This document shows positions 1 to 52,659 of a stretch of 52,659 nt of DNA, in pieces; the first letter of the stretch is position 1; the number at the start of each line of letters is the position of its first letter. A program made the position numbers and the translations under genes. The notes under the pieces are model-generated. The model saw only the letters and a list, made by a program, of their open reading frames with translations, was not told the DNA's origin and searched no databases. The stretch lies in NCBI GenBank assembly GCA_028820845.1, contig JAPPII010000116.1, positions 1 to 52,659 of the forward strand. The letters run 5' to 3'. This DNA comes from Candidatus Poribacteria bacterium (GTDB lineage: Bacteria; Poribacteria; WGA-4E; WGA-3G).

Positions 1-51
1 CTACCAAAACCTAACAAAAATGTCAATAACTTACACAATGTAAACACTACC
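1..51. other. Foreign sequence abutting truncated hsdR (left edge)
   Basis: On the minus strand the HsdR reading follows the family up to GGLIV (codons ending at 52), where DYxG normally follows. From 51 downward the codons no longer resemble HsdR and a TAA stop comes at 33-31. The remaining bases are AT-rich and contain a small palindrome (TTACA-TTG-TGTAA, 31-43) and a TTGACA. This looks like the end of an inserted element or a rearrangement junction. No transposase is visible because the window ends here. Confidence 0.45.
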
Positions 52-2076
52 TACAATCAAACCGCCGGGTTTGTCGCGGTATACACGATTGACGCGAGCA
101 ATCGCCTGCATCAGTCCGTGTCCACGCATCGGTTTGTCTACATACATGGTGTGGAGACTCGGCGCGTCAAATCCGGTGAGCCACATATCGCGGACAATGA
201 CGAGTTTTAACGGGTCGTTGGGATTTTTGAACCGAGTTGCCATTGCCTCGCGCCACGCCTTGTTTTGGATATGCGGCTGCCATGATACATCATCAGAAGC
301 AGAGCCTGTCATCACGATTTTTATTACGCTACTCTTGTCGTCATTGTCGTGCCACTCTGGACGACGTTTGACAATCGCATTGTAGAGGTCAACGCAGATG
401 CGGCGGCTCATACAGACAACCATCCCCTTACCTTCTATTGTCTCCAACCGTTCTTCAAAATGGGCGATTATGTCATCGGCGATGAGTCCCAGTCGTTCTG
501 CGGCACCTACTAACGCCTCAAGTTGCGCCCATTTGGTCTTGAGTCTTTCCTTCTGTGCTACCTCCTCTGCTTCCGTCACTTCCTCAAATTCTGGGTCGAT
601 GCGAGGTCTTTCGTTCTCGTCAAGTTCGATTTTGGCGAGGCGACTTTCGTAGTAGATTGGAACAGTGGCTCCGTCATCAACTGCCTGTTGGATGTCGTAG
701 ATGCTGATGTAATTTCCAAAGACGGCGCGGGTGTTGCGGTCTGTTAGTTCAATTGGTGTACCGGTAAAACCGATAAAAGAGGCGTTGGGAAGTGCGTCGC
801 GCATGTGGCGGGCAAATCCGTCAATAAAGCCGTATTGGCTACGATGCGCTTCGTCAGCGATTAGCACGATGTTTCGGCGATCAGACAGTTGTGGAAAACG
901 GGTTTCCTCACCTTCGGGAAAGAACTTTTGAACTGTGGTAAAGACCACACCACCAGAGGCAACTTGCAGGAGTTCGCGTAAGTGTCGTCTATTTTGGGCT
1001 TGCGCCGGTGTCTGCCGTAGAAGTTGGTGACATCGAGCGAATGTTCCGAACAGTTGGTCATCTAAGTCGTTCGTGTCAGTGATAACAACGAGGGTTGGAT
1101 TTTCCATCTGGGGGTGTTGGACGATGCTGCCAGCATAAAAAGCCATCGTCAAACTCTTGCCAGAACCTTGTGTATGCCAGATCACACCGCACTGCTTGTC
1201 TCCTTCTATATGTGATGCCTTTAGTGTTGTCTCCACTGCTATTTGGACGGCATGGAATTGGTGATAACCCGCGATTTTTTTGGCAATTGTCCCACCTTCG
1301 GTTTCTTCAAAAACGATGAAATGTTTGAGATAACGCAGAAATCGTTGTTTCTCAAATGCGCCCTTAATCAATATTTCCAGCTCTACTTCCGTTGATGGTG
1401 CTTCGTCTTCCCCTTCAATTGTTCGCCACGGCAAGAACCATTCTGTATCGGCGGTTAAAGATCCGATACGCGCCTCTGATCCATCAGAAATGACGATCCC
1501 TTCGTTGTAGGTGAATAGGGTAGGAATTTCCTGTTTGTAGGTTTGGATTTGACGAAATGCTGTTAAGACAGTGGCTTTTTCATCGGTTGGGTTCTTAAGT
1601 TCAATTACGGCTAAAGGGAGTCCGTTGATAAACAGTACGATGTCCGGGCGGCGTTCGCTTGCTCCCACCACTGTAAATTGATTCACCGCAAGCCAATCGT
1701 TGTTTTCAGGTGTATCAAAATCGACCAATCGCACTCGCTCACCGCGGACTGTGCCGTCTGGCTGACGATATTCAACTTCTATACCCTCAATCAACATCAG
1801 ATGAAATGTGCGGTTATTCTGAACCAAGGTGTGAGAATCTGGGTTTCGTACTTTGCGGATTGCTTCTTCTTGTGTATTGGGAGGTATGTTTGGATTGAGG
1901 TGGGCAACAGCATCTTGTAAACGATGTGTCAAGATGACTTTGTTATAAGAGAAACGTTCAGCATCGGGCGTGTCGGGGGCGATGTCGGGACCGTGTAAAA
2001 CGGTATAGCCTAAGTCAGCAAGCCAGTTGAGAGAGGTTTCTTCTATATCTGATTCGTAAATCTTGCTGCGATTCAT
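31..2076 (-). CDS. hsdR: Type I restriction endonuclease subunit R, C-terminally truncated
   Basis: Motor and nuclease subunit of a type I restriction system, which translocates DNA with ATP and cleaves unmethylated DNA in complex with HsdM and HsdS. Visible parts are an N-terminal PD-(D/E)xK nuclease with D145 and E159-L-K161, Walker A GSGKS at about 304-308, DEAH at about 408-411, and helicase motif VI (QAIARVNR) near the end. The ATG at 2076 is preferred because it follows GGAT at seven bases and lies 17 bases after the DUF4276 stop; the frame is open further upstream but without support. Only 681 residues remain against roughly 1,000 in the family. The C-terminal helical region that docks to the methylase is missing and is replaced by a short unrelated tail. 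Nuclease and motor motifs are intact, so the product may be made but probably cannot assemble normally. Confidence 0.9.
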
Positions 2077-2093
2077 ATTAGTATCCAATGTCC

Positions 2094-2720
2094 CTACACC
2101 AACAATTCTTCTCCGATGCATGCTTTGAGCCCTTCAACGAACACCTGAAAACTTTTCGATCTGTTCCGACTCGGTTCCATGTATTGTGCAATGTTCTGCG
2201 CTACTGTAGGTTTAGGTATCCGTTCTCTAAAGTAGTTTTGTCGTATCAGCAAACGTTCCAAAGCCTCATAAGTCCCACCCTGAATTGCATCAGGATTTCG
2301 ATATTTTCTCTGATATTGGAGGGTTTTCGGAATTCTTGGATAAGCCGTATGCAAAGCCTCAATGTCTCCAAAGAACCATGCCTCTAATTCCTCAATTGCC
2401 AACCGATTGACGACTTGAAAATCCTCATTTGGGGCTGCACTGGATTTCGTGACCAAACCCGCTTCGTGTGCTGCTTGTTCTAACTTTGCTTTTAGTTCGT
2501 GACAGTCTTCCCGGTCTTCATCAATAAGCACAATAATTCGCCAATCGTCGGATATCCATTGGCGATAGGTTTTCAATCGCTCCGGTAAACTCTTAAGCAG
2601 ATGTTCTTTACCTTTAAAAACGAAAAAATCGTAACTGATATTGCCTGAAAGAATCTTTGGTAAGATAGTTCTTAATACCGCTTCTGCGGAAGGCTCTTCC
2701 AACAGAAATTCAAGATACAC
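2094..2720 (-). CDS. DUF4276 family protein (TOPRIM-like), partner of the SEFIR-ATPase
   Basis: A 208-residue protein resembling DUF4276. The N-terminus reads [14 protein letters not shown] and a central strand ends in IDED (D67/D69), the acidic layout of TOPRIM-like nucleases (E then DxD). A later [10 protein letters not shown] motif is also typical of the family. The GTG at 2720 is preferred over the upstream ATG at 2747: it has GAGG five bases upstream and gives the family's usual N-terminus. The gene then overlaps the SEFIR-ATPase stop by 11 bases, which implies translational coupling. DUF4276 genes commonly follow an AAA/OLD-like ATPase, as here. A nuclease role is inference; the family has no proven activity that I can cite. 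Confidence 0.75.
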
Positions 2721-4380
2721 GTCCACCTCGCTTTGGACCGCCTGCATTGGTCAATGGATCACCAAATTCAAAGTAACCTTCCATCCAGAGTTCTCCCAAC
2801 TTCGCCTCACTTTCCATAAATTCTTTGATTCCTAACATCTCTGATGCGTGTTTGCAGACCGTGAAGCCTTCTTCATCCCGATACAGTACCCACACTTCCT
2901 CAGCGCGAAGTTCATTGACGAGCCGCGGTGAGTGCGTGGTAATTATGAGTTGAGAGAACATTAACACCTCAAGAAACTCCCCGACCAAACCGGTCAACAA
3001 GCGTGGGTGTAGGTAGTTCTCAGGTTCCTCAATACCGATTAATTGCGGCGGTTGTGGGCTATGAAACAATGTTAAATAAGATAGCAGCTTCAACGTGCCA
3101 TCGGAGGCGAACTTTGCCAAGATGGGTTGGTCAAATGGGGCATCTTTAATCTTTAGCTGGCGGCGACCACTCATCCTCAATTCCGTGTCAACTTTTTCTA
3201 AGCGAGGCACCTGATTTGATAGAGAAGCGATAATTTTTTCCAAACGTTCTGGGTATCTTTCCTGCAGATACTGGATAACATTGGGCAAGTTGTCGCCTGT
3301 TGCGGACAATCGCTTTTGCGGTCCATCGTTGGTTGCTTGGCGCGCGGCATCGGCAGAAAGGTCGGAGAGATACCAATCTGTAATAAAACGTCGAAAGGCA
3401 CTAACGCGTGGGTGATGTGTGGATTGACCAAACATACTTGCTGCGATCGTTGTCAGATCATCCAGGTGCTCATCGATAGGTTCATCCGTTTTATCCGGTG
3501 TTTCCCCAGGGATTACGCTACCCTTTCCGTAATGAAAATTGAGGAAACGCACATGTTTTCCTCGACTTCCGCGCCGCCACTGCAGCCATTCGGTTTCAAC
3601 AAAAGGACCTTCCGCATTTTCATTGATGGAAAGATGATAAGTGATAACCGGTGTTCCGGGTTCTTCTCGATATTTCAACTCAAATGCAATCGGGCCATCA
3701 CAGCCGCGTGTCCTCAGTTCCTTGAAACCTTCTCTTTTGTCCAAAGCACGGCGCAGCCCATCCGTGAAACATTCAGCAAGGAACGCAAATACATCAAATA
3801 GTGTTGATTTTCCACTGCCATTTGGACCTAAAAAAACAGACAGCGGTTTGAGTTGTTTCAATTCTATATCCTGTAGTCCCCGGTAGTTTTTTATATGCAG
3901 GGACTCAATGTATGGGATCAATGGTTTTTGTAGAGGGGGTAGCAAGAGCCGTTTATACAGCAGCTCCTCAAATTTCTCCTCAAATTGGTCGTCGGCCGTA
4001 AAATCAATATAAGCTCGTTCTTTCAAAAATTCTGGTGTTTTATCTTCCCATTCCGTCTGGCGAATTATGGGAATAAATTTGTTAGTTCCCAAATCTTCAA
4101 CAAGTTTTTGGGTTATAATCATCGATTCGTATCCAATGCTATCTTCACCATCATTTGCCTTGCTCACGTAACTATCTGTGCAAATAACCAGAATCCAATC
4201 GGAATTCTTAACACCAAATTCCATGAATTGTTTTTGGTTGTTATCCGAACTAAGATGCCACTGATCGAATATTAGCTGAACTTCATTTTTTCGGAGTTTT
4301 GCAGCAAGTTCAGATATCCATCGCATGTGTACTGGAGAATCGTGAGAATATGAAATGAACACTTTAGGATTTCCAGCCAT
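2710..4380 (-). CDS. SEFIR domain fused to an SMC/OLD-like AAA ATPase
   Basis: A 556-residue fusion. Residues about 4-145 form a SEFIR (TIR-like) domain: KVFISYSHDS at the start, a FDQWHL segment, ILVICTDSY, and a SIGYE motif shared with the neighbouring SEFIR protein. From about residue 160 an AAA_21/OLD-type ATPase follows: Walker A GPNGSGKS at about 185-192, Walker B IGIEEPENYLHP at about 448-459, and the switch motif TTHSP at about 481. The ATG at 4380 has GGAG six bases upstream; the longer frame begins with TTG at 4410. Bacterial SEFIR and TIR domains act as NAD-consuming effectors in several immune systems, and ABC-type ATPases often sense or clamp DNA. Joining both in one chain, with DUF4276 overlapping downstream, suggests a sensor plus two effectors. 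The function is inferred, the domains are clear. Confidence 0.85.
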   Translation of the reverse strand: MAGNPKVFISYSHDSPVHMRWISELAAKLRKNEVQLIFDQWHLSSDNNQKQFMEFGVKNSDWILVICTDSYVSKANDGEDSIGYESMIITQKLVEDLGTNKFIPIIRQTEWEDKTPEFLKERAYIDFTADDQFEEKFEELLYKRLLLPPLQKPLIPYIESLHIKNYRGLQDIELKQLKPLSVFLGPNGSGKSTLFDVFAFLAECFTDGLRRALDKREGFKELRTRGCDGPIAFELKYREEPGTPVITYHLSINENAEGPFVETEWLQWRRGSRGKHVRFLNFHYGKGSVIPGETPDKTDEPIDEHLDDLTTIAASMFGQSTHHPRVSAFRRFITDWYLSDLSADAARQATNDGPQKRLSATGDNLPNVIQYLQERYPERLEKIIASLSNQVPRLEKVDTELRMSGRRQLKIKDAPFDQPILAKFASDGTLKLLSYLTLFHSPQPPQLIGIEEPENYLHPRLLTGLVGEFLEVLMFSQLIITTHSPRLVNELRAEEVWVLYRDEEGFTVCKHASEMLGIKEFMESEAKLGELWMEGYFEFGDPLTNAGGPKRGGRVS

Positions 4381-4415
4381 TTTCATCTCCACTATTTCAG
4401 TATTGTCCAAGAAGT

Positions 4416-5924
4416 TTACAATATCTCCAAGAAATCCTGATGATCAATAATGTTGCTACTATAAATTTGCCTATTAACGTTGACAGATGAGGATCTATAG
4501 ACATTACCCAACCAACTTTTAAATAAGTGAACCCAATTTCTCCATAAATTCTGCATTTGTTCATGTGTCACATTTAATTTCGTCCATAACTCCGACACTG
4601 AATCTGGATCACGAAGTAAAAGAGTTTTTGCTCGTCTATATATATCCTGATCTTCAGTCATAAAAGTCAGGGGGACATCAAAGTCAAATGTACTACTGTA
4701 ACTTCTGTTTATTAACCTATCCTGCCAGTTTGAAGCGATTAATATTGCTAATTCATGGATATTCAGTAGCATGTAATATGCCACTAATGAACTTTGATAT
4801 TCTACGTTATCTTCAAATATGAGAGATAGCCACTGGCATCTTTCATACGCATTGGCTAAATATTCCCACCCTTTTGTGCAATCTGGTCCAAAGGAGTCTG
4901 CCCATCCCACAAACTCAGGCATCTTCCAAGCATGAATGAGTTCTTTTCTATTATATCTATCAGGAATTTTAACCGATGCGAGACCAAGGGCAAGGTCTAT
5001 CTGATTTGTACTTAGACTGAGCCCCCCGTGAAGACTGTGGTAAACATATCCCAAGGCTTCAGGGATGTGGACCGAAACTGTGTCCCCGACCGGACTCCAT
5101 CCGGCAATGTTTAACAAATCATCAAGAAAAGATTTTTGATTTCTAAATTCCTCCCTACCCGATTCAACTCCGGCTAATGCGACAACCATTAGAGGTGAAA
5201 TAATTTCAACTGCTTTATCCACAGCTTGAAAAGATTCTTCGCTTTTAGGTTCTTGTCCATCTAATTCATCTTGCCGCCATTGGATTAAGGATTTGAATAC
5301 GTTTGGTCGAACTTGTTTGACAAGTTGCCTCCATCCAAGTGTATCCCCTGTACGTACGAGTTTAGACGCTGTTGTGTAAACTAACGATGGAGATTTAACC
5401 TCGTCCGATATTTCAGTGAGTTGCGTGTCAGATTCTACAGGAGGGAACGGACTTTTTCCCAAAGGAGGTTTTTCTATAATTGGCATTTCGTGGAGCTCAC
5501 GAATTAATTTTTCACATTCCGCGTCGAATTGACTGTCCCTTGTAAAGTCAGCATAAACGCGTGTTCCTAAAAATGTTGGTGTTTTTTCCTTTCCTGATGC
5601 CTGACGAATGATAGGAATAAATTTGTCTGTCCCTAAATTCTGAACAAGTTCGGCGTTTACAATCATTCGCTCGTAGCCAACACCACCTTCGCCAGCGTTT
5701 GCTTTGTTTACGTATTTGCCTGTGCATATAACCAGCACTCTATCAGCATCCACAATGCCACGTTCCATGAATCGTGTTATATCATCACCTAATCCAAGGT
5801 CCCACTGGTCGAGTATTGCATCAATTCCGTTGTGACGAAGTCGTGCAGCGAGTTCGGATACCCACCGTTTGTGCTCTGGAGAATCGTGAGAATATGAAAT
5901 GAAGACTTTAGGATTTTCCGCCAT
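4416..5924 (-). CDS. SEFIR-domain protein with unknown C-terminal region
   Basis: A 502-residue protein whose first 145 residues form a SEFIR domain (KVFISYSHDSPEHKRW, LDQWDLGLGD, VLVICTGKY, GGVGYE). The domain is closely related to that of the downstream SEFIR-ATPase, so the two probably arose by duplication. Residues about 150-502 match no family I recognise; they look mostly helical and tryptophan-rich with no visible nucleotide-binding or nuclease motif. The second of two adjacent ATGs (5924) has GGAGG six bases upstream and the gene overlaps the hsdS end by 17 bases. A gap of 35 bases separates it from the SEFIR-ATPase. Embedding in the restriction operon suggests an abortive-infection effector, with the C-terminal region as sensor or oligomerisation part (inference). 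Confidence 0.8.
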   Translation of the reverse strand: MAENPKVFISYSHDSPEHKRWVSELAARLRHNGIDAILDQWDLGLGDDITRFMERGIVDADRVLVICTGKYVNKANAGEGGVGYERMIVNAELVQNLGTDKFIPIIRQASGKEKTPTFLGTRVYADFTRDSQFDAECEKLIRELHEMPIIEKPPLGKSPFPPVESDTQLTEISDEVKSPSLVYTTASKLVRTGDTLGWRQLVKQVRPNVFKSLIQWRQDELDGQEPKSEESFQAVDKAVEIISPLMVVALAGVESGREEFRNQKSFLDDLLNIAGWSPVGDTVSVHIPEALGYVYHSLHGGLSLSTNQIDLALGLASVKIPDRYNRKELIHAWKMPEFVGWADSFGPDCTKGWEYLANAYERCQWLSLIFEDNVEYQSSLVAYYMLLNIHELAILIASNWQDRLINRSYSSTFDFDVPLTFMTEDQDIYRRAKTLLLRDPDSVSELWTKLNVTHEQMQNLWRNWVHLFKSWLGNVYRSSSVNVNRQIYSSNIIDHQDFLEIL

Positions 5925-7128
5925 CATTTTCCTCCAATATCTCATTTGCATCGTCTATACGAATTTCACCGGACAATAACTTTGGTAACAGTGTATCTCG
6001 GGTTTGGGCAAGTGCGCGAGATTCATTTTCGTTATTCTCAATAGTTTGATCTAAAGGGTGAACCAAACGTTCAAATACTTCAATAATTTCGTTGGGTGGT
6101 CTAAGATGGGCAAGCGTTTGGAAATCTGTTTTGTTGATTGATCCAAAAACCGTTCCCTCTGCTTCGTAGCGAGAAAAGACATCCTGCAAAAACTGCATAG
6201 TGTAGTAGGTATAGGATCGGCTCCCTGTTTTATGTCGGACCGCTGCCACGCCACGACCTATATTGCACTTTTCCGAAGCCATATTAATATCTCCCACAGG
6301 TGCGCGAACACTGACGAGAGTATCACCTTTTTCAGCAAATCGTTTTGGTGTGGTACAATAGACGCGTCGCGCTGGATACCTAAAACCAAAATCTTTGCTT
6401 CCTTGATAAAATGGCACCCCTTTTTCATCCTCGTTGTACGTGGATCCGGGCGGTGATTGTCCCATTGTAAGATTGAAATCTTCATCAATCGTCCCAACCT
6501 GCCATCCCTTCGGAATCCTCCGCAAGGGAGAATCCTGAAACGCTGATGGGAATAGGGCAGCAGTTTCAGTATCCATGCATTTGGGTCTGCGGCCATCCAT
6601 CTTTGCCTTTACGGGATCAAAGTCCACAAACCACGACTTGAAAATTGCTCGTGCGGTCGCTTCCAACGTCTCATTCATCTGTCGGTTGAGTTCAATTTTG
6701 TCGTCAAGCGTGCTGAGGATGTGAGCGATACGGCGTTGTTCAGAAAGCCCTGGGATAGTCGCAGGTATCTGCGAAAGAATAGTCTGATTAAGCAACGGTT
6801 GTCCCGAACCCGTCTGAAAATCATTCAAGCGAAGCGTATGAAGCATGTAAAAAAGAAATCTTGGATCGTTTCCGTTCATTGCCTTAGCCCTAATAGCGTT
6901 ATCGGTCACCCAACAAGAACTATTACTAAAATGTACAGATCCGCAATAACTACCAACACGCCCGATAATAATAGTACCAGGGCTGGAATTCGCCTCATTG
7001 GAGAATCCTATAATCCCATTACCACCATAAACAGGGTATGGTAAGTTGCTGGAGCGTTCAGGACTGGATTTACCATTGGAGAGGGATAACAAGCTGCCAA
7101 GGTTGGTTGTAACTCGCTCACTTTTCAT
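5908..7128 (-). CDS. hsdS: Type I restriction-modification specificity subunit S
   Basis: DNA-recognition subunit for the HsdM methylase and HsdR. Two target-recognition domains are visible: residues about 5-125 and about 205-340. They are separated and followed by the conserved helical spacers (EQRRIAHILSTLDDKIELN, ARAIFKSWFVDFDPVKAKM, and the C-terminal LLPKLLSGEI). Its 406 residues are normal for the family. The ATG at 7128 follows AAGGATC by a good spacing. It lies 18 bases after the 82-aa gene and overlaps the SEFIR gene, so specificity and SEFIR genes are expressed from one transcript. The first recognition domain is somewhat short, which is common in variable TRDs. Confidence 0.93.
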   Translation of the reverse strand: MKSERVTTNLGSLLSLSNGKSSPERSSNLPYPVYGGNGIIGFSNEANSSPGTIIIGRVGSYCGSVHFSNSSCWVTDNAIRAKAMNGNDPRFLFYMLHTLRLNDFQTGSGQPLLNQTILSQIPATIPGLSEQRRIAHILSTLDDKIELNRQMNETLEATARAIFKSWFVDFDPVKAKMDGRRPKCMDTETAALFPSAFQDSPLRRIPKGWQVGTIDEDFNLTMGQSPPGSTYNEDEKGVPFYQGSKDFGFRYPARRVYCTTPKRFAEKGDTLVSVRAPVGDINMASEKCNIGRGVAAVRHKTGSRSYTYYTMQFLQDVFSRYEAEGTVFGSINKTDFQTLAHLRPPNEIIEVFERLVHPLDQTIENNENESRALAQTRDTLLPKLLSGEIRIDDANEILEENDGGKS

Positions 7129-7146
7129 ACTTGATCCTTTTCAATT

Positions 7147-7395
7147 TTAATAATACGGAGCGCGGTGGAAAACCAAAGCCTCTACAATTTTGGTATCATC
7201 AGCTGTTTCTTCACTCTCATAGGGCGGATCACCGTGTTCGCCTTCCCAGTCATGTTTTCCAGCGTTCAACTCTATTTTTCTGGTGAAAATCCGATTTGGT
7301 GAGATGTCGTCATAGCCATCCTCATAGCCGTTGACAACGACGCGTAAATCATCAGGATATTTTTCGAGAAATTCTACTAATTCTTTTACTGTCAT
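7147..7395 (-). CDS. Small acidic protein of the restriction operon, unknown function
   Basis: An 82-residue acidic protein beginning [16 protein letters not shown] and then VVVNGYEDGYDDI. I recognise this pattern from small conserved proteins but know of no assigned function. It overlaps the stop of the upstream AlbA/GHKL gene by four bases (ATGA), so it is translationally coupled, and hsdS follows 18 bases later. Possible roles are an inhibitor, an anti-restriction control factor or an assembly factor, but nothing in the sequence distinguishes these. Confidence 0.65.
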   Translation of the reverse strand: MTVKELVEFLEKYPDDLRVVVNGYEDGYDDISPNRIFTRKIELNAGKHDWEGEHGDPPYESEETADDTKIVEALVFHRAPYY

Positions 7396-9146
7396 TTTGC
7401 TTCTCCTTTGTCATAAGGACGATACTCTATCAACACCGACCTACCAATGATTGAAACGATTCGCACCAACATTTCCTTTCCATCAGCATCGGTGAGGCGT
7501 AAATCTTCCCCCGGGACGAAAGTAACCGGTTGCTGCTGTCCTTCATTTATAGCGATATTGGAGGCGTAGAGATAGGTCCGGTCGCTTGTATCACGAATAG
7601 GATTCAAACGCCCGGACAAGCCTGGAATGTTCCCTGTTGCTTCTGGAAAGATTACCGATCCACTCTCTGGAAGGCTTTGCATTTCAAGGGTCAGTCCTCT
7701 CTCCGCTGGTATCCAATCGTGTACGAGGCGTGCAGCAAATCCGGGAGCGGCTGCGTATACCGTCATCGGGAGGTGAGTCGTATGCAGATCGATTTCTGCC
7801 TCGCCACTCTCATCAGTAGTTGCACGTTTCCAGGTCTTATTCGGAAATAGCACTAATAATTCAACTCCAAGCAGCGGATTCCCATCGTAGTGAGCAAGAA
7901 TACCAGCGGTTGCAGGTGTAAGAACTGTATCGGCTGCAGGGATTGTGAGAAAAAGATCTGAATTGTCAATGAGATTATACTTCGGCTTCTTTCCGCTCAA
8001 AGCCTCTGTTTCACGAAAAATCGTTGGTACTCCATCGCCCCGCCGTTCCATGAAGAATTGCCGCTCACCGGAGCCATGGATATCTCCAACAGGTATCCGT
8101 CCGAGCATTGAGGCAAGGGCTTCGTTTCGCGTTGATTGTCGGACATCCATACTATCAATCGTGAGGTTGTTTGGTAAACCTCCAGGGGAGTTTATTTCTA
8201 TACGGTCAGCGAACATTGAAAGGCGAATCCTACTATTGTGAATCGCATAGTCGCGGTGGACAACGGCGTTAACAATTGCTTCAAAAAGTGCCCTTTCACT
8301 ATATTGGGGCAGGTTGGTGCGCGCTGGGTTTTTGTAGGCGCCGACGCGCATGTTACGAACAGCAAAGGTAATCGCTTCAATAATTTGTTGGTTCAGAGGA
8401 CCTGTAATTATCTGGGCATCTATCTGGCCTGACGCGCGGTCCTTACCACGGTAACAGGTTGCGGAGATACAGGCATTAGGTAACCACTCCTCTGGAAAAC
8501 GACAGCACAACAGGACCCCAGCCACAGTAGCACGCGTTGTCCCGTTTTCGTCGCTGGTCAGAAGTCCCATTTTCTCCAACGCCAATTCAGGAGCAGCGGC
8601 ACCCTCAGTACTTAGCAATGGTTTCCAGAGAGACTCATCTAAAGATCCGAAGCCGGTCTCTGGAACTGGCTGTTTGTCAAACCAGAGGAAACGTGCCTGC
8701 CCACGCTGCTGTGCTAGCCGCAATCGCTCATCACTTGTCATCTTGCGTTTTGAGCTACCAACTCGATGGTAACTGCCGCCAGGACTATCGTATTGGGCAT
8801 CACCGCGTGGAATCTGAACCAGCAAGAATGGCTTTCCTTCCTCTATTTCTCTGCGAAGAATAGTGGGACGAATTGAGGGTTTAATCCTGTCCATGCAAAT
8901 TTCAGTCAAGACACGTTCGATCGCATCCATCTGCTCGCGCGACATGCCTTGAACATCGCTGGCATCGGTTACACCGCAGAGTAGCACGCCGCCATCGGTA
9001 TTGGCAAAGGCAGCGATCTCATCTGCAAGATCGTCACGACGAGGACTCTTTGGAATATCTCCTGCGAACACGATTTCTTTGAATTCCCAGTGACTGTCTT
9101 CACCTAAGCGCATTTGACGTTTGATTTCTGCATCGCTGAAATTCAT
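7392..9146 (-). CDS. AlbA_2 / GHKL-ATPase (RecG-C-like) protein with C-terminal beta-sandwich domains
   Basis: A 584-residue protein. Residues about 5-145 are an AlbA_2 (Schlafen-AlbA) domain: HWEFKE, then [13 protein letters not shown], a family found in putative DNA/RNA-binding regulators and some defence loci. Residues about 230-400 carry the RecG-C-like GHKL ATPase fold ([13 protein letters not shown], then EINSPGGLP). After about residue 410 comes a region not usual for this architecture: a carboxypeptidase-regulatory-like beta-sandwich ([19 protein letters not shown] onward) and a further beta-rich tail. Four-base overlaps with both neighbours (hsdM upstream, the 82-aa gene downstream) place it firmly in the operon. 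Its role is unknown; regulation or DNA sensing for the restriction complex is a reasonable guess. Confidence 0.8.
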
Positions 9147-10753
9147 GAATCCTCTCCGAATCCGAATATCTCCAGATTCTTAGCAATAGCCTTATCCAAT
9201 CGCCTCGCTTCTGCCATCTGATCGGTTAATTTCTTGGTCAAATGTGCCATTGTGTCTTCAAACGGTTCGCTGTCTTCCTCTTGCACTTCTGCACCGACGT
9301 AACGTCCAGGCGTTAGGACGTTACCATTTTCTTCGACTTCTGCAAGCGTTGTGCTTTTACAGAATCCGGGTACATCGGCATATTCACCCGCGCCCTCATC
9401 GCCGCGCCATGCGTGATAGGTTTCGGCAATTCGCGTCATTTCCGAATGCGTTAGCTCGCGGTGTACGCGGTCTATCATCCTCCCCAACCTGCGGGCATCT
9501 ATGAAAAGTGTTTCGCCGGTTCGCTTACGAAAGCGATGATTTTCTTTATTTCTCGCGATAAACCAGAGACAAACGGGAATTGATGTTGAATAGAAAAGTT
9601 GCCCCGGCAATGCCACCATGCAGTCTACTAAATCGGCTTCAATAATTTTCTTGCGGATTTCACCTTCGGTTGAGGTATTGCTACTCATCGAACCGTTTGC
9701 TAATACAAAGCCAGCAATGCCGTTTGGGGCGAGGTGAGAGATAAAATGCTGCACCCAAGCAAAGTTGGCGTTGCCAGGTGGTGGCGCACCGTAAGCCCAA
9801 CGCCTGTCTTCACGCAATCGGGATCCACCCCAATCGCTGCTATTAAACGGAGGATTGGCGAGGATATAGTCGGCTTTTAGGTCTGGATGCAGATCGTTGT
9901 GAAAACTATCGGCGTGTTCCTGACCGAAATTCGCCTCAATGCCTCGAATCGCGAGATTCATCAACGCCAATTGGCGTGTGGTTGGGTTTGATTCTTGCCC
10001 GAAAATGGAGATGTCGTCGCGTTGTCCACCATGTGCTTCGACGAATGCTTCGCTCTGGACAAACATCCCGCCTGAGCCACAGCATGGATCGTAAACCCGT
10101 CCTTTGTACGGCGCGAGCATCTCAACGAGGAGCTGCACAACACAGCGCGGGGTGTAGAACTGTCCGCCTCTCTTCCCTTCAGCACTGGCGAATTGCGAAA
10201 GGAAGTATTCATAGACTCTGCCTAATATGTCTTTTGAGCGATTTTCTTCTTCTCCTAAACCGATTGTGCTGATGAGGTCAACGAGTTCACCGAGGCGTTG
10301 CTTGTCAAGCATCGGACGCGCATAATTTTTCGGTAGAACGCCTTTCAGACGCAGATTTTCTTGTTCAATCGCATGCATTGCGTTATCAATCAGCGTTCCA
10401 ATTTCGGGTTGCTTAGCTTTTGCTTGTAGATATGACCAGCGCGCCTCCTTAGGGACATAGAAGATATTTTCGGCTAAGTATTCGTCTCTGTCCTCTACTA
10501 CTTCATAACGGATAGATTCTTCTTTGATGTAGTCATCGCTATGTGGATTGGCAAATTCTTGGAGCAGAGAATTGTGTTTCTCCTCAAAAGTATCGGAGAT
10601 GTACTTGAGGAAGATCAACCCTAACACGACGTGTTTGTATTCGGCAGCATCCATGTTGTTTCGGAGTTTGTCGGCTGCTTGATATAAGGTTGCTTCAAAG
10701 CCGAGGGTTGCGCCGTTTTTATTGGAATTTGTGTCTGATTTCTTTTTAGCCAT
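9143..10753 (-). CDS. hsdM: Type I restriction-modification DNA methyltransferase subunit M
   Basis: N6-adenine methylase subunit that with HsdS modifies host DNA. Residues about 15-150 are the helical HsdM N-terminal domain. The AdoMet-binding motif I is [10 protein letters not shown] at 222-231 and the catalytic motif IV is NPPF at 300-303. A C-terminal helical region with [16 protein letters not shown] contacts HsdS. The length of 536 residues is normal. The ATG at 10753 has only a weak SD. This is the first gene of the defence operon, with a TATAAT box about 31 bases upstream. Confidence 0.95.
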
Positions 10754-10783
10754 CTTTTTCAGAGAATCCTGTTTATAGGAGAT

Positions 10784-10789
10784 ATTATA
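10784..10789 (-). promoter_or_regulatory. Possible -10 box of the defence operon
   Basis: On the minus strand TATAAT lies about 31 bases before the hsdM ATG. No good -35 element is visible at 16-18 bases upstream, so this is a weak promoter call. Confidence 0.3.
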
Positions 10790-10858
10790 ATGAGCAACAT
10801 ACGCTAATCACCACTCTTGCTCACAATTGGCGGTATATTGTATTGTGTTAGGAGGCAC

Positions 10859-10875
10859 GCAAACTAACAGTTTGC
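10859..10875 (-). repeat. Dispersed intergenic hairpin (GCAAACT type)
   Basis: GCAAACT-AAC-AGTTTGC, a perfect 7-bp stem with a 3-base loop. It is followed on the plus strand by GCTACA, the tail shared with the copies at 31662 and 32804. Confidence 0.8.
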
Positions 10876-11018
10876 GCTACAAAGAGCTACAAATGATGAA
10901 CTAACTTCGTTAAAATAATACTACATTTGGCGTAGAAATTCAACGGTTTTAATTCGGAAATGTAAGCGTTGATTGTCAGAATTATGGAGTTACGCGAATA
11001 GCTTAGAGGGAGTTGAAC

Positions 11019-11039
11019 GGTGCGGTTGGAAACCGCACC
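11019..11039 (-). repeat. Dispersed intergenic hairpin (GGTGCGGTT type)
   Basis: GGTGCGGTT-GGA-AACCGCACC, a perfect 9-bp stem followed by TACC on the plus strand. It is related in layout to the copies at 16431 and 39314. Confidence 0.8.
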
Positions 11040-11060
11040 TACCGCTTTTGGAGAGGCGAC

Positions 11061-12518
11061 TTAGCGTCCCGTAGATGGCTGTGGTGGCCAGTGAAGTCCG
11101 CGTTGGCCCGACAAGGCGCGGTTAGGAGATGGTCGATACTCCCGATCTGGTAAACCGACGAGTTTGCCATCTTGCAACCATTTCTCATCGTCTCCATAGA
11201 GTTCGCCAATCAAATGATTTGTCAGTCGCTCACGGACTTCAGCGTGCGCTGATGAATTGGCGAGGTCGTTTAATTCCCTTGGGTCTTCTTCCAAATCGAA
11301 GAGTTGTCGGTAGTTCCCAGTGGCATAATAGATAAGCTTAAAGCGTCCTTCATGGACCATCCGAGTCGCACTCCCGCCTACACCAATCTCACCGTACAAC
11401 CACTCGCGTTTTTGATCGCCTACCATCGGTATGCCTTCAACCGTATCTGGAATGTCGATGCCTGCTAAGTGGAGTAAGGTTGGCATGACATCCTGCCATC
11501 CAACGAGCCGATCGTCCACTCTGTGGTGTCCGACGCGTTCATCGCCCGCGGTGCCGACGAGAATCATGGGAACGTTAGCGGAGTCTTCATAGTAGAGCCG
11601 TTTTGCCCACATCCGATGATTTCCGAGCATATCGCCGTGGTCGGACGTGAAGAGCAAAATCGTGTTGTTCAACAGACCTTCTTCTCGCAAAGTCCCGATA
11701 ACAACACGAAGCTGATGGTCAATATGCGTACAGAGGGCATAAAACGCTTGGCGTGCCGAACGGATCTGATCTTCTGTAAAGTGTTCGTCCTGTTTCTGCC
11801 GTCCTTTTATGGGTAAGGGCAGCCCCTCAGTCTGCTTCGCCCAGTCGCCGTAATAGGGCATGTCTACGTCAATATCGCGATACATATCCATGTAGCATTG
11901 GAGCGGTGCCAGTGGCGGATGTGGATGGCAATACGAGAGGTACCAGAATCCGGGACGAGTTGGATCGCGGCGTTTAATCATCCGCACCATCTGCCGTGTA
12001 CTCCAGTTCGTGACGTGGCAATCCTCAGGCAAGTGCCAAGGTCGGTTAAGATAATCGTTGTTACACATACCGTGTGCGAATTGCTGACCGGCATAACCCC
12101 TATCGCCAAGGAACAACTCATAATCGTCAATTGCACCGTATTGGAGTCTACCCTCCTCACCCAATATCACATCGTCGAACCCGATCCGATCGCGTTGCGG
12201 GTAGACATGGAGTTTGCCAACAGCATACGCCTGATACCCGGCATCCCGAAAGGTTTGGGCAATAGTCGGGAGTCCATTTAGCCCTTGTTGATCGTTAAAG
12301 ACCCGATCTTTGTGGGTCCGCGGCGTTGTTCCCGTCATTAACGTCTTTCGCGCTGGAACACAGACAGGACATTCGCTGTACCCACGTGTAAAACGCGTGC
12401 CAGCGCGAGCGAGCGTGTCCAACGTCGGTGTTTGGATAGCGGGGTGTCCACTGACACCCAACAGCGAGTTGGGCCAATGGTCTGTTGAAATTAAAAGCAC
12501 ATGGGGTTTGTCAGACAT
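11061..12518 (-). CDS. Sulfatase (type I, formylglycine-dependent)
   Basis: A 485-residue enzyme of the arylsulfatase family that hydrolyses sulfate esters. The metal-binding start STDHWPNSLL and the maturation motif C53-V-P-A-R57, where the cysteine becomes formylglycine, are intact. The second signature FTSDHGDMLGNHRMWAK is near residue 295-310. No signal peptide is evident, so it is likely cytoplasmic or exported in an unusual way. The ATG at 12518 has AAGGA six bases upstream. The substrate cannot be read from sequence; sulfated polysaccharides are typical for marine relatives. No sulfatase-maturation gene is seen in the window. Confidence 0.92.
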   Translation of the reverse strand: MSDKPHVLLISTDHWPNSLLGVSGHPAIQTPTLDTLARAGTRFTRGYSECPVCVPARKTLMTGTTPRTHKDRVFNDQQGLNGLPTIAQTFRDAGYQAYAVGKLHVYPQRDRIGFDDVILGEEGRLQYGAIDDYELFLGDRGYAGQQFAHGMCNNDYLNRPWHLPEDCHVTNWSTRQMVRMIKRRDPTRPGFWYLSYCHPHPPLAPLQCYMDMYRDIDVDMPYYGDWAKQTEGLPLPIKGRQKQDEHFTEDQIRSARQAFYALCTHIDHQLRVVIGTLREEGLLNNTILLFTSDHGDMLGNHRMWAKRLYYEDSANVPMILVGTAGDERVGHHRVDDRLVGWQDVMPTLLHLAGIDIPDTVEGIPMVGDQKREWLYGEIGVGGSATRMVHEGRFKLIYYATGNYRQLFDLEEDPRELNDLANSSAHAEVRERLTNHLIGELYGDDEKWLQDGKLVGLPDREYRPSPNRALSGQRGLHWPPQPSTGR

Positions 12519-12639
12519 AGTTGTTCCTTTTACCGATTATACCGTGCGAAATAAAAAGTCTTGAGGGATTTCTGTTCGCATCATCTTATCAAAAGCTGTT
12601 ACAATTGGCAACGAAAAAATCAGAACAGCGGATTTACCG

Positions 12640-13785
12640 CTATATTTGCATTACTTTCGTATTTGTCAGATATGGAGACTGGAAGTGGGTCATGTCACCC
12701 GCCTTACGTCCCGGAACCGGAAAAAGACGAACGGATAAAGGCTTAGCGAGTTGAATAGAGAGGGTCGCAACATCAGTGAGGATGGCGGCAAGCTGAGCGT
12801 TTGAAGCGTCCCCGGGTATAGGAATTGTATCCAATCCCGTGCCGCAAACAGTAGAATAGAGGAGGAGACTGTCGAGGTTAAAATAGCCTGATTCGCTGCG
12901 CGCTCCCAATCCGACATCTTCAAGGACGGGGAGCATTAACCCAGAATAACCGCAGAGAGGTAGGTCGAGGGATCGGAGTGTCCGTGTCAAACCAGCAGCG
13001 ACCGTTAGCGTACCGCGTTCACCGAAATAACCACGGAGTTGTTGCTCCATTGCATAAGCGATGCTTTCATCACCCATCGGGGCAGGGGAAACATCTATAC
13101 CGACAAACTTTATGCCCCACTCCTGTGCAAGCGTTTCTGCGAGCGCGACGATTTTTTGACCTTCCATTTCCATTAGAATTTTCAGGCTTTGCAGTGCCGT
13201 CTCTAAATTTTGGGCACCCGTGAACGCTTGATTGACTAAATCCGCCGCCTGCCATCCGATGCCGAAGTTCGTTCGAGTGTCTTGCCAATATGCTGCTGGA
13301 AAGAAGGGGGTATTCGGTGGGCAGTTCATCAACGCTGCAAAGCGGAGGTTCCCGTAGCCAGCGTTGGTTTGGTGTGCTATCTGTTGAATGATGTCTGCTG
13401 TGCTTTCAGTGATCTCCGATGCGACATCTCCGGATTGTGTTGTGAGGGTAACAGTCGCAAAGAGGACCTCACTTTGGATAATCACATCGGCAACATGGTC
13501 AAGATGCGTTTTTGTGGATCGTTTTCCGGGCAGGATTGTCCCCAAGTTAAGGAAGTCAATTCCGAACGCTTGGGCTTGGATATCTAATCTAAGAATTGCA
13601 TCTATATCCCGCGCCTCATCCCAGATTTGGGAACTGACACGTGTTGTTTGTACCTCGTAACCGTTCGCTTCAAAATAGGTTTGGGCGGCGGCGTTAAACT
13701 TCGCAGCGCGCTCGAGTTGATACGGCGCAAAAGGGAGCGGAATGCCTGTCGTAATTGTTCGGATCTTCATGTCGCTTGCATTCAT
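12640..13785 (-). CDS. DUF711 (UPF0210-like) family protein
   Basis: A 381-residue protein recognised from the YSGLMLPVLEDVGLGAR region and the general layout of DUF711. The family is conserved but has no firmly assigned reaction; its fold is related to glycyl-radical-type barrels. The start could be the ATG at 13785, three bases after the accA stop with GAGG touching the codon, or the ATG at 13770 just before MKIRTITTGIP, which fits the family N-terminus better. The tight spacing to accA indicates one transcript. No catalytic residues can be named. Confidence 0.8.
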   Translation of the reverse strand: MNASDMKIRTITTGIPLPFAPYQLERAAKFNAAAQTYFEANGYEVQTTRVSSQIWDEARDIDAILRLDIQAQAFGIDFLNLGTILPGKRSTKTHLDHVADVIIQSEVLFATVTLTTQSGDVASEITESTADIIQQIAHQTNAGYGNLRFAALMNCPPNTPFFPAAYWQDTRTNFGIGWQAADLVNQAFTGAQNLETALQSLKILMEMEGQKIVALAETLAQEWGIKFVGIDVSPAPMGDESIAYAMEQQLRGYFGERGTLTVAAGLTRTLRSLDLPLCGYSGLMLPVLEDVGLGARSESGYFNLDSLLLYSTVCGTGLDTIPIPGDASNAQLAAILTDVATLSIQLAKPLSVRLFPVPGRKAGDMTHFQSPYLTNTKVMQI

Positions 13786-13788
13786 TCC

Positions 13789-14760
13789 TCAAGCAGAATC
13801 TTCGCCATAAAGCCCGATGTGGCGATAACGTTCATGTCTCTGTTGGATGAGTTGTTGGGGTGTCATCTGCATCAATTCGGTGAGATGCCTACGTATAGCG
13901 CGCCTAACGCTGCGCGCCGCGGCTTCGGGATCCCTGTGTGCCCCACCGAGGGGTTCACGGATAACTTGGTCAATGATACCTAACTTGAGCAGATCCGGGG
14001 CAGTCGGTTTATAGCCCTCGGTCGCTTCTGGTGCGCGTTCACCTTTGTCTTTCCATACGATACCGCTACAGGCTTCAGGGGGCGCGACACAGTAGACGGC
14101 GTACTCCATCATCAATACGCGATTGCCGACCGCAATTGCGAGCGCACCACCACTGCCACCTTCACCGATAATAACGACGAGAATCGGAACGCGCAGTGCC
14201 ATCATCTCAGCGAGATTTTCAGCGATCGCCATTGCTTGCCCGTATTCCTCGGAACGGAGATCAAAGTGTGCTCCCGGTGTATCCACAAAACAGAGTAAGG
14301 GCCGGTTGAACTTATTCGCCAGCTGCATTAACCGTCTCGCCTTGCGATAGCCTTCCGGGTGTGTGTAACCGAAATTCATCTCCTGGCGCTCTTCAAGGTT
14401 CGTCCCCTTCTGCTGTGCAAGATAAACAAGCGGTTGTCCATCGAACCATGCCAATCCGCCGATGAGGGCGCGGTCGTCGCCGTATAATTTATCGCTATGA
14501 AGTTCGGTAGGTTCATCAAGAAGTGCGTCGATATAGAAAGGAGCTTGCGGGCGTTGTGCATGGCGCGCCAAGCGCACTTTATCCCATCGGCTCAATTTTT
14601 GGAACGTTCGCTTTGTAAGCGTATCCGCATTCTGCTTTAGCGCATCCATCCCCTCTTTCAGGTCTAACTCAGGATGTGTTTCTGCGAAGACTTCCAATTG
14701 TGTGAGGTGCCGTTCCAATTCGATGAATGGTCTTTCAAATTCAAGTTCTGCTGTGTTCAT
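13789..14760 (-). CDS. accA: Acetyl-CoA carboxylase carboxyltransferase subunit alpha
   Basis: Transfers the carboxyl group from biotin to acetyl-CoA, the first step of fatty-acid synthesis, in complex with AccD. The conserved core is visible: VDTPGAHFDLRSEEYGQA, then VVIIGEGGSGGALAIAVGN and APPEACSGIVWKD. The frame is open upstream to a TTG at 14814, but that stretch is a degenerate intergenic repeat, so the first ATG (14760) is used. This gives 323 residues, close to the family's usual 320. No clear SD precedes it. accD is not in the window, so the partner is encoded elsewhere. DUF711 follows almost directly. Confidence 0.95.
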   Translation of the reverse strand: MNTAELEFERPFIELERHLTQLEVFAETHPELDLKEGMDALKQNADTLTKRTFQKLSRWDKVRLARHAQRPQAPFYIDALLDEPTELHSDKLYGDDRALIGGLAWFDGQPLVYLAQQKGTNLEERQEMNFGYTHPEGYRKARRLMQLANKFNRPLLCFVDTPGAHFDLRSEEYGQAMAIAENLAEMMALRVPILVVIIGEGGSGGALAIAVGNRVLMMEYAVYCVAPPEACSGIVWKDKGERAPEATEGYKPTAPDLLKLGIIDQVIREPLGGAHRDPEAAARSVRRAIRRHLTELMQMTPQQLIQQRHERYRHIGLYGEDSA

Positions 14761-14767
14761 ATCTATT

Positions 14768-14794
14768 GGCTTTCGGCTGTCGGCAGTTGGCTCA
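14768..14794. repeat. Degenerate TCGGCTGTCGGC-type intergenic repeat
   Basis: A run of GGCTTTCGGCTGTCGGCAG and similar units lies just upstream of accA. A related stretch with TTGTCGGTTGTCAG is at 25772. Two copies of the same loose pattern in gene-free positions suggest a repeat family rather than coding sequence. Confidence 0.4.
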
Positions 14795-14873
14795 GAGATA
14801 TTTGACTGAATCAAAACCTCTGAACCGACTACCGATGCCCTTCTTCCGACTGCCCGCTGCGAACAGTCAATTG

Positions 14874-16397
14874 CTATTCAGACTGTCGCACTTCGTCACG
14901 GAGTCCCATCCACACACAAGCTGCCATGCCCAATAAGACAATAGCGAACGGAAAGCCTGTCACGAGGGAGGCTGCCTGCAACGAGCTCAGACCTCCACCA
15001 AGTAACAGCACGATGGCAACAGCACCCTCCGCCGAGCACCAGAACACTCGGTGAGAGACAGGTGCGTCAAACTTACCACCCGCCGTAATGGTATCAATGA
15101 CGAGAGAACCAGAATCGGACGAAGTAACAAAGAAGATGATTGTCAACAGCATCGCGATAGAAGACACTAAGGTTGTCATTGGCAATCGGTCAAGCATTTT
15201 GAACAATGAGAGTTCCGGTTTATACGCTTCAACAGTTTCCGTCACACCCGTGTAGCCATCGCTCGTGAACTGATCAATAGCAGTGCCGCCAAAGACACTG
15301 AACCACACTAAGCATAACAGTGTTGGTAGGAGCAGCACACCGATGACGAACTCGCGAACCGTCCGTCCCTTTGAAATTCGGGCGATGAAGGTGCCTACAA
15401 AGGGTGCCCAGGCGATCCACCACGCCCAATAGAACGTTGTCCAACCGTGCAGAAATCCCGTGTCTTCGCGGCCGAGCCAATTGCTGAGCGGTCTTACCTT
15501 GGAAATATATTCAGTGAGGCCGGTGAATATACCTTTGAGGATGGCGATTTTCGGACCAACAAGAAGGACGAAGAGCAGAAGAAAAAACGCGAGGATCACG
15601 TTGAACTGGCTGAGGCGTTTGATGCCGACATCCAACCCTGTCAACACGGAGACGAGTGCACCGCCAGTTATGACGACTATCAGCACGACCATGGTGGTGT
15701 TGGTCGCAGGAATTTCAAAGAGGTAGTTGAGGCCAGCGGTCACCTGCTGTGCACCTAAGCCGAGCGAGGTTGCGAGACCGAACAAACTTGCGAAAACAGC
15801 GAGTGTGTCTATGACATGTCCCGGCCAACCCCATATCCGATCCCCGAGGAGGGGGTAGAACGCCGACCGGATAGTCAATGGCAACCCCCGGTTGTAGGCG
15901 AAAAATGCCAGGGCAAGTCCGACGATTCCGTAGACTGCCCAACCGTGTACGCCCCAGTGAAAGGTCGTCGCAGCGATACCGAGCGCAGCGTCGGTTTTCG
16001 CTTCACCTCCGAGCGGTGGGCTCATAAAGTGTTGAACAGGCTCCAAGACCCCGAAGAATAGGAGACCGATACCAATACCGGCTGCGAAGAGCATGGCGAA
16101 CCATGTGAGATTAGAGTATTCGGGGACAGCCTCGCGCCCACCGATACGCACCTTGCCGAGCGGGGACACAACCAGGAATAGACAGAATATCACAAGCAGG
16201 TTGACGATGTCCATGAACCACCAATCAAAGTTTGTCGTGAGCCATGTGCGAGTCGCTCCGAAAAGGCTTGTTGCTCCTTCTCGGAATATGAGGGACCCGA
16301 GGACAAAAATGACGATGGTGATTGCGGAAACGAGAAATACCGGGGTTAGCCCAAATAGCTTGGTGTTGCTCTGGAATTGTTGTCCATCTTCGTGCAT
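14874..16397 (-). CDS. BCCT family betaine/choline/carnitine-type transporter
   Basis: An integral membrane secondary transporter of 507 residues with about 12 hydrophobic segments, importing trimethylammonium osmolytes such as glycine betaine, choline or carnitine. The signature stretch WTTFYWAWWIAWAPFVGTF, followed by IARISKGRTVREF, is complete, as is HWGVHGWAVYGIVGLALAF earlier. The ATG at 16397 has AAGGAG nine bases upstream; the open frame extends two codons further only with a TTG. A porin lies just upstream in the same direction, with hairpins in the gap. Exact substrate is undetermined. Confidence 0.95.
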   Translation of the reverse strand: MHEDGQQFQSNTKLFGLTPVFLVSAITIVIFVLGSLIFREGATSLFGATRTWLTTNFDWWFMDIVNLLVIFCLFLVVSPLGKVRIGGREAVPEYSNLTWFAMLFAAGIGIGLLFFGVLEPVQHFMSPPLGGEAKTDAALGIAATTFHWGVHGWAVYGIVGLALAFFAYNRGLPLTIRSAFYPLLGDRIWGWPGHVIDTLAVFASLFGLATSLGLGAQQVTAGLNYLFEIPATNTTMVVLIVVITGGALVSVLTGLDVGIKRLSQFNVILAFFLLLFVLLVGPKIAILKGIFTGLTEYISKVRPLSNWLGREDTGFLHGWTTFYWAWWIAWAPFVGTFIARISKGRTVREFVIGVLLLPTLLCLVWFSVFGGTAIDQFTSDGYTGVTETVEAYKPELSLFKMLDRLPMTTLVSSIAMLLTIIFFVTSSDSGSLVIDTITAGGKFDAPVSHRVFWCSAEGAVAIVLLLGGGLSSLQAASLVTGFPFAIVLLGMAACVWMGLRDEVRQSE

Positions 16398-16430
16398 TTT
16401 CAAATTCTCCTTATTATTAGAGTTGATTTG

Positions 16431-16476
16431 GCGGTTTTCAACCGCGCACGGTGTAAAGTGCGCTGAAACAGCACAC
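16431..16476 (-). repeat. Two adjacent dispersed hairpins
   Basis: GCGGTT-TTC-AACCGC at 16431-16445 and GTGCGCTG-AAA-CAGCACAC at 16458-16476 (one mismatch) lie between the porin and the BCCT gene. The second is followed by CTAC on the plus strand, the family tail. Confidence 0.65.
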
Positions 16477-16504
16477 CTACAGTGGAAAGTAGCGTCGTAG
16501 CCGA

Positions 16505-17797
16505 TTAGAAATAATAACCAAAGTTGAAATTAAGTCGCCAATGCCAACTATTATTTCCGTTGGCACCCACGTGATTAACCCCTGTAAGGATATTTCCGTA
16601 GTCATCTCCCACGTTCCCAACGAAGAAGTTACCATCAGAAAGTGCGAGATCACTATACACATAGAGCGCGCCTAAGATCGTCCAGCTTGCACCGAGTGTC
16701 ACAAGGGTACTGGCGTTATAGTCATCTACGGTTTTGAGGATAGTGCTCCATTCCGCATAAGGTGTGACACTATCAATCCATGAGATACCCGAAGTATCTA
16801 TCCCGCCGTACCGAAGTGAGAGTCCAGGTATCAACCCTTTAGCAGCGATGGGCCAGGCGAAATTGTAAGCCCCCATCGGAATCAGGTCCCCGGTGCCCCA
16901 AGGCGTTTCATCGGCAATATTATGCGCGTAATAAGAAAATTGCGAAAAGAGGGTAAAATCGGCGAACGTGTTTTTCGCATGTGCGGAGAGTGCATAATGG
17001 TTTCCACTATCGTCATCCCCGACATTTGTTCCACTCAACAACCCGTATTGGAGGGAGACACCGAAATCTCCTATATTCTCCATTGCGTAGATTGCGCGGA
17101 GGTTGACTTGATGTTGCTCATCGAATCCATTTTCACCCGCGCCCCATTCGACAGTCCCCTTTGCATCGGCGTTTTCCTCCCACTTCACGATATCATAACT
17201 GTATCGTGAACTCGCTAAACTGCCATACGATACCAGTTGAGGTTCGGGCATCAAAAAGTAACCGACATCAAGTGTTAGTTTATCAAAGGTATCACTCCAC
17301 GTGATGCCTAAATCCATGTCGTCGGCGAGCCCTACATAAAAATGCTGGTCAAAAAACCAACTCGTAGAAATCCCGTAGGCTGTCGGACCGAAAGGGACCC
17401 GCACAACGCCTGCTTTCACTGTTCCTGCATTGCCCAGGTTATACCCCAGCCATCCGGTGTGTATCATGCTGTAACCATCATACCATCGGTATTCAAGCCG
17501 GCCAGTGATGTTATTATAGTCCAAATCAGCATTGAGTCGGAATATTTCGAGATCCACATCACCGATTTTCTCACCGCGGGGGTGAGGATTTTCTTCATCA
17601 CCATAGGCACCGTAGGCGTAATTAACGCGCATTGCGCCGCCAATTTTTATAGGACTTTTTTTCGGTTCCAACACCTCAGCAACTTCTGCTGTCTCTTCAG
17701 TAGTATCAGCATTCACGAATAAGGAGAAAATTAGTAAGAACATAATGCTGAAGCAGATTGAATGCCGATATTTATAGTTGTTCGTAAACACTTTCAT
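16505..17797 (-). CDS. Outer-membrane beta-barrel porin-like protein
   Basis: A 430-residue protein with an N-terminal hydrophobic signal segment (about residues 13-31, ending near FVNADT) and then many alternating amphipathic strands rich in G, Y and W. It ends in NFGYYF; a terminal aromatic residue is typical for BAM-inserted barrels. No specific family is recognised beyond a general porin or OprO/DcaP-like layout. The ATG at 17797 follows GGGAGG by two bases; the upstream frame starts only at TTG. A 7-bp inverted repeat (TGACAAC at 17842 and GTTGTCA at 17875) lies in the promoter region. It points to an outer membrane, and thus a diderm host. Confidence 0.8.
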   Translation of the reverse strand: MKVFTNNYKYRHSICFSIMFLLIFSLFVNADTTEETAEVAEVLEPKKSPIKIGGAMRVNYAYGAYGDEENPHPRGEKIGDVDLEIFRLNADLDYNNITGRLEYRWYDGYSMIHTGWLGYNLGNAGTVKAGVVRVPFGPTAYGISTSWFFDQHFYVGLADDMDLGITWSDTFDKLTLDVGYFLMPEPQLVSYGSLASSRYSYDIVKWEENADAKGTVEWGAGENGFDEQHQVNLRAIYAMENIGDFGVSLQYGLLSGTNVGDDDSGNHYALSAHAKNTFADFTLFSQFSYYAHNIADETPWGTGDLIPMGAYNFAWPIAAKGLIPGLSLRYGGIDTSGISWIDSVTPYAEWSTILKTVDDYNASTLVTLGASWTILGALYVYSDLALSDGNFFVGNVGDDYGNILTGVNHVGANGNNSWHWRLNFNFGYYF

Positions 17798-17937
17798 AAC
17801 CTCCCATGCCCTAAGGCACGAAATCCTTTTGTTCAATTGGTTGACAACATAATCTATCCACTGTGATATTCTAAGTTGTCAGCTTGATGAATTGCCCACA
17901 TTATACTGATAATAGCATTAAAGAAAAAAAATGCAAT

Positions 17938-17964
17938 AAAAAATTCGCCACAAACTTTGTGGCG
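17938..17964 (-). terminator. Rho-independent terminator after the DUF3352-like gene
   Basis: On the minus strand CGCCACAAA-G-TTTGTGGCG is followed by AATTTTTT. It lies 14 bases past the stop of the 17979-20015 gene and before the porin promoter. Confidence 0.8.
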
Positions 17965-17978
17965 AGTTAGAAAGGGAC

Positions 17979-20015
17979 TTACTGCATCTGTCCAGTGCTC
18001 TGCATTACCATTGCCATCATTTGGATGAGTTGCTTAAAGTCGCCAAGAGTGAGTAAGAGTTTGGTGTCAATGCCATGCGCCTCGGCTTTAGCAGAAAACC
18101 CAATACTATAAGTCTCGGGCATATTCATAAGCATTCCGGACAACATTTGCATCGGCGCAGCAGCATCGGGATCCGCTTTCGCCAGGATGGGTAAGAAACT
18201 TTTAGCAGCAGTCATTGGCGAAACTGCTAAAAGTAGGTTATTGTCAGTACCCAACATTCCAATGAGTTTCTGATAACTTAGATTTTCAGCCAGTGTCTCA
18301 CCCGTCTGCCGATCCAATGCTGTCTTAATGAGTTCAGGTCCTCCGATGGCAAGAAGGAGGTGGTTCTCATGAAATGCATAGGACCATTTCCATTCCTGCG
18401 GCATCATGCTGGAAGTAGGGGCTGGTATGTCCTCAAAAACAGTGTTGAAATTAGGGAAGACGAACGTCTTAATCTCAATGCCGTTATGCGTCATCGGTGT
18501 ATCCAAATGCGCACCGTCATACATATTCAATTGCGGCATATCGCCGACTGTGTCTTGTATAAGTTTCACTGTATTTTGGAGTTGTTCAAGGAAAGTCTTT
18601 TCCATATAGGTTCTCGCCTGCTGTTCATTCTTCAGTTCGTAGATAATCAGATAATCCGGAAGGAGACTATCGCTATAATTCATGGTAAAAGCCCATTCGT
18701 CGGCGAGAGCATCGTAAAAGCCCTCAATTTGTTCAATAACCGTCTTGAGTAACTCCGACTGTTCAGCGGCATCTGCTGCGAGCATTCGTAACCAGAATAT
18801 CCCCATTTCAGCCAGGAATTCGGGGTTACTTTGAAACCCTCCATTCACAAAGGCTTGCTTTGGAAGCCTGTCAAGAAGTGCTAATTGGTGAGGATCCATC
18901 TCTTTGAGTGTGTTTTGAATCTTACTACCCGTTTTGAATTTCAGGAGCTGATCGATTTGCACATCAGTGCCTTCCACTTCAAGCGTCGCGCTTAGAGATT
19001 GTAATTGGCTCAGTACATCTATAGCAGCGTCGAACATGAGGTTAAAAAATGGGATGGCTGCCATTACAGAAGGATCGCTCTCCAGATCATCTATCGCGGA
19101 TTCCAATCCTGCGTTAAGCGAAGCCGTTACACCCGGTATAACTGATTCAAGATCAAAATGGATCGCGAGTTGCGCGCCCCCTTCGGCAACATCGGTGAGG
19201 AATGAATTGTAATTTGGCTTGGTTGTAATAGAGGGATTTGTTTTCTTATAGGCATCAATCACGCTTTCACAGACATCAGGGGATCGGGTAAAAACGAGGA
19301 CATTATCTATGATAGCGAAACTCCCGCCGCCACCGGCTGCATTCCAATAGGTTACACCGTTATATTTTATGGGCGCGGTTCCTTCGCTCTCTGCATCAAT
19401 CACCTGCTTCATGGCAGCAGGATCCGTGAGATGTACGGTTGCAGAGAGATCCGGCGGTTTTAAAGAAGTCATGAAGATTGCAAAGTCTTGGTTCAGATCC
19501 AACCCAATTTGCTCTAATTCAGCAAGATTTTCAAATCCAGCACCGAAAACGTCCGCCAAAATTCCGGCGAGGACCTCTGGTGGCTCCGCCGTGGGCAGCA
19601 AGTCGGTTGCTAACATGTTAATCCGATTATCCAATTCAGTCAGGCTGGGACAATAAATGACTCCTAAAGTGGACTCCGGGATCAGATGCAGGACACTGTC
19701 ACTTGGAATCTCCACTGTTGGCATTGTCTCTTCAGGTTCAGTTTCTTGCAGTGTTTCTTGTTCCGGTGCCTGCGGTTTCTCTGCCATCTCTGCTTCAGGA
19801 GAATGTGATTCGTCATCCGCATCAGCTTCAGGGGCTTGCGGTTTCTCTGTCATCTCCGCCTCAGGAGAGAGCGATTCCTCTGTCTCCACAGGTTCCTGGG
19901 TCAAAGGTATCTCCGCGGTGTCCGGCGGTGCCGTCTCTTTCGCGCTACAACCGATGAACGCGAACGTTGTCAGTAATAGCAATGCTATTATGTGTAAGGG
20001 CAAATAGTTTTTCAT
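17979..20015 (-). CDS. DUF3352-like lipoprotein
   Basis: A 678-residue probable lipoprotein: hydrophobic N-terminus followed by the lipobox FIGC at about residue 23. Residues about 30-100 form an acidic, proline-rich linker with near-repeated SPEAEM and EKPQAPE units. The rest resembles DUF3352, with PESTLGVIYCPSLTELD, a domain seen in bacterial surface proteins without assigned reaction. The protein ends with a methionine- and glutamine-rich helix. AAGGA lies about nine bases before the ATG at 20015. A good terminator follows, so it is probably a single-gene unit. Confidence 0.7.
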   Translation of the reverse strand: MKNYLPLHIIALLLLTTFAFIGCSAKETAPPDTAEIPLTQEPVETEESLSPEAEMTEKPQAPEADADDESHSPEAEMAEKPQAPEQETLQETEPEETMPTVEIPSDSVLHLIPESTLGVIYCPSLTELDNRINMLATDLLPTAEPPEVLAGILADVFGAGFENLAELEQIGLDLNQDFAIFMTSLKPPDLSATVHLTDPAAMKQVIDAESEGTAPIKYNGVTYWNAAGGGGSFAIIDNVLVFTRSPDVCESVIDAYKKTNPSITTKPNYNSFLTDVAEGGAQLAIHFDLESVIPGVTASLNAGLESAIDDLESDPSVMAAIPFFNLMFDAAIDVLSQLQSLSATLEVEGTDVQIDQLLKFKTGSKIQNTLKEMDPHQLALLDRLPKQAFVNGGFQSNPEFLAEMGIFWLRMLAADAAEQSELLKTVIEQIEGFYDALADEWAFTMNYSDSLLPDYLIIYELKNEQQARTYMEKTFLEQLQNTVKLIQDTVGDMPQLNMYDGAHLDTPMTHNGIEIKTFVFPNFNTVFEDIPAPTSSMMPQEWKWSYAFHENHLLLAIGGPELIKTALDRQTGETLAENLSYQKLIGMLGTDNNLLLAVSPMTAAKSFLPILAKADPDAAAPMQMLSGMLMNMPETYSIGFSAKAEAHGIDTKLLLTLGDFKQLIQMMAMVMQSTGQMQ

Positions 20016-20060
20016 TGATTTTTCCTTTTACATTGTCGTTTCCATTGAAAATGAGTAGCG

Positions 20061-21149
20061 TTAATTTTGAGTTTTTGCGATTTTCTCTTGGAACTCATCA
20101 ATTTCTTCGTTGGAAGTTAGCACGCCGATTTCGACTTCATAGTGTCTCCGTCCACCGGGTTCAATATACTGTAGGGTCCCGCGTTCGCGCTCCTTTGCTC
20201 GACCTTCTACCCCACAGTTTGAGGGTTCTAAGCCCATAACATAGGTGCCTTCACCACACATTTTCCACTGAACGAAGTTTGGAAATTGTGTTTTATGATA
20301 ACGTACCGATACACCGATACCTTGTCCATTGTTAAAACTGCGATTCACGAGAGCAACACGGATGTGATTATCAACGTCGGGTTCCATTTCGTGATAGAAA
20401 GCCTGTTCTTGAAAGTCAACAGTTGGGGGTTCACAGAGGTTATAGTTATTCAAGTCTGCAGCCGCCGTTTCATCTCGCGGTGTGACCTGCGAGGACGGGG
20501 CAATTAGTTCGCTGTCTTGGGTGAGGATCGGAAACCCAATGTTAATATGGAAGAGATACATGTGCGGCGAATCTTGGTATCCCAAGTTTTCAACAATATC
20601 CTCAATATGCAACGTATGGGAGCCGAGTTCGGTCCAGATTCTACGTGTGCGGGAGAGATGTTCGCCCAAAGCTGCGGTCTCTTTAACCTTGCCTTGCGCC
20701 CACAACATATAACGGTGTCCTTCCCATCGGCTGTCAACCCAAACGTTTTTCGCCGGGATATTGGAAACTCTACCGTGAAGTCCTAACGCTTCCTCGTCAT
20801 CCTCACCCGGCACGCCGACTTGCCGCATCCCACAGGTTGTCAGTAGACCGCCGTAGAAACTGCGCAACCAACCGATCCCCTCAGGTTCGTAATATGCAGG
20901 ATTGACATCACCCGTACTTGAACGCCAACAGAGTGGAACACCTTGATAGTCGGCGTAAGAGATGTCTAACCCACGGCTCGGCAGCACAGTAAAATTGAGA
21001 CCGCTTCCGGTTCGGAAGTCAATCGCCTCTACACCCTTTTCATTGCCATCCGTCAGTTGATATGTCTTGGCGTGGGCGATTTGCGACACATCTCCAACAT
21101 GGCGAAGTAGTTGTATTCTGTCATACGTTGCTCCATATAGATTTATCAA
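20061..21149 (-). CDS. DUF4432 / aldose-1-epimerase-like protein (TTG start)
   Basis: A protein of the galactose-mutarotase-like fold (DUF4432), probably binding a sugar or sugar acid. Recognisable stretches are VLPSRGLDISYADYQGVPLCW, LTTCGMRQVG and LEPSNCGVEGR. The frame is open to 21257 without any ATG. A TTG at 21149 has AAGGAG nine bases upstream and gives the family's usual beginning (INLYGATYDR), so it is chosen; the product is then 362 residues. Its role and substrate are not fixed for the family; an epimerase is inference. Confidence 0.8.
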   Translation of the reverse strand: MINLYGATYDRIQLLRHVGDVSQIAHAKTYQLTDGNEKGVEAIDFRTGSGLNFTVLPSRGLDISYADYQGVPLCWRSSTGDVNPAYYEPEGIGWLRSFYGGLLTTCGMRQVGVPGEDDEEALGLHGRVSNIPAKNVWVDSRWEGHRYMLWAQGKVKETAALGEHLSRTRRIWTELGSHTLHIEDIVENLGYQDSPHMYLFHINIGFPILTQDSELIAPSSQVTPRDETAAADLNNYNLCEPPTVDFQEQAFYHEMEPDVDNHIRVALVNRSFNNGQGIGVSVRYHKTQFPNFVQWKMCGEGTYVMGLEPSNCGVEGRAKERERGTLQYIEPGGRRHYEVEIGVLTSNEEIDEFQEKIAKTQN

Positions 21150-21442
21150 ATTAAGGTTCTCCTTCTTAGTCCAGCGCGAGTCTTTTGATGTAGGGACATT
21201 CCTTTTAAGCCCATATTGAGAAGTTGGATCAAAATTTTCTGTATTACTGAAAAGCAATTATAGCACAGGTGGAGAAAAAAGGCAAATTTTTCGTTTTGAG
21301 TTTTGGGATATCAAAAACGTCTCATATCGCTCGCAATCTAATTTTTGCGTTGTCGCAACTCCAGTTATGTGGTATTCTTAATACTATTGGAAACGAGTTG
21401 AATTCATTATGCAATTCCACATTAATATAGGAATAGGAAAGA
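21150..21442. other. Divergent intergenic region before the toxin-antitoxin operon
   Basis: Nearly 300 bases between the minus-strand DUF4432 gene and the plus-strand toxin-antitoxin pair. A small perfect palindrome, TTGCG-TTGT-CGCAA at 21345-21358, lies about 85 bases before the antitoxin-like start and could be an autoregulatory operator. No RNA gene or clear promoter is visible. Confidence 0.35.
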
Positions 21443-22126
21443 ATGACCATAAAAAAAATTACAGAGATGAACTCTATTGAGTTCCGCGAGTTTCTACGCA
21501 TACTCGTCAACGAGGAACTCTTCAAATCGAGAGAACGGCTCGCTGCGCTATTGGTGAAAAATAGTTCTCAGGAGGCACTAAAAGCAGAATTCTTTCATTT
21601 CCACGGTGATACTGAAGATTTGGGGTTTTGGTTTGAAGAATACGAAGAAGATCCCCTCAACGGATTAGATCCACACACGCTACTTGCCAAAAAACTAAAG
21701 CGACAGCGCGAATATATCCTTGCTAATCGCAAAACAACGCTTGAACAGCGCATCTTCAGACGGATGGGAATCTACTTAGATAGCGATCCTTTGCCAAAGA
21801 AGAAAATTGTCGAGTTGCCTCCGGCTGAATTTCGCGAACTGTTACACCTGCTTGTCACTCAAGATATTTTCGCCTCGCGGGGTCGACTTGCAGCGTTGCT
21901 TAAAAAGGATACTTCAACAGCACAATTGGATGCTGCATTTCGGGAGTTTTTCGTGGCTTATGAACTCTTGGAACTCGCCTTGGAAGATTATCATTACGAC
22001 CCGGATGAGGGGTTAGAGATAAACCCAGCGTGCGCAGCAGAATTAAACAAGGTGGATGAATATCTCAAAGCAGGCGGTAAAACATATTCACTTGAGGAGG
22101 TTTTTAAAGAGTTTGAGGGAGAATAG
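21443..22126 (+). CDS. Putative antitoxin with internally duplicated domain
   Basis: A 227-residue protein made of two homologous halves. Residues about 2-96 start with KKITEMNSIEFREFLRIL, and residues about 118-215 with KKKIVELPPAEFRELLHLL. Both halves continue with (S)RxRLAALL and end in an acidic, helical stretch. Its C-terminus (YSLEEVFKEFEG) looks like the toxin-binding tail of a RelB-type antitoxin. It sits two bases before a RelE/ParE toxin gene. Antitoxins are usually 70-100 residues, so a duplicated 227-residue form is unusual. An SD (AGGAAAG) precedes the ATG. The antitoxin call rests on position and the C-terminal tail only. Confidence 0.6.
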   Translation: MTIKKITEMNSIEFREFLRILVNEELFKSRERLAALLVKNSSQEALKAEFFHFHGDTEDLGFWFEEYEEDPLNGLDPHTLLAKKLKRQREYILANRKTTLEQRIFRRMGIYLDSDPLPKKKIVELPPAEFRELLHLLVTQDIFASRGRLAALLKKDTSTAQLDAAFREFFVAYELLELALEDYHYDPDEGLEINPACAAELNKVDEYLKAGGKTYSLEEVFKEFEGE

Positions 22127-22128
22127 TT

Positions 22129-22386
22129 GTGTACACATTAGAACTCAGTGCAGACGCAAGATCGGATTTGCGCCATCTGGATGCGGCAATCCGCAGGCGG
22201 GTCCGTAATCACTTGACTCAGCTATGTGAAACGTGCGATCAGCGACCACACAAAGCACTCCGAGGTGAACATAAAGGAAAGTTCAGTTTAAAGGTTGCCA
22301 AACATTATCGTATTCTCTATACTTTTGATAGGCGGACCAAGGTAATTAATGTGTCCCGAATTAGGCACCGCAGCAAGGTCTATTAA
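22129..22386 (+). CDS. RelE/ParE family toxin
   Basis: An 85-residue basic protein with the type II toxin pattern: LELSADARSDLRHLD at the start, KALRGEHKGKFSLKVAKHYR in the middle, and ILYTFDRRTKVINVSRIRHR at the end. RelE-like members cleave mRNA on the ribosome and ParE-like members poison gyrase; the strand pattern and basic C-terminus favour RelE/YafQ-like. The start is GTG at 22129, two bases after the antitoxin-like stop, with GAGGGAG upstream, so the pair is translationally coupled. Confidence 0.85.
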   Translation: MYTLELSADARSDLRHLDAAIRRRVRNHLTQLCETCDQRPHKALRGEHKGKFSLKVAKHYRILYTFDRRTKVINVSRIRHRSKVY

Positions 22387-22423
22387 ATATAGGTGAAAAG
22401 AAAACAGAAACTCTTGACATGAC

Positions 22424-22987
22424 ATGATTGAAACTTTGAAAAACGAAATTGATCAGATTGTCGAACAAGCGTGTGCTGCCGATACAAATATCTTTGGTTA
22501 CGACATTTGGACCCACCATATCCTACAAGTCATTGAAAACGCGAAACAACTTGCCCCACGTTTTGATGCTGATCCCGAAATTGTGGAATTCGCGGCGTTA
22601 CTCCACGATTACGCCAGCATAAAGGATGAAGCACTCTACGCCGATCACCATATCCAAGGTCCCATTGAAGCCGAGAAACTCCTTAAAGGTTTCGGCTATC
22701 CAGAAGAAAAAATAGGATCCGTCAAAGAGGCTATCGCGACACACCGGGGGAGTGTCATAACGGAACATCGAAGTGCAGAGGGAGCATGTCTTGCAAATGC
22801 CGATGCGATGTCCCATATTCAGGGTGTTCCTTCGCTGCTATACCTGGCTTATGTTCATAATGGAATGGGAATTGATGAAGGTAGCGCGTGGGTCAAGGCA
22901 AAACTGCAACGAAGTTGGCAGAAACTACGATCGGACGTTCAAGAGTTGGTCAGAGACAGATATGAAGCTGCGCTGGAGATGCTCTGA
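22424..22987 (+). CDS. HD-domain hydrolase
   Basis: A 187-residue protein with the HD metal-dependent phosphohydrolase motif: H31/H32, H61-D62 (LLHDYA), H75-H76 and ATHRG near 106-110. The substrate is unknown; small HD proteins of this type act on nucleotides or nucleotide-like metabolites. It lies between the toxin pair and the nucleotidyltransferase on the plus strand. It has no good SD, so its exact start is less certain. Confidence 0.85.
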   Translation: MIETLKNEIDQIVEQACAADTNIFGYDIWTHHILQVIENAKQLAPRFDADPEIVEFAALLHDYASIKDEALYADHHIQGPIEAEKLLKGFGYPEEKIGSVKEAIATHRGSVITEHRSAEGACLANADAMSHIQGVPSLLYLAYVHNGMGIDEGSAWVKAKLQRSWQKLRSDVQELVRDRYEAALEML

Positions 22988-23002
22988 CATTAGAGGTTGC
23001 AG

Positions 23003-23590
23003 ATGCGCGTGTTGCTTGATGAAAATCTGACTATGACCGTTGACAAGGTTCATTGGTTCCTCAATCTTTTTGATGAACTCGGTATCCAAGTCTGGATTGA
23101 TGGGGGATGGGGTGTCGATGCTTTATTAGGTGCACAGACTCGAAATCACCAAGATTTGGACATTATCATCCCATGGGAAGATTCAGCAGTCCTGACCGAA
23201 GCACTCTTCGCGCACGGCTTTGTTGACATCCACACGGATGATCGCACGGATCGAAACTTCGTGATGGGGCATCAAACACATGGAATGATTGACTTTCATG
23301 TAGTTGAACGGACCGAAGACGGTGGAGCAGTCTACGGTCCTGGGGAAATCGACTGGATTATTTCTGAATTGGAGTTGAATGCTGTGGGTTACATTGGAGG
23401 ACGGGAGGCACGATGCCTCTCAGTAGATTATCAAGTCCGCTCGCACACCGGATATCCATTGCAAGACACAGATTTCGCCGATATGCAAGCATTACACGAT
23501 AAATTCAGTGTTGAATTGCTCCCTGAGCAGATTAAGGATAATTCAAATCCACACTTGCCTAATGCCCCCAGTAAAGCATGCCAGCCGTGA
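23003..23590 (+). CDS. Lincosamide/aminoglycoside nucleotidyltransferase-like protein
   Basis: A protein of about 195 residues resembling Lnu(A)/ANT(2'')-type nucleotidyltransferases, which inactivate antibiotics by adenylylation. The core WIDGGWGVDALLG and then HQDLDIIIP supplies the metal-binding acidic pair. Downstream, CLSVDYQVRSHTGYPLQDTD resembles the conserved C-terminal part of the Lnu proteins. The ATG at 23003 has AGAGG six bases upstream; an internal ATG at 23033 also fits. Whether the substrate is an antibiotic is unproven. The last 32 bases overlap the convergent membrane-protein gene. Confidence 0.8.
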   Translation: MRVLLDENLTMTVDKVHWFLNLFDELGIQVWIDGGWGVDALLGAQTRNHQDLDIIIPWEDSAVLTEALFAHGFVDIHTDDRTDRNFVMGHQTHGMIDFHVVERTEDGGAVYGPGEIDWIISELELNAVGYIGGREARCLSVDYQVRSHTGYPLQDTDFADMQALHDKFSVELLPEQIKDNSNPHLPNAPSKACQP

Positions 23591-24212
23591 CAATACCCGC
23601 AATCATCAAAGCAATAGACCACAACATATCAAGATTAAACCATGCCTTACGAAGCAGTGCCAAACCTACTACCTCGTAAACGACAACCGCCACAATTCCC
23701 GTCACAACGAAAAAACTGAGGGTATGCACGCCGACAGCGGATAATAACAGCGTAGCACTATCCGTCATAGTTGCCGATGCGTGGTGGGTATGTCCAGAAT
23801 GTGCCGATGCCATCGGCATCCTTAACAAAAGCGGTGCGAGCATCAAACCTGCGCCGTGCGCCGAAGCCATTAGGAAAGACCAGATTGTTAAGTCCTTGAA
23901 GTTAACACGCATCCCGACCCATTTCGGATGCCTTGCCCGGAACAACTTATATAGCCCAAAACCGAACAGTACAACCGCACAAGCGGTGCCAAGCACCTTC
24001 TCCGGTATTTGCTGCTGTGCCAAAGCGATTATCAGTACCACGACCCCGATCGAAACCGCGTGTCCGAGTGCCATTGGGAAAAGTGCACCGATAACAGCGC
24101 TTCTTCGTTTCTCCTGCATACCGAGTGCAACCGCAAAAAGCCATCCCATCCCCGGATTAATACCGTGAAATACACCGAGGCTAATGTAGCCTACCCATGA
24201 AATAGCGTCCAT
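23559..24212 (-). CDS. Six-TM membrane protein, NicO/UreH-like transporter family (tentative)
   Basis: A 217-residue membrane protein with about six hydrophobic segments. It begins MDAISWVGYISLGVFHGINPG and has a GHAVSIGVVVLI segment, plus a histidine-containing loop (SAHSGHTHHAS) that could bind metal. The GINPGxGW motif recalls small-molecule or metal exporters of the NicO/UreH/TauE type; I am not certain of the family. The ATG at 24212 begins the first membrane segment; the longer frame is not supported. It runs convergently into the nucleotidyltransferase gene. Confidence 0.6.
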   Translation of the reverse strand: MDAISWVGYISLGVFHGINPGMGWLFAVALGMQEKRRSAVIGALFPMALGHAVSIGVVVLIIALAQQQIPEKVLGTACAVVLFGFGLYKLFRARHPKWVGMRVNFKDLTIWSFLMASAHGAGLMLAPLLLRMPMASAHSGHTHHASATMTDSATLLLSAVGVHTLSFFVVTGIVAVVVYEVVGLALLRKAWFNLDMLWSIALMIAGIVTAGMLYWGH

Positions 24213-24283
24213 AAAATATCTTTCTACCGATAATATGAGGGTGCTGCAAGAGAACCTGCACACCCTCTTTCAGAACAGCATAG

Positions 24284-24354
24284 TAATGGCATGCGCGCTT
24301 TGAACGCGAAGTCGAAAACCACGCCAGCGGCATGCCTCTTCGGAAATACCATTA
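24284..24354 (-). other. Nested inverted repeats between SBP56 and the membrane-protein gene
   Basis: TAATGG (24284-24289) pairs with CCATTA (24349-24354), and inside it GGCATGC (24288-24294) pairs with GCATGCC (24330-24336). The first arms overlap by two bases, so both stems cannot be complete together. It lies just downstream of the SBP56 stop on the minus strand. A regulatory or structural RNA element is possible; no known riboswitch core is recognised. Confidence 0.35.
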
Positions 24355-24358
24355 ATCC

Positions 24359-25747
24359 TTACGAATAACAGAAGGTATCAGATGAGCTATCGCCACCTTG
24401 CAAGCGAATCTGATGGGCGCGACTATCGCCGAAACCTACAAAGAAGTTAGGATCTAATTCAAGGCCGCCGTCGGGGTTTATATCCGCCTTTACCATCCAT
24501 CCATTTGCGCCATCTGGGTAGAACTGATTGTCCCAGGCGACGTAAAGCGAATTCGTGAAATAGAGGCGTTTGCCATCGCGACTCAACTCAACCATCTGTG
24601 GTCCGCCGCTGACAGGTCCAGCTGCCGGATGCGGATGAGATTTTGTAATACCCCCTATTTCGACGGTGCCGGTATGCTTCGGGTTGAACGGATCAGAGAC
24701 ATCGTATTGCAATAACTCCCCGGTGCCCCAACAAGAGACATACAGGAACCGATCGTCCAACGAAAGGATATGATCCGTAACCAGTGGCGGAATCATTCCG
24801 ATATCCTTTAAGGCTGGCGGTAAATCATCAGGATTTTCAGGGGCTTGTGCGGGAATATCAATAATCTTTTGAATGCCCCAATCGTCGCCATCTTTATACC
24901 AGGTCCAGATCGAGCTGGAGAGGTCATTCATATTCAACACGGCATTGACAAACCCATAAGCTTTGGTTGGATCGTGCGCAGGACGCAGTTCCAAGATCAT
25001 CTGGTAGTCGTCGCCTAAATCCAAGGTTTGGATGTTCTTACGGTGTCGAATATCCCAGATATGGATTTTATGTCCGAACTTGCGTGCGCCTAAATCTTCA
25101 AGGCTCACACCATTTTCAATCATTGCCGGATATCCCCACTCACTGGTAACAGCGATGTCATACCCCAAGTGCCACCAGAAATCGTAAGAGAGGGATTGGG
25201 AGCCGCGTTCAACTTCCCATTGTCCAAGGATATTGAAGTTGTAGTGATCCATGAGGAAGATGCCGCCGGGTCCCTCTTCAGAGCCTGCCGAAGCGAGAGC
25301 ACTAATATAGATACCTTCGGGTCCACAATGTACCGTATGCGGACGCGTATATCCAGATCGTTCTTCAACTTCGTCAGCTGTCAAAGTCTTAATGAGTTTC
25401 GGGGACTTCGGATCCTCTTTCACATCAAGGATATAGATATGAGAACCCCGTAGTGCTGGCACGACGAGATAGCGGCGTTCTACATAAGGGTGTGGCGCGT
25501 AGGGACAGAGTGCTGCACTACATGCGTTCCAGCCAAAGTGGTGGATCTCGTCCCGAACGCCGAGCTCTAATTTATTGATAATCTGACCATAGGTACCAGA
25601 TGCCTCGTTGAGATCAACAACGCACATAGTATCGGGTTTACCATCGTCCCGCGGTGCAGCGACATAAGCGAGTTCTTCCGTGGGTGCCTCAATCGCCATT
25701 TTGGGTGATGGGTAAAAAGTCGGATCAGGTTTCCACTGTTGTAACAA
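24359..25747 (-). CDS. SBP56-family protein (selenium-binding protein / methanethiol oxidase)
   Basis: A 462-residue member of the SBP56 family, whose characterised members oxidise methanethiol using copper. Family stretches include the N-terminus WKPDPTFYPSPKMAIEAP, HHFGWNACSAALCPY and the region ending VGFGDSRAHQIRLQGGD. The start is a TTG at 25747 with AAGGAG eight bases upstream and it gives the family's usual N-terminus; the first ATG, 16 codons on, would remove conserved residues. Gene lies alone between two hairpin-bearing gaps. The enzymatic assignment follows the family and is not shown here. Confidence 0.9.
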   Translation of the reverse strand: MLQQWKPDPTFYPSPKMAIEAPTEELAYVAAPRDDGKPDTMCVVDLNEASGTYGQIINKLELGVRDEIHHFGWNACSAALCPYAPHPYVERRYLVVPALRGSHIYILDVKEDPKSPKLIKTLTADEVEERSGYTRPHTVHCGPEGIYISALASAGSEEGPGGIFLMDHYNFNILGQWEVERGSQSLSYDFWWHLGYDIAVTSEWGYPAMIENGVSLEDLGARKFGHKIHIWDIRHRKNIQTLDLGDDYQMILELRPAHDPTKAYGFVNAVLNMNDLSSSIWTWYKDGDDWGIQKIIDIPAQAPENPDDLPPALKDIGMIPPLVTDHILSLDDRFLYVSCWGTGELLQYDVSDPFNPKHTGTVEIGGITKSHPHPAAGPVSGGPQMVELSRDGKRLYFTNSLYVAWDNQFYPDGANGWMVKADINPDGGLELDPNFFVGFGDSRAHQIRLQGGDSSSDTFCYS

Positions 25748-25771
25748 AGTTATTTCTCCTTTTTTGGTAGT

Positions 25772-25798
25772 TATCAGTTGTCGGTTGTCAGTAGTCAG
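25772..25798. repeat. Degenerate TCGG/TCAG intergenic repeat
   Basis: TATCAGTTGTCGGTTGTCAG and following bases resemble the stretch upstream of accA (14768). Its loose match and position before the SBP56 gene suggest a dispersed repeat. Confidence 0.35.
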
Positions 25799-25895
25799 AT
25801 AAAGAGGATCTCTTTAACAAGCAGCGACATCTTAGGATGCTGCACGTTTGGACAGTTTATTACCAAAGAGGCGCTTAGAATAACTGACGATTAGC

Positions 25896-26777
25896 CTATT
25901 CTTCAGCATTTTGTGCACGGTCAAGCCAACCGGGCAGTTTAATGTTCTCAGAAAGTTTCCACGCAGTTAAATAGAGCGATGCGGTCCAGCGTACAGCCTC
26001 GCGTGCCCGTTCATTGGTGAAATCAACCACCGGAGGTGATGGATTCTTCAGGTTCTGAAAGTCTGCCGCGAGTGCATAAACGCTATCAACCAAACCGTGT
26101 CCTGCTTTAATCTGTTCTATTATGGCTGGCATTAAGTCGCCAACCGCTTCAACCTCTTGTGCTTTCGCCAGTTCTGTGGGATCGAGTTTCAACATCTCAA
26201 CTGCCGAATCAACCTTCTCATGGATACCCGCATGCAAGCGTGTCCCGTCTTCCTGAACAATACCGTTGAAATGAATTGTCAGGTGCAACGGCTGACACAT
26301 ATCCTGTGCATAGTGTGAAAGGAACCCGGCATAGAGGAAACATTTGTTCTGAATCATCGGATTATCGGGCCATTTACGATACTCCGCGAAAGCGACGGCG
26401 AGCCGTTCTGTCCATTCCGCCAATGCATAAGGCAGTGTGCCGACCGCTCGTGGCGCAAGCCCGAGTTCTGCGCACAACTTAATATGCGCCTCACGTCCGT
26501 CAGGAATCGGGTGCTCTCCGAACAGTTCTATATCCACATAGTGTTCGCCGTATTCAGCCTGTCGTGCGTGCGGTGTGCCACGCTCTTTTGATATATCAGG
26601 ATCATAGGCGCAGTGGGCAATCATTTTTTCGGCAGCTCGAAAGAATTCAGGCATCTCTTCTGGAACCGCCTTGACAGCCGCCTGTGTGAGGATATCGTGC
26701 CCGCCGCCCCACCATGCCCATGCAGGTGTAGTGAGGAGCATTGAAAACAGAATAAGTACATTATAGAAGCGTTTCAT
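25896..26777 (-). CDS. Secreted zinc-dependent P1-nuclease/phospholipase-C-like protein
   Basis: A 293-residue secreted protein with a signal peptide ending AWA, after which the mature protein would begin WWGGGHD. An N-terminal tryptophan serving as a zinc ligand is characteristic of the S1/P1 nuclease and bacterial phospholipase C fold. The other ligand motifs are visible: HCAYDPD near residue 55, LSHYAQDMCQPLHL near residue 155 and HEKVD near residue 187. Activity could be nuclease or phospholipase; the sequence does not decide. The SD before the ATG at 26777 is weak. Confidence 0.8.
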   Translation of the reverse strand: MKRFYNVLILFSMLLTTPAWAWWGGGHDILTQAAVKAVPEEMPEFFRAAEKMIAHCAYDPDISKERGTPHARQAEYGEHYVDIELFGEHPIPDGREAHIKLCAELGLAPRAVGTLPYALAEWTERLAVAFAEYRKWPDNPMIQNKCFLYAGFLSHYAQDMCQPLHLTIHFNGIVQEDGTRLHAGIHEKVDSAVEMLKLDPTELAKAQEVEAVGDLMPAIIEQIKAGHGLVDSVYALAADFQNLKNPSPPVVDFTNERAREAVRWTASLYLTAWKLSENIKLPGWLDRAQNAEE

Positions 26778-26842
26778 TTTTTAAGTTTACCTTGCGGTTC
26801 GTTCAGGTGAATTGGTTAAATAACGTTAATCGACGTATATCC

Positions 26843-26863
26843 GCCTGCGCCGTTGTTGCAGGC
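26843..26863 (-). repeat. Dispersed hairpin (GCCTGC type)
   Basis: GCCTGC and GCAGGC flank a nine-base loop and are followed by TACC on the plus strand, as in other copies. Confidence 0.65.
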
Positions 26864-26885
26864 TACCATTACCGATAAAACTGCA

Positions 26886-26900
26886 CAAACGAACAGTTTG
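26886..26900 (-). repeat. Degenerate dispersed hairpin (CAAAC type)
   Basis: CAAAC-GAACA-GTTTG. It resembles the 10859 and 31662 copies but lacks the CTACA tail, so it is probably decayed. Confidence 0.5.
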
Positions 26901-26908
26901 CGGACTGG

Positions 26909-27868
26909 TTAGTCTGCAGCGAGATATTCTGCAGGATTCGTTTCCTGCCACTGGAACTGAAGTTCAGCGGTTTCATGGGGCTTAAAAGATGTCGCGACCG
27001 TTTCAACTGCAGGTCCAACGACATCAATTTTGCTCAAATCCGCAACGCCGTATCCCATTTCATTAGCGTAATGAAAGAGTCCAATCTCTAATGGTTCAAA
27101 CCCCATTGCCTTCGTTGTGACAGCGTCCGCTGCGAACACATCATCACTCGCAATTGCGACACCAAGTGGAACAGAATCGGTGCCGCCGGGTCCATTGCCT
27201 TGTAGCCCAACGGTGCCATCAACGATAGCAATATCAGGCTTAAGGTAGCGTGAGAGGCGAAGGAGGTTGATATTCAGCGTCTGTGCTTCGCGCGGAAGCA
27301 CACGATCTGCATGACTGTGGTAGCCGTGCATTTTAATCCGATCTTCCTTGTGCAAGGTACCCATAATCATATTCTTCATAGCAAGTGTCACAATACCCGC
27401 ATCATGCGTTTTAGCGATAGCGACAGAGATTGTGCAGGGGCAATCCAGTACGATTTTCGGCATCCGGACGGTATTTTCATTGCGCTCAGCAAGAAACACC
27501 TTCGTTTTTACCCACTCGGTCTCTTGATGTAAATCCACGAGTCGGATTGGGAGATCATACTCGGCTTGGAGTGCTTCATAGCCGAAAATCTGGAACGCCT
27601 CACCCGAAAATTTCTCATTAGCACCTTCGGCGATAATCACCTCTTTCGGGGGTTGCGGGGTACTCAGTAGGAAATCAAGTGCGCCGCGTATCGCATCTGG
27701 GTGCGACGAAGCCAATTGATTTGTACTGGAGAGAAAATTCGGTTTCAACAGCACCTGTTCACGGACTTTCGGTGTAAGCACTTCACGTATATTGTCGAGT
27801 GCCTCAAAAACGTTAGCGCGTCGCCTACCGGTTTTGGCAAGCCCAACTTTTGTATCCTTCGTATCCAT
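26909..27868 (-). CDS. DUF362 domain protein
   Basis: A 319-residue protein of the DUF362 family, recognised by LLKPNFLSSTNQLASSHPDAI near the N-terminus, the AKTHDAGIVTLAMKNMIMG stretch and VDGTVGLQGNGPGGTDSVP. Many family members carry iron-sulfur cluster cysteines, but none of those clusters is obvious here. Function unknown. The ATG at 27868 has AAGGAG upstream. It follows murQ by about 80 bases in the same direction. Confidence 0.85.
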   Translation of the reverse strand: MDTKDTKVGLAKTGRRRANVFEALDNIREVLTPKVREQVLLKPNFLSSTNQLASSHPDAIRGALDFLLSTPQPPKEVIIAEGANEKFSGEAFQIFGYEALQAEYDLPIRLVDLHQETEWVKTKVFLAERNENTVRMPKIVLDCPCTISVAIAKTHDAGIVTLAMKNMIMGTLHKEDRIKMHGYHSHADRVLPREAQTLNINLLRLSRYLKPDIAIVDGTVGLQGNGPGGTDSVPLGVAIASDDVFAADAVTTKAMGFEPLEIGLFHYANEMGYGVADLSKIDVVGPAVETVATSFKPHETAELQFQWQETNPAEYLAAD

Positions 27869-27949
27869 ACAGTTCTCCTTATAAATTGCGCGTTTATCCT
27901 CTTTAGACGCACTTGCAAGCCGCGCGCCACAGCGTCTGCTAAGAATAGA

Positions 27950-28843
27950 TTAGTGTTCTTTATCAACAATTTTTCTGAGAAATCCAGCGTGCCTTTCTAA
28001 TAGGATGTCTGCGTCTGTAGAATTCACCCCTTCTGCAAGCATTACAATAGCCAACTTCGCCCGGCCACCTGCCTGTACTAACGTCGCTTCAGCTACCGCA
28101 GCATCAACGCCAGTGACAGCTTGGACGATCCGTATACTCCGTTCAACTAACTTGGTATTAGAAGCGTGGACATCTATCATCAGATTGTCGTAGACTTTGC
28201 CTAACTTTATCATAGAAACCGTCGTCAGCATGTTCAAGACGAGTTTTGTGGCTGTCCCTGCTTTCAAACGCGTCGAACCTGTAATGATTTCGGGACCGAC
28301 AATCGGTGCAACGAAATGCGTCACCCACTTTTTAAGTTGCTCAGGCGGTTGAACACAGCACAAAAATATCGTCGTTGCGCCGATAGCGTGAGCCTCCTTC
28401 AAAGCCCCGATGACATAAGGTGTGCGTCCACTACTTGCAATTCCGACGAGTACATCTTGCGGTGTGAGTTGACGTTCCCTGATAGCTTGTGCGCCACGTT
28501 CAGGTCTGTCTTCTTCGCCTTCCACAGAGCGACGCAGGGCGACATCACCACCCGCAATAATCCCTTGTACCATCTCAGAAGGTGTGCTAAAGGTCGGTGG
28601 GCATTCAGAAGCATCTAAGACCCCAAGTCTACCACTCGTGCCTGCACCGATATAGAATAGCCTGCCACCGGCGCGAAACGCAGTAACACACAAATCAATT
28701 GCATCTGAAATTGCGTCGGACTCTGCTGCAACTGCTGCAACTGCTTTTCGGTCCTCTTCATGGAAAATCTGGACGATTTCTGAAATTGATTTCAGGTCAA
28801 TTTCGGTAGAATTCGGGTTCCGCTGCTCTGTTGTAGATTGCAT
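27950..28843 (-). CDS. murQ: N-acetylmuramic acid 6-phosphate etherase
   Basis: Cleaves the lactyl ether of N-acetylmuramate 6-phosphate to give N-acetylglucosamine 6-phosphate during cell-wall recycling. The SIS domain is clear: GAGTSGRLGVLDASECPP, with the family's catalytic glutamate in SECPPTF, and a later VGIASSGRTPYVIGAL. The ATG at 28843 (MQSTTEQRNPNS) has AAGGA upstream; the longer reading begins with two TTG codons. Length 297 residues matches the family. The kinase gene lies 27 bases upstream, so the two are probably cotranscribed. Confidence 0.95.
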   Translation of the reverse strand: MQSTTEQRNPNSTEIDLKSISEIVQIFHEEDRKAVAAVAAESDAISDAIDLCVTAFRAGGRLFYIGAGTSGRLGVLDASECPPTFSTPSEMVQGIIAGGDVALRRSVEGEEDRPERGAQAIRERQLTPQDVLVGIASSGRTPYVIGALKEAHAIGATTIFLCCVQPPEQLKKWVTHFVAPIVGPEIITGSTRLKAGTATKLVLNMLTTVSMIKLGKVYDNLMIDVHASNTKLVERSIRIVQAVTGVDAAVAEATLVQAGGRAKLAIVMLAEGVNSTDADILLERHAGFLRKIVDKEH

Positions 28844-28870
28844 GCATTCCTTCGTCAACAACAACTCTGA

Positions 28871-29776
28871 CTATAACTTCATTTGTGCCAATAACACTGC
28901 CCCGTAAGTAGGTTCATGCTTTGGAAGTCGCACCGCTGCCTCTGGTTGAATCTCCGCAAACTGTTGGCGGATCCTATCAACAAACATCGGTTGCTGAACG
29001 AGATTACCGCCACTGAGAACAATATCAAACGACTTTCCGAGTCCTAATTGTTCAATTACACGTCGTGCAGCACAAACGAGTTCATCTGCAGCACCGTCAA
29101 TAATCCGTCCTGCAACGCCATCCTCTGCTCGGGCAGCGTCAAACACAATTTCTGCCAAGTGGGCTATAGCATCTCGACTTGCAGCGTGTACCCAACGAAT
29201 CAACTCACTCGGCTCATTCAGTTCAAGCCTATTGAGGATTCGGTCTGTGAGTTCGGTTGGTGCGTCTCTACCATCAGCAGCACGAGCAACAGCCCGAAGC
29301 CCTCTTATAGCAATGTCGTAACCACTGCCTTCATCACCGATGAGATACCCCCACCCACTTGCGCGTGCTTCTTTGCCATGAGCATTGATGCCATAAGCGA
29401 TAGCACCCGTCCCAGAGATAATAATTACGCCTTCCTGCTTCTCAGTTCCCCCAACGAGAGCAATGTGTGCATCATGCGTGAGTATCCGATTGTCTTGGAT
29501 GCCGAGATCATCACAGATTCGCCCAATGACTTCTTGATCTGCAGGGCGTCCTAAGCCTGCCATACCCAAACAAAACCGAATCGGACTTGTTCTTGAAACA
29601 CTGGCTTTCTCGCAAAGCTCTTCAATAAGGTTTTCCAGAACTGCCTGGGTCTCTGTTTCACCAACCACGTGATAGTTTGCAGGTCCCGCTTGAACCTCTG
29701 CGAGACATTGTCCTGTTTCCGTCGCCAGGATGCCAACGGTTTTTGTTCCACCGCCATCAATTCCGATGATGTACAT
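28871..29776 (-). CDS. BadF/BadG-type sugar kinase (N-acetylglucosamine/muramate kinase-like)
   Basis: A 301-residue kinase of the ASKHA fold. ATP-binding motifs are visible: the phosphate-1 loop GIDGGGTKT at residues 4-12 and the phosphate-2 region VIISGTGAIAYGIN. BadF-type family members in this context phosphorylate amino sugars, and location directly before murQ supports a role in N-acetylglucosamine or N-acetylmuramate recycling. The ATG at 29776 is chosen because it begins the conserved MYIIGIDGGG. It is transcribed away from the YCF48-like gene, so the gap of 127 bases holds two divergent promoters. Confidence 0.85.
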   Translation of the reverse strand: MYIIGIDGGGTKTVGILATETGQCLAEVQAGPANYHVVGETETQAVLENLIEELCEKASVSRTSPIRFCLGMAGLGRPADQEVIGRICDDLGIQDNRILTHDAHIALVGGTEKQEGVIIISGTGAIAYGINAHGKEARASGWGYLIGDEGSGYDIAIRGLRAVARAADGRDAPTELTDRILNRLELNEPSELIRWVHAASRDAIAHLAEIVFDAARAEDGVAGRIIDGAADELVCAARRVIEQLGLGKSFDIVLSGGNLVQQPMFVDRIRQQFAEIQPEAAVRLPKHEPTYGAVLLAQMKL

Positions 29777-29805
29777 GATACGCCAATATGCTACCTCTAA
29801 AGCCC

Positions 29806-29835
29806 TTGACAACTCACCTACAGATTCCTTATAAT
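29806..29835 (+). promoter_or_regulatory. Sigma-70-type promoter for the YCF48-like gene
   Basis: TTGACA at 29806-29811 and TATAAT at 29830-29835, separated by 18 bases, both matching the consensus perfectly. They lie about 70 bases before the ATG at 29904 on the plus strand. Confidence 0.75.
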
Positions 29836-29903
29836 AGTTATAGTTTATCACGATCCAACAATTAGATGCAATAAAAATTTTTTTGAGAAAAAAGGACCCT
29901 GAA

Positions 29904-30842
29904 ATGCAGAAAAAGAACTACCTCACACTGATTATGCTTTGTGGAAGCCTCGTGTACTTCGGTTGCTCCGAAGATGGCGCGCAATTCGAGTGGCAGCAGA
30001 TTGAGAGCGGTACAGACACCCATCTCTACGGTGTCCATTTTGTGGATGCCAAGCGCGGTTGGGCAGTCGGCACTGCGGGGACGGTTCTCTCTACCACCGA
30101 CGGTGGTACGACTTGGCAATCGTCATCTATTTCCAAAGACGCGCTGACGCAGGTTAATTTCACAACACCAAATAACGGTTGGCTCGTCAGTATTGGACAA
30201 GTGCATTATACCGCGAGCGGCGGGGCTACATGGAATGTCCAACACCAAATACGGAGTCAAAGTAGACCGCCGGGTATTTTGGACATTCACTTCGTTAGCA
30301 AAACGGAAGGTTGGGCAGTTGGCGGAAAAGGAACCGTTCTTTGGACAGAAAACGGCGGCGGTCGTTGGGAAAACATACAAGACCTTTCAGATAAACACCT
30401 CTGGGGTGTCCATTTTGTCGATCCAGAGCGCGGGTGGATTGTTGGGGAAGAAGGCGAGGTGCTTCATACCCAAGATGGCGGAAAACGATGGGTGCGTCAG
30501 ACAAGCCATGCCGAGCAGCCGCTATTTAGTGTTTATTTCACAGACGTATCGCGCGGATGGATTGTCGGTACAAATGGACTGATCCTCCACACTGCGAATG
30601 GCGGAAGAACATGGCTTCGGCAGAAAAGTCCAATCAACGAAAACCTACGAGATGTCGCATTTCACGATGCAACAAGCGGATGGGCAGTCGGCGAGAAAGG
30701 GCTAATCCTTCGGACAGAAGACAGTGGTAAGACATGGCACCGTTATCCTTCACCGGCACGGCATAACTTGCAGGATATTTATCTTCGTAAAAATACGGGT
30801 TGGATCGTTGGCGCGAAGGGAACCGTTCTACGCAGTTATTAG
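29904..30842 (+). CDS. Lipoprotein with YCF48-like beta-propeller repeats
   Basis: A 312-residue protein with a hydrophobic N-terminus and a lipobox (LVYFGC at about residue 16-21). The rest consists of about six repeats of the type GWAVGxxGTVLxTxDGGxTW, as in the YCF48 / photosystem II stability factor-type propellers found widely outside photosynthetic organisms. It is probably an extracytoplasmic scaffold or ligand-binding protein; photosynthesis is not implied. AAAGGA lies seven bases before the ATG. The promoter upstream is unusually good. Confidence 0.85.
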   Translation: MQKKNYLTLIMLCGSLVYFGCSEDGAQFEWQQIESGTDTHLYGVHFVDAKRGWAVGTAGTVLSTTDGGTTWQSSSISKDALTQVNFTTPNNGWLVSIGQVHYTASGGATWNVQHQIRSQSRPPGILDIHFVSKTEGWAVGGKGTVLWTENGGGRWENIQDLSDKHLWGVHFVDPERGWIVGEEGEVLHTQDGGKRWVRQTSHAEQPLFSVYFTDVSRGWIVGTNGLILHTANGGRTWLRQKSPINENLRDVAFHDATSGWAVGEKGLILRTEDSGKTWHRYPSPARHNLQDIYLRKNTGWIVGAKGTVLRSY

Positions 30843-30885
30843 AGTTTTTAACCACATCACGATAAAAATAAAATCCCTTCGTGTT

Positions 30886-31260
30886 TTATGTCCACAATCT
30901 ATGGATCCAAACTGAGAGACAAAGCACAATTCCGCCAATGGTAATTAAGTTTCGCGTGCTCGGTGAACAACGCGTCCAAACATTCTTTAACCGTATCGGG
31001 AAAAAAGCCATCCCAATAGCCAATCCAATAATCAAAAACGAAAATGGGTGATAATGCCACGCGTCCTCGAAATGTCCCTGTGTTATGGCAAGGCACGCCC
31101 GCGTCATCCCACACCCAGGGCACGGAACATCGGTCACTAAATGGAATAGACACGGAATCAGCGATACCTCTTCAGGTACTATCTCAGCACCTGCGGTATA
31201 GAGTCTAACTACACCTAATCCAATAAGAAATAGACGCGAAAGAAAAGGACGGTTAAACAT
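30886..31260 (-). CDS. DUF2752 membrane protein
   Basis: A 124-residue membrane protein with three hydrophobic segments and the family motif CPGCGMTRA. DUF2752 proteins have no assigned reaction. The ATG at 31260 overlaps the stop of the upstream DUF4234 gene by eight bases, so the two are translated together. The longer frame is internal to that gene. Confidence 0.8.
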   Translation of the reverse strand: MFNRPFLSRLFLIGLGVVRLYTAGAEIVPEEVSLIPCLFHLVTDVPCPGCGMTRACLAITQGHFEDAWHYHPFSFLIIGLAIGMAFFPIRLKNVWTRCSPSTRNLITIGGIVLCLSVWIHRLWT

Positions 31261-31642
31261 TAGAACTTCGTTCTTCGTAGAGTCTGTTAATTTGGTGCTG
31301 TTGAATAGCAAGCGATGCGATACCAATACCGAAAATTGCTAACAAAACACAGATGATTGGCAGACTCGAATCAAATACCATATCATTGTCAGCCTGTACC
31401 TGATTGATACCGCGTGCCATTTTGTACTCATAATAGATACCATAAATCCCGCAAGTGATAAAGGAAAGCAGCAGCCACAGCCAAAAAGAGTACTCATCTC
31501 TCCGCAGCCAAGCGTTAAGCGTTGCCATCTGTTTGTATTGCCAGTAAAGTCCATAGATACTGCAGGTGATTAAGGTCAGCAAAATCCCAATCACAATACT
31601 TCGCCGACCTTCAGACTCTGGGTACGGATGCTGGTTAAGCAT
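31253..31642 (-). CDS. DUF4234 membrane protein
   Basis: A 129-residue protein with about three hydrophobic segments; the repeated GILLTLITCSIYGLYW and LSFITCGIYGIYYEYKMA motifs are typical of DUF4234. Function unknown. The ATG at 31642 has GGAG six bases upstream; the ATG at 31654 has no such support. It overlaps the DUF2752 gene downstream. Confidence 0.8.
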   Translation of the reverse strand: MLNQHPYPESEGRRSIVIGILLTLITCSIYGLYWQYKQMATLNAWLRRDEYSFWLWLLLSFITCGIYGIYYEYKMARGINQVQADNDMVFDSSLPIICVLLAIFGIGIASLAIQQHQINRLYEERSSNV

Positions 31643-31661
31643 AAAATTCTCCATTACCTGT

Positions 31662-31678
31662 GCAAACTAACAGTTTGC
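31662..31678 (-). repeat. Dispersed hairpin (GCAAACT type)
   Basis: GCAAACT-AAC-AGTTTGC followed by GCTACA, identical in its core to the copy at 10859. Confidence 0.8.
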
Positions 31679-31722
31679 GCTACACATAAGACCTTTTTAT
31701 CGAATTCACGTTATCATCAGGA

Positions 31723-32772
31723 CTATTCGCGGGGCAGCGAAACGGCGTTCGGAACAACAATATCGCCAGCAATGATTTTTGCTTTCAGCGATTCGACAGT
31801 ATCTACGATGTCGTCCGAAAGCAGCGGTTGATTGTGTTCGTCAACGGCATAACTGACATCACCATCTGCTATACCGAATAAGCGGATACCCGCCGTAAAA
31901 TTGCCTTCAACGGTTTCTTGGACGATGCGCTGCACAGAAGTCGGAATCTCTTTTGTCATACTCGTCAAGACAAGTCCCGGTGCGAGATGGTTACCGTTGG
32001 AGTCAACCCAAATGATGAACTTTTGTTGTTCCTGCGCTGCTTCAAGTACACCTTGACCGGCTCCACCGGCAGCGGTGTAAATCACATCAACCCCGTTTGC
32101 ATATTGTCCTAAAGCGAGCTCTTTTGCCTTTTCAGGTTGATAAAAACCTGCCGCATCTTTGCTAATATATTCTACAGTGACTTCAGCGTCTGGATTGACC
32201 GCGTGAATTCCTGCCACGTAGCCTGCTTCAAACTCGTGTAACAACGGAACATCCGCGCCGCCGATATAGCCGATTTTGTTACTTTCCGATTTTAAACCTG
32301 CAATTGCGCCGACCAGAAACGAGCCTTCGTTAGATTTATAGTTCACAGAAGCCACATTTGGAATATCAAGTACAACGTCGAAAATTGCAAATTTAATATC
32401 AGGAAATTCTGGTGCCACGCGAGCGAGTACGTCTCCCATCTGATAACCTGCTGTCAAAACAAGTTCTGAATTTTGTGATGCATCTCTTAGGAGCATCTCT
32501 GTAGCTACAGGATCGTTTTCATTACCGCTTACTTCAGTCAGCACAATTCCAAGTTCTGCCTCTGCAGTCTTTAAACCGACATGGAAGGCATCACAGTAAG
32601 CCGCGGAACCAACGCAATCGCTGGGATATATCATCGTTACGCGAAGCGGTGTAGCATCTGTTTCACTTGACGGTTCGGTAAGGATCACGTCCTGAATTGC
32701 GTCGCAACCACAGATTAAAAGTAGTCCGAACGCTAAAAAAAGGTATTTGCTCAAAACACTTAAATTTTTCAT
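31723..32772 (-). CDS. BMP-family ABC transporter substrate-binding lipoprotein
   Basis: A 349-residue lipoprotein with a signal segment and lipobox (LLICGC at about 18-23). It resembles the BMP/PnrA (purine nucleoside receptor) family: GSFLVGAIAGLKSESNKIGYIGG, then AAGGAGQGVLEAA and VDSNGNHLAPG. It would bind a nucleoside or related ligand for an ABC importer, but no permease or ATPase is adjacent. AAGGAG precedes the ATG at 32772. Confidence 0.88.
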   Translation of the reverse strand: MKNLSVLSKYLFLAFGLLLICGCDAIQDVILTEPSSETDATPLRVTMIYPSDCVGSAAYCDAFHVGLKTAEAELGIVLTEVSGNENDPVATEMLLRDASQNSELVLTAGYQMGDVLARVAPEFPDIKFAIFDVVLDIPNVASVNYKSNEGSFLVGAIAGLKSESNKIGYIGGADVPLLHEFEAGYVAGIHAVNPDAEVTVEYISKDAAGFYQPEKAKELALGQYANGVDVIYTAAGGAGQGVLEAAQEQQKFIIWVDSNGNHLAPGLVLTSMTKEIPTSVQRIVQETVEGNFTAGIRLFGIADGDVSYAVDEHNQPLLSDDIVDTVESLKAKIIAGDIVVPNAVSLPRE

Positions 32773-32803
32773 GTTTGCTCCTTAAAAAAACATTATGATA
32801 AGC

Positions 32804-32822
32804 CACAAACTAAAAGTTTGTG
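32804..32822 (-). repeat. Dispersed hairpin (CACAAACT type)
   Basis: CACAAACT-AAA-AGTTTGTG, a perfect 8-bp stem followed by CTACAAA. Against the GCGCAAACT copies the outer G:C pair is replaced by A:T on both arms, a compensatory change. Confidence 0.8.
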
Positions 32823-32901
32823 CTACAAATACAACACTCATACTATGATAGATATAAAATTTGAAAAAATATCTTAGTTAATGAATGGATCCCCCACAAC
32901 T

Positions 32902-33351
32902 TCACAGAAAACGTTGTTCACAAATCTGATACGGGTTATGGGTATAAACCCGATAAACGACTCGTCCCGAAAAATTGAGCATATCTTTCATTCGGTCATA
33001 GATAGCCGGATGTGATATACGTTGCAAAACCGAATCACGGGCAACCCACTCGGTTTCTAAACTCTCCTCACTTGTACTTAAGTCACCACAAACGTAGTCC
33101 ACTAAGAAACCAAATGCCAATTTAGTAGGAAACTTAATGTTTGAGTAGATACCAACCAGTGCTCCAATTGACGTAGTAACACCAGCTTCTTCTTGGATTT
33201 CACGTTGTAATGCCTCGATAAGGTTTTCGCCTTCTTCGACTTGACCACCTGGAAACTCCCACCCACGGCGTGGACCTCGTATGAGCAAGACTCTACCGTC
33301 AGAATGACTTATCAATCCAGAGACAGCAACGATGTGTTTCGGATGAACCAT
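32902..33351 (-). CDS. Nudix hydrolase
   Basis: A 149-residue hydrolase of nucleoside diphosphate-linked substrates. The Nudix box is complete: G(x5)E, then REIQEEAGV (GGQVEEGENLIEALQ followed by REIQEEAGV). The ATG is two bases after the gamma-glutamyltransferase stop, so the two are coupled. Exact substrate unknown. Confidence 0.9.
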   Translation of the reverse strand: MVHPKHIVAVSGLISHSDGRVLLIRGPRRGWEFPGGQVEEGENLIEALQREIQEEAGVTTSIGALVGIYSNIKFPTKLAFGFLVDYVCGDLSTSEESLETEWVARDSVLQRISHPAIYDRMKDMLNFSGRVVYRVYTHNPYQICEQRFL

Positions 33352-33353
33352 TT

Positions 33354-34973
33354 TCAGACACCTATGGCATAGCCATCGCGACGCGGATCAGCACCGCCCA
33401 TAAAACTGCCTTCTTCGGTATCAAAGGCGATACCGTGACCACCCCCGACGGTCGCCGTCCAATCGGGTAGCACCTCTACGTCATGTCCACGTGCCTCCAA
33501 CGCTGCACGGACAGCGACGGGGATACGTCCCTCCACACTCACATGCGTTCCTGGATTAATCAACCGAACGCGCGGTGCCTCAATCGCCGCTTGGACATTC
33601 ATCCCGTGCTCAATGAGATTCAACACCATCTGGAGCGTTGTCTGAAGGATACCGTGGCTTCCCGGTGTCCCGATCGCAGCAAACGGGTTACCGTTTTTCC
33701 AGACTTGGCACGGCGACATGCACATCTCTATCCGCTTGTGCGGTCCAACAGCATTCGGACTCTCTGGGATTCTATCAAACCAATTCATGAAATTGTTGAG
33801 GAACATTCCCGTTGAACCGAGGATGACCCCTGAACCGAATGGCTGCCCAAGGCTCTGCGTTACTGCAACGATATTGCCTTCGGCATCAGCGGTATCAAAG
33901 TGGGTTGTACATTCAGTTGTCCAGTCGTTAGCGATGATTTCACCCGGCAGTTTATCTTTTGACCAGCGTTCACCGCCACTGACTGCAGCCTCTTCGCCGA
34001 TGCGCTCGCGTTGCGCGCGGGCATAGTCCTTAGACAACAACCGTTCAATCGGCGGATTCGGACGGGGTGCGTGCTCGGCTCTATCCGCACTCGCCAGTTT
34101 AATCGCTTCAATCAACAGATGGAGGTATTCCGGGGTATTGTGTCCGAGTTCACCGAGGGCATCGTTCTCCAAGATATTTAGCGTCTCCAGATACTGAAAG
34201 CCCGAACACGGCGGCGGTGGACAATAAACTTCGTAATCTTTGTAAGTAACGGAGATCGGATCCTGCCACAGCACCTCAAAGTCGGTCAAATCCTTTTCGG
34301 TTATTAACCCACCCGTCTCTTCGGAAAAACGGACAATTTCTTTGGCAATCTCACCGCGATAGAACGCTTCTGCCCCGCCTTCGGCAACCGTTCGGAACGT
34401 CTGCGCAAGGTCCTTCTGCACCAAGACCTCACCGGGATGTGGCGTTCTACCTCTTGAAGCGATAACCTCTGCTGCTCTCTCCGAAAAATAGTGGTACGCA
34501 CCCGCCATGAACTCCGCATTTTTGACGGTGACGGCGTATCCATTTTCTGCCAACTCAATCGCTGGCGCGAAAACATCTGCGCGAGACATACTTCCATACC
34601 GGTCCAGCGCAGCCAACCAACCACCGCATCCACCGGGGACCATACCGGCACGCACCCCAATCTGCTGGCTTTCGAGCGTCGGATAGACATCCAGCGTCGC
34701 TGCGTAAGGCGCAGTCCCCAGATAATCTATCACGCGGTGTGTTTTTTCTTTTGCACTATAGAGCAGCATATACCCATTGCCAGCAATACCGGACATATAC
34801 GGCTCAACGACGTTGAGTGTCGAAGCTACTGCGACTGCTGCATCAAACGCATTACCGCCAGCAAGCAACATGCGTGCACCCGCAAGACTCGCAAGCGGAT
34901 GCGCACTCGTCGCCATTCCGCGTGTACCTGTTACAGTGGATCGGTGTGTTATACCATGAGACGGAAAAGCCAT
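33354..34973 (-). CDS. ggt: Gamma-glutamyltransferase
   Basis: A 539-residue Ntn-type enzyme acting on glutathione and other gamma-glutamyl compounds. The N-terminus contains MATSAHPLASLAGARMLLAGG, then GNAFDAAVAVASTLNVVEP. The autocatalytic processing point is at the threonine of TTHFDTADAEGN (near residue 358), which becomes the nucleophile. No signal peptide is apparent, unlike many exported family members, so a cytoplasmic location is likely. AAGGAG precedes the ATG. The Nudix gene follows at once. Confidence 0.92.
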   Translation of the reverse strand: MAFPSHGITHRSTVTGTRGMATSAHPLASLAGARMLLAGGNAFDAAVAVASTLNVVEPYMSGIAGNGYMLLYSAKEKTHRVIDYLGTAPYAATLDVYPTLESQQIGVRAGMVPGGCGGWLAALDRYGSMSRADVFAPAIELAENGYAVTVKNAEFMAGAYHYFSERAAEVIASRGRTPHPGEVLVQKDLAQTFRTVAEGGAEAFYRGEIAKEIVRFSEETGGLITEKDLTDFEVLWQDPISVTYKDYEVYCPPPPCSGFQYLETLNILENDALGELGHNTPEYLHLLIEAIKLASADRAEHAPRPNPPIERLLSKDYARAQRERIGEEAAVSGGERWSKDKLPGEIIANDWTTECTTHFDTADAEGNIVAVTQSLGQPFGSGVILGSTGMFLNNFMNWFDRIPESPNAVGPHKRIEMCMSPCQVWKNGNPFAAIGTPGSHGILQTTLQMVLNLIEHGMNVQAAIEAPRVRLINPGTHVSVEGRIPVAVRAALEARGHDVEVLPDWTATVGGGHGIAFDTEEGSFMGGADPRRDGYAIGV

Positions 34974-35003
34974 GCTTATCTCCTTAGATTCTGTGATCTG
35001 TGT

Positions 35004-35020
35004 CGGGATTACAAACCCCG
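35004..35020 (-). repeat. Dispersed hairpin (CGGGGTT type)
   Basis: On the minus strand CGGGGTT-TGT-AATCCCG forms a 7-bp stem with one G:U pair, preceded by GGTAGG, the same lead as other copies. It contains the stop codon of the glutaredoxin-like gene. Confidence 0.7.
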
Positions 35021-35293
35021 CCTACCGATGAAATACCTTTGAAACTGGTGCCACCGGAGCTGCCCTATTAACTTCCAATAGTTAGCACGATGCACAAAAA
35101 GTCGTTGCCCATCTAACTCAAGTACAGGAATTAGATGCTTATATTTTGTGAATAACCCCAGATTTTTAGTGATGTCGATTTCTTCTATAGCAATAGATAT
35201 TTTTGTTTCAATGCTCTTCAGCACAATTTTTGCCTCGTCGCAGAGCTGGCAATCGGGTTTCGTGTAGAACTGGAGTTGAATTGGGAAATTCAT
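35009..35293 (-). CDS. Glutaredoxin-like thiol-redox protein (DUF836 type)
   Basis: A 94-residue thioredoxin-fold protein with the redox motif CxxC in KPDCQLCDEAK at about residues 12-22, then a cis-proline-type turn (LIPVLELDGQRL). Such proteins reduce disulfides or bind metals. Its last residues run into the intergenic hairpin at 35004-35020, which provides the TAA stop, so the natural C-terminus may have been extended by repeat insertion. The SD is weak. Confidence 0.8.
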   Translation of the reverse strand: MNFPIQLQFYTKPDCQLCDEAKIVLKSIETKISIAIEEIDITKNLGLFTKYKHLIPVLELDGQRLFVHRANYWKLIGQLRWHQFQRYFIGRRGL

Positions 35294-35375
35294 ACGCTAA
35301 AGTTTAGCATAAGTCCCCAAAAATCGCACGCACTTTTTACATGCCTCAATACGGGTTATATGATAAAATACGGAG

Positions 35376-35402
35376 GCATAGGAAGTTAACGGTTTCCTAT
35401 GC
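35376..35402 (+). repeat. Dispersed hairpin (GCATAGGAA type)
   Basis: GCATAGGAA and TTCCTATGC flank a nine-base loop and are followed by TACA. A stem of 9 bp with the family tail. An ATG at 35399 lies inside its right arm, so it is not used as a gene start. Confidence 0.75.
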
Positions 35403-35440
35403 TACAAGCTATTGTTCAAACTTTAGTAAGGAGAAAAGAC

Positions 35441-36430
35441 GTGAAATTGAGACTTGCACAATACGGTATTTCCCACGACCACGCTTCAGGGAAAGCCCGC
35501 GTGATGAAGGAAAGTGACGACATTGAGTTCGCCGGTGTCTTTGAACCGTCCTCAGAAGTCCGAGAGACCCTTGGTCAAAGCCCTGTCTATGAAGGCGTTC
35601 ACTGGTTTACGTCCAAAGAAGAGATACTCGAAGATGAAACGATTGTTGGGGTCGCAGCACAAGGACGTGTGTCCCAAAATCTCACCTTTGCACGGGAGAT
35701 TCTTGAACACGACAAACACGTTTGGTTCGATAAACCTGCGGGTGATAATCTTGATGCATTTCGAGAGGTCTTAGAGATCGCTCGCGACAAAAATCTGCTC
35801 GTGCAACTCGGCTATATGTTCCGCTACAATGCAGGCTTTCAATTTATCCTTGATTGGGTGCACTCCGGCAAACTCGGCGAAATTTTTTCCGTTCGCGGGC
35901 GGATCTCATCAGGACCTTCAAGCGATGCGCACTGGCAACGTTGGGACTCACTCGGTGAACATTCCGGTGGTATTATGTTCATCCTCGCCTGTCATCTTAC
36001 CGATATAATCGTGGCACTGTTAGGACGACCGACACGGGTGACACCCTTTTCGCGGCACGATGGACATGACGTGCCATGGTATCGGAATAATACAGCGGCT
36101 GTGCTTGAATATCCGAAAGCATTGGCGATTCTTGAATCAACGGCGTTGGAAGTGGATTCAGGTAAGTCGAGACGACTGGAAGTCTATGGGACACGCGGGA
36201 GCGCAATCCTGGAGCCGCTTGAACCGCCAGCGTTGCGATTGTGTCTTGATGAAGAACGGGGCAGGTATGCGAAAGGTTGGCAGACAGTGCCTGTGGAGGC
36301 ACGACCGCGTTACGTCGAAAGCCTTCGGGCGTTTGTTGCTGACATTCGGGGTAAGAAATCCCCGGACCGTTCTCTTGAACACGAGTTCGCGGTTCAAGAA
36401 ACAGTGCTGCGAGCAGCAGGACTACAATAA
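35441..36430 (+). CDS. Gfo/Idh/MocA-family oxidoreductase (GTG start)
   Basis: An NAD(P)-dependent sugar or inositol-type oxidoreductase of 329 residues. The N-terminus is RLAQYGISHDHASGKA; the catalytic region reads WFDKPAGDNLDAFREVLEIA, where DKP replaces the more usual EKP, then QLGYMFRYNAGFQFI. The start is GTG at 35441 with AAGGAG seven bases upstream; the ATG at 35399 falls inside the hairpin repeat. The specific substrate is unknown. Confidence 0.88.
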   Translation: MKLRLAQYGISHDHASGKARVMKESDDIEFAGVFEPSSEVRETLGQSPVYEGVHWFTSKEEILEDETIVGVAAQGRVSQNLTFAREILEHDKHVWFDKPAGDNLDAFREVLEIARDKNLLVQLGYMFRYNAGFQFILDWVHSGKLGEIFSVRGRISSGPSSDAHWQRWDSLGEHSGGIMFILACHLTDIIVALLGRPTRVTPFSRHDGHDVPWYRNNTAAVLEYPKALAILESTALEVDSGKSRRLEVYGTRGSAILEPLEPPALRLCLDEERGRYAKGWQTVPVEARPRYVESLRAFVADIRGKKSPDRSLEHEFAVQETVLRAAGLQ

Positions 36431-36449
36431 TGTGTCCTGGCTATCGTCA

Positions 36450-37394
36450 TTAATCCTCATCTTTGATGGCGATGATGGGAACAACTGTAATAGGAAATGC
36501 TGATGGTTTGTAGTTTCCATCTGGTGCTTTGGTCGGGAATCTGTACTGCGGGTCTGTTAGCAGTTTATATACTGCAGCATCTCCAGTTTTAACCCGTTCT
36601 CTGGTATTCAATTCCCATTCGACTTCGAGTGCCTCGTGTCGCCCCGGAAAGTCCTGTGTCCCCAATATCGAAGTCAAAGCCCAGTAGATATACTCCGTGA
36701 CCATGCAACCATAGTCACAGGTTTCATCGGTATAGTGATACCAAGCTTCTGCTGGATACCCGCTTTTGGGGCCACTTTTCGGTACTTGCTCGAAATATCC
36801 ACCACGGGCAGCATCCATGCACTTCGCCAAAATGGATCCCTGTCTCGTTCCGAACACTTCGGGGTAAGCGTTGGCATAGCCATAATGTGTAATAGGATGC
36901 AGAATTTCTTCTAATGCACCGTCATAATACCCACCATCAGGGGCATTGATTTTGCCATCAACAAGGAAGTCCGGTTTGGTTTCTTCGCCATATAGGTCTT
37001 GACCAAACCGATAGCCAGCCGCTTCTATTACATCGACTTCCAACTCTCCCATCTCCGCCTCTGTTCCGGGCATAATGATGAAGACATTTCGACTCACCAA
37101 GTGACAGAGAACCAATGTGTCGTCAGGAACGCCGTCTTCGTCGTTATCAAGGTATTGTGCCAAAACACCTGCGGCGTGAGAGAGTTTATCTTCAGATGTC
37201 GTTGGGCTTGCAAAGATGTGAACGCCGAAAACGTTGACATATCTGTCACAACCCATTTGTCTGAAAGCAGAAAATTCGCTGGGTATCTCTACTATTTCGA
37301 TTTTCGGTGTCACTTCAATGCTTTCCATTAAGTTGTTGCCCATAATTTGGGATGATGCAAGCCCCATTAAAACCAGTATGATTCCAGCAGTCAT
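36450..37394 (-). CDS. Secreted protein of unknown function
   Basis: A 314-residue protein with an N-terminal hydrophobic segment, probably a signal peptide. Noticeable parts are VNVFGVHIFASPTTSEDKLSHAAG and AQYLDNDEDGVPDD (a calcium-type acidic loop), EEILHPITHYGYANAYP, and YHYTDETCDYGCMVTEY. Proteins with this pattern occur in marine bacteria but I know of no function. The EILHPITH stretch is reminiscent of a metal site but is not a canonical HExxH. AGGAAACC precedes the ATG at 37394. Confidence 0.55.
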   Translation of the reverse strand: MTAGIILVLMGLASSQIMGNNLMESIEVTPKIEIVEIPSEFSAFRQMGCDRYVNVFGVHIFASPTTSEDKLSHAAGVLAQYLDNDEDGVPDDTLVLCHLVSRNVFIIMPGTEAEMGELEVDVIEAAGYRFGQDLYGEETKPDFLVDGKINAPDGGYYDGALEEILHPITHYGYANAYPEVFGTRQGSILAKCMDAARGGYFEQVPKSGPKSGYPAEAWYHYTDETCDYGCMVTEYIYWALTSILGTQDFPGRHEALEVEWELNTRERVKTGDAAVYKLLTDPQYRFPTKAPDGNYKPSAFPITVVPIIAIKDED

Positions 37395-37483
37395 GGTTTC
37401 CTATTTCTCCAAATTTATGCTCTCATTTCCAATTCCACAAAACGGGTGTTGGTCAATTTTGAGGTATACACCCACATACTCAG

Positions 37484-37536
37484 GTTTGGACAATTCTTGT
37501 AAAACACCCTCTTATCGTGTTCTCGTATGTCCAAAC
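37484..37536. repeat. Separated inverted repeat (GTTTGGACA / TGTCCAAAC)
   Basis: A perfect 9-bp inverted repeat with 35 bases between the arms lies in the gap between the 36450 and 37622 genes. It could be an operator or the remains of a small mobile element. Confidence 0.4.
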
Positions 37537-37621
37537 ATGATTTCCATATCACTAAAACTTACCCAATAAATGGTTTTGGACTTGAAAAAAATCCTTTCAT
37601 ATTTGCCTTGCCAATGCGTAT

Positions 37622-38356
37622 TTATTCAAATAACCGTTTAACGAGCGACCGCCACGAGGTATCCGCTTGGATGTCCCGACAGTCCTTTATAATGTAATAG
37701 GCAAGTAAAAATGGATACAATCCCAGTTTGAGAAATTGCCAAGAGAACCACAAGAAACCAATGCCTCCACTTTCATCCTCCGCCCATACTTCATACGATT
37801 TAAAGAAATGGTAAGCCCACAGAATCGGGAAGATCGCTTCGCTGACGATGAAAAACATAAATACTTTTAAAAGACGAATAGTCCAAGAGATGAAAAGAAC
37901 TCTACCTGTTCGGGGTTCAACAATGCGCGAATTGGCTATAATGTGTCCTGTTCGGGGTTCAACTAATGATGCCCCATACTTTTTCTCATCGAGTAAATAA
38001 GTGTAGTCAATGTTGTCATCTACCCCAATAAGACGTTCAATGTTATCATGTTTATCGAACTCAACAAACACATCCATTTCGATAGTTGTGTTTCTGTTTT
38101 TCTCTACTAAAATTGCTTTCGTTGGAAATATAAAACGTTCCAATTTTCGATCCCAAAGTGGTCTTCCGGGTTTAAAACGTTCCAGTTTCCGAACCCAAGG
38201 TGGTTTCTCGCTATTTTCCCTCGCCTCTTTAAATCCTTGTTTCCATCCCTCTTTGAAATCTCTCCAAAAGAACCTCCATGATGCCTTCTTGCATGCTTTA
38301 TCCAGTCGCCGCATACGGAGGCGGTGTCGTCTTTTTTCGGGGGTTAAGTTCAACAT
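37622..38356 (-). CDS. Membrane protein of unknown function
   Basis: A 244-residue protein. Its N-terminal 80 residues are very basic (RRHRLRMRRLDKACKKA). It has two hydrophobic segments near residues 158-180 and 205-225. In between, two consecutive copies of a 14-residue unit both begin with VEPRTG; at DNA level they share an identical 17-bp stretch at 37905-37921 and 37947-37963, 42 bases apart and in frame. No family recognised. The gene is followed by the DUF2971 gene upstream in the same direction, 46 bases away. Confidence 0.55.
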   Translation of the reverse strand: MLNLTPEKRRHRLRMRRLDKACKKASWRFFWRDFKEGWKQGFKEARENSEKPPWVRKLERFKPGRPLWDRKLERFIFPTKAILVEKNRNTTIEMDVFVEFDKHDNIERLIGVDDNIDYTYLLDEKKYGASLVEPRTGHIIANSRIVEPRTGRVLFISWTIRLLKVFMFFIVSEAIFPILWAYHFFKSYEVWAEDESGGIGFLWFSWQFLKLGLYPFLLAYYIIKDCRDIQADTSWRSLVKRLFE

Positions 38357-38402
38357 GAGAGTCTCTTTATACTACTTCTTGTGTAAATTCATACAAAGTA
38401 AA

Positions 38403-39248
38403 TTAACGCTTCCTCACTTCAGAAGGTTCATCTAAAAGTGTTGACGGATTAACCTCAAAATCAAATCCATAATCCTGAACCATTGACTTGATCGCTTTCG
38501 TGATCCAACAGGGAGCACCTGGTGCTACAATTATCCCATCAATCAACGTCTCAAGACAGACACATAGATTCTTGCCTTTATCTTCATTGCTTTTCGGATA
38601 TCTCATTTTTCTTTTGAGAGTTCTTAGGTCAAATTCTTCAGGCGTTAGAGAAAAACCCTCTTTTACTCTGTAAAATCTCCTTTCTATATAAGGAGAAGCA
38701 TCTATGATTGCCCGCACCTCTTTCTCAGATTCAAATGCTTTTCTTTTATAGAAAAACGGGGTATATATCGTGTTCATATTAAGAATATCTGGAGGGACAT
38801 CAAGATTTTGATAATCAATGTACTTGACTTTGCCTATATATACATCCACATCTTCTTCATCTTTATGTATGAAACTGTCTTCCAAAGATTGCATGGTGGT
38901 TTTTATGGCTATGCCACTATTGTGTCTGCTATATCTTTCCCTTTCCCACATTGCCATTGATTCGTGATCGCCATGATACCAACAGGAACACATGACCCAT
39001 TTACGCCATTCCTCCCATAATTTTATTACAGCCCGACTTCCTTTTTCTCCCAAACGCTGTGTGTGTTGTTTGTACAGTTTATCTATCAACAGCGGTACAT
39101 GGCCTTCAAAAGGATCTTCAAATTGATTGGCTTTTGCAAAATACAAAGATTTTTTCGATAAGAGGATAGCAAATTTCTCAAAACTAAAATATCTCCACAA
39201 AGTGTCTGTAGGTCCCGGACGAGATATCCCTGGTAATTCTTTATTCAT
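38403..39248 (-). CDS. DUF2971 family protein
   Basis: A 281-residue cytoplasmic protein. The pattern LWRYFSFEKFAILLSKKSLYF, KANQFEDPFEGHV, WYHGDHESMAMWERE and GIAIKTT is characteristic of DUF2971, a family found in scattered, often defence-adjacent or accessory loci, with no proven function. Its codon use is more AT-rich than in the surrounding metabolic genes, which is compatible with transfer. The SD is weak. Confidence 0.8.
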   Translation of the reverse strand: MNKELPGISRPGPTDTLWRYFSFEKFAILLSKKSLYFAKANQFEDPFEGHVPLLIDKLYKQHTQRLGEKGSRAVIKLWEEWRKWVMCSCWYHGDHESMAMWERERYSRHNSGIAIKTTMQSLEDSFIHKDEEDVDVYIGKVKYIDYQNLDVPPDILNMNTIYTPFFYKRKAFESEKEVRAIIDASPYIERRFYRVKEGFSLTPEEFDLRTLKRKMRYPKSNEDKGKNLCVCLETLIDGIIVAPGAPCWITKAIKSMVQDYGFDFEVNPSTLLDEPSEVRKR

Positions 39249-39313
39249 ATTGATTTTCTTTTAAAATGCAATCAGTATTAATGGTAGGTTTCGCAACGAT
39301 TTTGACATTATAG

Positions 39314-39338
39314 CTGGCGAGGTTGGAAACCTCGCCAG
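39314..39338 (-). repeat. Dispersed hairpin (CTGGCGAGGTT type)
   Basis: CTGGCGAGGTT-GGA-AACCTCGCCAG, a perfect 11-bp stem. It has the same GGA loop as the copy at 11019 but a different stem sequence. Confidence 0.8.
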
Positions 39339-39391
39339 GAAAATAATAGAAAGTCCAAAGATGAAATAATCAGGTTTTCTGAAAATCTTGG

Positions 39392-40423
39392 TTATGCAAA
39401 TCGAACGCCTAACTTTACATTCTCTCCGGGATGCGTCGCGATCTTCGGATATTCGGTTAACAGATCGTCAAAATCGACAACAGGGCACACAACGGGTTCA
39501 GATTTCAGGCTGCCATCGCAAAGGAGTCGCCAACTGATTTCAAAGAGCCGGCCTTCATCCCAATTTGGATACTCAGGATTCGGTTCGCTACAGGCGCGCG
39601 AAAAGATAATCGTCGGTCGGTTGAAATGCGCTTCGGCACCGAGATCCAATCCTGCTGGATAGATACCCGGCCACGCTCCAGCGACAACCGTTCCCAGATA
39701 CGTCACCCCGCGGATAGCATCTTGTAACGCGCTATGGTGACCGCTGTATTCAATACAAACATCGGCACCACGCTTGTTAGTCGCTTTTTTAATCTCCAAC
39801 CCAGCATCCTCTGTCGTGGGATCAATGACCACATCCGCACCACATTTGAGGGCAACATTACGACGCAACTCAAGCGGATCGACACCAATCACAGGATACG
39901 CACCCGCCAACTTCGCAAGCTGCAACGCCATGAGTCCAATTCCACCCATTCCAAAGACTGCCACGGCATCACCAATGCGAACGTGACCGTCGCGCACTGC
40001 GCCGAGCGCGAAATCCGTCGGGTCGAGACAGACAGCTGCCTGCCACGGTACACCATCGGGAAGTTTCCGTACACCCGGTGCAGCCCAAACATTTTCCTCG
40101 CGGAAGGAGCTGTGCCGAAAAACTTTCTCTCCGACCTTGACATCGGTAACGTCCGAACCGACCTCAGTTACCTCGCCAACACACATGTTGCCAAGTCCTG
40201 AAGGATAGTGTACCATCCCGGATTCGTTTGCGCGAAAGATTTGATATTCGCCGTCGTAGCCACCGCGTGGACCGGCATATCCCTTATATGATGCCATCTC
40301 CGAACCGTGTTTGGCGGCACCGAACTGGCTCTTGACCCGGATTTCATTCGCTTGCAAGGGTAGACTTTCATATTCTCGAAAAGCGACCTGCTCTTGGGCG
40401 GGTGCAATGAGTTCTCTTGGCAT
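39392..40423 (-). CDS. Zinc-type medium-chain dehydrogenase
   Basis: A 343-residue NAD(P)-dependent alcohol/polyol-type dehydrogenase. The nucleotide-binding motif is GMGGIGLMALQLAKLAG near residues 158-174, and a GADVVIDPTT stretch follows. The N-terminal domain has the GroES-like fold (GNMCVGEVTEVGSDV). The classical structural-zinc cysteine cluster is not visible, and the catalytic zinc ligands are not obvious either, so it may be a zinc-independent member. AAGGA lies eleven bases before the ATG. Confidence 0.85.
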   Translation of the reverse strand: MPRELIAPAQEQVAFREYESLPLQANEIRVKSQFGAAKHGSEMASYKGYAGPRGGYDGEYQIFRANESGMVHYPSGLGNMCVGEVTEVGSDVTDVKVGEKVFRHSSFREENVWAAPGVRKLPDGVPWQAAVCLDPTDFALGAVRDGHVRIGDAVAVFGMGGIGLMALQLAKLAGAYPVIGVDPLELRRNVALKCGADVVIDPTTEDAGLEIKKATNKRGADVCIEYSGHHSALQDAIRGVTYLGTVVAGAWPGIYPAGLDLGAEAHFNRPTIIFSRACSEPNPEYPNWDEGRLFEISWRLLCDGSLKSEPVVCPVVDFDDLLTEYPKIATHPGENVKLGVRFA

Positions 40424-40667
40424 ATTGGTTAATTTCCTTCCTAACGTGAGTTCGATAAAAGGTTTGTGCTAAAATTCTGGTTGACGGTTTTAATTCAATC
40501 GACGATTGCTTGGTAGCAGAGGATACGAATTCTCGTTCCGAGATCCAAACCACCACTGGGATGCAATTGGCATAAGAAGATGCCAATCATATTAGTCCGT
40601 TTGAGATCCACGGAGCGTGCCTATTATTTTTTTTAAGGTTGACAGTACACAGCGTGTGTCTACTACC

Positions 40668-42098
40668 TTAAGCCAAAATATCGCGGACGACATGTCCGTG
40701 GACATCCGTGAGACGGAAGTCTCGTCCTTGGAACCGGTAGACGAGTTTCTCGTGGTTAATCCCGAAGAGGTGGAGCATTGTTGCGTGGAAATCGTGGACA
40801 TGCACAATATTTTCAACGGCATTGTAACCTAATTCATCCGTGTTGCCGTAACTGATGCCGCCTTTAATGCCACCACCAGCCATCCACATTGAGAATCCTT
40901 TGATGTGGTGATCGCGTCCAGTGCCTTGTGCCATCGGGGTCCGTCCAAATTCGCCACCCCAAATCACCAAGGTCTCGTCTAACATCCCGCGCTGTTTCAA
41001 ATCGTTAACGAGGGCAGCGGTTGCCTTATCAACATAGCCAGCGGTTGTCTTGATAGCGTCCTCAATACCACCGTGATGATCCCAACCGCGATGGTAAAGT
41101 TGGATAAACCGAACACCACGTTCCGCCAATCGTCTCGCAAGCAGACAATTTGATGCATAAGATCCGTCTCCCGGCGTTGCCCCATACATATCAAGAACGT
41201 GCTGAGGTTCTTCCGAGATGTCAGTCAACTCTGGTACGCTCGTCTGCATTCGGAACGCCATCTCGTACTGGCTAATGCGCGTCGCAATCGTGGGATCGTC
41301 TACAGTCTCATCAAGCATACCGTTTAGGGTTTGGACAGCATCGACAACATCCCGCTGTTGTTCCATGTTTACGCCGTCAGGATTGGTAACGTAGTGGACC
41401 GGATCGCCGGTTGAATGGAACTGAACGCCTTGGAATTGCCCCGGAAGAAATCCGCTGTGCCACTGCCGTGTTGCGATGGGTTGGTCTTGACCACCGCCTG
41501 AAGAGATAAGCACGACGTAGCCCGGTAGGTTTTCGTTTTCACTGCCGAGACCGTAGAGCAACCACGCCCCCATGCTCGGTCTGCCAGCGATTGCAGTACC
41601 AGTATTCATAAAGGTGTGTGCTGGATCGTGATTAATCTGCTCGGTTTTCAGAGAACGAACGATACAGATGTCGTCAGCGAGGCTTCCGATATGCGGAAAC
41701 GCCGTACTCATCTCCTGCCCTGACTCTCCAAACTTTTTGAATTCGTGTGTCGGACCGAGGCATTTGAGGGAATCCGCTTGCCCTTGGAGCTGCGCAATCG
41801 GTTGTCCTTCCGTGAAAGACTTCGGCATCGGTTGTCCGTCGAGTTCAGCGAGTTTCGGCTTGTAATCCAGAGTCTCCAAATGTGAGGGCCCCCCTGCCAT
41901 GCAGAGATGAATAATGCATTTCGCCTTCGGTGGCACGTGCGGTGTCGTAATAATTCCCTGCCACTTCTCAATTTCCGCGGCGTTGATAAGTGAGGGAGAC
42001 AACAGAGAGGCAAGCGCAAGCGACCCGACACCCCGCACCGTCTTCCCCAGAAATGTGCGCCTTGTAAGACGCAGATTGGTTTCTTCATGAATATTCAT
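40668..42098 (-). CDS. DUF1501 family protein with Tat signal
   Basis: A 476-residue exported protein. The N-terminus contains a twin-arginine motif (LTRRTFLGK) followed by a hydrophobic stretch, consistent with Tat export. The DUF1501 region follows: CIIHLCMAGGPSHLETLD, then INHDPAHTFMNTG and VIWGGEFGRTP. The fold is alkaline-phosphatase/sulfatase-like. In planctomycetes and relatives such genes usually lie beside the DUF1549/DUF1553 cytochrome gene; here that partner is 1.1 kb upstream, across a toxin-antitoxin module. GAGGTATCGCT precedes the ATG at 42098. Confidence 0.93.
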   Translation of the reverse strand: MNIHEETNLRLTRRTFLGKTVRGVGSLALASLLSPSLINAAEIEKWQGIITTPHVPPKAKCIIHLCMAGGPSHLETLDYKPKLAELDGQPMPKSFTEGQPIAQLQGQADSLKCLGPTHEFKKFGESGQEMSTAFPHIGSLADDICIVRSLKTEQINHDPAHTFMNTGTAIAGRPSMGAWLLYGLGSENENLPGYVVLISSGGGQDQPIATRQWHSGFLPGQFQGVQFHSTGDPVHYVTNPDGVNMEQQRDVVDAVQTLNGMLDETVDDPTIATRISQYEMAFRMQTSVPELTDISEEPQHVLDMYGATPGDGSYASNCLLARRLAERGVRFIQLYHRGWDHHGGIEDAIKTTAGYVDKATAALVNDLKQRGMLDETLVIWGGEFGRTPMAQGTGRDHHIKGFSMWMAGGGIKGGISYGNTDELGYNAVENIVHVHDFHATMLHLFGINHEKLVYRFQGRDFRLTDVHGHVVRDILA

Positions 42099-42194
42099 AG
42101 CGATACCTCTACCTCCTATTCGTCGTTTTGTAATTTTTCAACAGGGGCATTGGACAAACGTGAATGCCCGAAACATTACTTATCCTGATTGAGT

Positions 42195-42542
42195 TCAGGT
42201 CTTTGATTGAACAGACGACGCACCACTAACAGCGTGTGTGAATGTTTCCGTTGCCCATTGGTCAAGATCCTTTCCACTGGCTTCAGCAGCCCTTGCGATG
42301 GCTACATGGATGTCGGGAGGAATCTGCAACCTCAGATTTCCAGAATACGGCTTTTGCGGTGGTTTATTCAGTCGCTCGCACGTTTCTAGATAATCCTCTA
42401 CGGCATCTTCAAAAGCCTTTTGAAGTTCAGGAACAGTATCCGCATGAAACCCGACGATGTCGGTAATTCCCGCAATATGCCCAACAAGACATCTATCTTC
42501 TTCACTATACTCAATATGTGCGCTATAACCCTTATATTTCAT
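42195..42542 (-). CDS. hicB: HicB family antitoxin
   Basis: A 115-residue antitoxin. The N-terminal half (MKYKGYSAHIEYSEEDRCLVG, then HIAGITDIVGFHADT) has the partly degraded RNase-H-like HicB fold, and the C-terminal half (LRLQIPPDIHVAIARAAEASG) looks like a ribbon-helix-helix DNA-binding domain. It neutralises HicA and represses the operon. Its ATG overlaps the HicA stop by four bases. Confidence 0.92.
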   Translation of the reverse strand: MKYKGYSAHIEYSEEDRCLVGHIAGITDIVGFHADTVPELQKAFEDAVEDYLETCERLNKPPQKPYSGNLRLQIPPDIHVAIARAAEASGKDLDQWATETFTHAVSGASSVQSKT

Positions 42543-42796
42543 GAACTTATTCCTGCCTCCTCCAGAAAACGCCGAGCGTCCTTGACTTGGTAAGCACGCG
42601 CCTCTTTTTGATTGTGAGGCCGGTGAAATGTTGCGGTAACGCCATTCAATTCAAATCTCACCCGCGATCCTCTTCCCTCAATGGATTTTGTCCCACACGC
42701 TACGAAGAGGGATTCTATCTGCCGCCACTTCAACGTTTTTGGAACTGGGGTTCCGAAAATAGCATTTAAAGTTCTTTCATGTCGTTTGTTCATCAT
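42539..42796 (-). CDS. hicA: HicA family mRNA-interferase toxin
   Basis: An 85-residue toxin of the double-stranded-RNA-binding-like HicA family. The pattern NKRHERTLNAIFGTPVPK, then FVACGTKSIEGRGSRVRF and a catalytic-type histidine in ATFHRPH are all present. It cleaves translated mRNA when free of HicB. ATG at 42796 (or 42793) overlaps the end of the preceding gene by about 20 bases; the 42799 start would be TTG. Confidence 0.9.
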   Translation of the reverse strand: MMNKRHERTLNAIFGTPVPKTLKWRQIESLFVACGTKSIEGRGSRVRFELNGVTATFHRPHNQKEARAYQVKDARRFLEEAGISS

Positions 42797-43157
42797 CAAG
42801 CAGCATATTTGGAAGAATCTCTACTTCTTCTATGTCTTCAAGATCGATTCCACCCCATTCATCCCAAAGTTTCGCTCGCTCCACTTCAGACAATTCAAGG
42901 TATTGCCCAAGTGTGAATCCACCTAAGAAAGGCTCGTCAGGCGATAACGGTTGTCCGCCGAGTTCGTCCAAAAGCTCCTGCCTGAGATCCCCAACAGTTT
43001 GATCCGCATCTTTAAGCAACTTCTCTCGCTTGATGGCATCAGTAACTAACTCCGGGACCATTGCCAACAATCGTTGCCGGTCTTGGGGATCCATTCGTTT
43101 AATCAAGACAGCAATCTGTTCAAGACTGACAGGTAAAGTGAATAGGTTTGTTTGCAT
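42777..43157 (-). CDS. Small protein of unknown function upstream of HicAB
   Basis: A 126-residue acidic protein starting MQTNLFTLPVSLEQIAVLIKRM and containing DPQDRQRLLAMVPELV. Similar short helical proteins are common in cyanobacteria and related genomes, often by toxin-type genes, but I know of no function. ATG at 43157 has GGAG eight bases upstream. It overlaps hicA by about 20 bases and is therefore part of the HicAB operon. Confidence 0.6.
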   Translation of the reverse strand: MQTNLFTLPVSLEQIAVLIKRMDPQDRQRLLAMVPELVTDAIKREKLLKDADQTVGDLRQELLDELGGQPLSPDEPFLGGFTLGQYLELSEVERAKLWDEWGGIDLEDIEEVEILPNMLLDDEQTT

Positions 43158-43180
43158 GATTTTTTCTCCAAACACCAATG

Positions 43181-46100
43181 CTAATATCGCGTAATCGTCT
43201 CGTGCAAGTTTAATATCACCCGCGCCACAGAAGTCCACGCCGCCAATTCATCAGATGCAACGCCTTCTGTTATCGGAGCGTCCCCCATCGCAATTAATGC
43301 ATCAGCATCCTCGAGATCAGCGGTATACTCGGCTTGATGCTTTTCATAGAGATTTGTGATAATCTCCAATTCCTTTGGCTCCGGCAGACGAGATAGCGTC
43401 CATTGATATGCCCAATTGATGCGATCAGTGACCGATTCACCGCCCTCTTGGATAATCCGCGCCGCAAAGACACGCGCCGCTTCAACGTAACTTGGGTCGT
43501 TGAGGAGTGTTAACGCTTGCATCGGTGTGTTAGAGGTGGCGCGTTCAGCAGTACACTCTTGACGACTTGGCGCATCAAACGCCATCATGCTTGGATGCAG
43601 GAACGTGCGCTGCCAATGCGTATAGAGTCCGCGGCGATATTGGTCTTCTCCTGTATCGTGGACGTAGACCCGCTTAGGGAAATTGAGATTTGAATAATAA
43701 CCCACCGGTTGGTAAGGTCGGACACTCGGTCCACCGATTTTGGGAACAAGGAGCCCACTCAAGAGCAGGGCGTTATCGCGGACTGTCTCCGCATCAAGCC
43801 GCCAATTTGATTGGCGTGCAAGTAGACGGTTGTAAGGATCCCTTTCGTCCAATACCTCGTTCGATTTCGAGGATTGGCGATACGTACTTGAGGTGACAAT
43901 GAGCTTCACAATATGTTTGACGTTCCACCCACTCTCCATAAACTCTACAGCGAGCCAATCAAGGAGTTCAGGATGGATCGGCGGTTCACCTTGGGCCCCG
44001 AGGTCGTCCAAGACGCGAGACAATCCTGTTCCAAAATAGAGTGCCCAAAGACGGTTTACAAAGGCACGAGCAGTCAACGGGTTTTCTGCCGACACTATCC
44101 ACCGCGCGAGCTCCAAGCGGTTTGGACGGCGGTTTTTGATATTCAAGTCCCCAAGGAAAGCCGGTATCATTGGTTCTACAATCTCACCCGAATCGTCCAT
44201 CCAATTGCCTCGTGGTAACACACGGGTCGTCCGTGGGAGCGTAGATACCGTTGTGAGCGAGAAGGGTATCTCTGCTTCGAGGTCAGTTTTCTGTTTCTGT
44301 AAATTCGCAATCTGGTTCCGAATGCCGTCAAGCGCAGGTGTGATACGGCGATACTCCGCCGCAATCTGTTCGCGCTGACTCGTCGTCCTAACAGACGGAT
44401 TCACCTGAATAGCAGCAATAACCTGCTCCGTATGCGTATGTTTTACCGCCGAGCCGCGAGTCGTCGCAATGCCAGCGAGGTCCCAATAAGTCGTCCCCCC
44501 AAATTGCGCAAATGCCATTCCGTTCAGAACGCTTCCAGGTTCCAGTCCAACAACTGCGGGATCTACCTCAAGACGCACCCATTCCGCTGTTCCGGGTAGC
44601 GGTCCCATAGATTTATGTGCAGGCGTGTCACTCCCAATCTCACCGAAGTTAATTTTGTCTTCACCCCAAAATGCACGGTGCTCCCAAGTGCCGTCGTTCC
44701 ACTGGAGCATTACCGTTTCTGGCGGTGATTCGGGGTCAAGCCAGACATAAGCGAATAACCGATCGCCCTCTGCTAAGGTAAATGTCCGATTTGCACTGCG
44801 GAAACTGTGCTGGACGATCTGTTCAGGTGTCGCTGTTTGCCGACGCGATAAGCGTTTACTGAAAACAGGTGCCTCATTTTTACCGACAAATTCCCATGTG
44901 CCTTCAGTTCTACCCCCGTTTGCTTGGGCATCGTCTATCCACGCGAAATCGGTCGTTTCTGTTGCATCGAGCAGCGAAAGCACCTCGTTCTCCCATTCTC
45001 TCTGTTCCGCTTCCAACCCTGGAGATGATGCCTTGAAGACCTGTTGCAATTTCGCCAATTCGTCGTCAATATCTTGGAGCACCGATTTCTGCGCGGGTGT
45101 CGGTAGCATCACGGTCGGTTCCCACTTACTTCTACCGGGATATACTCCTGGTCCCTCAACATCAGCAAAAAACGCCGCGAAACTGTAAAAATCTTCCGCG
45201 GTATAAGGATCGAACTTATGGTCGTGGCACTGTGCACAACCGAGCGTCGCCCCTAACCAGACAGACGCAGTTGTCCGGACTCTGTCTGCAGCATAGATGG
45301 CAAGATATTCTTTCGCCTGTGCTCCACCCTCCGAGGTCGTCTGATTCAGACGGTTATAACCAGAAGCTATCTTCTGTGTAGCCGTGGTATTCGGTAAGAG
45401 ATCGCCTGCAAGATTTTCCACTGTGAATTGATCAAAAGGCATATTATCATTAAACGCTTGGATTACATAGTCTCTATAGGGCCAGATACTCACATTTTCG
45501 TCAGCATGGTAACCACTCGTATCCGCATAGCGCACCAAATCCAGCCAGTACATTGCCATCCGCTCGCCGTATTGCGGTTCAGACAGAAGCCTGTTGACAA
45601 GGGATTGATATGCATCCGGGGTTTCATCCCTCACGAAGTGCTCCACCTCAGCAGGCGTAGGCAGTAGCCCAGTCAGATCAAAATGTAAGCGGCGGATAAG
45701 CGTCCGTTTGTCTGCTTCTGGTGATGGCGTGAGATCTTCTGTTTCCAATCTTCCAAGTATAAACGCATCAATCGGGTTCCGAACCCATGTCGTGTCTTTA
45801 ACGGGAGGCGGATCAACGCGTTTAGGAAGATTGTAGACCCAATGCTCTTCCCATTCCGCACCTTCAGCAATCCACTGGATGAGCGTGTCGATCTGCTCCT
45901 GTGTCGGCTGACGATTGGAGATCTGCGGTGGCATCCGCTGGTCAATATTTTCGTGTGTTATGCGTAGAACTAATTCACTGTTTTCCGGTTCACCCGGCAC
46001 GATAATTGGATAACCACTCGGTGTGGAGAAGGCACCCTGTTTTGTGTCAAGTCGCAGATTCGCTTGACGAACCGCCGGATCGGGACCGTGGCACGCGAAA

Positions 46101-46264
46101 CATTTATCCGACAATATCGGTCGAATATCACGGTCAAACCGAAGTTTTTCAGCGTCGGCGGGTTGCAGTGCGACAGTGAGTCCCAGCAGAAATATGATAA
46201 GGCTCATAAAACCTTTGCGAACGTACATTGAACCGTCTAAATGTGATAACAGTGTCTGTGACAT
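43181..46264 (-). CDS. DUF1549/DUF1553 (PSD1-type) protein with cytochrome c domain
   Basis: A 1,027-residue exported protein. After an N-terminal signal region come the PSCyt1-type heme motif CFACH near residue 52, with FDRDIRPILSDK before it, then DUF1549 (WVRNPIDAFILGRLE onward), a middle insert with LamG-like beta structure, and DUF1553 at the C-terminus (LTARAFVNRLWALYFGTGL onward). These proteins occur with a DUF1501 partner in planctomycetes and relatives; the reaction is not known, though oxidation or dehydrogenation of substrates is suspected. The ATG at 46264 has AAGG with seven bases' spacing; a start at 46228 also fits. Confidence 0.92.
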   Translation of the reverse strand: MSQTLLSHLDGSMYVRKGFMSLIIFLLGLTVALQPADAEKLRFDRDIRPILSDKCFACHGPDPAVRQANLRLDTKQGAFSTPSGYPIIVPGEPENSELVLRITHENIDQRMPPQISNRQPTQEQIDTLIQWIAEGAEWEEHWVYNLPKRVDPPPVKDTTWVRNPIDAFILGRLETEDLTPSPEADKRTLIRRLHFDLTGLLPTPAEVEHFVRDETPDAYQSLVNRLLSEPQYGERMAMYWLDLVRYADTSGYHADENVSIWPYRDYVIQAFNDNMPFDQFTVENLAGDLLPNTTATQKIASGYNRLNQTTSEGGAQAKEYLAIYAADRVRTTASVWLGATLGCAQCHDHKFDPYTAEDFYSFAAFFADVEGPGVYPGRSKWEPTVMLPTPAQKSVLQDIDDELAKLQQVFKASSPGLEAEQREWENEVLSLLDATETTDFAWIDDAQANGGRTEGTWEFVGKNEAPVFSKRLSRRQTATPEQIVQHSFRSANRTFTLAEGDRLFAYVWLDPESPPETVMLQWNDGTWEHRAFWGEDKINFGEIGSDTPAHKSMGPLPGTAEWVRLEVDPAVVGLEPGSVLNGMAFAQFGGTTYWDLAGIATTRGSAVKHTHTEQVIAAIQVNPSVRTTSQREQIAAEYRRITPALDGIRNQIANLQKQKTDLEAEIPFSLTTVSTLPRTTRVLPRGNWMDDSGEIVEPMIPAFLGDLNIKNRRPNRLELARWIVSAENPLTARAFVNRLWALYFGTGLSRVLDDLGAQGEPPIHPELLDWLAVEFMESGWNVKHIVKLIVTSSTYRQSSKSNEVLDERDPYNRLLARQSNWRLDAETVRDNALLLSGLLVPKIGGPSVRPYQPVGYYSNLNFPKRVYVHDTGEDQYRRGLYTHWQRTFLHPSMMAFDAPSRQECTAERATSNTPMQALTLLNDPSYVEAARVFAARIIQEGGESVTDRINWAYQWTLSRLPEPKELEIITNLYEKHQAEYTADLEDADALIAMGDAPITEGVASDELAAWTSVARVILNLHETITRY

Positions 46265-46391
46265 TACAGAACCTTTCCTCCATTTTGCTGTCTGGACAAT
46301 GCCAGACTGGCCGTCCATTCTCAACTCGCTATGTTGATGTAAGCCCGACCCCTCTCACAACTACAGACTTTGACCAGCACATGAATGAATG

Positions 46392-47120
46392 CTACAATCG
46401 CTGCTTGATTCTTCCCCAAGTAGTTGTGAGTTTGTCTGAAGCGGAAACCGCTTGAGGTTTGCCAGCCGTTTCGCCCTCACCGTCTCCCATTTCAATGTCA
46501 TCAATATAAGCGGTCAGAGCAGTAGGGTGGTCCCAACCGAAGAAGATCCAACTGAGACTCGGATTCACGCCCCCTTTGCCCCCTTCGCCTCTAAAACCGA
46601 AATCATCAACAACCTGTTCATCATCGACGTAAAAGTCATAAGTTTTATCCTTAAAGTCAAGCACGATGCGGAAATGATGCCATTCTCCCAGTTTTCCCTG
46701 TGTCACCTTTTGTCCTGTGTTGCCATCGAGCGCATTGATAGCACCATCCGGCGAAATATTAAATACGGCAGCACCACCCCATTTGATGGCATCTCCACCG
46801 ATATAGAACAGCATTGTGCCTGCGCCCTTTTCCCGCTGCGTGAATAATGAAGCGTACTGAATTCCATCATGGGTACCTTCAAAACTTCTGACCACCATTG
46901 TGTTTTCTGTGACCAGAATACTTTTGCCTGTATCCCCGCGCTTCACCTCGCTTCCAATTTGGCAAGTTTTTTGATTCATTACTGTTTTCCAGTCATCTTG
47001 CCCAGCGATGTCCCCATCTTTGAAGTTGTCAAAATTTTCACTGTACCACACGTTACAAAACGCATTGACCCCAAAAAACAGGAGTCCGAAACTGAATGCC
47101 AAACTTCGCTTTAACATCAT
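46392..47120 (-). CDS. Secreted LamG/ConA-like protein
   Basis: A 242-residue secreted protein with a signal segment (MMLKRSLAFSFGLLFFGVNAF). The mature part has WYSENFDNFKDGDIAGQDDW and later WHHFRIVLDFKDKTYDFYVD, which is the concanavalin-A/LamG-like jelly-roll pattern seen in carbohydrate-binding or DUF1080-like proteins. No catalytic residues can be named. The first of two adjacent ATGs (47120) has GGAGG six bases upstream. It follows the PSD1 gene upstream in the same direction, with a gap of 127 bases. Confidence 0.7.
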   Translation of the reverse strand: MMLKRSLAFSFGLLFFGVNAFCNVWYSENFDNFKDGDIAGQDDWKTVMNQKTCQIGSEVKRGDTGKSILVTENTMVVRSFEGTHDGIQYASLFTQREKGAGTMLFYIGGDAIKWGGAAVFNISPDGAINALDGNTGQKVTQGKLGEWHHFRIVLDFKDKTYDFYVDDEQVVDDFGFRGEGGKGGVNPSLSWIFFGWDHPTALTAYIDDIEMGDGEGETAGKPQAVSASDKLTTTWGRIKQRL

Positions 47121-47222
47121 AATAAGCCTCCTGAAAGTTTTGTTTTTATACGGCACCATACCACCGACATTATACCGAAATTGCTGACCAAAGTCAACAT
47201 TTTTTCTAAAATTGGATTTTAA

Positions 47223-47269
47223 TTATACTTTAGAGTATAATACTTTAGCGTATAATACTTCAAAATACA
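47223..47269 (+). promoter_or_regulatory. Tandem palindromic operator/promoter of the DUF234-type ATPase gene
   Basis: Three adjacent 15-base units lie 15-60 bases before the ATG: ATACTTTAGAGTATA, ATACTTTAGCGTATA and ATACTTCAAAATACA (47225-47269). The first is the core of a perfect palindrome, TTATACT-TTAG-AGTATAA (47223-47240). Two TATAAT boxes (47236 and 47251) sit inside, so a bound repressor would block transcription directly. Probable autoregulation site (inference). Confidence 0.6.
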
Positions 47270-47283
47270 TTTGAGAGGAACCT

Positions 47284-48699
47284 ATGTTCATCAATCGACA
47301 CCAAGAACTCGCAGCTTTAGATCGAATGTTTCAGTCAGAAACAGCAGAACTTTTCGTGTTATATGGCAGAAGACGGGTCGGAAAGACTGAGCTCTTATTA
47401 CAGTTCTGCAAAGACAAAAGAAGTATCTATTTCCTCGCCAGTCAGTTAAAAGAGCGAGATCACCTCCGTCAACTCACTGAAACCGCAAGGCATGTTATCA
47501 ATGACCCACTGCTCCAAAGCATCATCTTTGATGACTGGGAATCCGCACTCATCTATTTTGCACAACAAGCGGAAGAAGAGCGGCTGGTTTTGGTCCTTGA
47601 TGAGTTTCAATATCTCTGTGAGGATAATGCAGCACTCCCTTCACTGATCCAACGTTTCTGGGATCTACACGGGAAAAATAGTAAACTCTTCTTGATTCTC
47701 TGTGGCTCACAGATAAGTTTCATGGAGCGAGAGGTATTGGCGGAGCGATCACCCTTATACGGACGACGCACCGGTCAGCTTCAGTTAATGCCGTTGTCCT
47801 ATCGCGATAGCGGAGATTTTTTCTCAGCGTATTCTGCCAAAGAAAAACTCACTGCTTACGGCATCCTTGATGGTGTTCCAGCGTATCTTAACCGATTCGC
47901 GTTACATCCGTTGAACAGCTCACAGGATATTCCGCAAGAGGTATTTGAACAACACATCAAAAACGAATTGCTTACGCCGCAAGGCTACCTGTTTGATGAG
48001 GTCAATTTTCTTTTACGCATGGAACTCAGAGAACCGAAAACGTACGCAAGCGTGTTACACGCAATTGCTGGTGGTGCTACGCGATTAAACGAAATTGCGC
48101 AACAAGTTAAACTGAGTTCGACAGATACAAATAAATATCTTAGTGTGCTTCAGGAATTGGCATTAGTCAAACGTGAAACGCCTGTCACTGAACGGGCACC
48201 TCAAAAAAGCAGGAAAGGACTTTACAAAATCTCCGATAATTACGTCAAATTCTGGTTCCGGTTCGTGCTACCCAATCGAAGTCTCATCGAATTTGGGAAT
48301 GCAGATTTGGTATATCAACAGATCATTGCGCCGAACCTTTCACACTATATGGGAGCAATTTTTGAAGATATTTGTCGTCAATATATCAGTCTTTATTGGG
48401 GAGAGACATTGAAAGTCGCTCCCAGACGGGTCGGTGCACACTGGGGATCAAATCTCGAAATTGATGTCCTGACAGAAAATGTTGATGGAAGCCACTGGTT
48501 TGGCGAGTGCAAGTGGTGGGAGGCACCGGTCGGAGAAAATGTCCTGAACTCTCTCATCGAAAATGCCGCAAAAGTCCCTGAGCAGTGGAAGCGTAACCCG
48601 CGATACATCCTATTTTCCGTTAACGGTTTTACGAATGCACTCAGACAGCGAGCGGAGAAAGCAGGTGTATTTCTCATTGAAGCAAACGACCTGTTTTAA
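47284..48699 (+). CDS. AAA ATPase with C-terminal DUF234-type nuclease-like domain
   Basis: A 471-residue protein of the archaeal-type ATPase family. The N-terminus reads FINRHQELAALDRMF, then Walker A YGRRRVGKTELL at about residues 27-38 and Walker B LVLVLDEFQYLCE. A winged-helix-like region near 260-300 follows. The C-terminus (after about residue 360) has EIDVL and then FGECKWW, a PD-(D/E)xK-type layout as in DUF234. Such genes are widespread as lone units in archaea and many bacteria without a settled function. The ATG follows GAGG, and a tandem palindrome lies directly upstream. Confidence 0.85.
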   Translation: MFINRHQELAALDRMFQSETAELFVLYGRRRVGKTELLLQFCKDKRSIYFLASQLKERDHLRQLTETARHVINDPLLQSIIFDDWESALIYFAQQAEEERLVLVLDEFQYLCEDNAALPSLIQRFWDLHGKNSKLFLILCGSQISFMEREVLAERSPLYGRRTGQLQLMPLSYRDSGDFFSAYSAKEKLTAYGILDGVPAYLNRFALHPLNSSQDIPQEVFEQHIKNELLTPQGYLFDEVNFLLRMELREPKTYASVLHAIAGGATRLNEIAQQVKLSSTDTNKYLSVLQELALVKRETPVTERAPQKSRKGLYKISDNYVKFWFRFVLPNRSLIEFGNADLVYQQIIAPNLSHYMGAIFEDICRQYISLYWGETLKVAPRRVGAHWGSNLEIDVLTENVDGSHWFGECKWWEAPVGENVLNSLIENAAKVPEQWKRNPRYILFSVNGFTNALRQRAEKAGVFLIEANDLF

Positions 48700-48749
48700 C
48701 CTGCCTATTACACAAACACATATTTTTTAACAACAAATGGAGAAACGGA

Positions 48750-49217
48750 ATGGCTCAAATTATTACAGGACATCGGATTGGAGAAAACGGCACACTTCGC
48801 GTCGGATGTTCGGCTGTTATTTTTGACGAGCATCGCGAAAAAATTCTGCTAACAAGACGCGAGGATAACAACCAGTGGTGTCTACCGGGTGGGGGGATGG
48901 ATCCGGATGAAAGTGCAAGTGAGGCATGTGTTCGAGAGGTCGAAGAAGAGACGGGTTTGCAGGTCGTCGTAAAACATTTAATTGGCGTTTACACAACCCC
49001 ACACGAATTGATTGTATACCGAGACGGAAATAAAATCCAATTGGTGGCACTATGCTTTGAAGCGGAAATTGTGGGTGGTGAACTCCGGCTGAGTTGCGAA
49101 ACAACCGAATACGGATATTTCTCCTATCAAGAGATACAGGAATCAGATCTGCTTTTGAACCACGTACAACGGATCAAAGATGCCTATAGTGAGAAAATGA
49201 CGACTTTCGTCAGGTGA
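48750..49217 (+). CDS. Nudix hydrolase
   Basis: A 155-residue Nudix enzyme with the complete box G(x5)E...REVEEETGL (PGGGMDPDESASEACV, then REVEEETGLQV). Substrate unknown; proteins of this size often act on nucleotide sugars or modified nucleotides. GGAG precedes the ATG at 48750. It lies 50 bases after the ATPase gene on the same strand, so they may be cotranscribed. Confidence 0.9.
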   Translation: MAQIITGHRIGENGTLRVGCSAVIFDEHREKILLTRREDNNQWCLPGGGMDPDESASEACVREVEEETGLQVVVKHLIGVYTTPHELIVYRDGNKIQLVALCFEAEIVGGELRLSCETTEYGYFSYQEIQESDLLLNHVQRIKDAYSEKMTTFVR

Positions 49218-49520
49218 AGGATCTCTTGCTTGAACGAAATCACCCAAATTTTAGACATTCGTGTAAATACATATAGCGAAATCCAACGATCCAAACGTTG
49301 TGGACGTAAGAAAGTGTTGAGTTCACTTATACGCTTTCAGCCAGCAAATCTTGATTCTGACAATTTAGTACCGCATGCTATTCAAATTAAATAGGACTTA
49401 CGCAATTCCTTTGTGGATGCAGTTTGAAACCACCTCCCACTGCAGGAGAATACGCGGAATTCTGTGGTTTTGCATAAGCCCTGTTAAATTATTAACTTCC
49501 ATCAGTCAAGGTAGTTGACT
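49218..49520. other. Intergenic region with a MITE-like element
   Basis: About 300 bases between the Nudix gene and the end of the convergent secreted-protein gene. Apart from the 90-bp element at 49393-49482 I see no open frame, RNA gene or clear terminator. Confidence 0.6.
49393..49482. mobile_element. MITE-like 90-bp element
   Basis: Ends AGGACTTACGCAA (49393-49405) and TTGCATAAGCCCT (49470-49482) are imperfect terminal inverted repeats (11 of 13 match as complements). Inside is TGCAGT...ACTGCA (49418-49444). There is no coding capacity, as expected for a non-autonomous element. Similar GGACTTACGCA ends are known to me from small elements in other bacteria; the family is not identified here. 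Confidence 0.5.
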
Positions 49521-52493
49521 CTACTTCAAAATGAGCATTCGCCGCGTTGCTGTGAAGTTTCCAGCGGTGAGAGTGTAAAAGTAAAGCCCGCTAGCGACCT
49601 GTTCACCGAACTCATTTTTTCCATCCCAATAGGCGGCGCGGCTGCGACTCTGATACATACCTGCAGGCTGATGTCCCAAGCTTAAGGTCCGAACCACTCG
49701 TCCGTTTGCAGCATAAATGTGCAGTGTGATATCCGCAGGTTTGGACAATTGGTACGGTATCCACGTCTCTGGATTGAACGGATTCGGGTAATTTGCTAAC
49801 AGTGCTGTCTCCTTCGGAGTTAACACTACTAGGAGTTGTTCTAAAAAGAGGGTACCTCTTTGAGACGTTGTATCTATCAAATCTACTTGCTGTACTTGAG
49901 ATAGCCACAGTTTGACATCTGCAGCGGTGAGGGTTGATAGAGATTGAGAAAACAGGGACGGAGCGGCGGCACTTGTGCCTAATACACCAGCGACGAGGAC
50001 AAGGTCCTGAATATTTACAATGCCATCGCTGTTTACATCTGTTTTGTTTTCCCCCGTTTGCCCGAGACTAGATGCGGTCAACACTAAATCTTGGATGTTT
50101 ACAATACCATCACTATTTACATCCTCCTTGAGTCCGGTTGGTTCAGTAATCTGAGCATTTTCAACCTGTGGAACAAAACTGTCTCCTGCCTTGTTGGAGA
50201 GAAGTACGTCAGATAACGTCAAAGTGGATGCCTTCACAGCGATAACCTCAAAGGTAAGTGTGGCGAGTGTACCATCTCCATTGCTTTCTCCAGCGAGAGA
50301 TGCAGCGTTCAGCTTTACAAGATTTCCCTCCACCTTTGGTTGCACAAAGAACCCACCCGCAGGTAGAAATTCACCATTTACCCCTGAGACGAAGCGAAGG
50401 GCAGTTGTATCGAACCGCACAGATGCTTGATAACCTGCGACTGATTCGCCGCCTTCAATGTTCAGATTAAGTGCTAACTGTTCTCCGATGCCAGGAGATA
50501 CAACTGAGGCGGGTAAGATGCTTAGCGTGCTACCGATGGGTGATGTTTCTGGCGTGGTTGAAGGGGGCAAATCCACATTCGTTCCAGTTTTTGGGATCGC
50601 CGTGGTGAAATCCGCAGCAAGTCCGACCCGCATATCCCAATATTCACCATGCTGTCGGACCTTAACCAAAAGGAGATTATTGCCGGGTTTAAGAGTCACG
50701 GAGAAGGAACTCGTTTTGGATTCTTGAACCGCGGGATCTGATCTACATACCTCTGGATCGCAAGCTAGAATAACATTGACCTTCCGGCAACCGAGACTCG
50801 CTGCCGCTTCTCTATGAACCACGTTTCCATTGAGCCAAATTTTGATAGCATCCCCACTCTTCGCCCTCAAAATGACATCTCTTTGTTCACTCGGCGAGAT
50901 GAGGTTAATCAAGGCATACGCTGTCCGCGCACCTGAGTCGAGCCCCATATCCATTCCAAGGGTACTAACGACATTACTGATGTTATTTGCCCAACAGACG
51001 GTCGGGTCAATACACTCGTCCTGTAATAATCCTATGGTTAGGATTTGTAGTAGAGGATTTGGTGTACGCTTCACATTGTATTTATTGCATTGATGTCCTG
51101 GCCAATGAATCTCACTGTTTGTCCATCGCAACTGCCCGACGGAATCCCCTTCGCTTACACCATTTTGGGCAACATGTGCCTCTGTAACTGCCCCACCGCT
51201 TGCATCAGCAAGGGAATCGATCTCTGTGGATATACCCTGTCCAATTTCCGGGCGAGTAGGAACAACCATCCATAGCCAAGGACCTCGGATATAGTCCTGT
51301 TCAGAATCTTCTTCTGGTGTTTCAGGTTGTTTAGATGCTGTGGGTTGTTGGGTGCCACCTGGGTCTCTGCTGGGTTGTTTGGGTGTTTCTGTGCCGGCAG
51401 AAACGGAGATCTGCGCCGTCAGTGCGGGGCCGTCATAGTTAGCAATAGCATCTGCGCTAACAATGAAGGTGAGTGAACTATCGGTGTTGATGTTTCCATC
51501 AAATTCAAGTTCAATTGTAATTTCGGTGTCGCTTTTCCGCTTAGGTTGATGCCAAGGCATCGTCACGCCATTAATGCCGGATACTGTAACGGCATCTCTG
51601 ATGTCAAAGATAGAACTTGCGTAAGTCCGCCCACTGAGTGTCAGTGTGACGACGCTTCCATCTAAGGTGGCTTCTGTTAACGGAACGGGGGTTGCGGTTG
51701 TTACCTCAAGTGTTTCTGTGCCGGCAGAAACGGAGATCTGCGCCGTCAGTGCGGGGCCGTCATAGTTAGCAATAGCATCTGCGCTAACAATGAAGGTGAG
51801 TGAACTATCGGTGTTGATGTTTCCATCAAATTCAAGTTCAATTGTAATTTCGGTGTCGCTTTTCCGCTTAGGTTGATGCCAAGGCATCGTCACGCCATTA
51901 ATGCCGGATACTGTAACGGCATCTCTGATGTCAAAGATAGAACTTGCGTAAGTCCGCCCACTGAGTGTCAGTGTGACGACGCTTCCATCTAAGGTGGCTT
52001 CTGTTAACGGAACAGGGGTTGCGGTTGTTACCTCAATTGGCTCATTCTTAGCGTTTTTGTCTTCGTCTATTTCGTTGTTTTCCTGGCCGAGGTCATTTTG
52101 AGCGTCAGGTGGATCGGGTTGTTCTCCACCTTCGCCGCTAACTGCTTCTATTTCCCAGTTCCCATCAACGCGTTTACTGGCAGCAAAGTTATAAGCCTTA
52201 CCATTGATGTCTGCTTCAAAATTGACTGAATCATTCAGTTTTGCTCCAAACAGCCATTCGAGAAACCAGGGCAATCCTTGGGGCGGATTGCTCATTTGCG
52301 CGGCTCCGTCGTTGTTAACTGAAAATTTAACATCTGTATCAGGGTAGGTGCAACTCTGACCTGGGGACAGCACATCTCCAACTTCACAGACCCCGTTGGG
52401 GGCACCGTAACTCATACCCTGCATCCCAAAACTCATTAAAATACCTATAAACATTAACACAAGACATTTTGACATCAAAATTTGTGTTTCCAT
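49521..52493 (-). CDS. Large secreted multidomain protein (duplicated beta-domain, cohesin-like, dockerin, FlgD-like C-terminus)
   Basis: A 990-residue secreted protein. After a signal peptide and an N-terminal part comes an acidic linker and then two nearly identical 109-residue beta-sandwich domains (about 152-260 and 261-369, DNA period 327 bases). A proline/glutamine-rich linker and a domain with GDAIKIWLNGNVVHREAA (PA14/carbohydrate-module-like) follow, then a cohesin-like domain near 650-790. Two dockerin-like calcium repeats (DVNSDGIVNIQDLV, twice) come next. The last 95 residues (NYPNPFNPETWIPYQL onward, ending in MLILK) are the FlgD/T9SS-type C-terminal sorting domain typical of this lineage. 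GGGAG lies nine bases before the ATG. Probably exported and surface-attached; ligand unknown. Confidence 0.88.
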   Translation of the reverse strand: METQILMSKCLVLMFIGILMSFGMQGMSYGAPNGVCEVGDVLSPGQSCTYPDTDVKFSVNNDGAAQMSNPPQGLPWFLEWLFGAKLNDSVNFEADINGKAYNFAASKRVDGNWEIEAVSGEGGEQPDPPDAQNDLGQENNEIDEDKNAKNEPIEVTTATPVPLTEATLDGSVVTLTLSGRTYASSIFDIRDAVTVSGINGVTMPWHQPKRKSDTEITIELEFDGNINTDSSLTFIVSADAIANYDGPALTAQISVSAGTETLEVTTATPVPLTEATLDGSVVTLTLSGRTYASSIFDIRDAVTVSGINGVTMPWHQPKRKSDTEITIELEFDGNINTDSSLTFIVSADAIANYDGPALTAQISVSAGTETPKQPSRDPGGTQQPTASKQPETPEEDSEQDYIRGPWLWMVVPTRPEIGQGISTEIDSLADASGGAVTEAHVAQNGVSEGDSVGQLRWTNSEIHWPGHQCNKYNVKRTPNPLLQILTIGLLQDECIDPTVCWANNISNVVSTLGMDMGLDSGARTAYALINLISPSEQRDVILRAKSGDAIKIWLNGNVVHREAAASLGCRKVNVILACDPEVCRSDPAVQESKTSSFSVTLKPGNNLLLVKVRQHGEYWDMRVGLAADFTTAIPKTGTNVDLPPSTTPETSPIGSTLSILPASVVSPGIGEQLALNLNIEGGESVAGYQASVRFDTTALRFVSGVNGEFLPAGGFFVQPKVEGNLVKLNAASLAGESNGDGTLATLTFEVIAVKASTLTLSDVLLSNKAGDSFVPQVENAQITEPTGLKEDVNSDGIVNIQDLVLTASSLGQTGENKTDVNSDGIVNIQDLVLVAGVLGTSAAAPSLFSQSLSTLTAADVKLWLSQVQQVDLIDTTSQRGTLFLEQLLVVLTPKETALLANYPNPFNPETWIPYQLSKPADITLHIYAANGRVVRTLSLGHQPAGMYQSRSRAAYWDGKNEFGEQVASGLYFYTLTAGNFTATRRMLILK
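51383..52036. repeat. 327-bp tandem duplication inside the secreted-protein gene
   Basis: Unit 1 is 51383-51709 and unit 2 is 51710-52036. The units appear identical except for one base (AACGGGG against AACAGGG near their ends). The period is 109 codons, so the frame is kept. Confidence 0.92.
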
Positions 52494-52553
52494 CAGAAAT
52501 TTCTCCCTTAAAGAATTTCATAAATTTTTGGAGGATTTTGTCTGAAATAATGA

Positions 52554-52583
52554 TGTAGAGGGGTCCCCTCCAAAAGGTCTACA
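52554..52583. repeat. Hairpin between the secreted-protein gene and tnpB
   Basis: TGTAGA (52554-52559) and TCTACA (52578-52583) flank an inner GAGGGG-T-CCCCTC palindrome that overlaps the outer arm. It may be another dispersed hairpin-family member. Confidence 0.4.
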
Positions 52584-52617
52584 CTACAATTGTTTGTTCA
52601 CTTAGTGATAGCACCCA

Positions 52618-52659
52618 CTACCTAAAGGTAGGGGCTTCGGTTTCATAGCGACTGCGGTT
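52618..52659 (-). mobile_element. tnpB: 3' end of an IS200/IS605-type tnpB (partial) and element right end
   Basis: Reading inward from the window edge on the minus strand gives 13 codons, NRSRYETEAPTFR, then TAG. I recognise this as a typical TnpB C-terminus. The DNA that encodes it folds as CCCCTACC-TTTA-GGTAG-TGGG, the hairpin normally found at the right end of such elements and in the guide RNA of TnpB. The bulk of the gene is outside the window, so completeness cannot be judged. Confidence 0.6.

Follow-up and report, generated by a model that had tools for sequence, protein, structure and literature searches.

A 15-bp Tandem Array before DUF234 ATPase Genes of Poribacteria and Other Prokaryotes and Its Possible Reading by the ATPase

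Introduction

Which protein reads the tandem inverted repeats that lie just upstream of a DUF234 ATPase gene in Poribacteria, and what do they do there? The locus was studied in a stretch of 52,659 nucleotides (hereafter the window) from a poribacterial genome of 5.69 Mb, in which the window protein is the single DUF234 match. According to the part of PMC12988326 available to us, proteins with an ATPase fused to a PD-(D/E)XK domain form the PADLOC phage defence candidate PDC-S27, with 3503 counted in Archaea and 4562 in Bacteria, and validation is pending for most such defence candidates. In the literature searched, which left preprints and most subscription papers outside, we found no report of an operator for PDC-S27 or DUF234 ATPases and no trigger or mode of control of PDC-S27 genes. 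Our preferred reading, to which we give a probability of about two in three, is that the ATPase binds the array in its own promoter and represses itself, with repressor, ATP switch, and nuclease in one chain.

The Locus and Its Array

The ATPase gene starts with an ATG at 47284 and encodes 471 residues (Table 1). The initial annotation had called it a DUF234-type ATPase, and both domains were recovered above the Pfam cut-offs: ATPase_2 at residues 2–204 (88.5 bits vs. 33.2) and DUF234 at residues 324–413 (72.6 bits vs. 22.5). The PADLOC models of PDC-S27 matched the protein at 1e-49 (residues 2–369) and 3e-28. The gene is flanked by a NUDIX hydrolase gene and by a 255-aa gene in divergent orientation (46392–47159); no pair of a toxin gene and a separate antitoxin gene is present there. 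A strong promoter-like site, TTGACT-17-TATAAT (11/12; 47169–47197, minus strand), is aimed at the 255-aa gene and away from the array. A 990-aa protein encoded on the minus strand (49521–52493) contains a stretch of ~110 residues twice in tandem, the copies being apparently identical. No Rfam match to a structured RNA was found in 46900–49300.

Table 1. Features of the ATPase locus, in window coordinates
Feature	Position	Strand	Basis or remark
Operator unit 1, ATACT-TTAG-AGTAT	47225..47238	none	Sequence; 16-mer without a second exact copy in the genome
Operator unit 2, ATACT-TTAG-CGTAT, 15 bp past unit 1	47240..47253	none	Sequence
Third unit, degenerate (3 mismatches), ATACT-TCAA-AATAC	47255..47268	none	Sequence
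TATAAT box, unit 1/unit 2 junction	47236..47241	+	Sequence; putative promoter element
Second TATAAT box, unit 2/unit 3 junction	47251..47256	+	Sequence; putative promoter element
ATPase_2, winged helix, DUF234 protein, PDC-S27 type	47284..48699	+	Pfam, PADLOC, model
Winged helix, residues 251–316	48034..48231	+	Predicted model
Predicted recognition-helix segment, residues 277–292	48112..48159	+	Identity follows half-site similarity at two of three cut-offs
C-terminal domain, fold of AF1548 and Pyrococcus repair endonuclease	48349..48696	+	Model; putative residue roles
NUDIX hydrolase gene, 50 bp downstream of the ATPase gene	48750..49217	+	Directly behind the array in several ATPase-less relatives

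The array occupies 47224–47268, about 15–60 bases 5' of the ATG. Its units recur every 15 bp and are separated by a single A (47239 and 47254), so its even dyads fall within units and its odd dyads on the base between them. This position and the two TATAAT boxes, which straddle the unit junctions, agree with the initial annotation. The same annotation had described three adjacent 15-base copies, the first of them a perfect palindrome. Two good units at the 15-bp period were indeed present, but the third is degenerate, and the palindrome has to be corrected: TATACTTTAGAGTATA differs from its own reverse complement at 2 of 16 positions, leaving 7 of 8 pairs. With up to 3 mismatches, this 16-mer has four matches in the window, three of them in the array (two sites, one counted on both strands), whereas 100 shuffles of the window averaged 0.16 and never exceeded 2. 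When no more than 2 mismatches are allowed, the whole genome contains the array and two isolated single units, and nothing else. A genome-wide regulon was thus rejected, the genome having one tandem array and otherwise isolated single units.

Conservation in Poribacteria

The ATPase proteins of close Poribacteria relatives are 69–86% identical to that of the window. Full-length matches were found at 33 Poribacteria loci, 29 of which have more than 100 bp of upstream sequence. Two units (up to 3 mismatches) lie within 110 bp at 27 of these 29 loci and within 300 bp at 28; just one unit is present at L050, the last of the 29, and the number of full units per array ranges from one to three. Across the phylum, the two-unit pattern (up to 3 mismatches) was present in 45 of 84 genomes, compared with 1 of 84 for the reversed control pattern. 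DUF234 occurs in 40 of the 84 genomes, 35 of which also carry the array. Among the five with DUF234 only, two have a single unit (G023 and G027), two end at a contig edge (G025 and G030), and one has a partial gene (G072).

Contigs of several relatives stop at this place. Those of L038, L045, L048, and L054 end 67 bp or less upstream of the ATPase gene, and in G024 two contigs (C192 and C483; L147) begin inside the array. These ends are probably assembly breaks at tandem palindromes.

Distant Homologues and the 15-bp Lattice

Arrays were sought before other DUF234 ATPase genes, as the initial annotation had proposed, and were found there in several phyla; the refuting outcome named in that annotation, homologous genes lacking the motif, was not obtained. 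Altogether 256 loci with an N-terminal match were collected, 28 with less than 60 bp upstream were dropped, and the remaining 228 were clustered at 70% identity into 71 representatives. The truncated gene of one representative (L107) was counted for its operator but excluded from the protein alignment, which therefore has 70 rows. A four-half-site score of at least 17/20 at period 15 and gap 4 was reached by 44 of the 71 representatives, against a mean of 2.16 and a maximum of 5 in 50 sets of dinucleotide shuffles, and at other periods from 11 to 21 no cell exceeded 11. With a stricter score on 7-mer half-units (at least 24/28), 27 of 71 representatives passed, compared with 8 of 1889 other 135-bp tiles from the same loci, and periods 14 and 16–23 gave 0 or 1 of 71. 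A+T-matched tiles were available for 56 representatives, of which 23 passed where 0.76 were expected. Scores below 22/28 were obtained for 25 of the 71, most of them GC-rich or among the remotest homologues. The strongest evidence that the array is real is this conservation, in the period test and in the phylum search.

The lattice persists while its letters change. Sites like ATACT/AGTAT precede homologues of ~50% identity on a Bacillota contig (L067), in Planctomycetota (L070 and L072, with L071 weaker), and on a plasmid (L180). The last is the closest plasmid homologue, on Rhodothermus marinus pRMAR01, where the annotation lists the ATPase gene directly after csm5, a gene of a type III-A CRISPR system. 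In Fusobacteriota, rhizobia, some haloarchaea, and a fecal phage contig, the arrays before the homologues have other letters. Among homologues of 34–41% identity the lattice recurs with different letters, namely CTACTCA-TGAGTAG, TAACTCT-AGAGTTA, CAAGTCA-TGACTTG, CAAAACA-TGTTTTG, TTGTAGC-GCTACAA, GTAATCA-GGATTAC, and ATTATCG-CGATAAT. Of 11 haloarchaeal loci, those of Natrinema, Halobaculum, Haloarcula, and Haloferax score 21–24 with the ATTATCG-CGATAAT type reaching into the start codon, that of Halorubrum scores 24 and lies further upstream, and that of Halobacterium scores 23. The other five score 19–21 with no clear array. A clear array was absent from Haladaptatus QDMS2, Halarchaeum, H. halobius, and Streptomycetaceae (19–20) and from DL31 and Halorussus (21).

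Considering that many arrays contain TATAAT and lie in AT-rich DNA, the 15-bp lattice could be thought a by-product of TATAAT boxes repeated within AT-rich promoters. However, arrays without TATAAT exist (CAAGTCA-TGACTTG and TTGTAGC-GCTACAA), shuffles and A+T-matched tiles rarely score, and none of the 21 upstream regions of DUF4143 ATPase genes from the same bacterial family reaches 24 for a 15-bp array. The by-product explanation is contradicted by the shuffle, tile, and DUF4143 controls, and we regard it as scarcely credible.

The DUF4143 genes deserve a remark of their own. They occur in 24 of 56 genomes of the bacterial family (L303–L324, Poribacteria), and 19 of 20 upstream regions have at least one inverted repeat CTACTATATG-N12-13-CATATAGTAG, changes allowed. 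Most often they are arranged in tandem, about every 32 bp, and enclose TTGACA-like letters; three units are present in L321. DUF4143 ATPases are therefore a poor negative control, being without the 15-bp array but with another one.

Structure of the ATPase

An AlphaFold model of the window protein (mean pLDDT 83.6, pTM 0.68), built after the first covariation scan described below, contains a winged helix; the initial annotation had noted a winged-helix-like region. The winged helix is predicted to consist of helices 251–262, 268–275, and 279–291 and of wing strands 295–298 and 313–316, the third helix being residues 279–291. The best fold matches of the ATPase and winged-helix part were two archaeal ATPases, followed by NLR, Orc, and CED-4 proteins. 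The first, 2QEN of Pyrococcus abyssi, aligns to residues 2–327 (Z 18.9, rmsd 4.4, 298 residues; sequence E 1.9e-6), and the second, 2FNA (SSO1545), to residues 2–326 (Z 16.6, rmsd 4.3, 297 residues; sequence E 9.9e-4); in contrast to the window protein, both are without the C-terminal nuclease-like domain. Orc1/Cdc6 initiators and STAND proteins of the NLR/CED-4 type are fold neighbors at Z of about 10–13.5. The winged helix of Orc/Cdc6 binds repeated origin sites. The window gene, however, has no origin or apoptotic context, and a common fold shows no function.

The C-terminal part matches two structures: residues 356–471 align with AF1548, of unknown function (1y88; Z 11.6, rmsd 2.4, 106 residues), and residues 360–470 with a repair endonuclease (2vld; Z 10.9, rmsd 3.1, 106 residues). 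The window protein has D394, E408, and K410 where the PD-(D/E)XK residues are expected, roles that we infer from position, and 57 of the 70 aligned representatives have (D/E)xK at the place of E408/K410. By its modeled fold and its D...(D/E)xK residues, the domain would belong to the PD-(D/E)XK superfamily and is predicted to be a nuclease. In five of five Planctomycetota representatives of 45–52% identity (L070, L071, L072, L270, and L274) the (D/E)xK is missing, yet ATACT/AGTAT-like sites are kept, that of L071 being weaker; the sites of L071 and L274 were seen in the printed sequence, their automatic scores being just 20 and 21. This suggests that the site goes with the DNA-reading part and not with the nuclease.

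Loss of the ATPase and Retention of the Array

Ten Poribacteria genomes carry the array pattern only, and nine of them are without a DUF234 match once G079 is set aside, whose match looks like chance (3 mismatches, inside another reading frame). Remnants of the ATPase gene were found in several. G002 retains residues 1–81 and 406–470, G045 a few N-terminal codons and residues 419–471, and G037 its final nine codons, with an intact NUDIX gene after them; G022, in which a DUF234 match is still present, has lost residues 1–202. Since the end points differ among these four, at least four independent deletions were counted, each leaving the array behind. An intact NUDIX gene lies directly behind the array in G017, G026, and G040, and a truncated one in G021; G034 has the same order with one unit and hence stands outside the count of 45. 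Neither an ATPase nor a NUDIX match was found beside the array in G010 and G018. The NUDIX gene was seen retained behind the array after ATPase loss at L137, L138, L139, L141, and L153 of Poribacteria. As a gene tracked by the array, NUDIX was unsupported outside this phylum: L067 and L070–L072 gave no match to the window NUDIX.

Repeated deletion of the ATPase with the array kept fits a costly gene and bears weakly on the selfish or toxin-like regulation suggested in the initial annotation. An array without the ATPase could be a relic of recent loss, a promoter that NUDIX still uses, or the site of another reader, for which these genomes make the strongest case.

Could the array instead be a site that the nuclease of a selfish element recognizes or cuts, with regulation secondary? 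The gene does occur on plasmids (135 of 72,556 records), several contigs break at the array, and among the 27 Poribacteria loci with more than 1.5 kb upstream the usual DUF1553 neighbor is missing in 6. But tandem palindromes are expected to break contigs, and the five Planctomycetota proteins without the nuclease motif keep ATACT/AGTAT-like sites. Moreover, the DUF1553 neighbor is kept at the other 21 of the 27 loci, so the ATPase gene does not look recently mobile in Poribacteria. A mobile unit bounded by the repeats was not supported, and a selfish element of this kind is very improbable.

Evidence on the Reader of the Array

Genomes with several copies of the ATPase gene allow the reader to be approached within one cell. 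In the phylum of the Bacillota contig L067, 15 genomes with at least two copies were collected. In eight of them (G432, G472, G267, G411, G292, G203, G237, and G167), one paralogue has a TAACT..AGTTA array and the other, 39–44% identical, an ATACT- or ATAAT-like one; the second array scores 22 in G203 and 23 in G237. In the remaining multi-copy genomes, the second array is weak or its letters differ otherwise, and the two copies of G360 (95% identical) share an array.

Half-site similarity was correlated with total protein identity (rho 0.43). We compared it with identity in windows along the protein, controlled for total identity, with permutations across all windows, which leave some shared ancestry in place. 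The sample comprised 46 representatives at an array cut-off of 22, 34 at 23, and 27 at 24. At 23 and 24, the covariation peaked at residues 283–291, within the segment 277–292, with maxima of 0.311 (family-wise 20/1000 permutations) and 0.370 (34/1000), respectively. When the 32 elements of the model were compared, helix 279–291 came first, at family-wise 11/1000 and 17/1000. Lowering the cut-off to 22 brings in 12 weaker arrays, and the best windows then were 123–132, 239–247, and 407–415 (family-wise 93/1000) and not the recognition helix; helix 279–291 was third of the 32 elements, with 20/1000 on its own. An earlier segment test was set aside, its boundaries having been chosen after a first scan that permuted every third window. 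It had given r = 0.30 and 0.35 at the stricter cut-offs (0/1000) and 0.155 at 22 (21/1000), and rival segments had reached 14/1000 (residues 116–180, cut-off 22) and 16/1000 (residues 41–96, cut-off 23). Overall, there is a moderate indication that the operator letters covary with the predicted recognition helix.

A host regulator encoded elsewhere might read the array instead. This would accord with the nine Poribacteria genomes that keep the array without DUF234, several of them with NUDIX directly behind it, and with a helix covariation that is not robust at the loosest cut-off. Against it, the arrays differ between paralogues of one genome, which a shared host regulator would not explain. 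Similar letters also precede homologues of ~50% identity in three other phyla, and in Poribacteria the tandem is essentially confined to the ATPase locus. We consider a separate regulator quite unlikely. The early suggestion that the ATPase may bind the site itself is supported indirectly: arrays lie before homologues from several phyla, their letters vary along with the protein and between paralogues of one genome, and at two of three cut-offs, the loosest being the exception, these letters track the predicted recognition helix more closely than any other protein window.

Promoter Overlap and Proposed Mechanism

If the ATPase does bind its array, the effect could be repression or activation. 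One Poribacteria locus (L058) has TTGACA-17-TATAAT on a unit junction, with the box equivalent to 47236–47241, and a sigma70-like promoter (at least 9/12) with its -10 in or at the array was found in 15 of 33 bacterial representatives. Shuffled DNA upstream of the array, however, gave a mean of 16.0 promoter matches, and 179 of 200 shuffles reached 15. Because shuffled DNA does equally well, promoter overlap was withdrawn as evidence. An overlap no greater than chance would suit an ATPase that activates, or both activates and represses, instead of acting as a simple repressor, and the structure of MalT (8bob) is among the fold neighbors (Z 11.1); MalT-type STAND proteins activate. On the other hand, the arrays lie near the gene and reach into the start codon in four haloarchaea. 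An array close to or entering the start codon is in a place typical of repressors. Based on these positions we favor repression and hold activation to be unlikely.

As a self-repressor, the ATPase would work as follows; we infer binding, repression, cooperativity, trigger, nuclease action, and defense role as parts of the scheme. The winged helix would bind the half-sites of inverted units spaced 15 bp apart, with protomers probably cooperating, and the bound protein would cover the promoter or transcription start and keep the operon low. The array would be released, most likely through an ATPase switch that senses foreign DNA, a nucleotide change, or dilution. The freed promoter would give a burst of ATPase-nuclease, whose target would be invading nucleic acid or the cell itself. 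Half-sites would be particular to each lineage and to each paralogue.

More generally, and with rather less than even confidence, we propose that these single-gene defense candidates of bacteria and archaea are one-component repressor-nucleases. A private array on the 15-bp lattice would silence each gene, loss of grip on it would free the ATPase-nuclease, and helix and operator would diverge together, insulating paralogues from one another in the manner of antitoxins and toxins. In addition, the array may serve as a self-DNA platform that keeps the nuclease in an Orc-like oligomer, from which competing DNA of an invader would draw it. The ~32-bp lattice of the DUF4143 ATPases suggests that the rule covers a wider ATPase group.

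Relation to Known Systems and Implications

Autoregulation from tandem operators is known. The C-proteins of restriction-modification systems and the autorepressors of toxin–antitoxin systems read tandem inverted sites over their own promoter and keep a nuclease or toxin in check. In those systems the repressor is small and separate, whereas in the window protein the DNA reader, ATPase, and nuclease-like part are proposed to share one chain. What would be new is the union of these three parts in a single chain, together with a lattice common to bacteria and some archaea. With PDC-S27 the window protein shares the ATPase and nuclease-like make-up; it differs in that its gene has an array, while the available part of PMC12988326 does not mention an operator or regulation.

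For each of these genes, thousands of which are counted among defense candidates in the accessible part of PMC12988326, a self-read operator would, if true, supply a known DNA ligand, make a promoter assay possible, and open a way to the inducing signal. The retention of NUDIX without the ATPase raises the question of whether NUDIX matters to the system. Finally, a conserved lattice with changing letters, insulated paralogues included, would be a data set on the co-evolution of winged helices and their operators.
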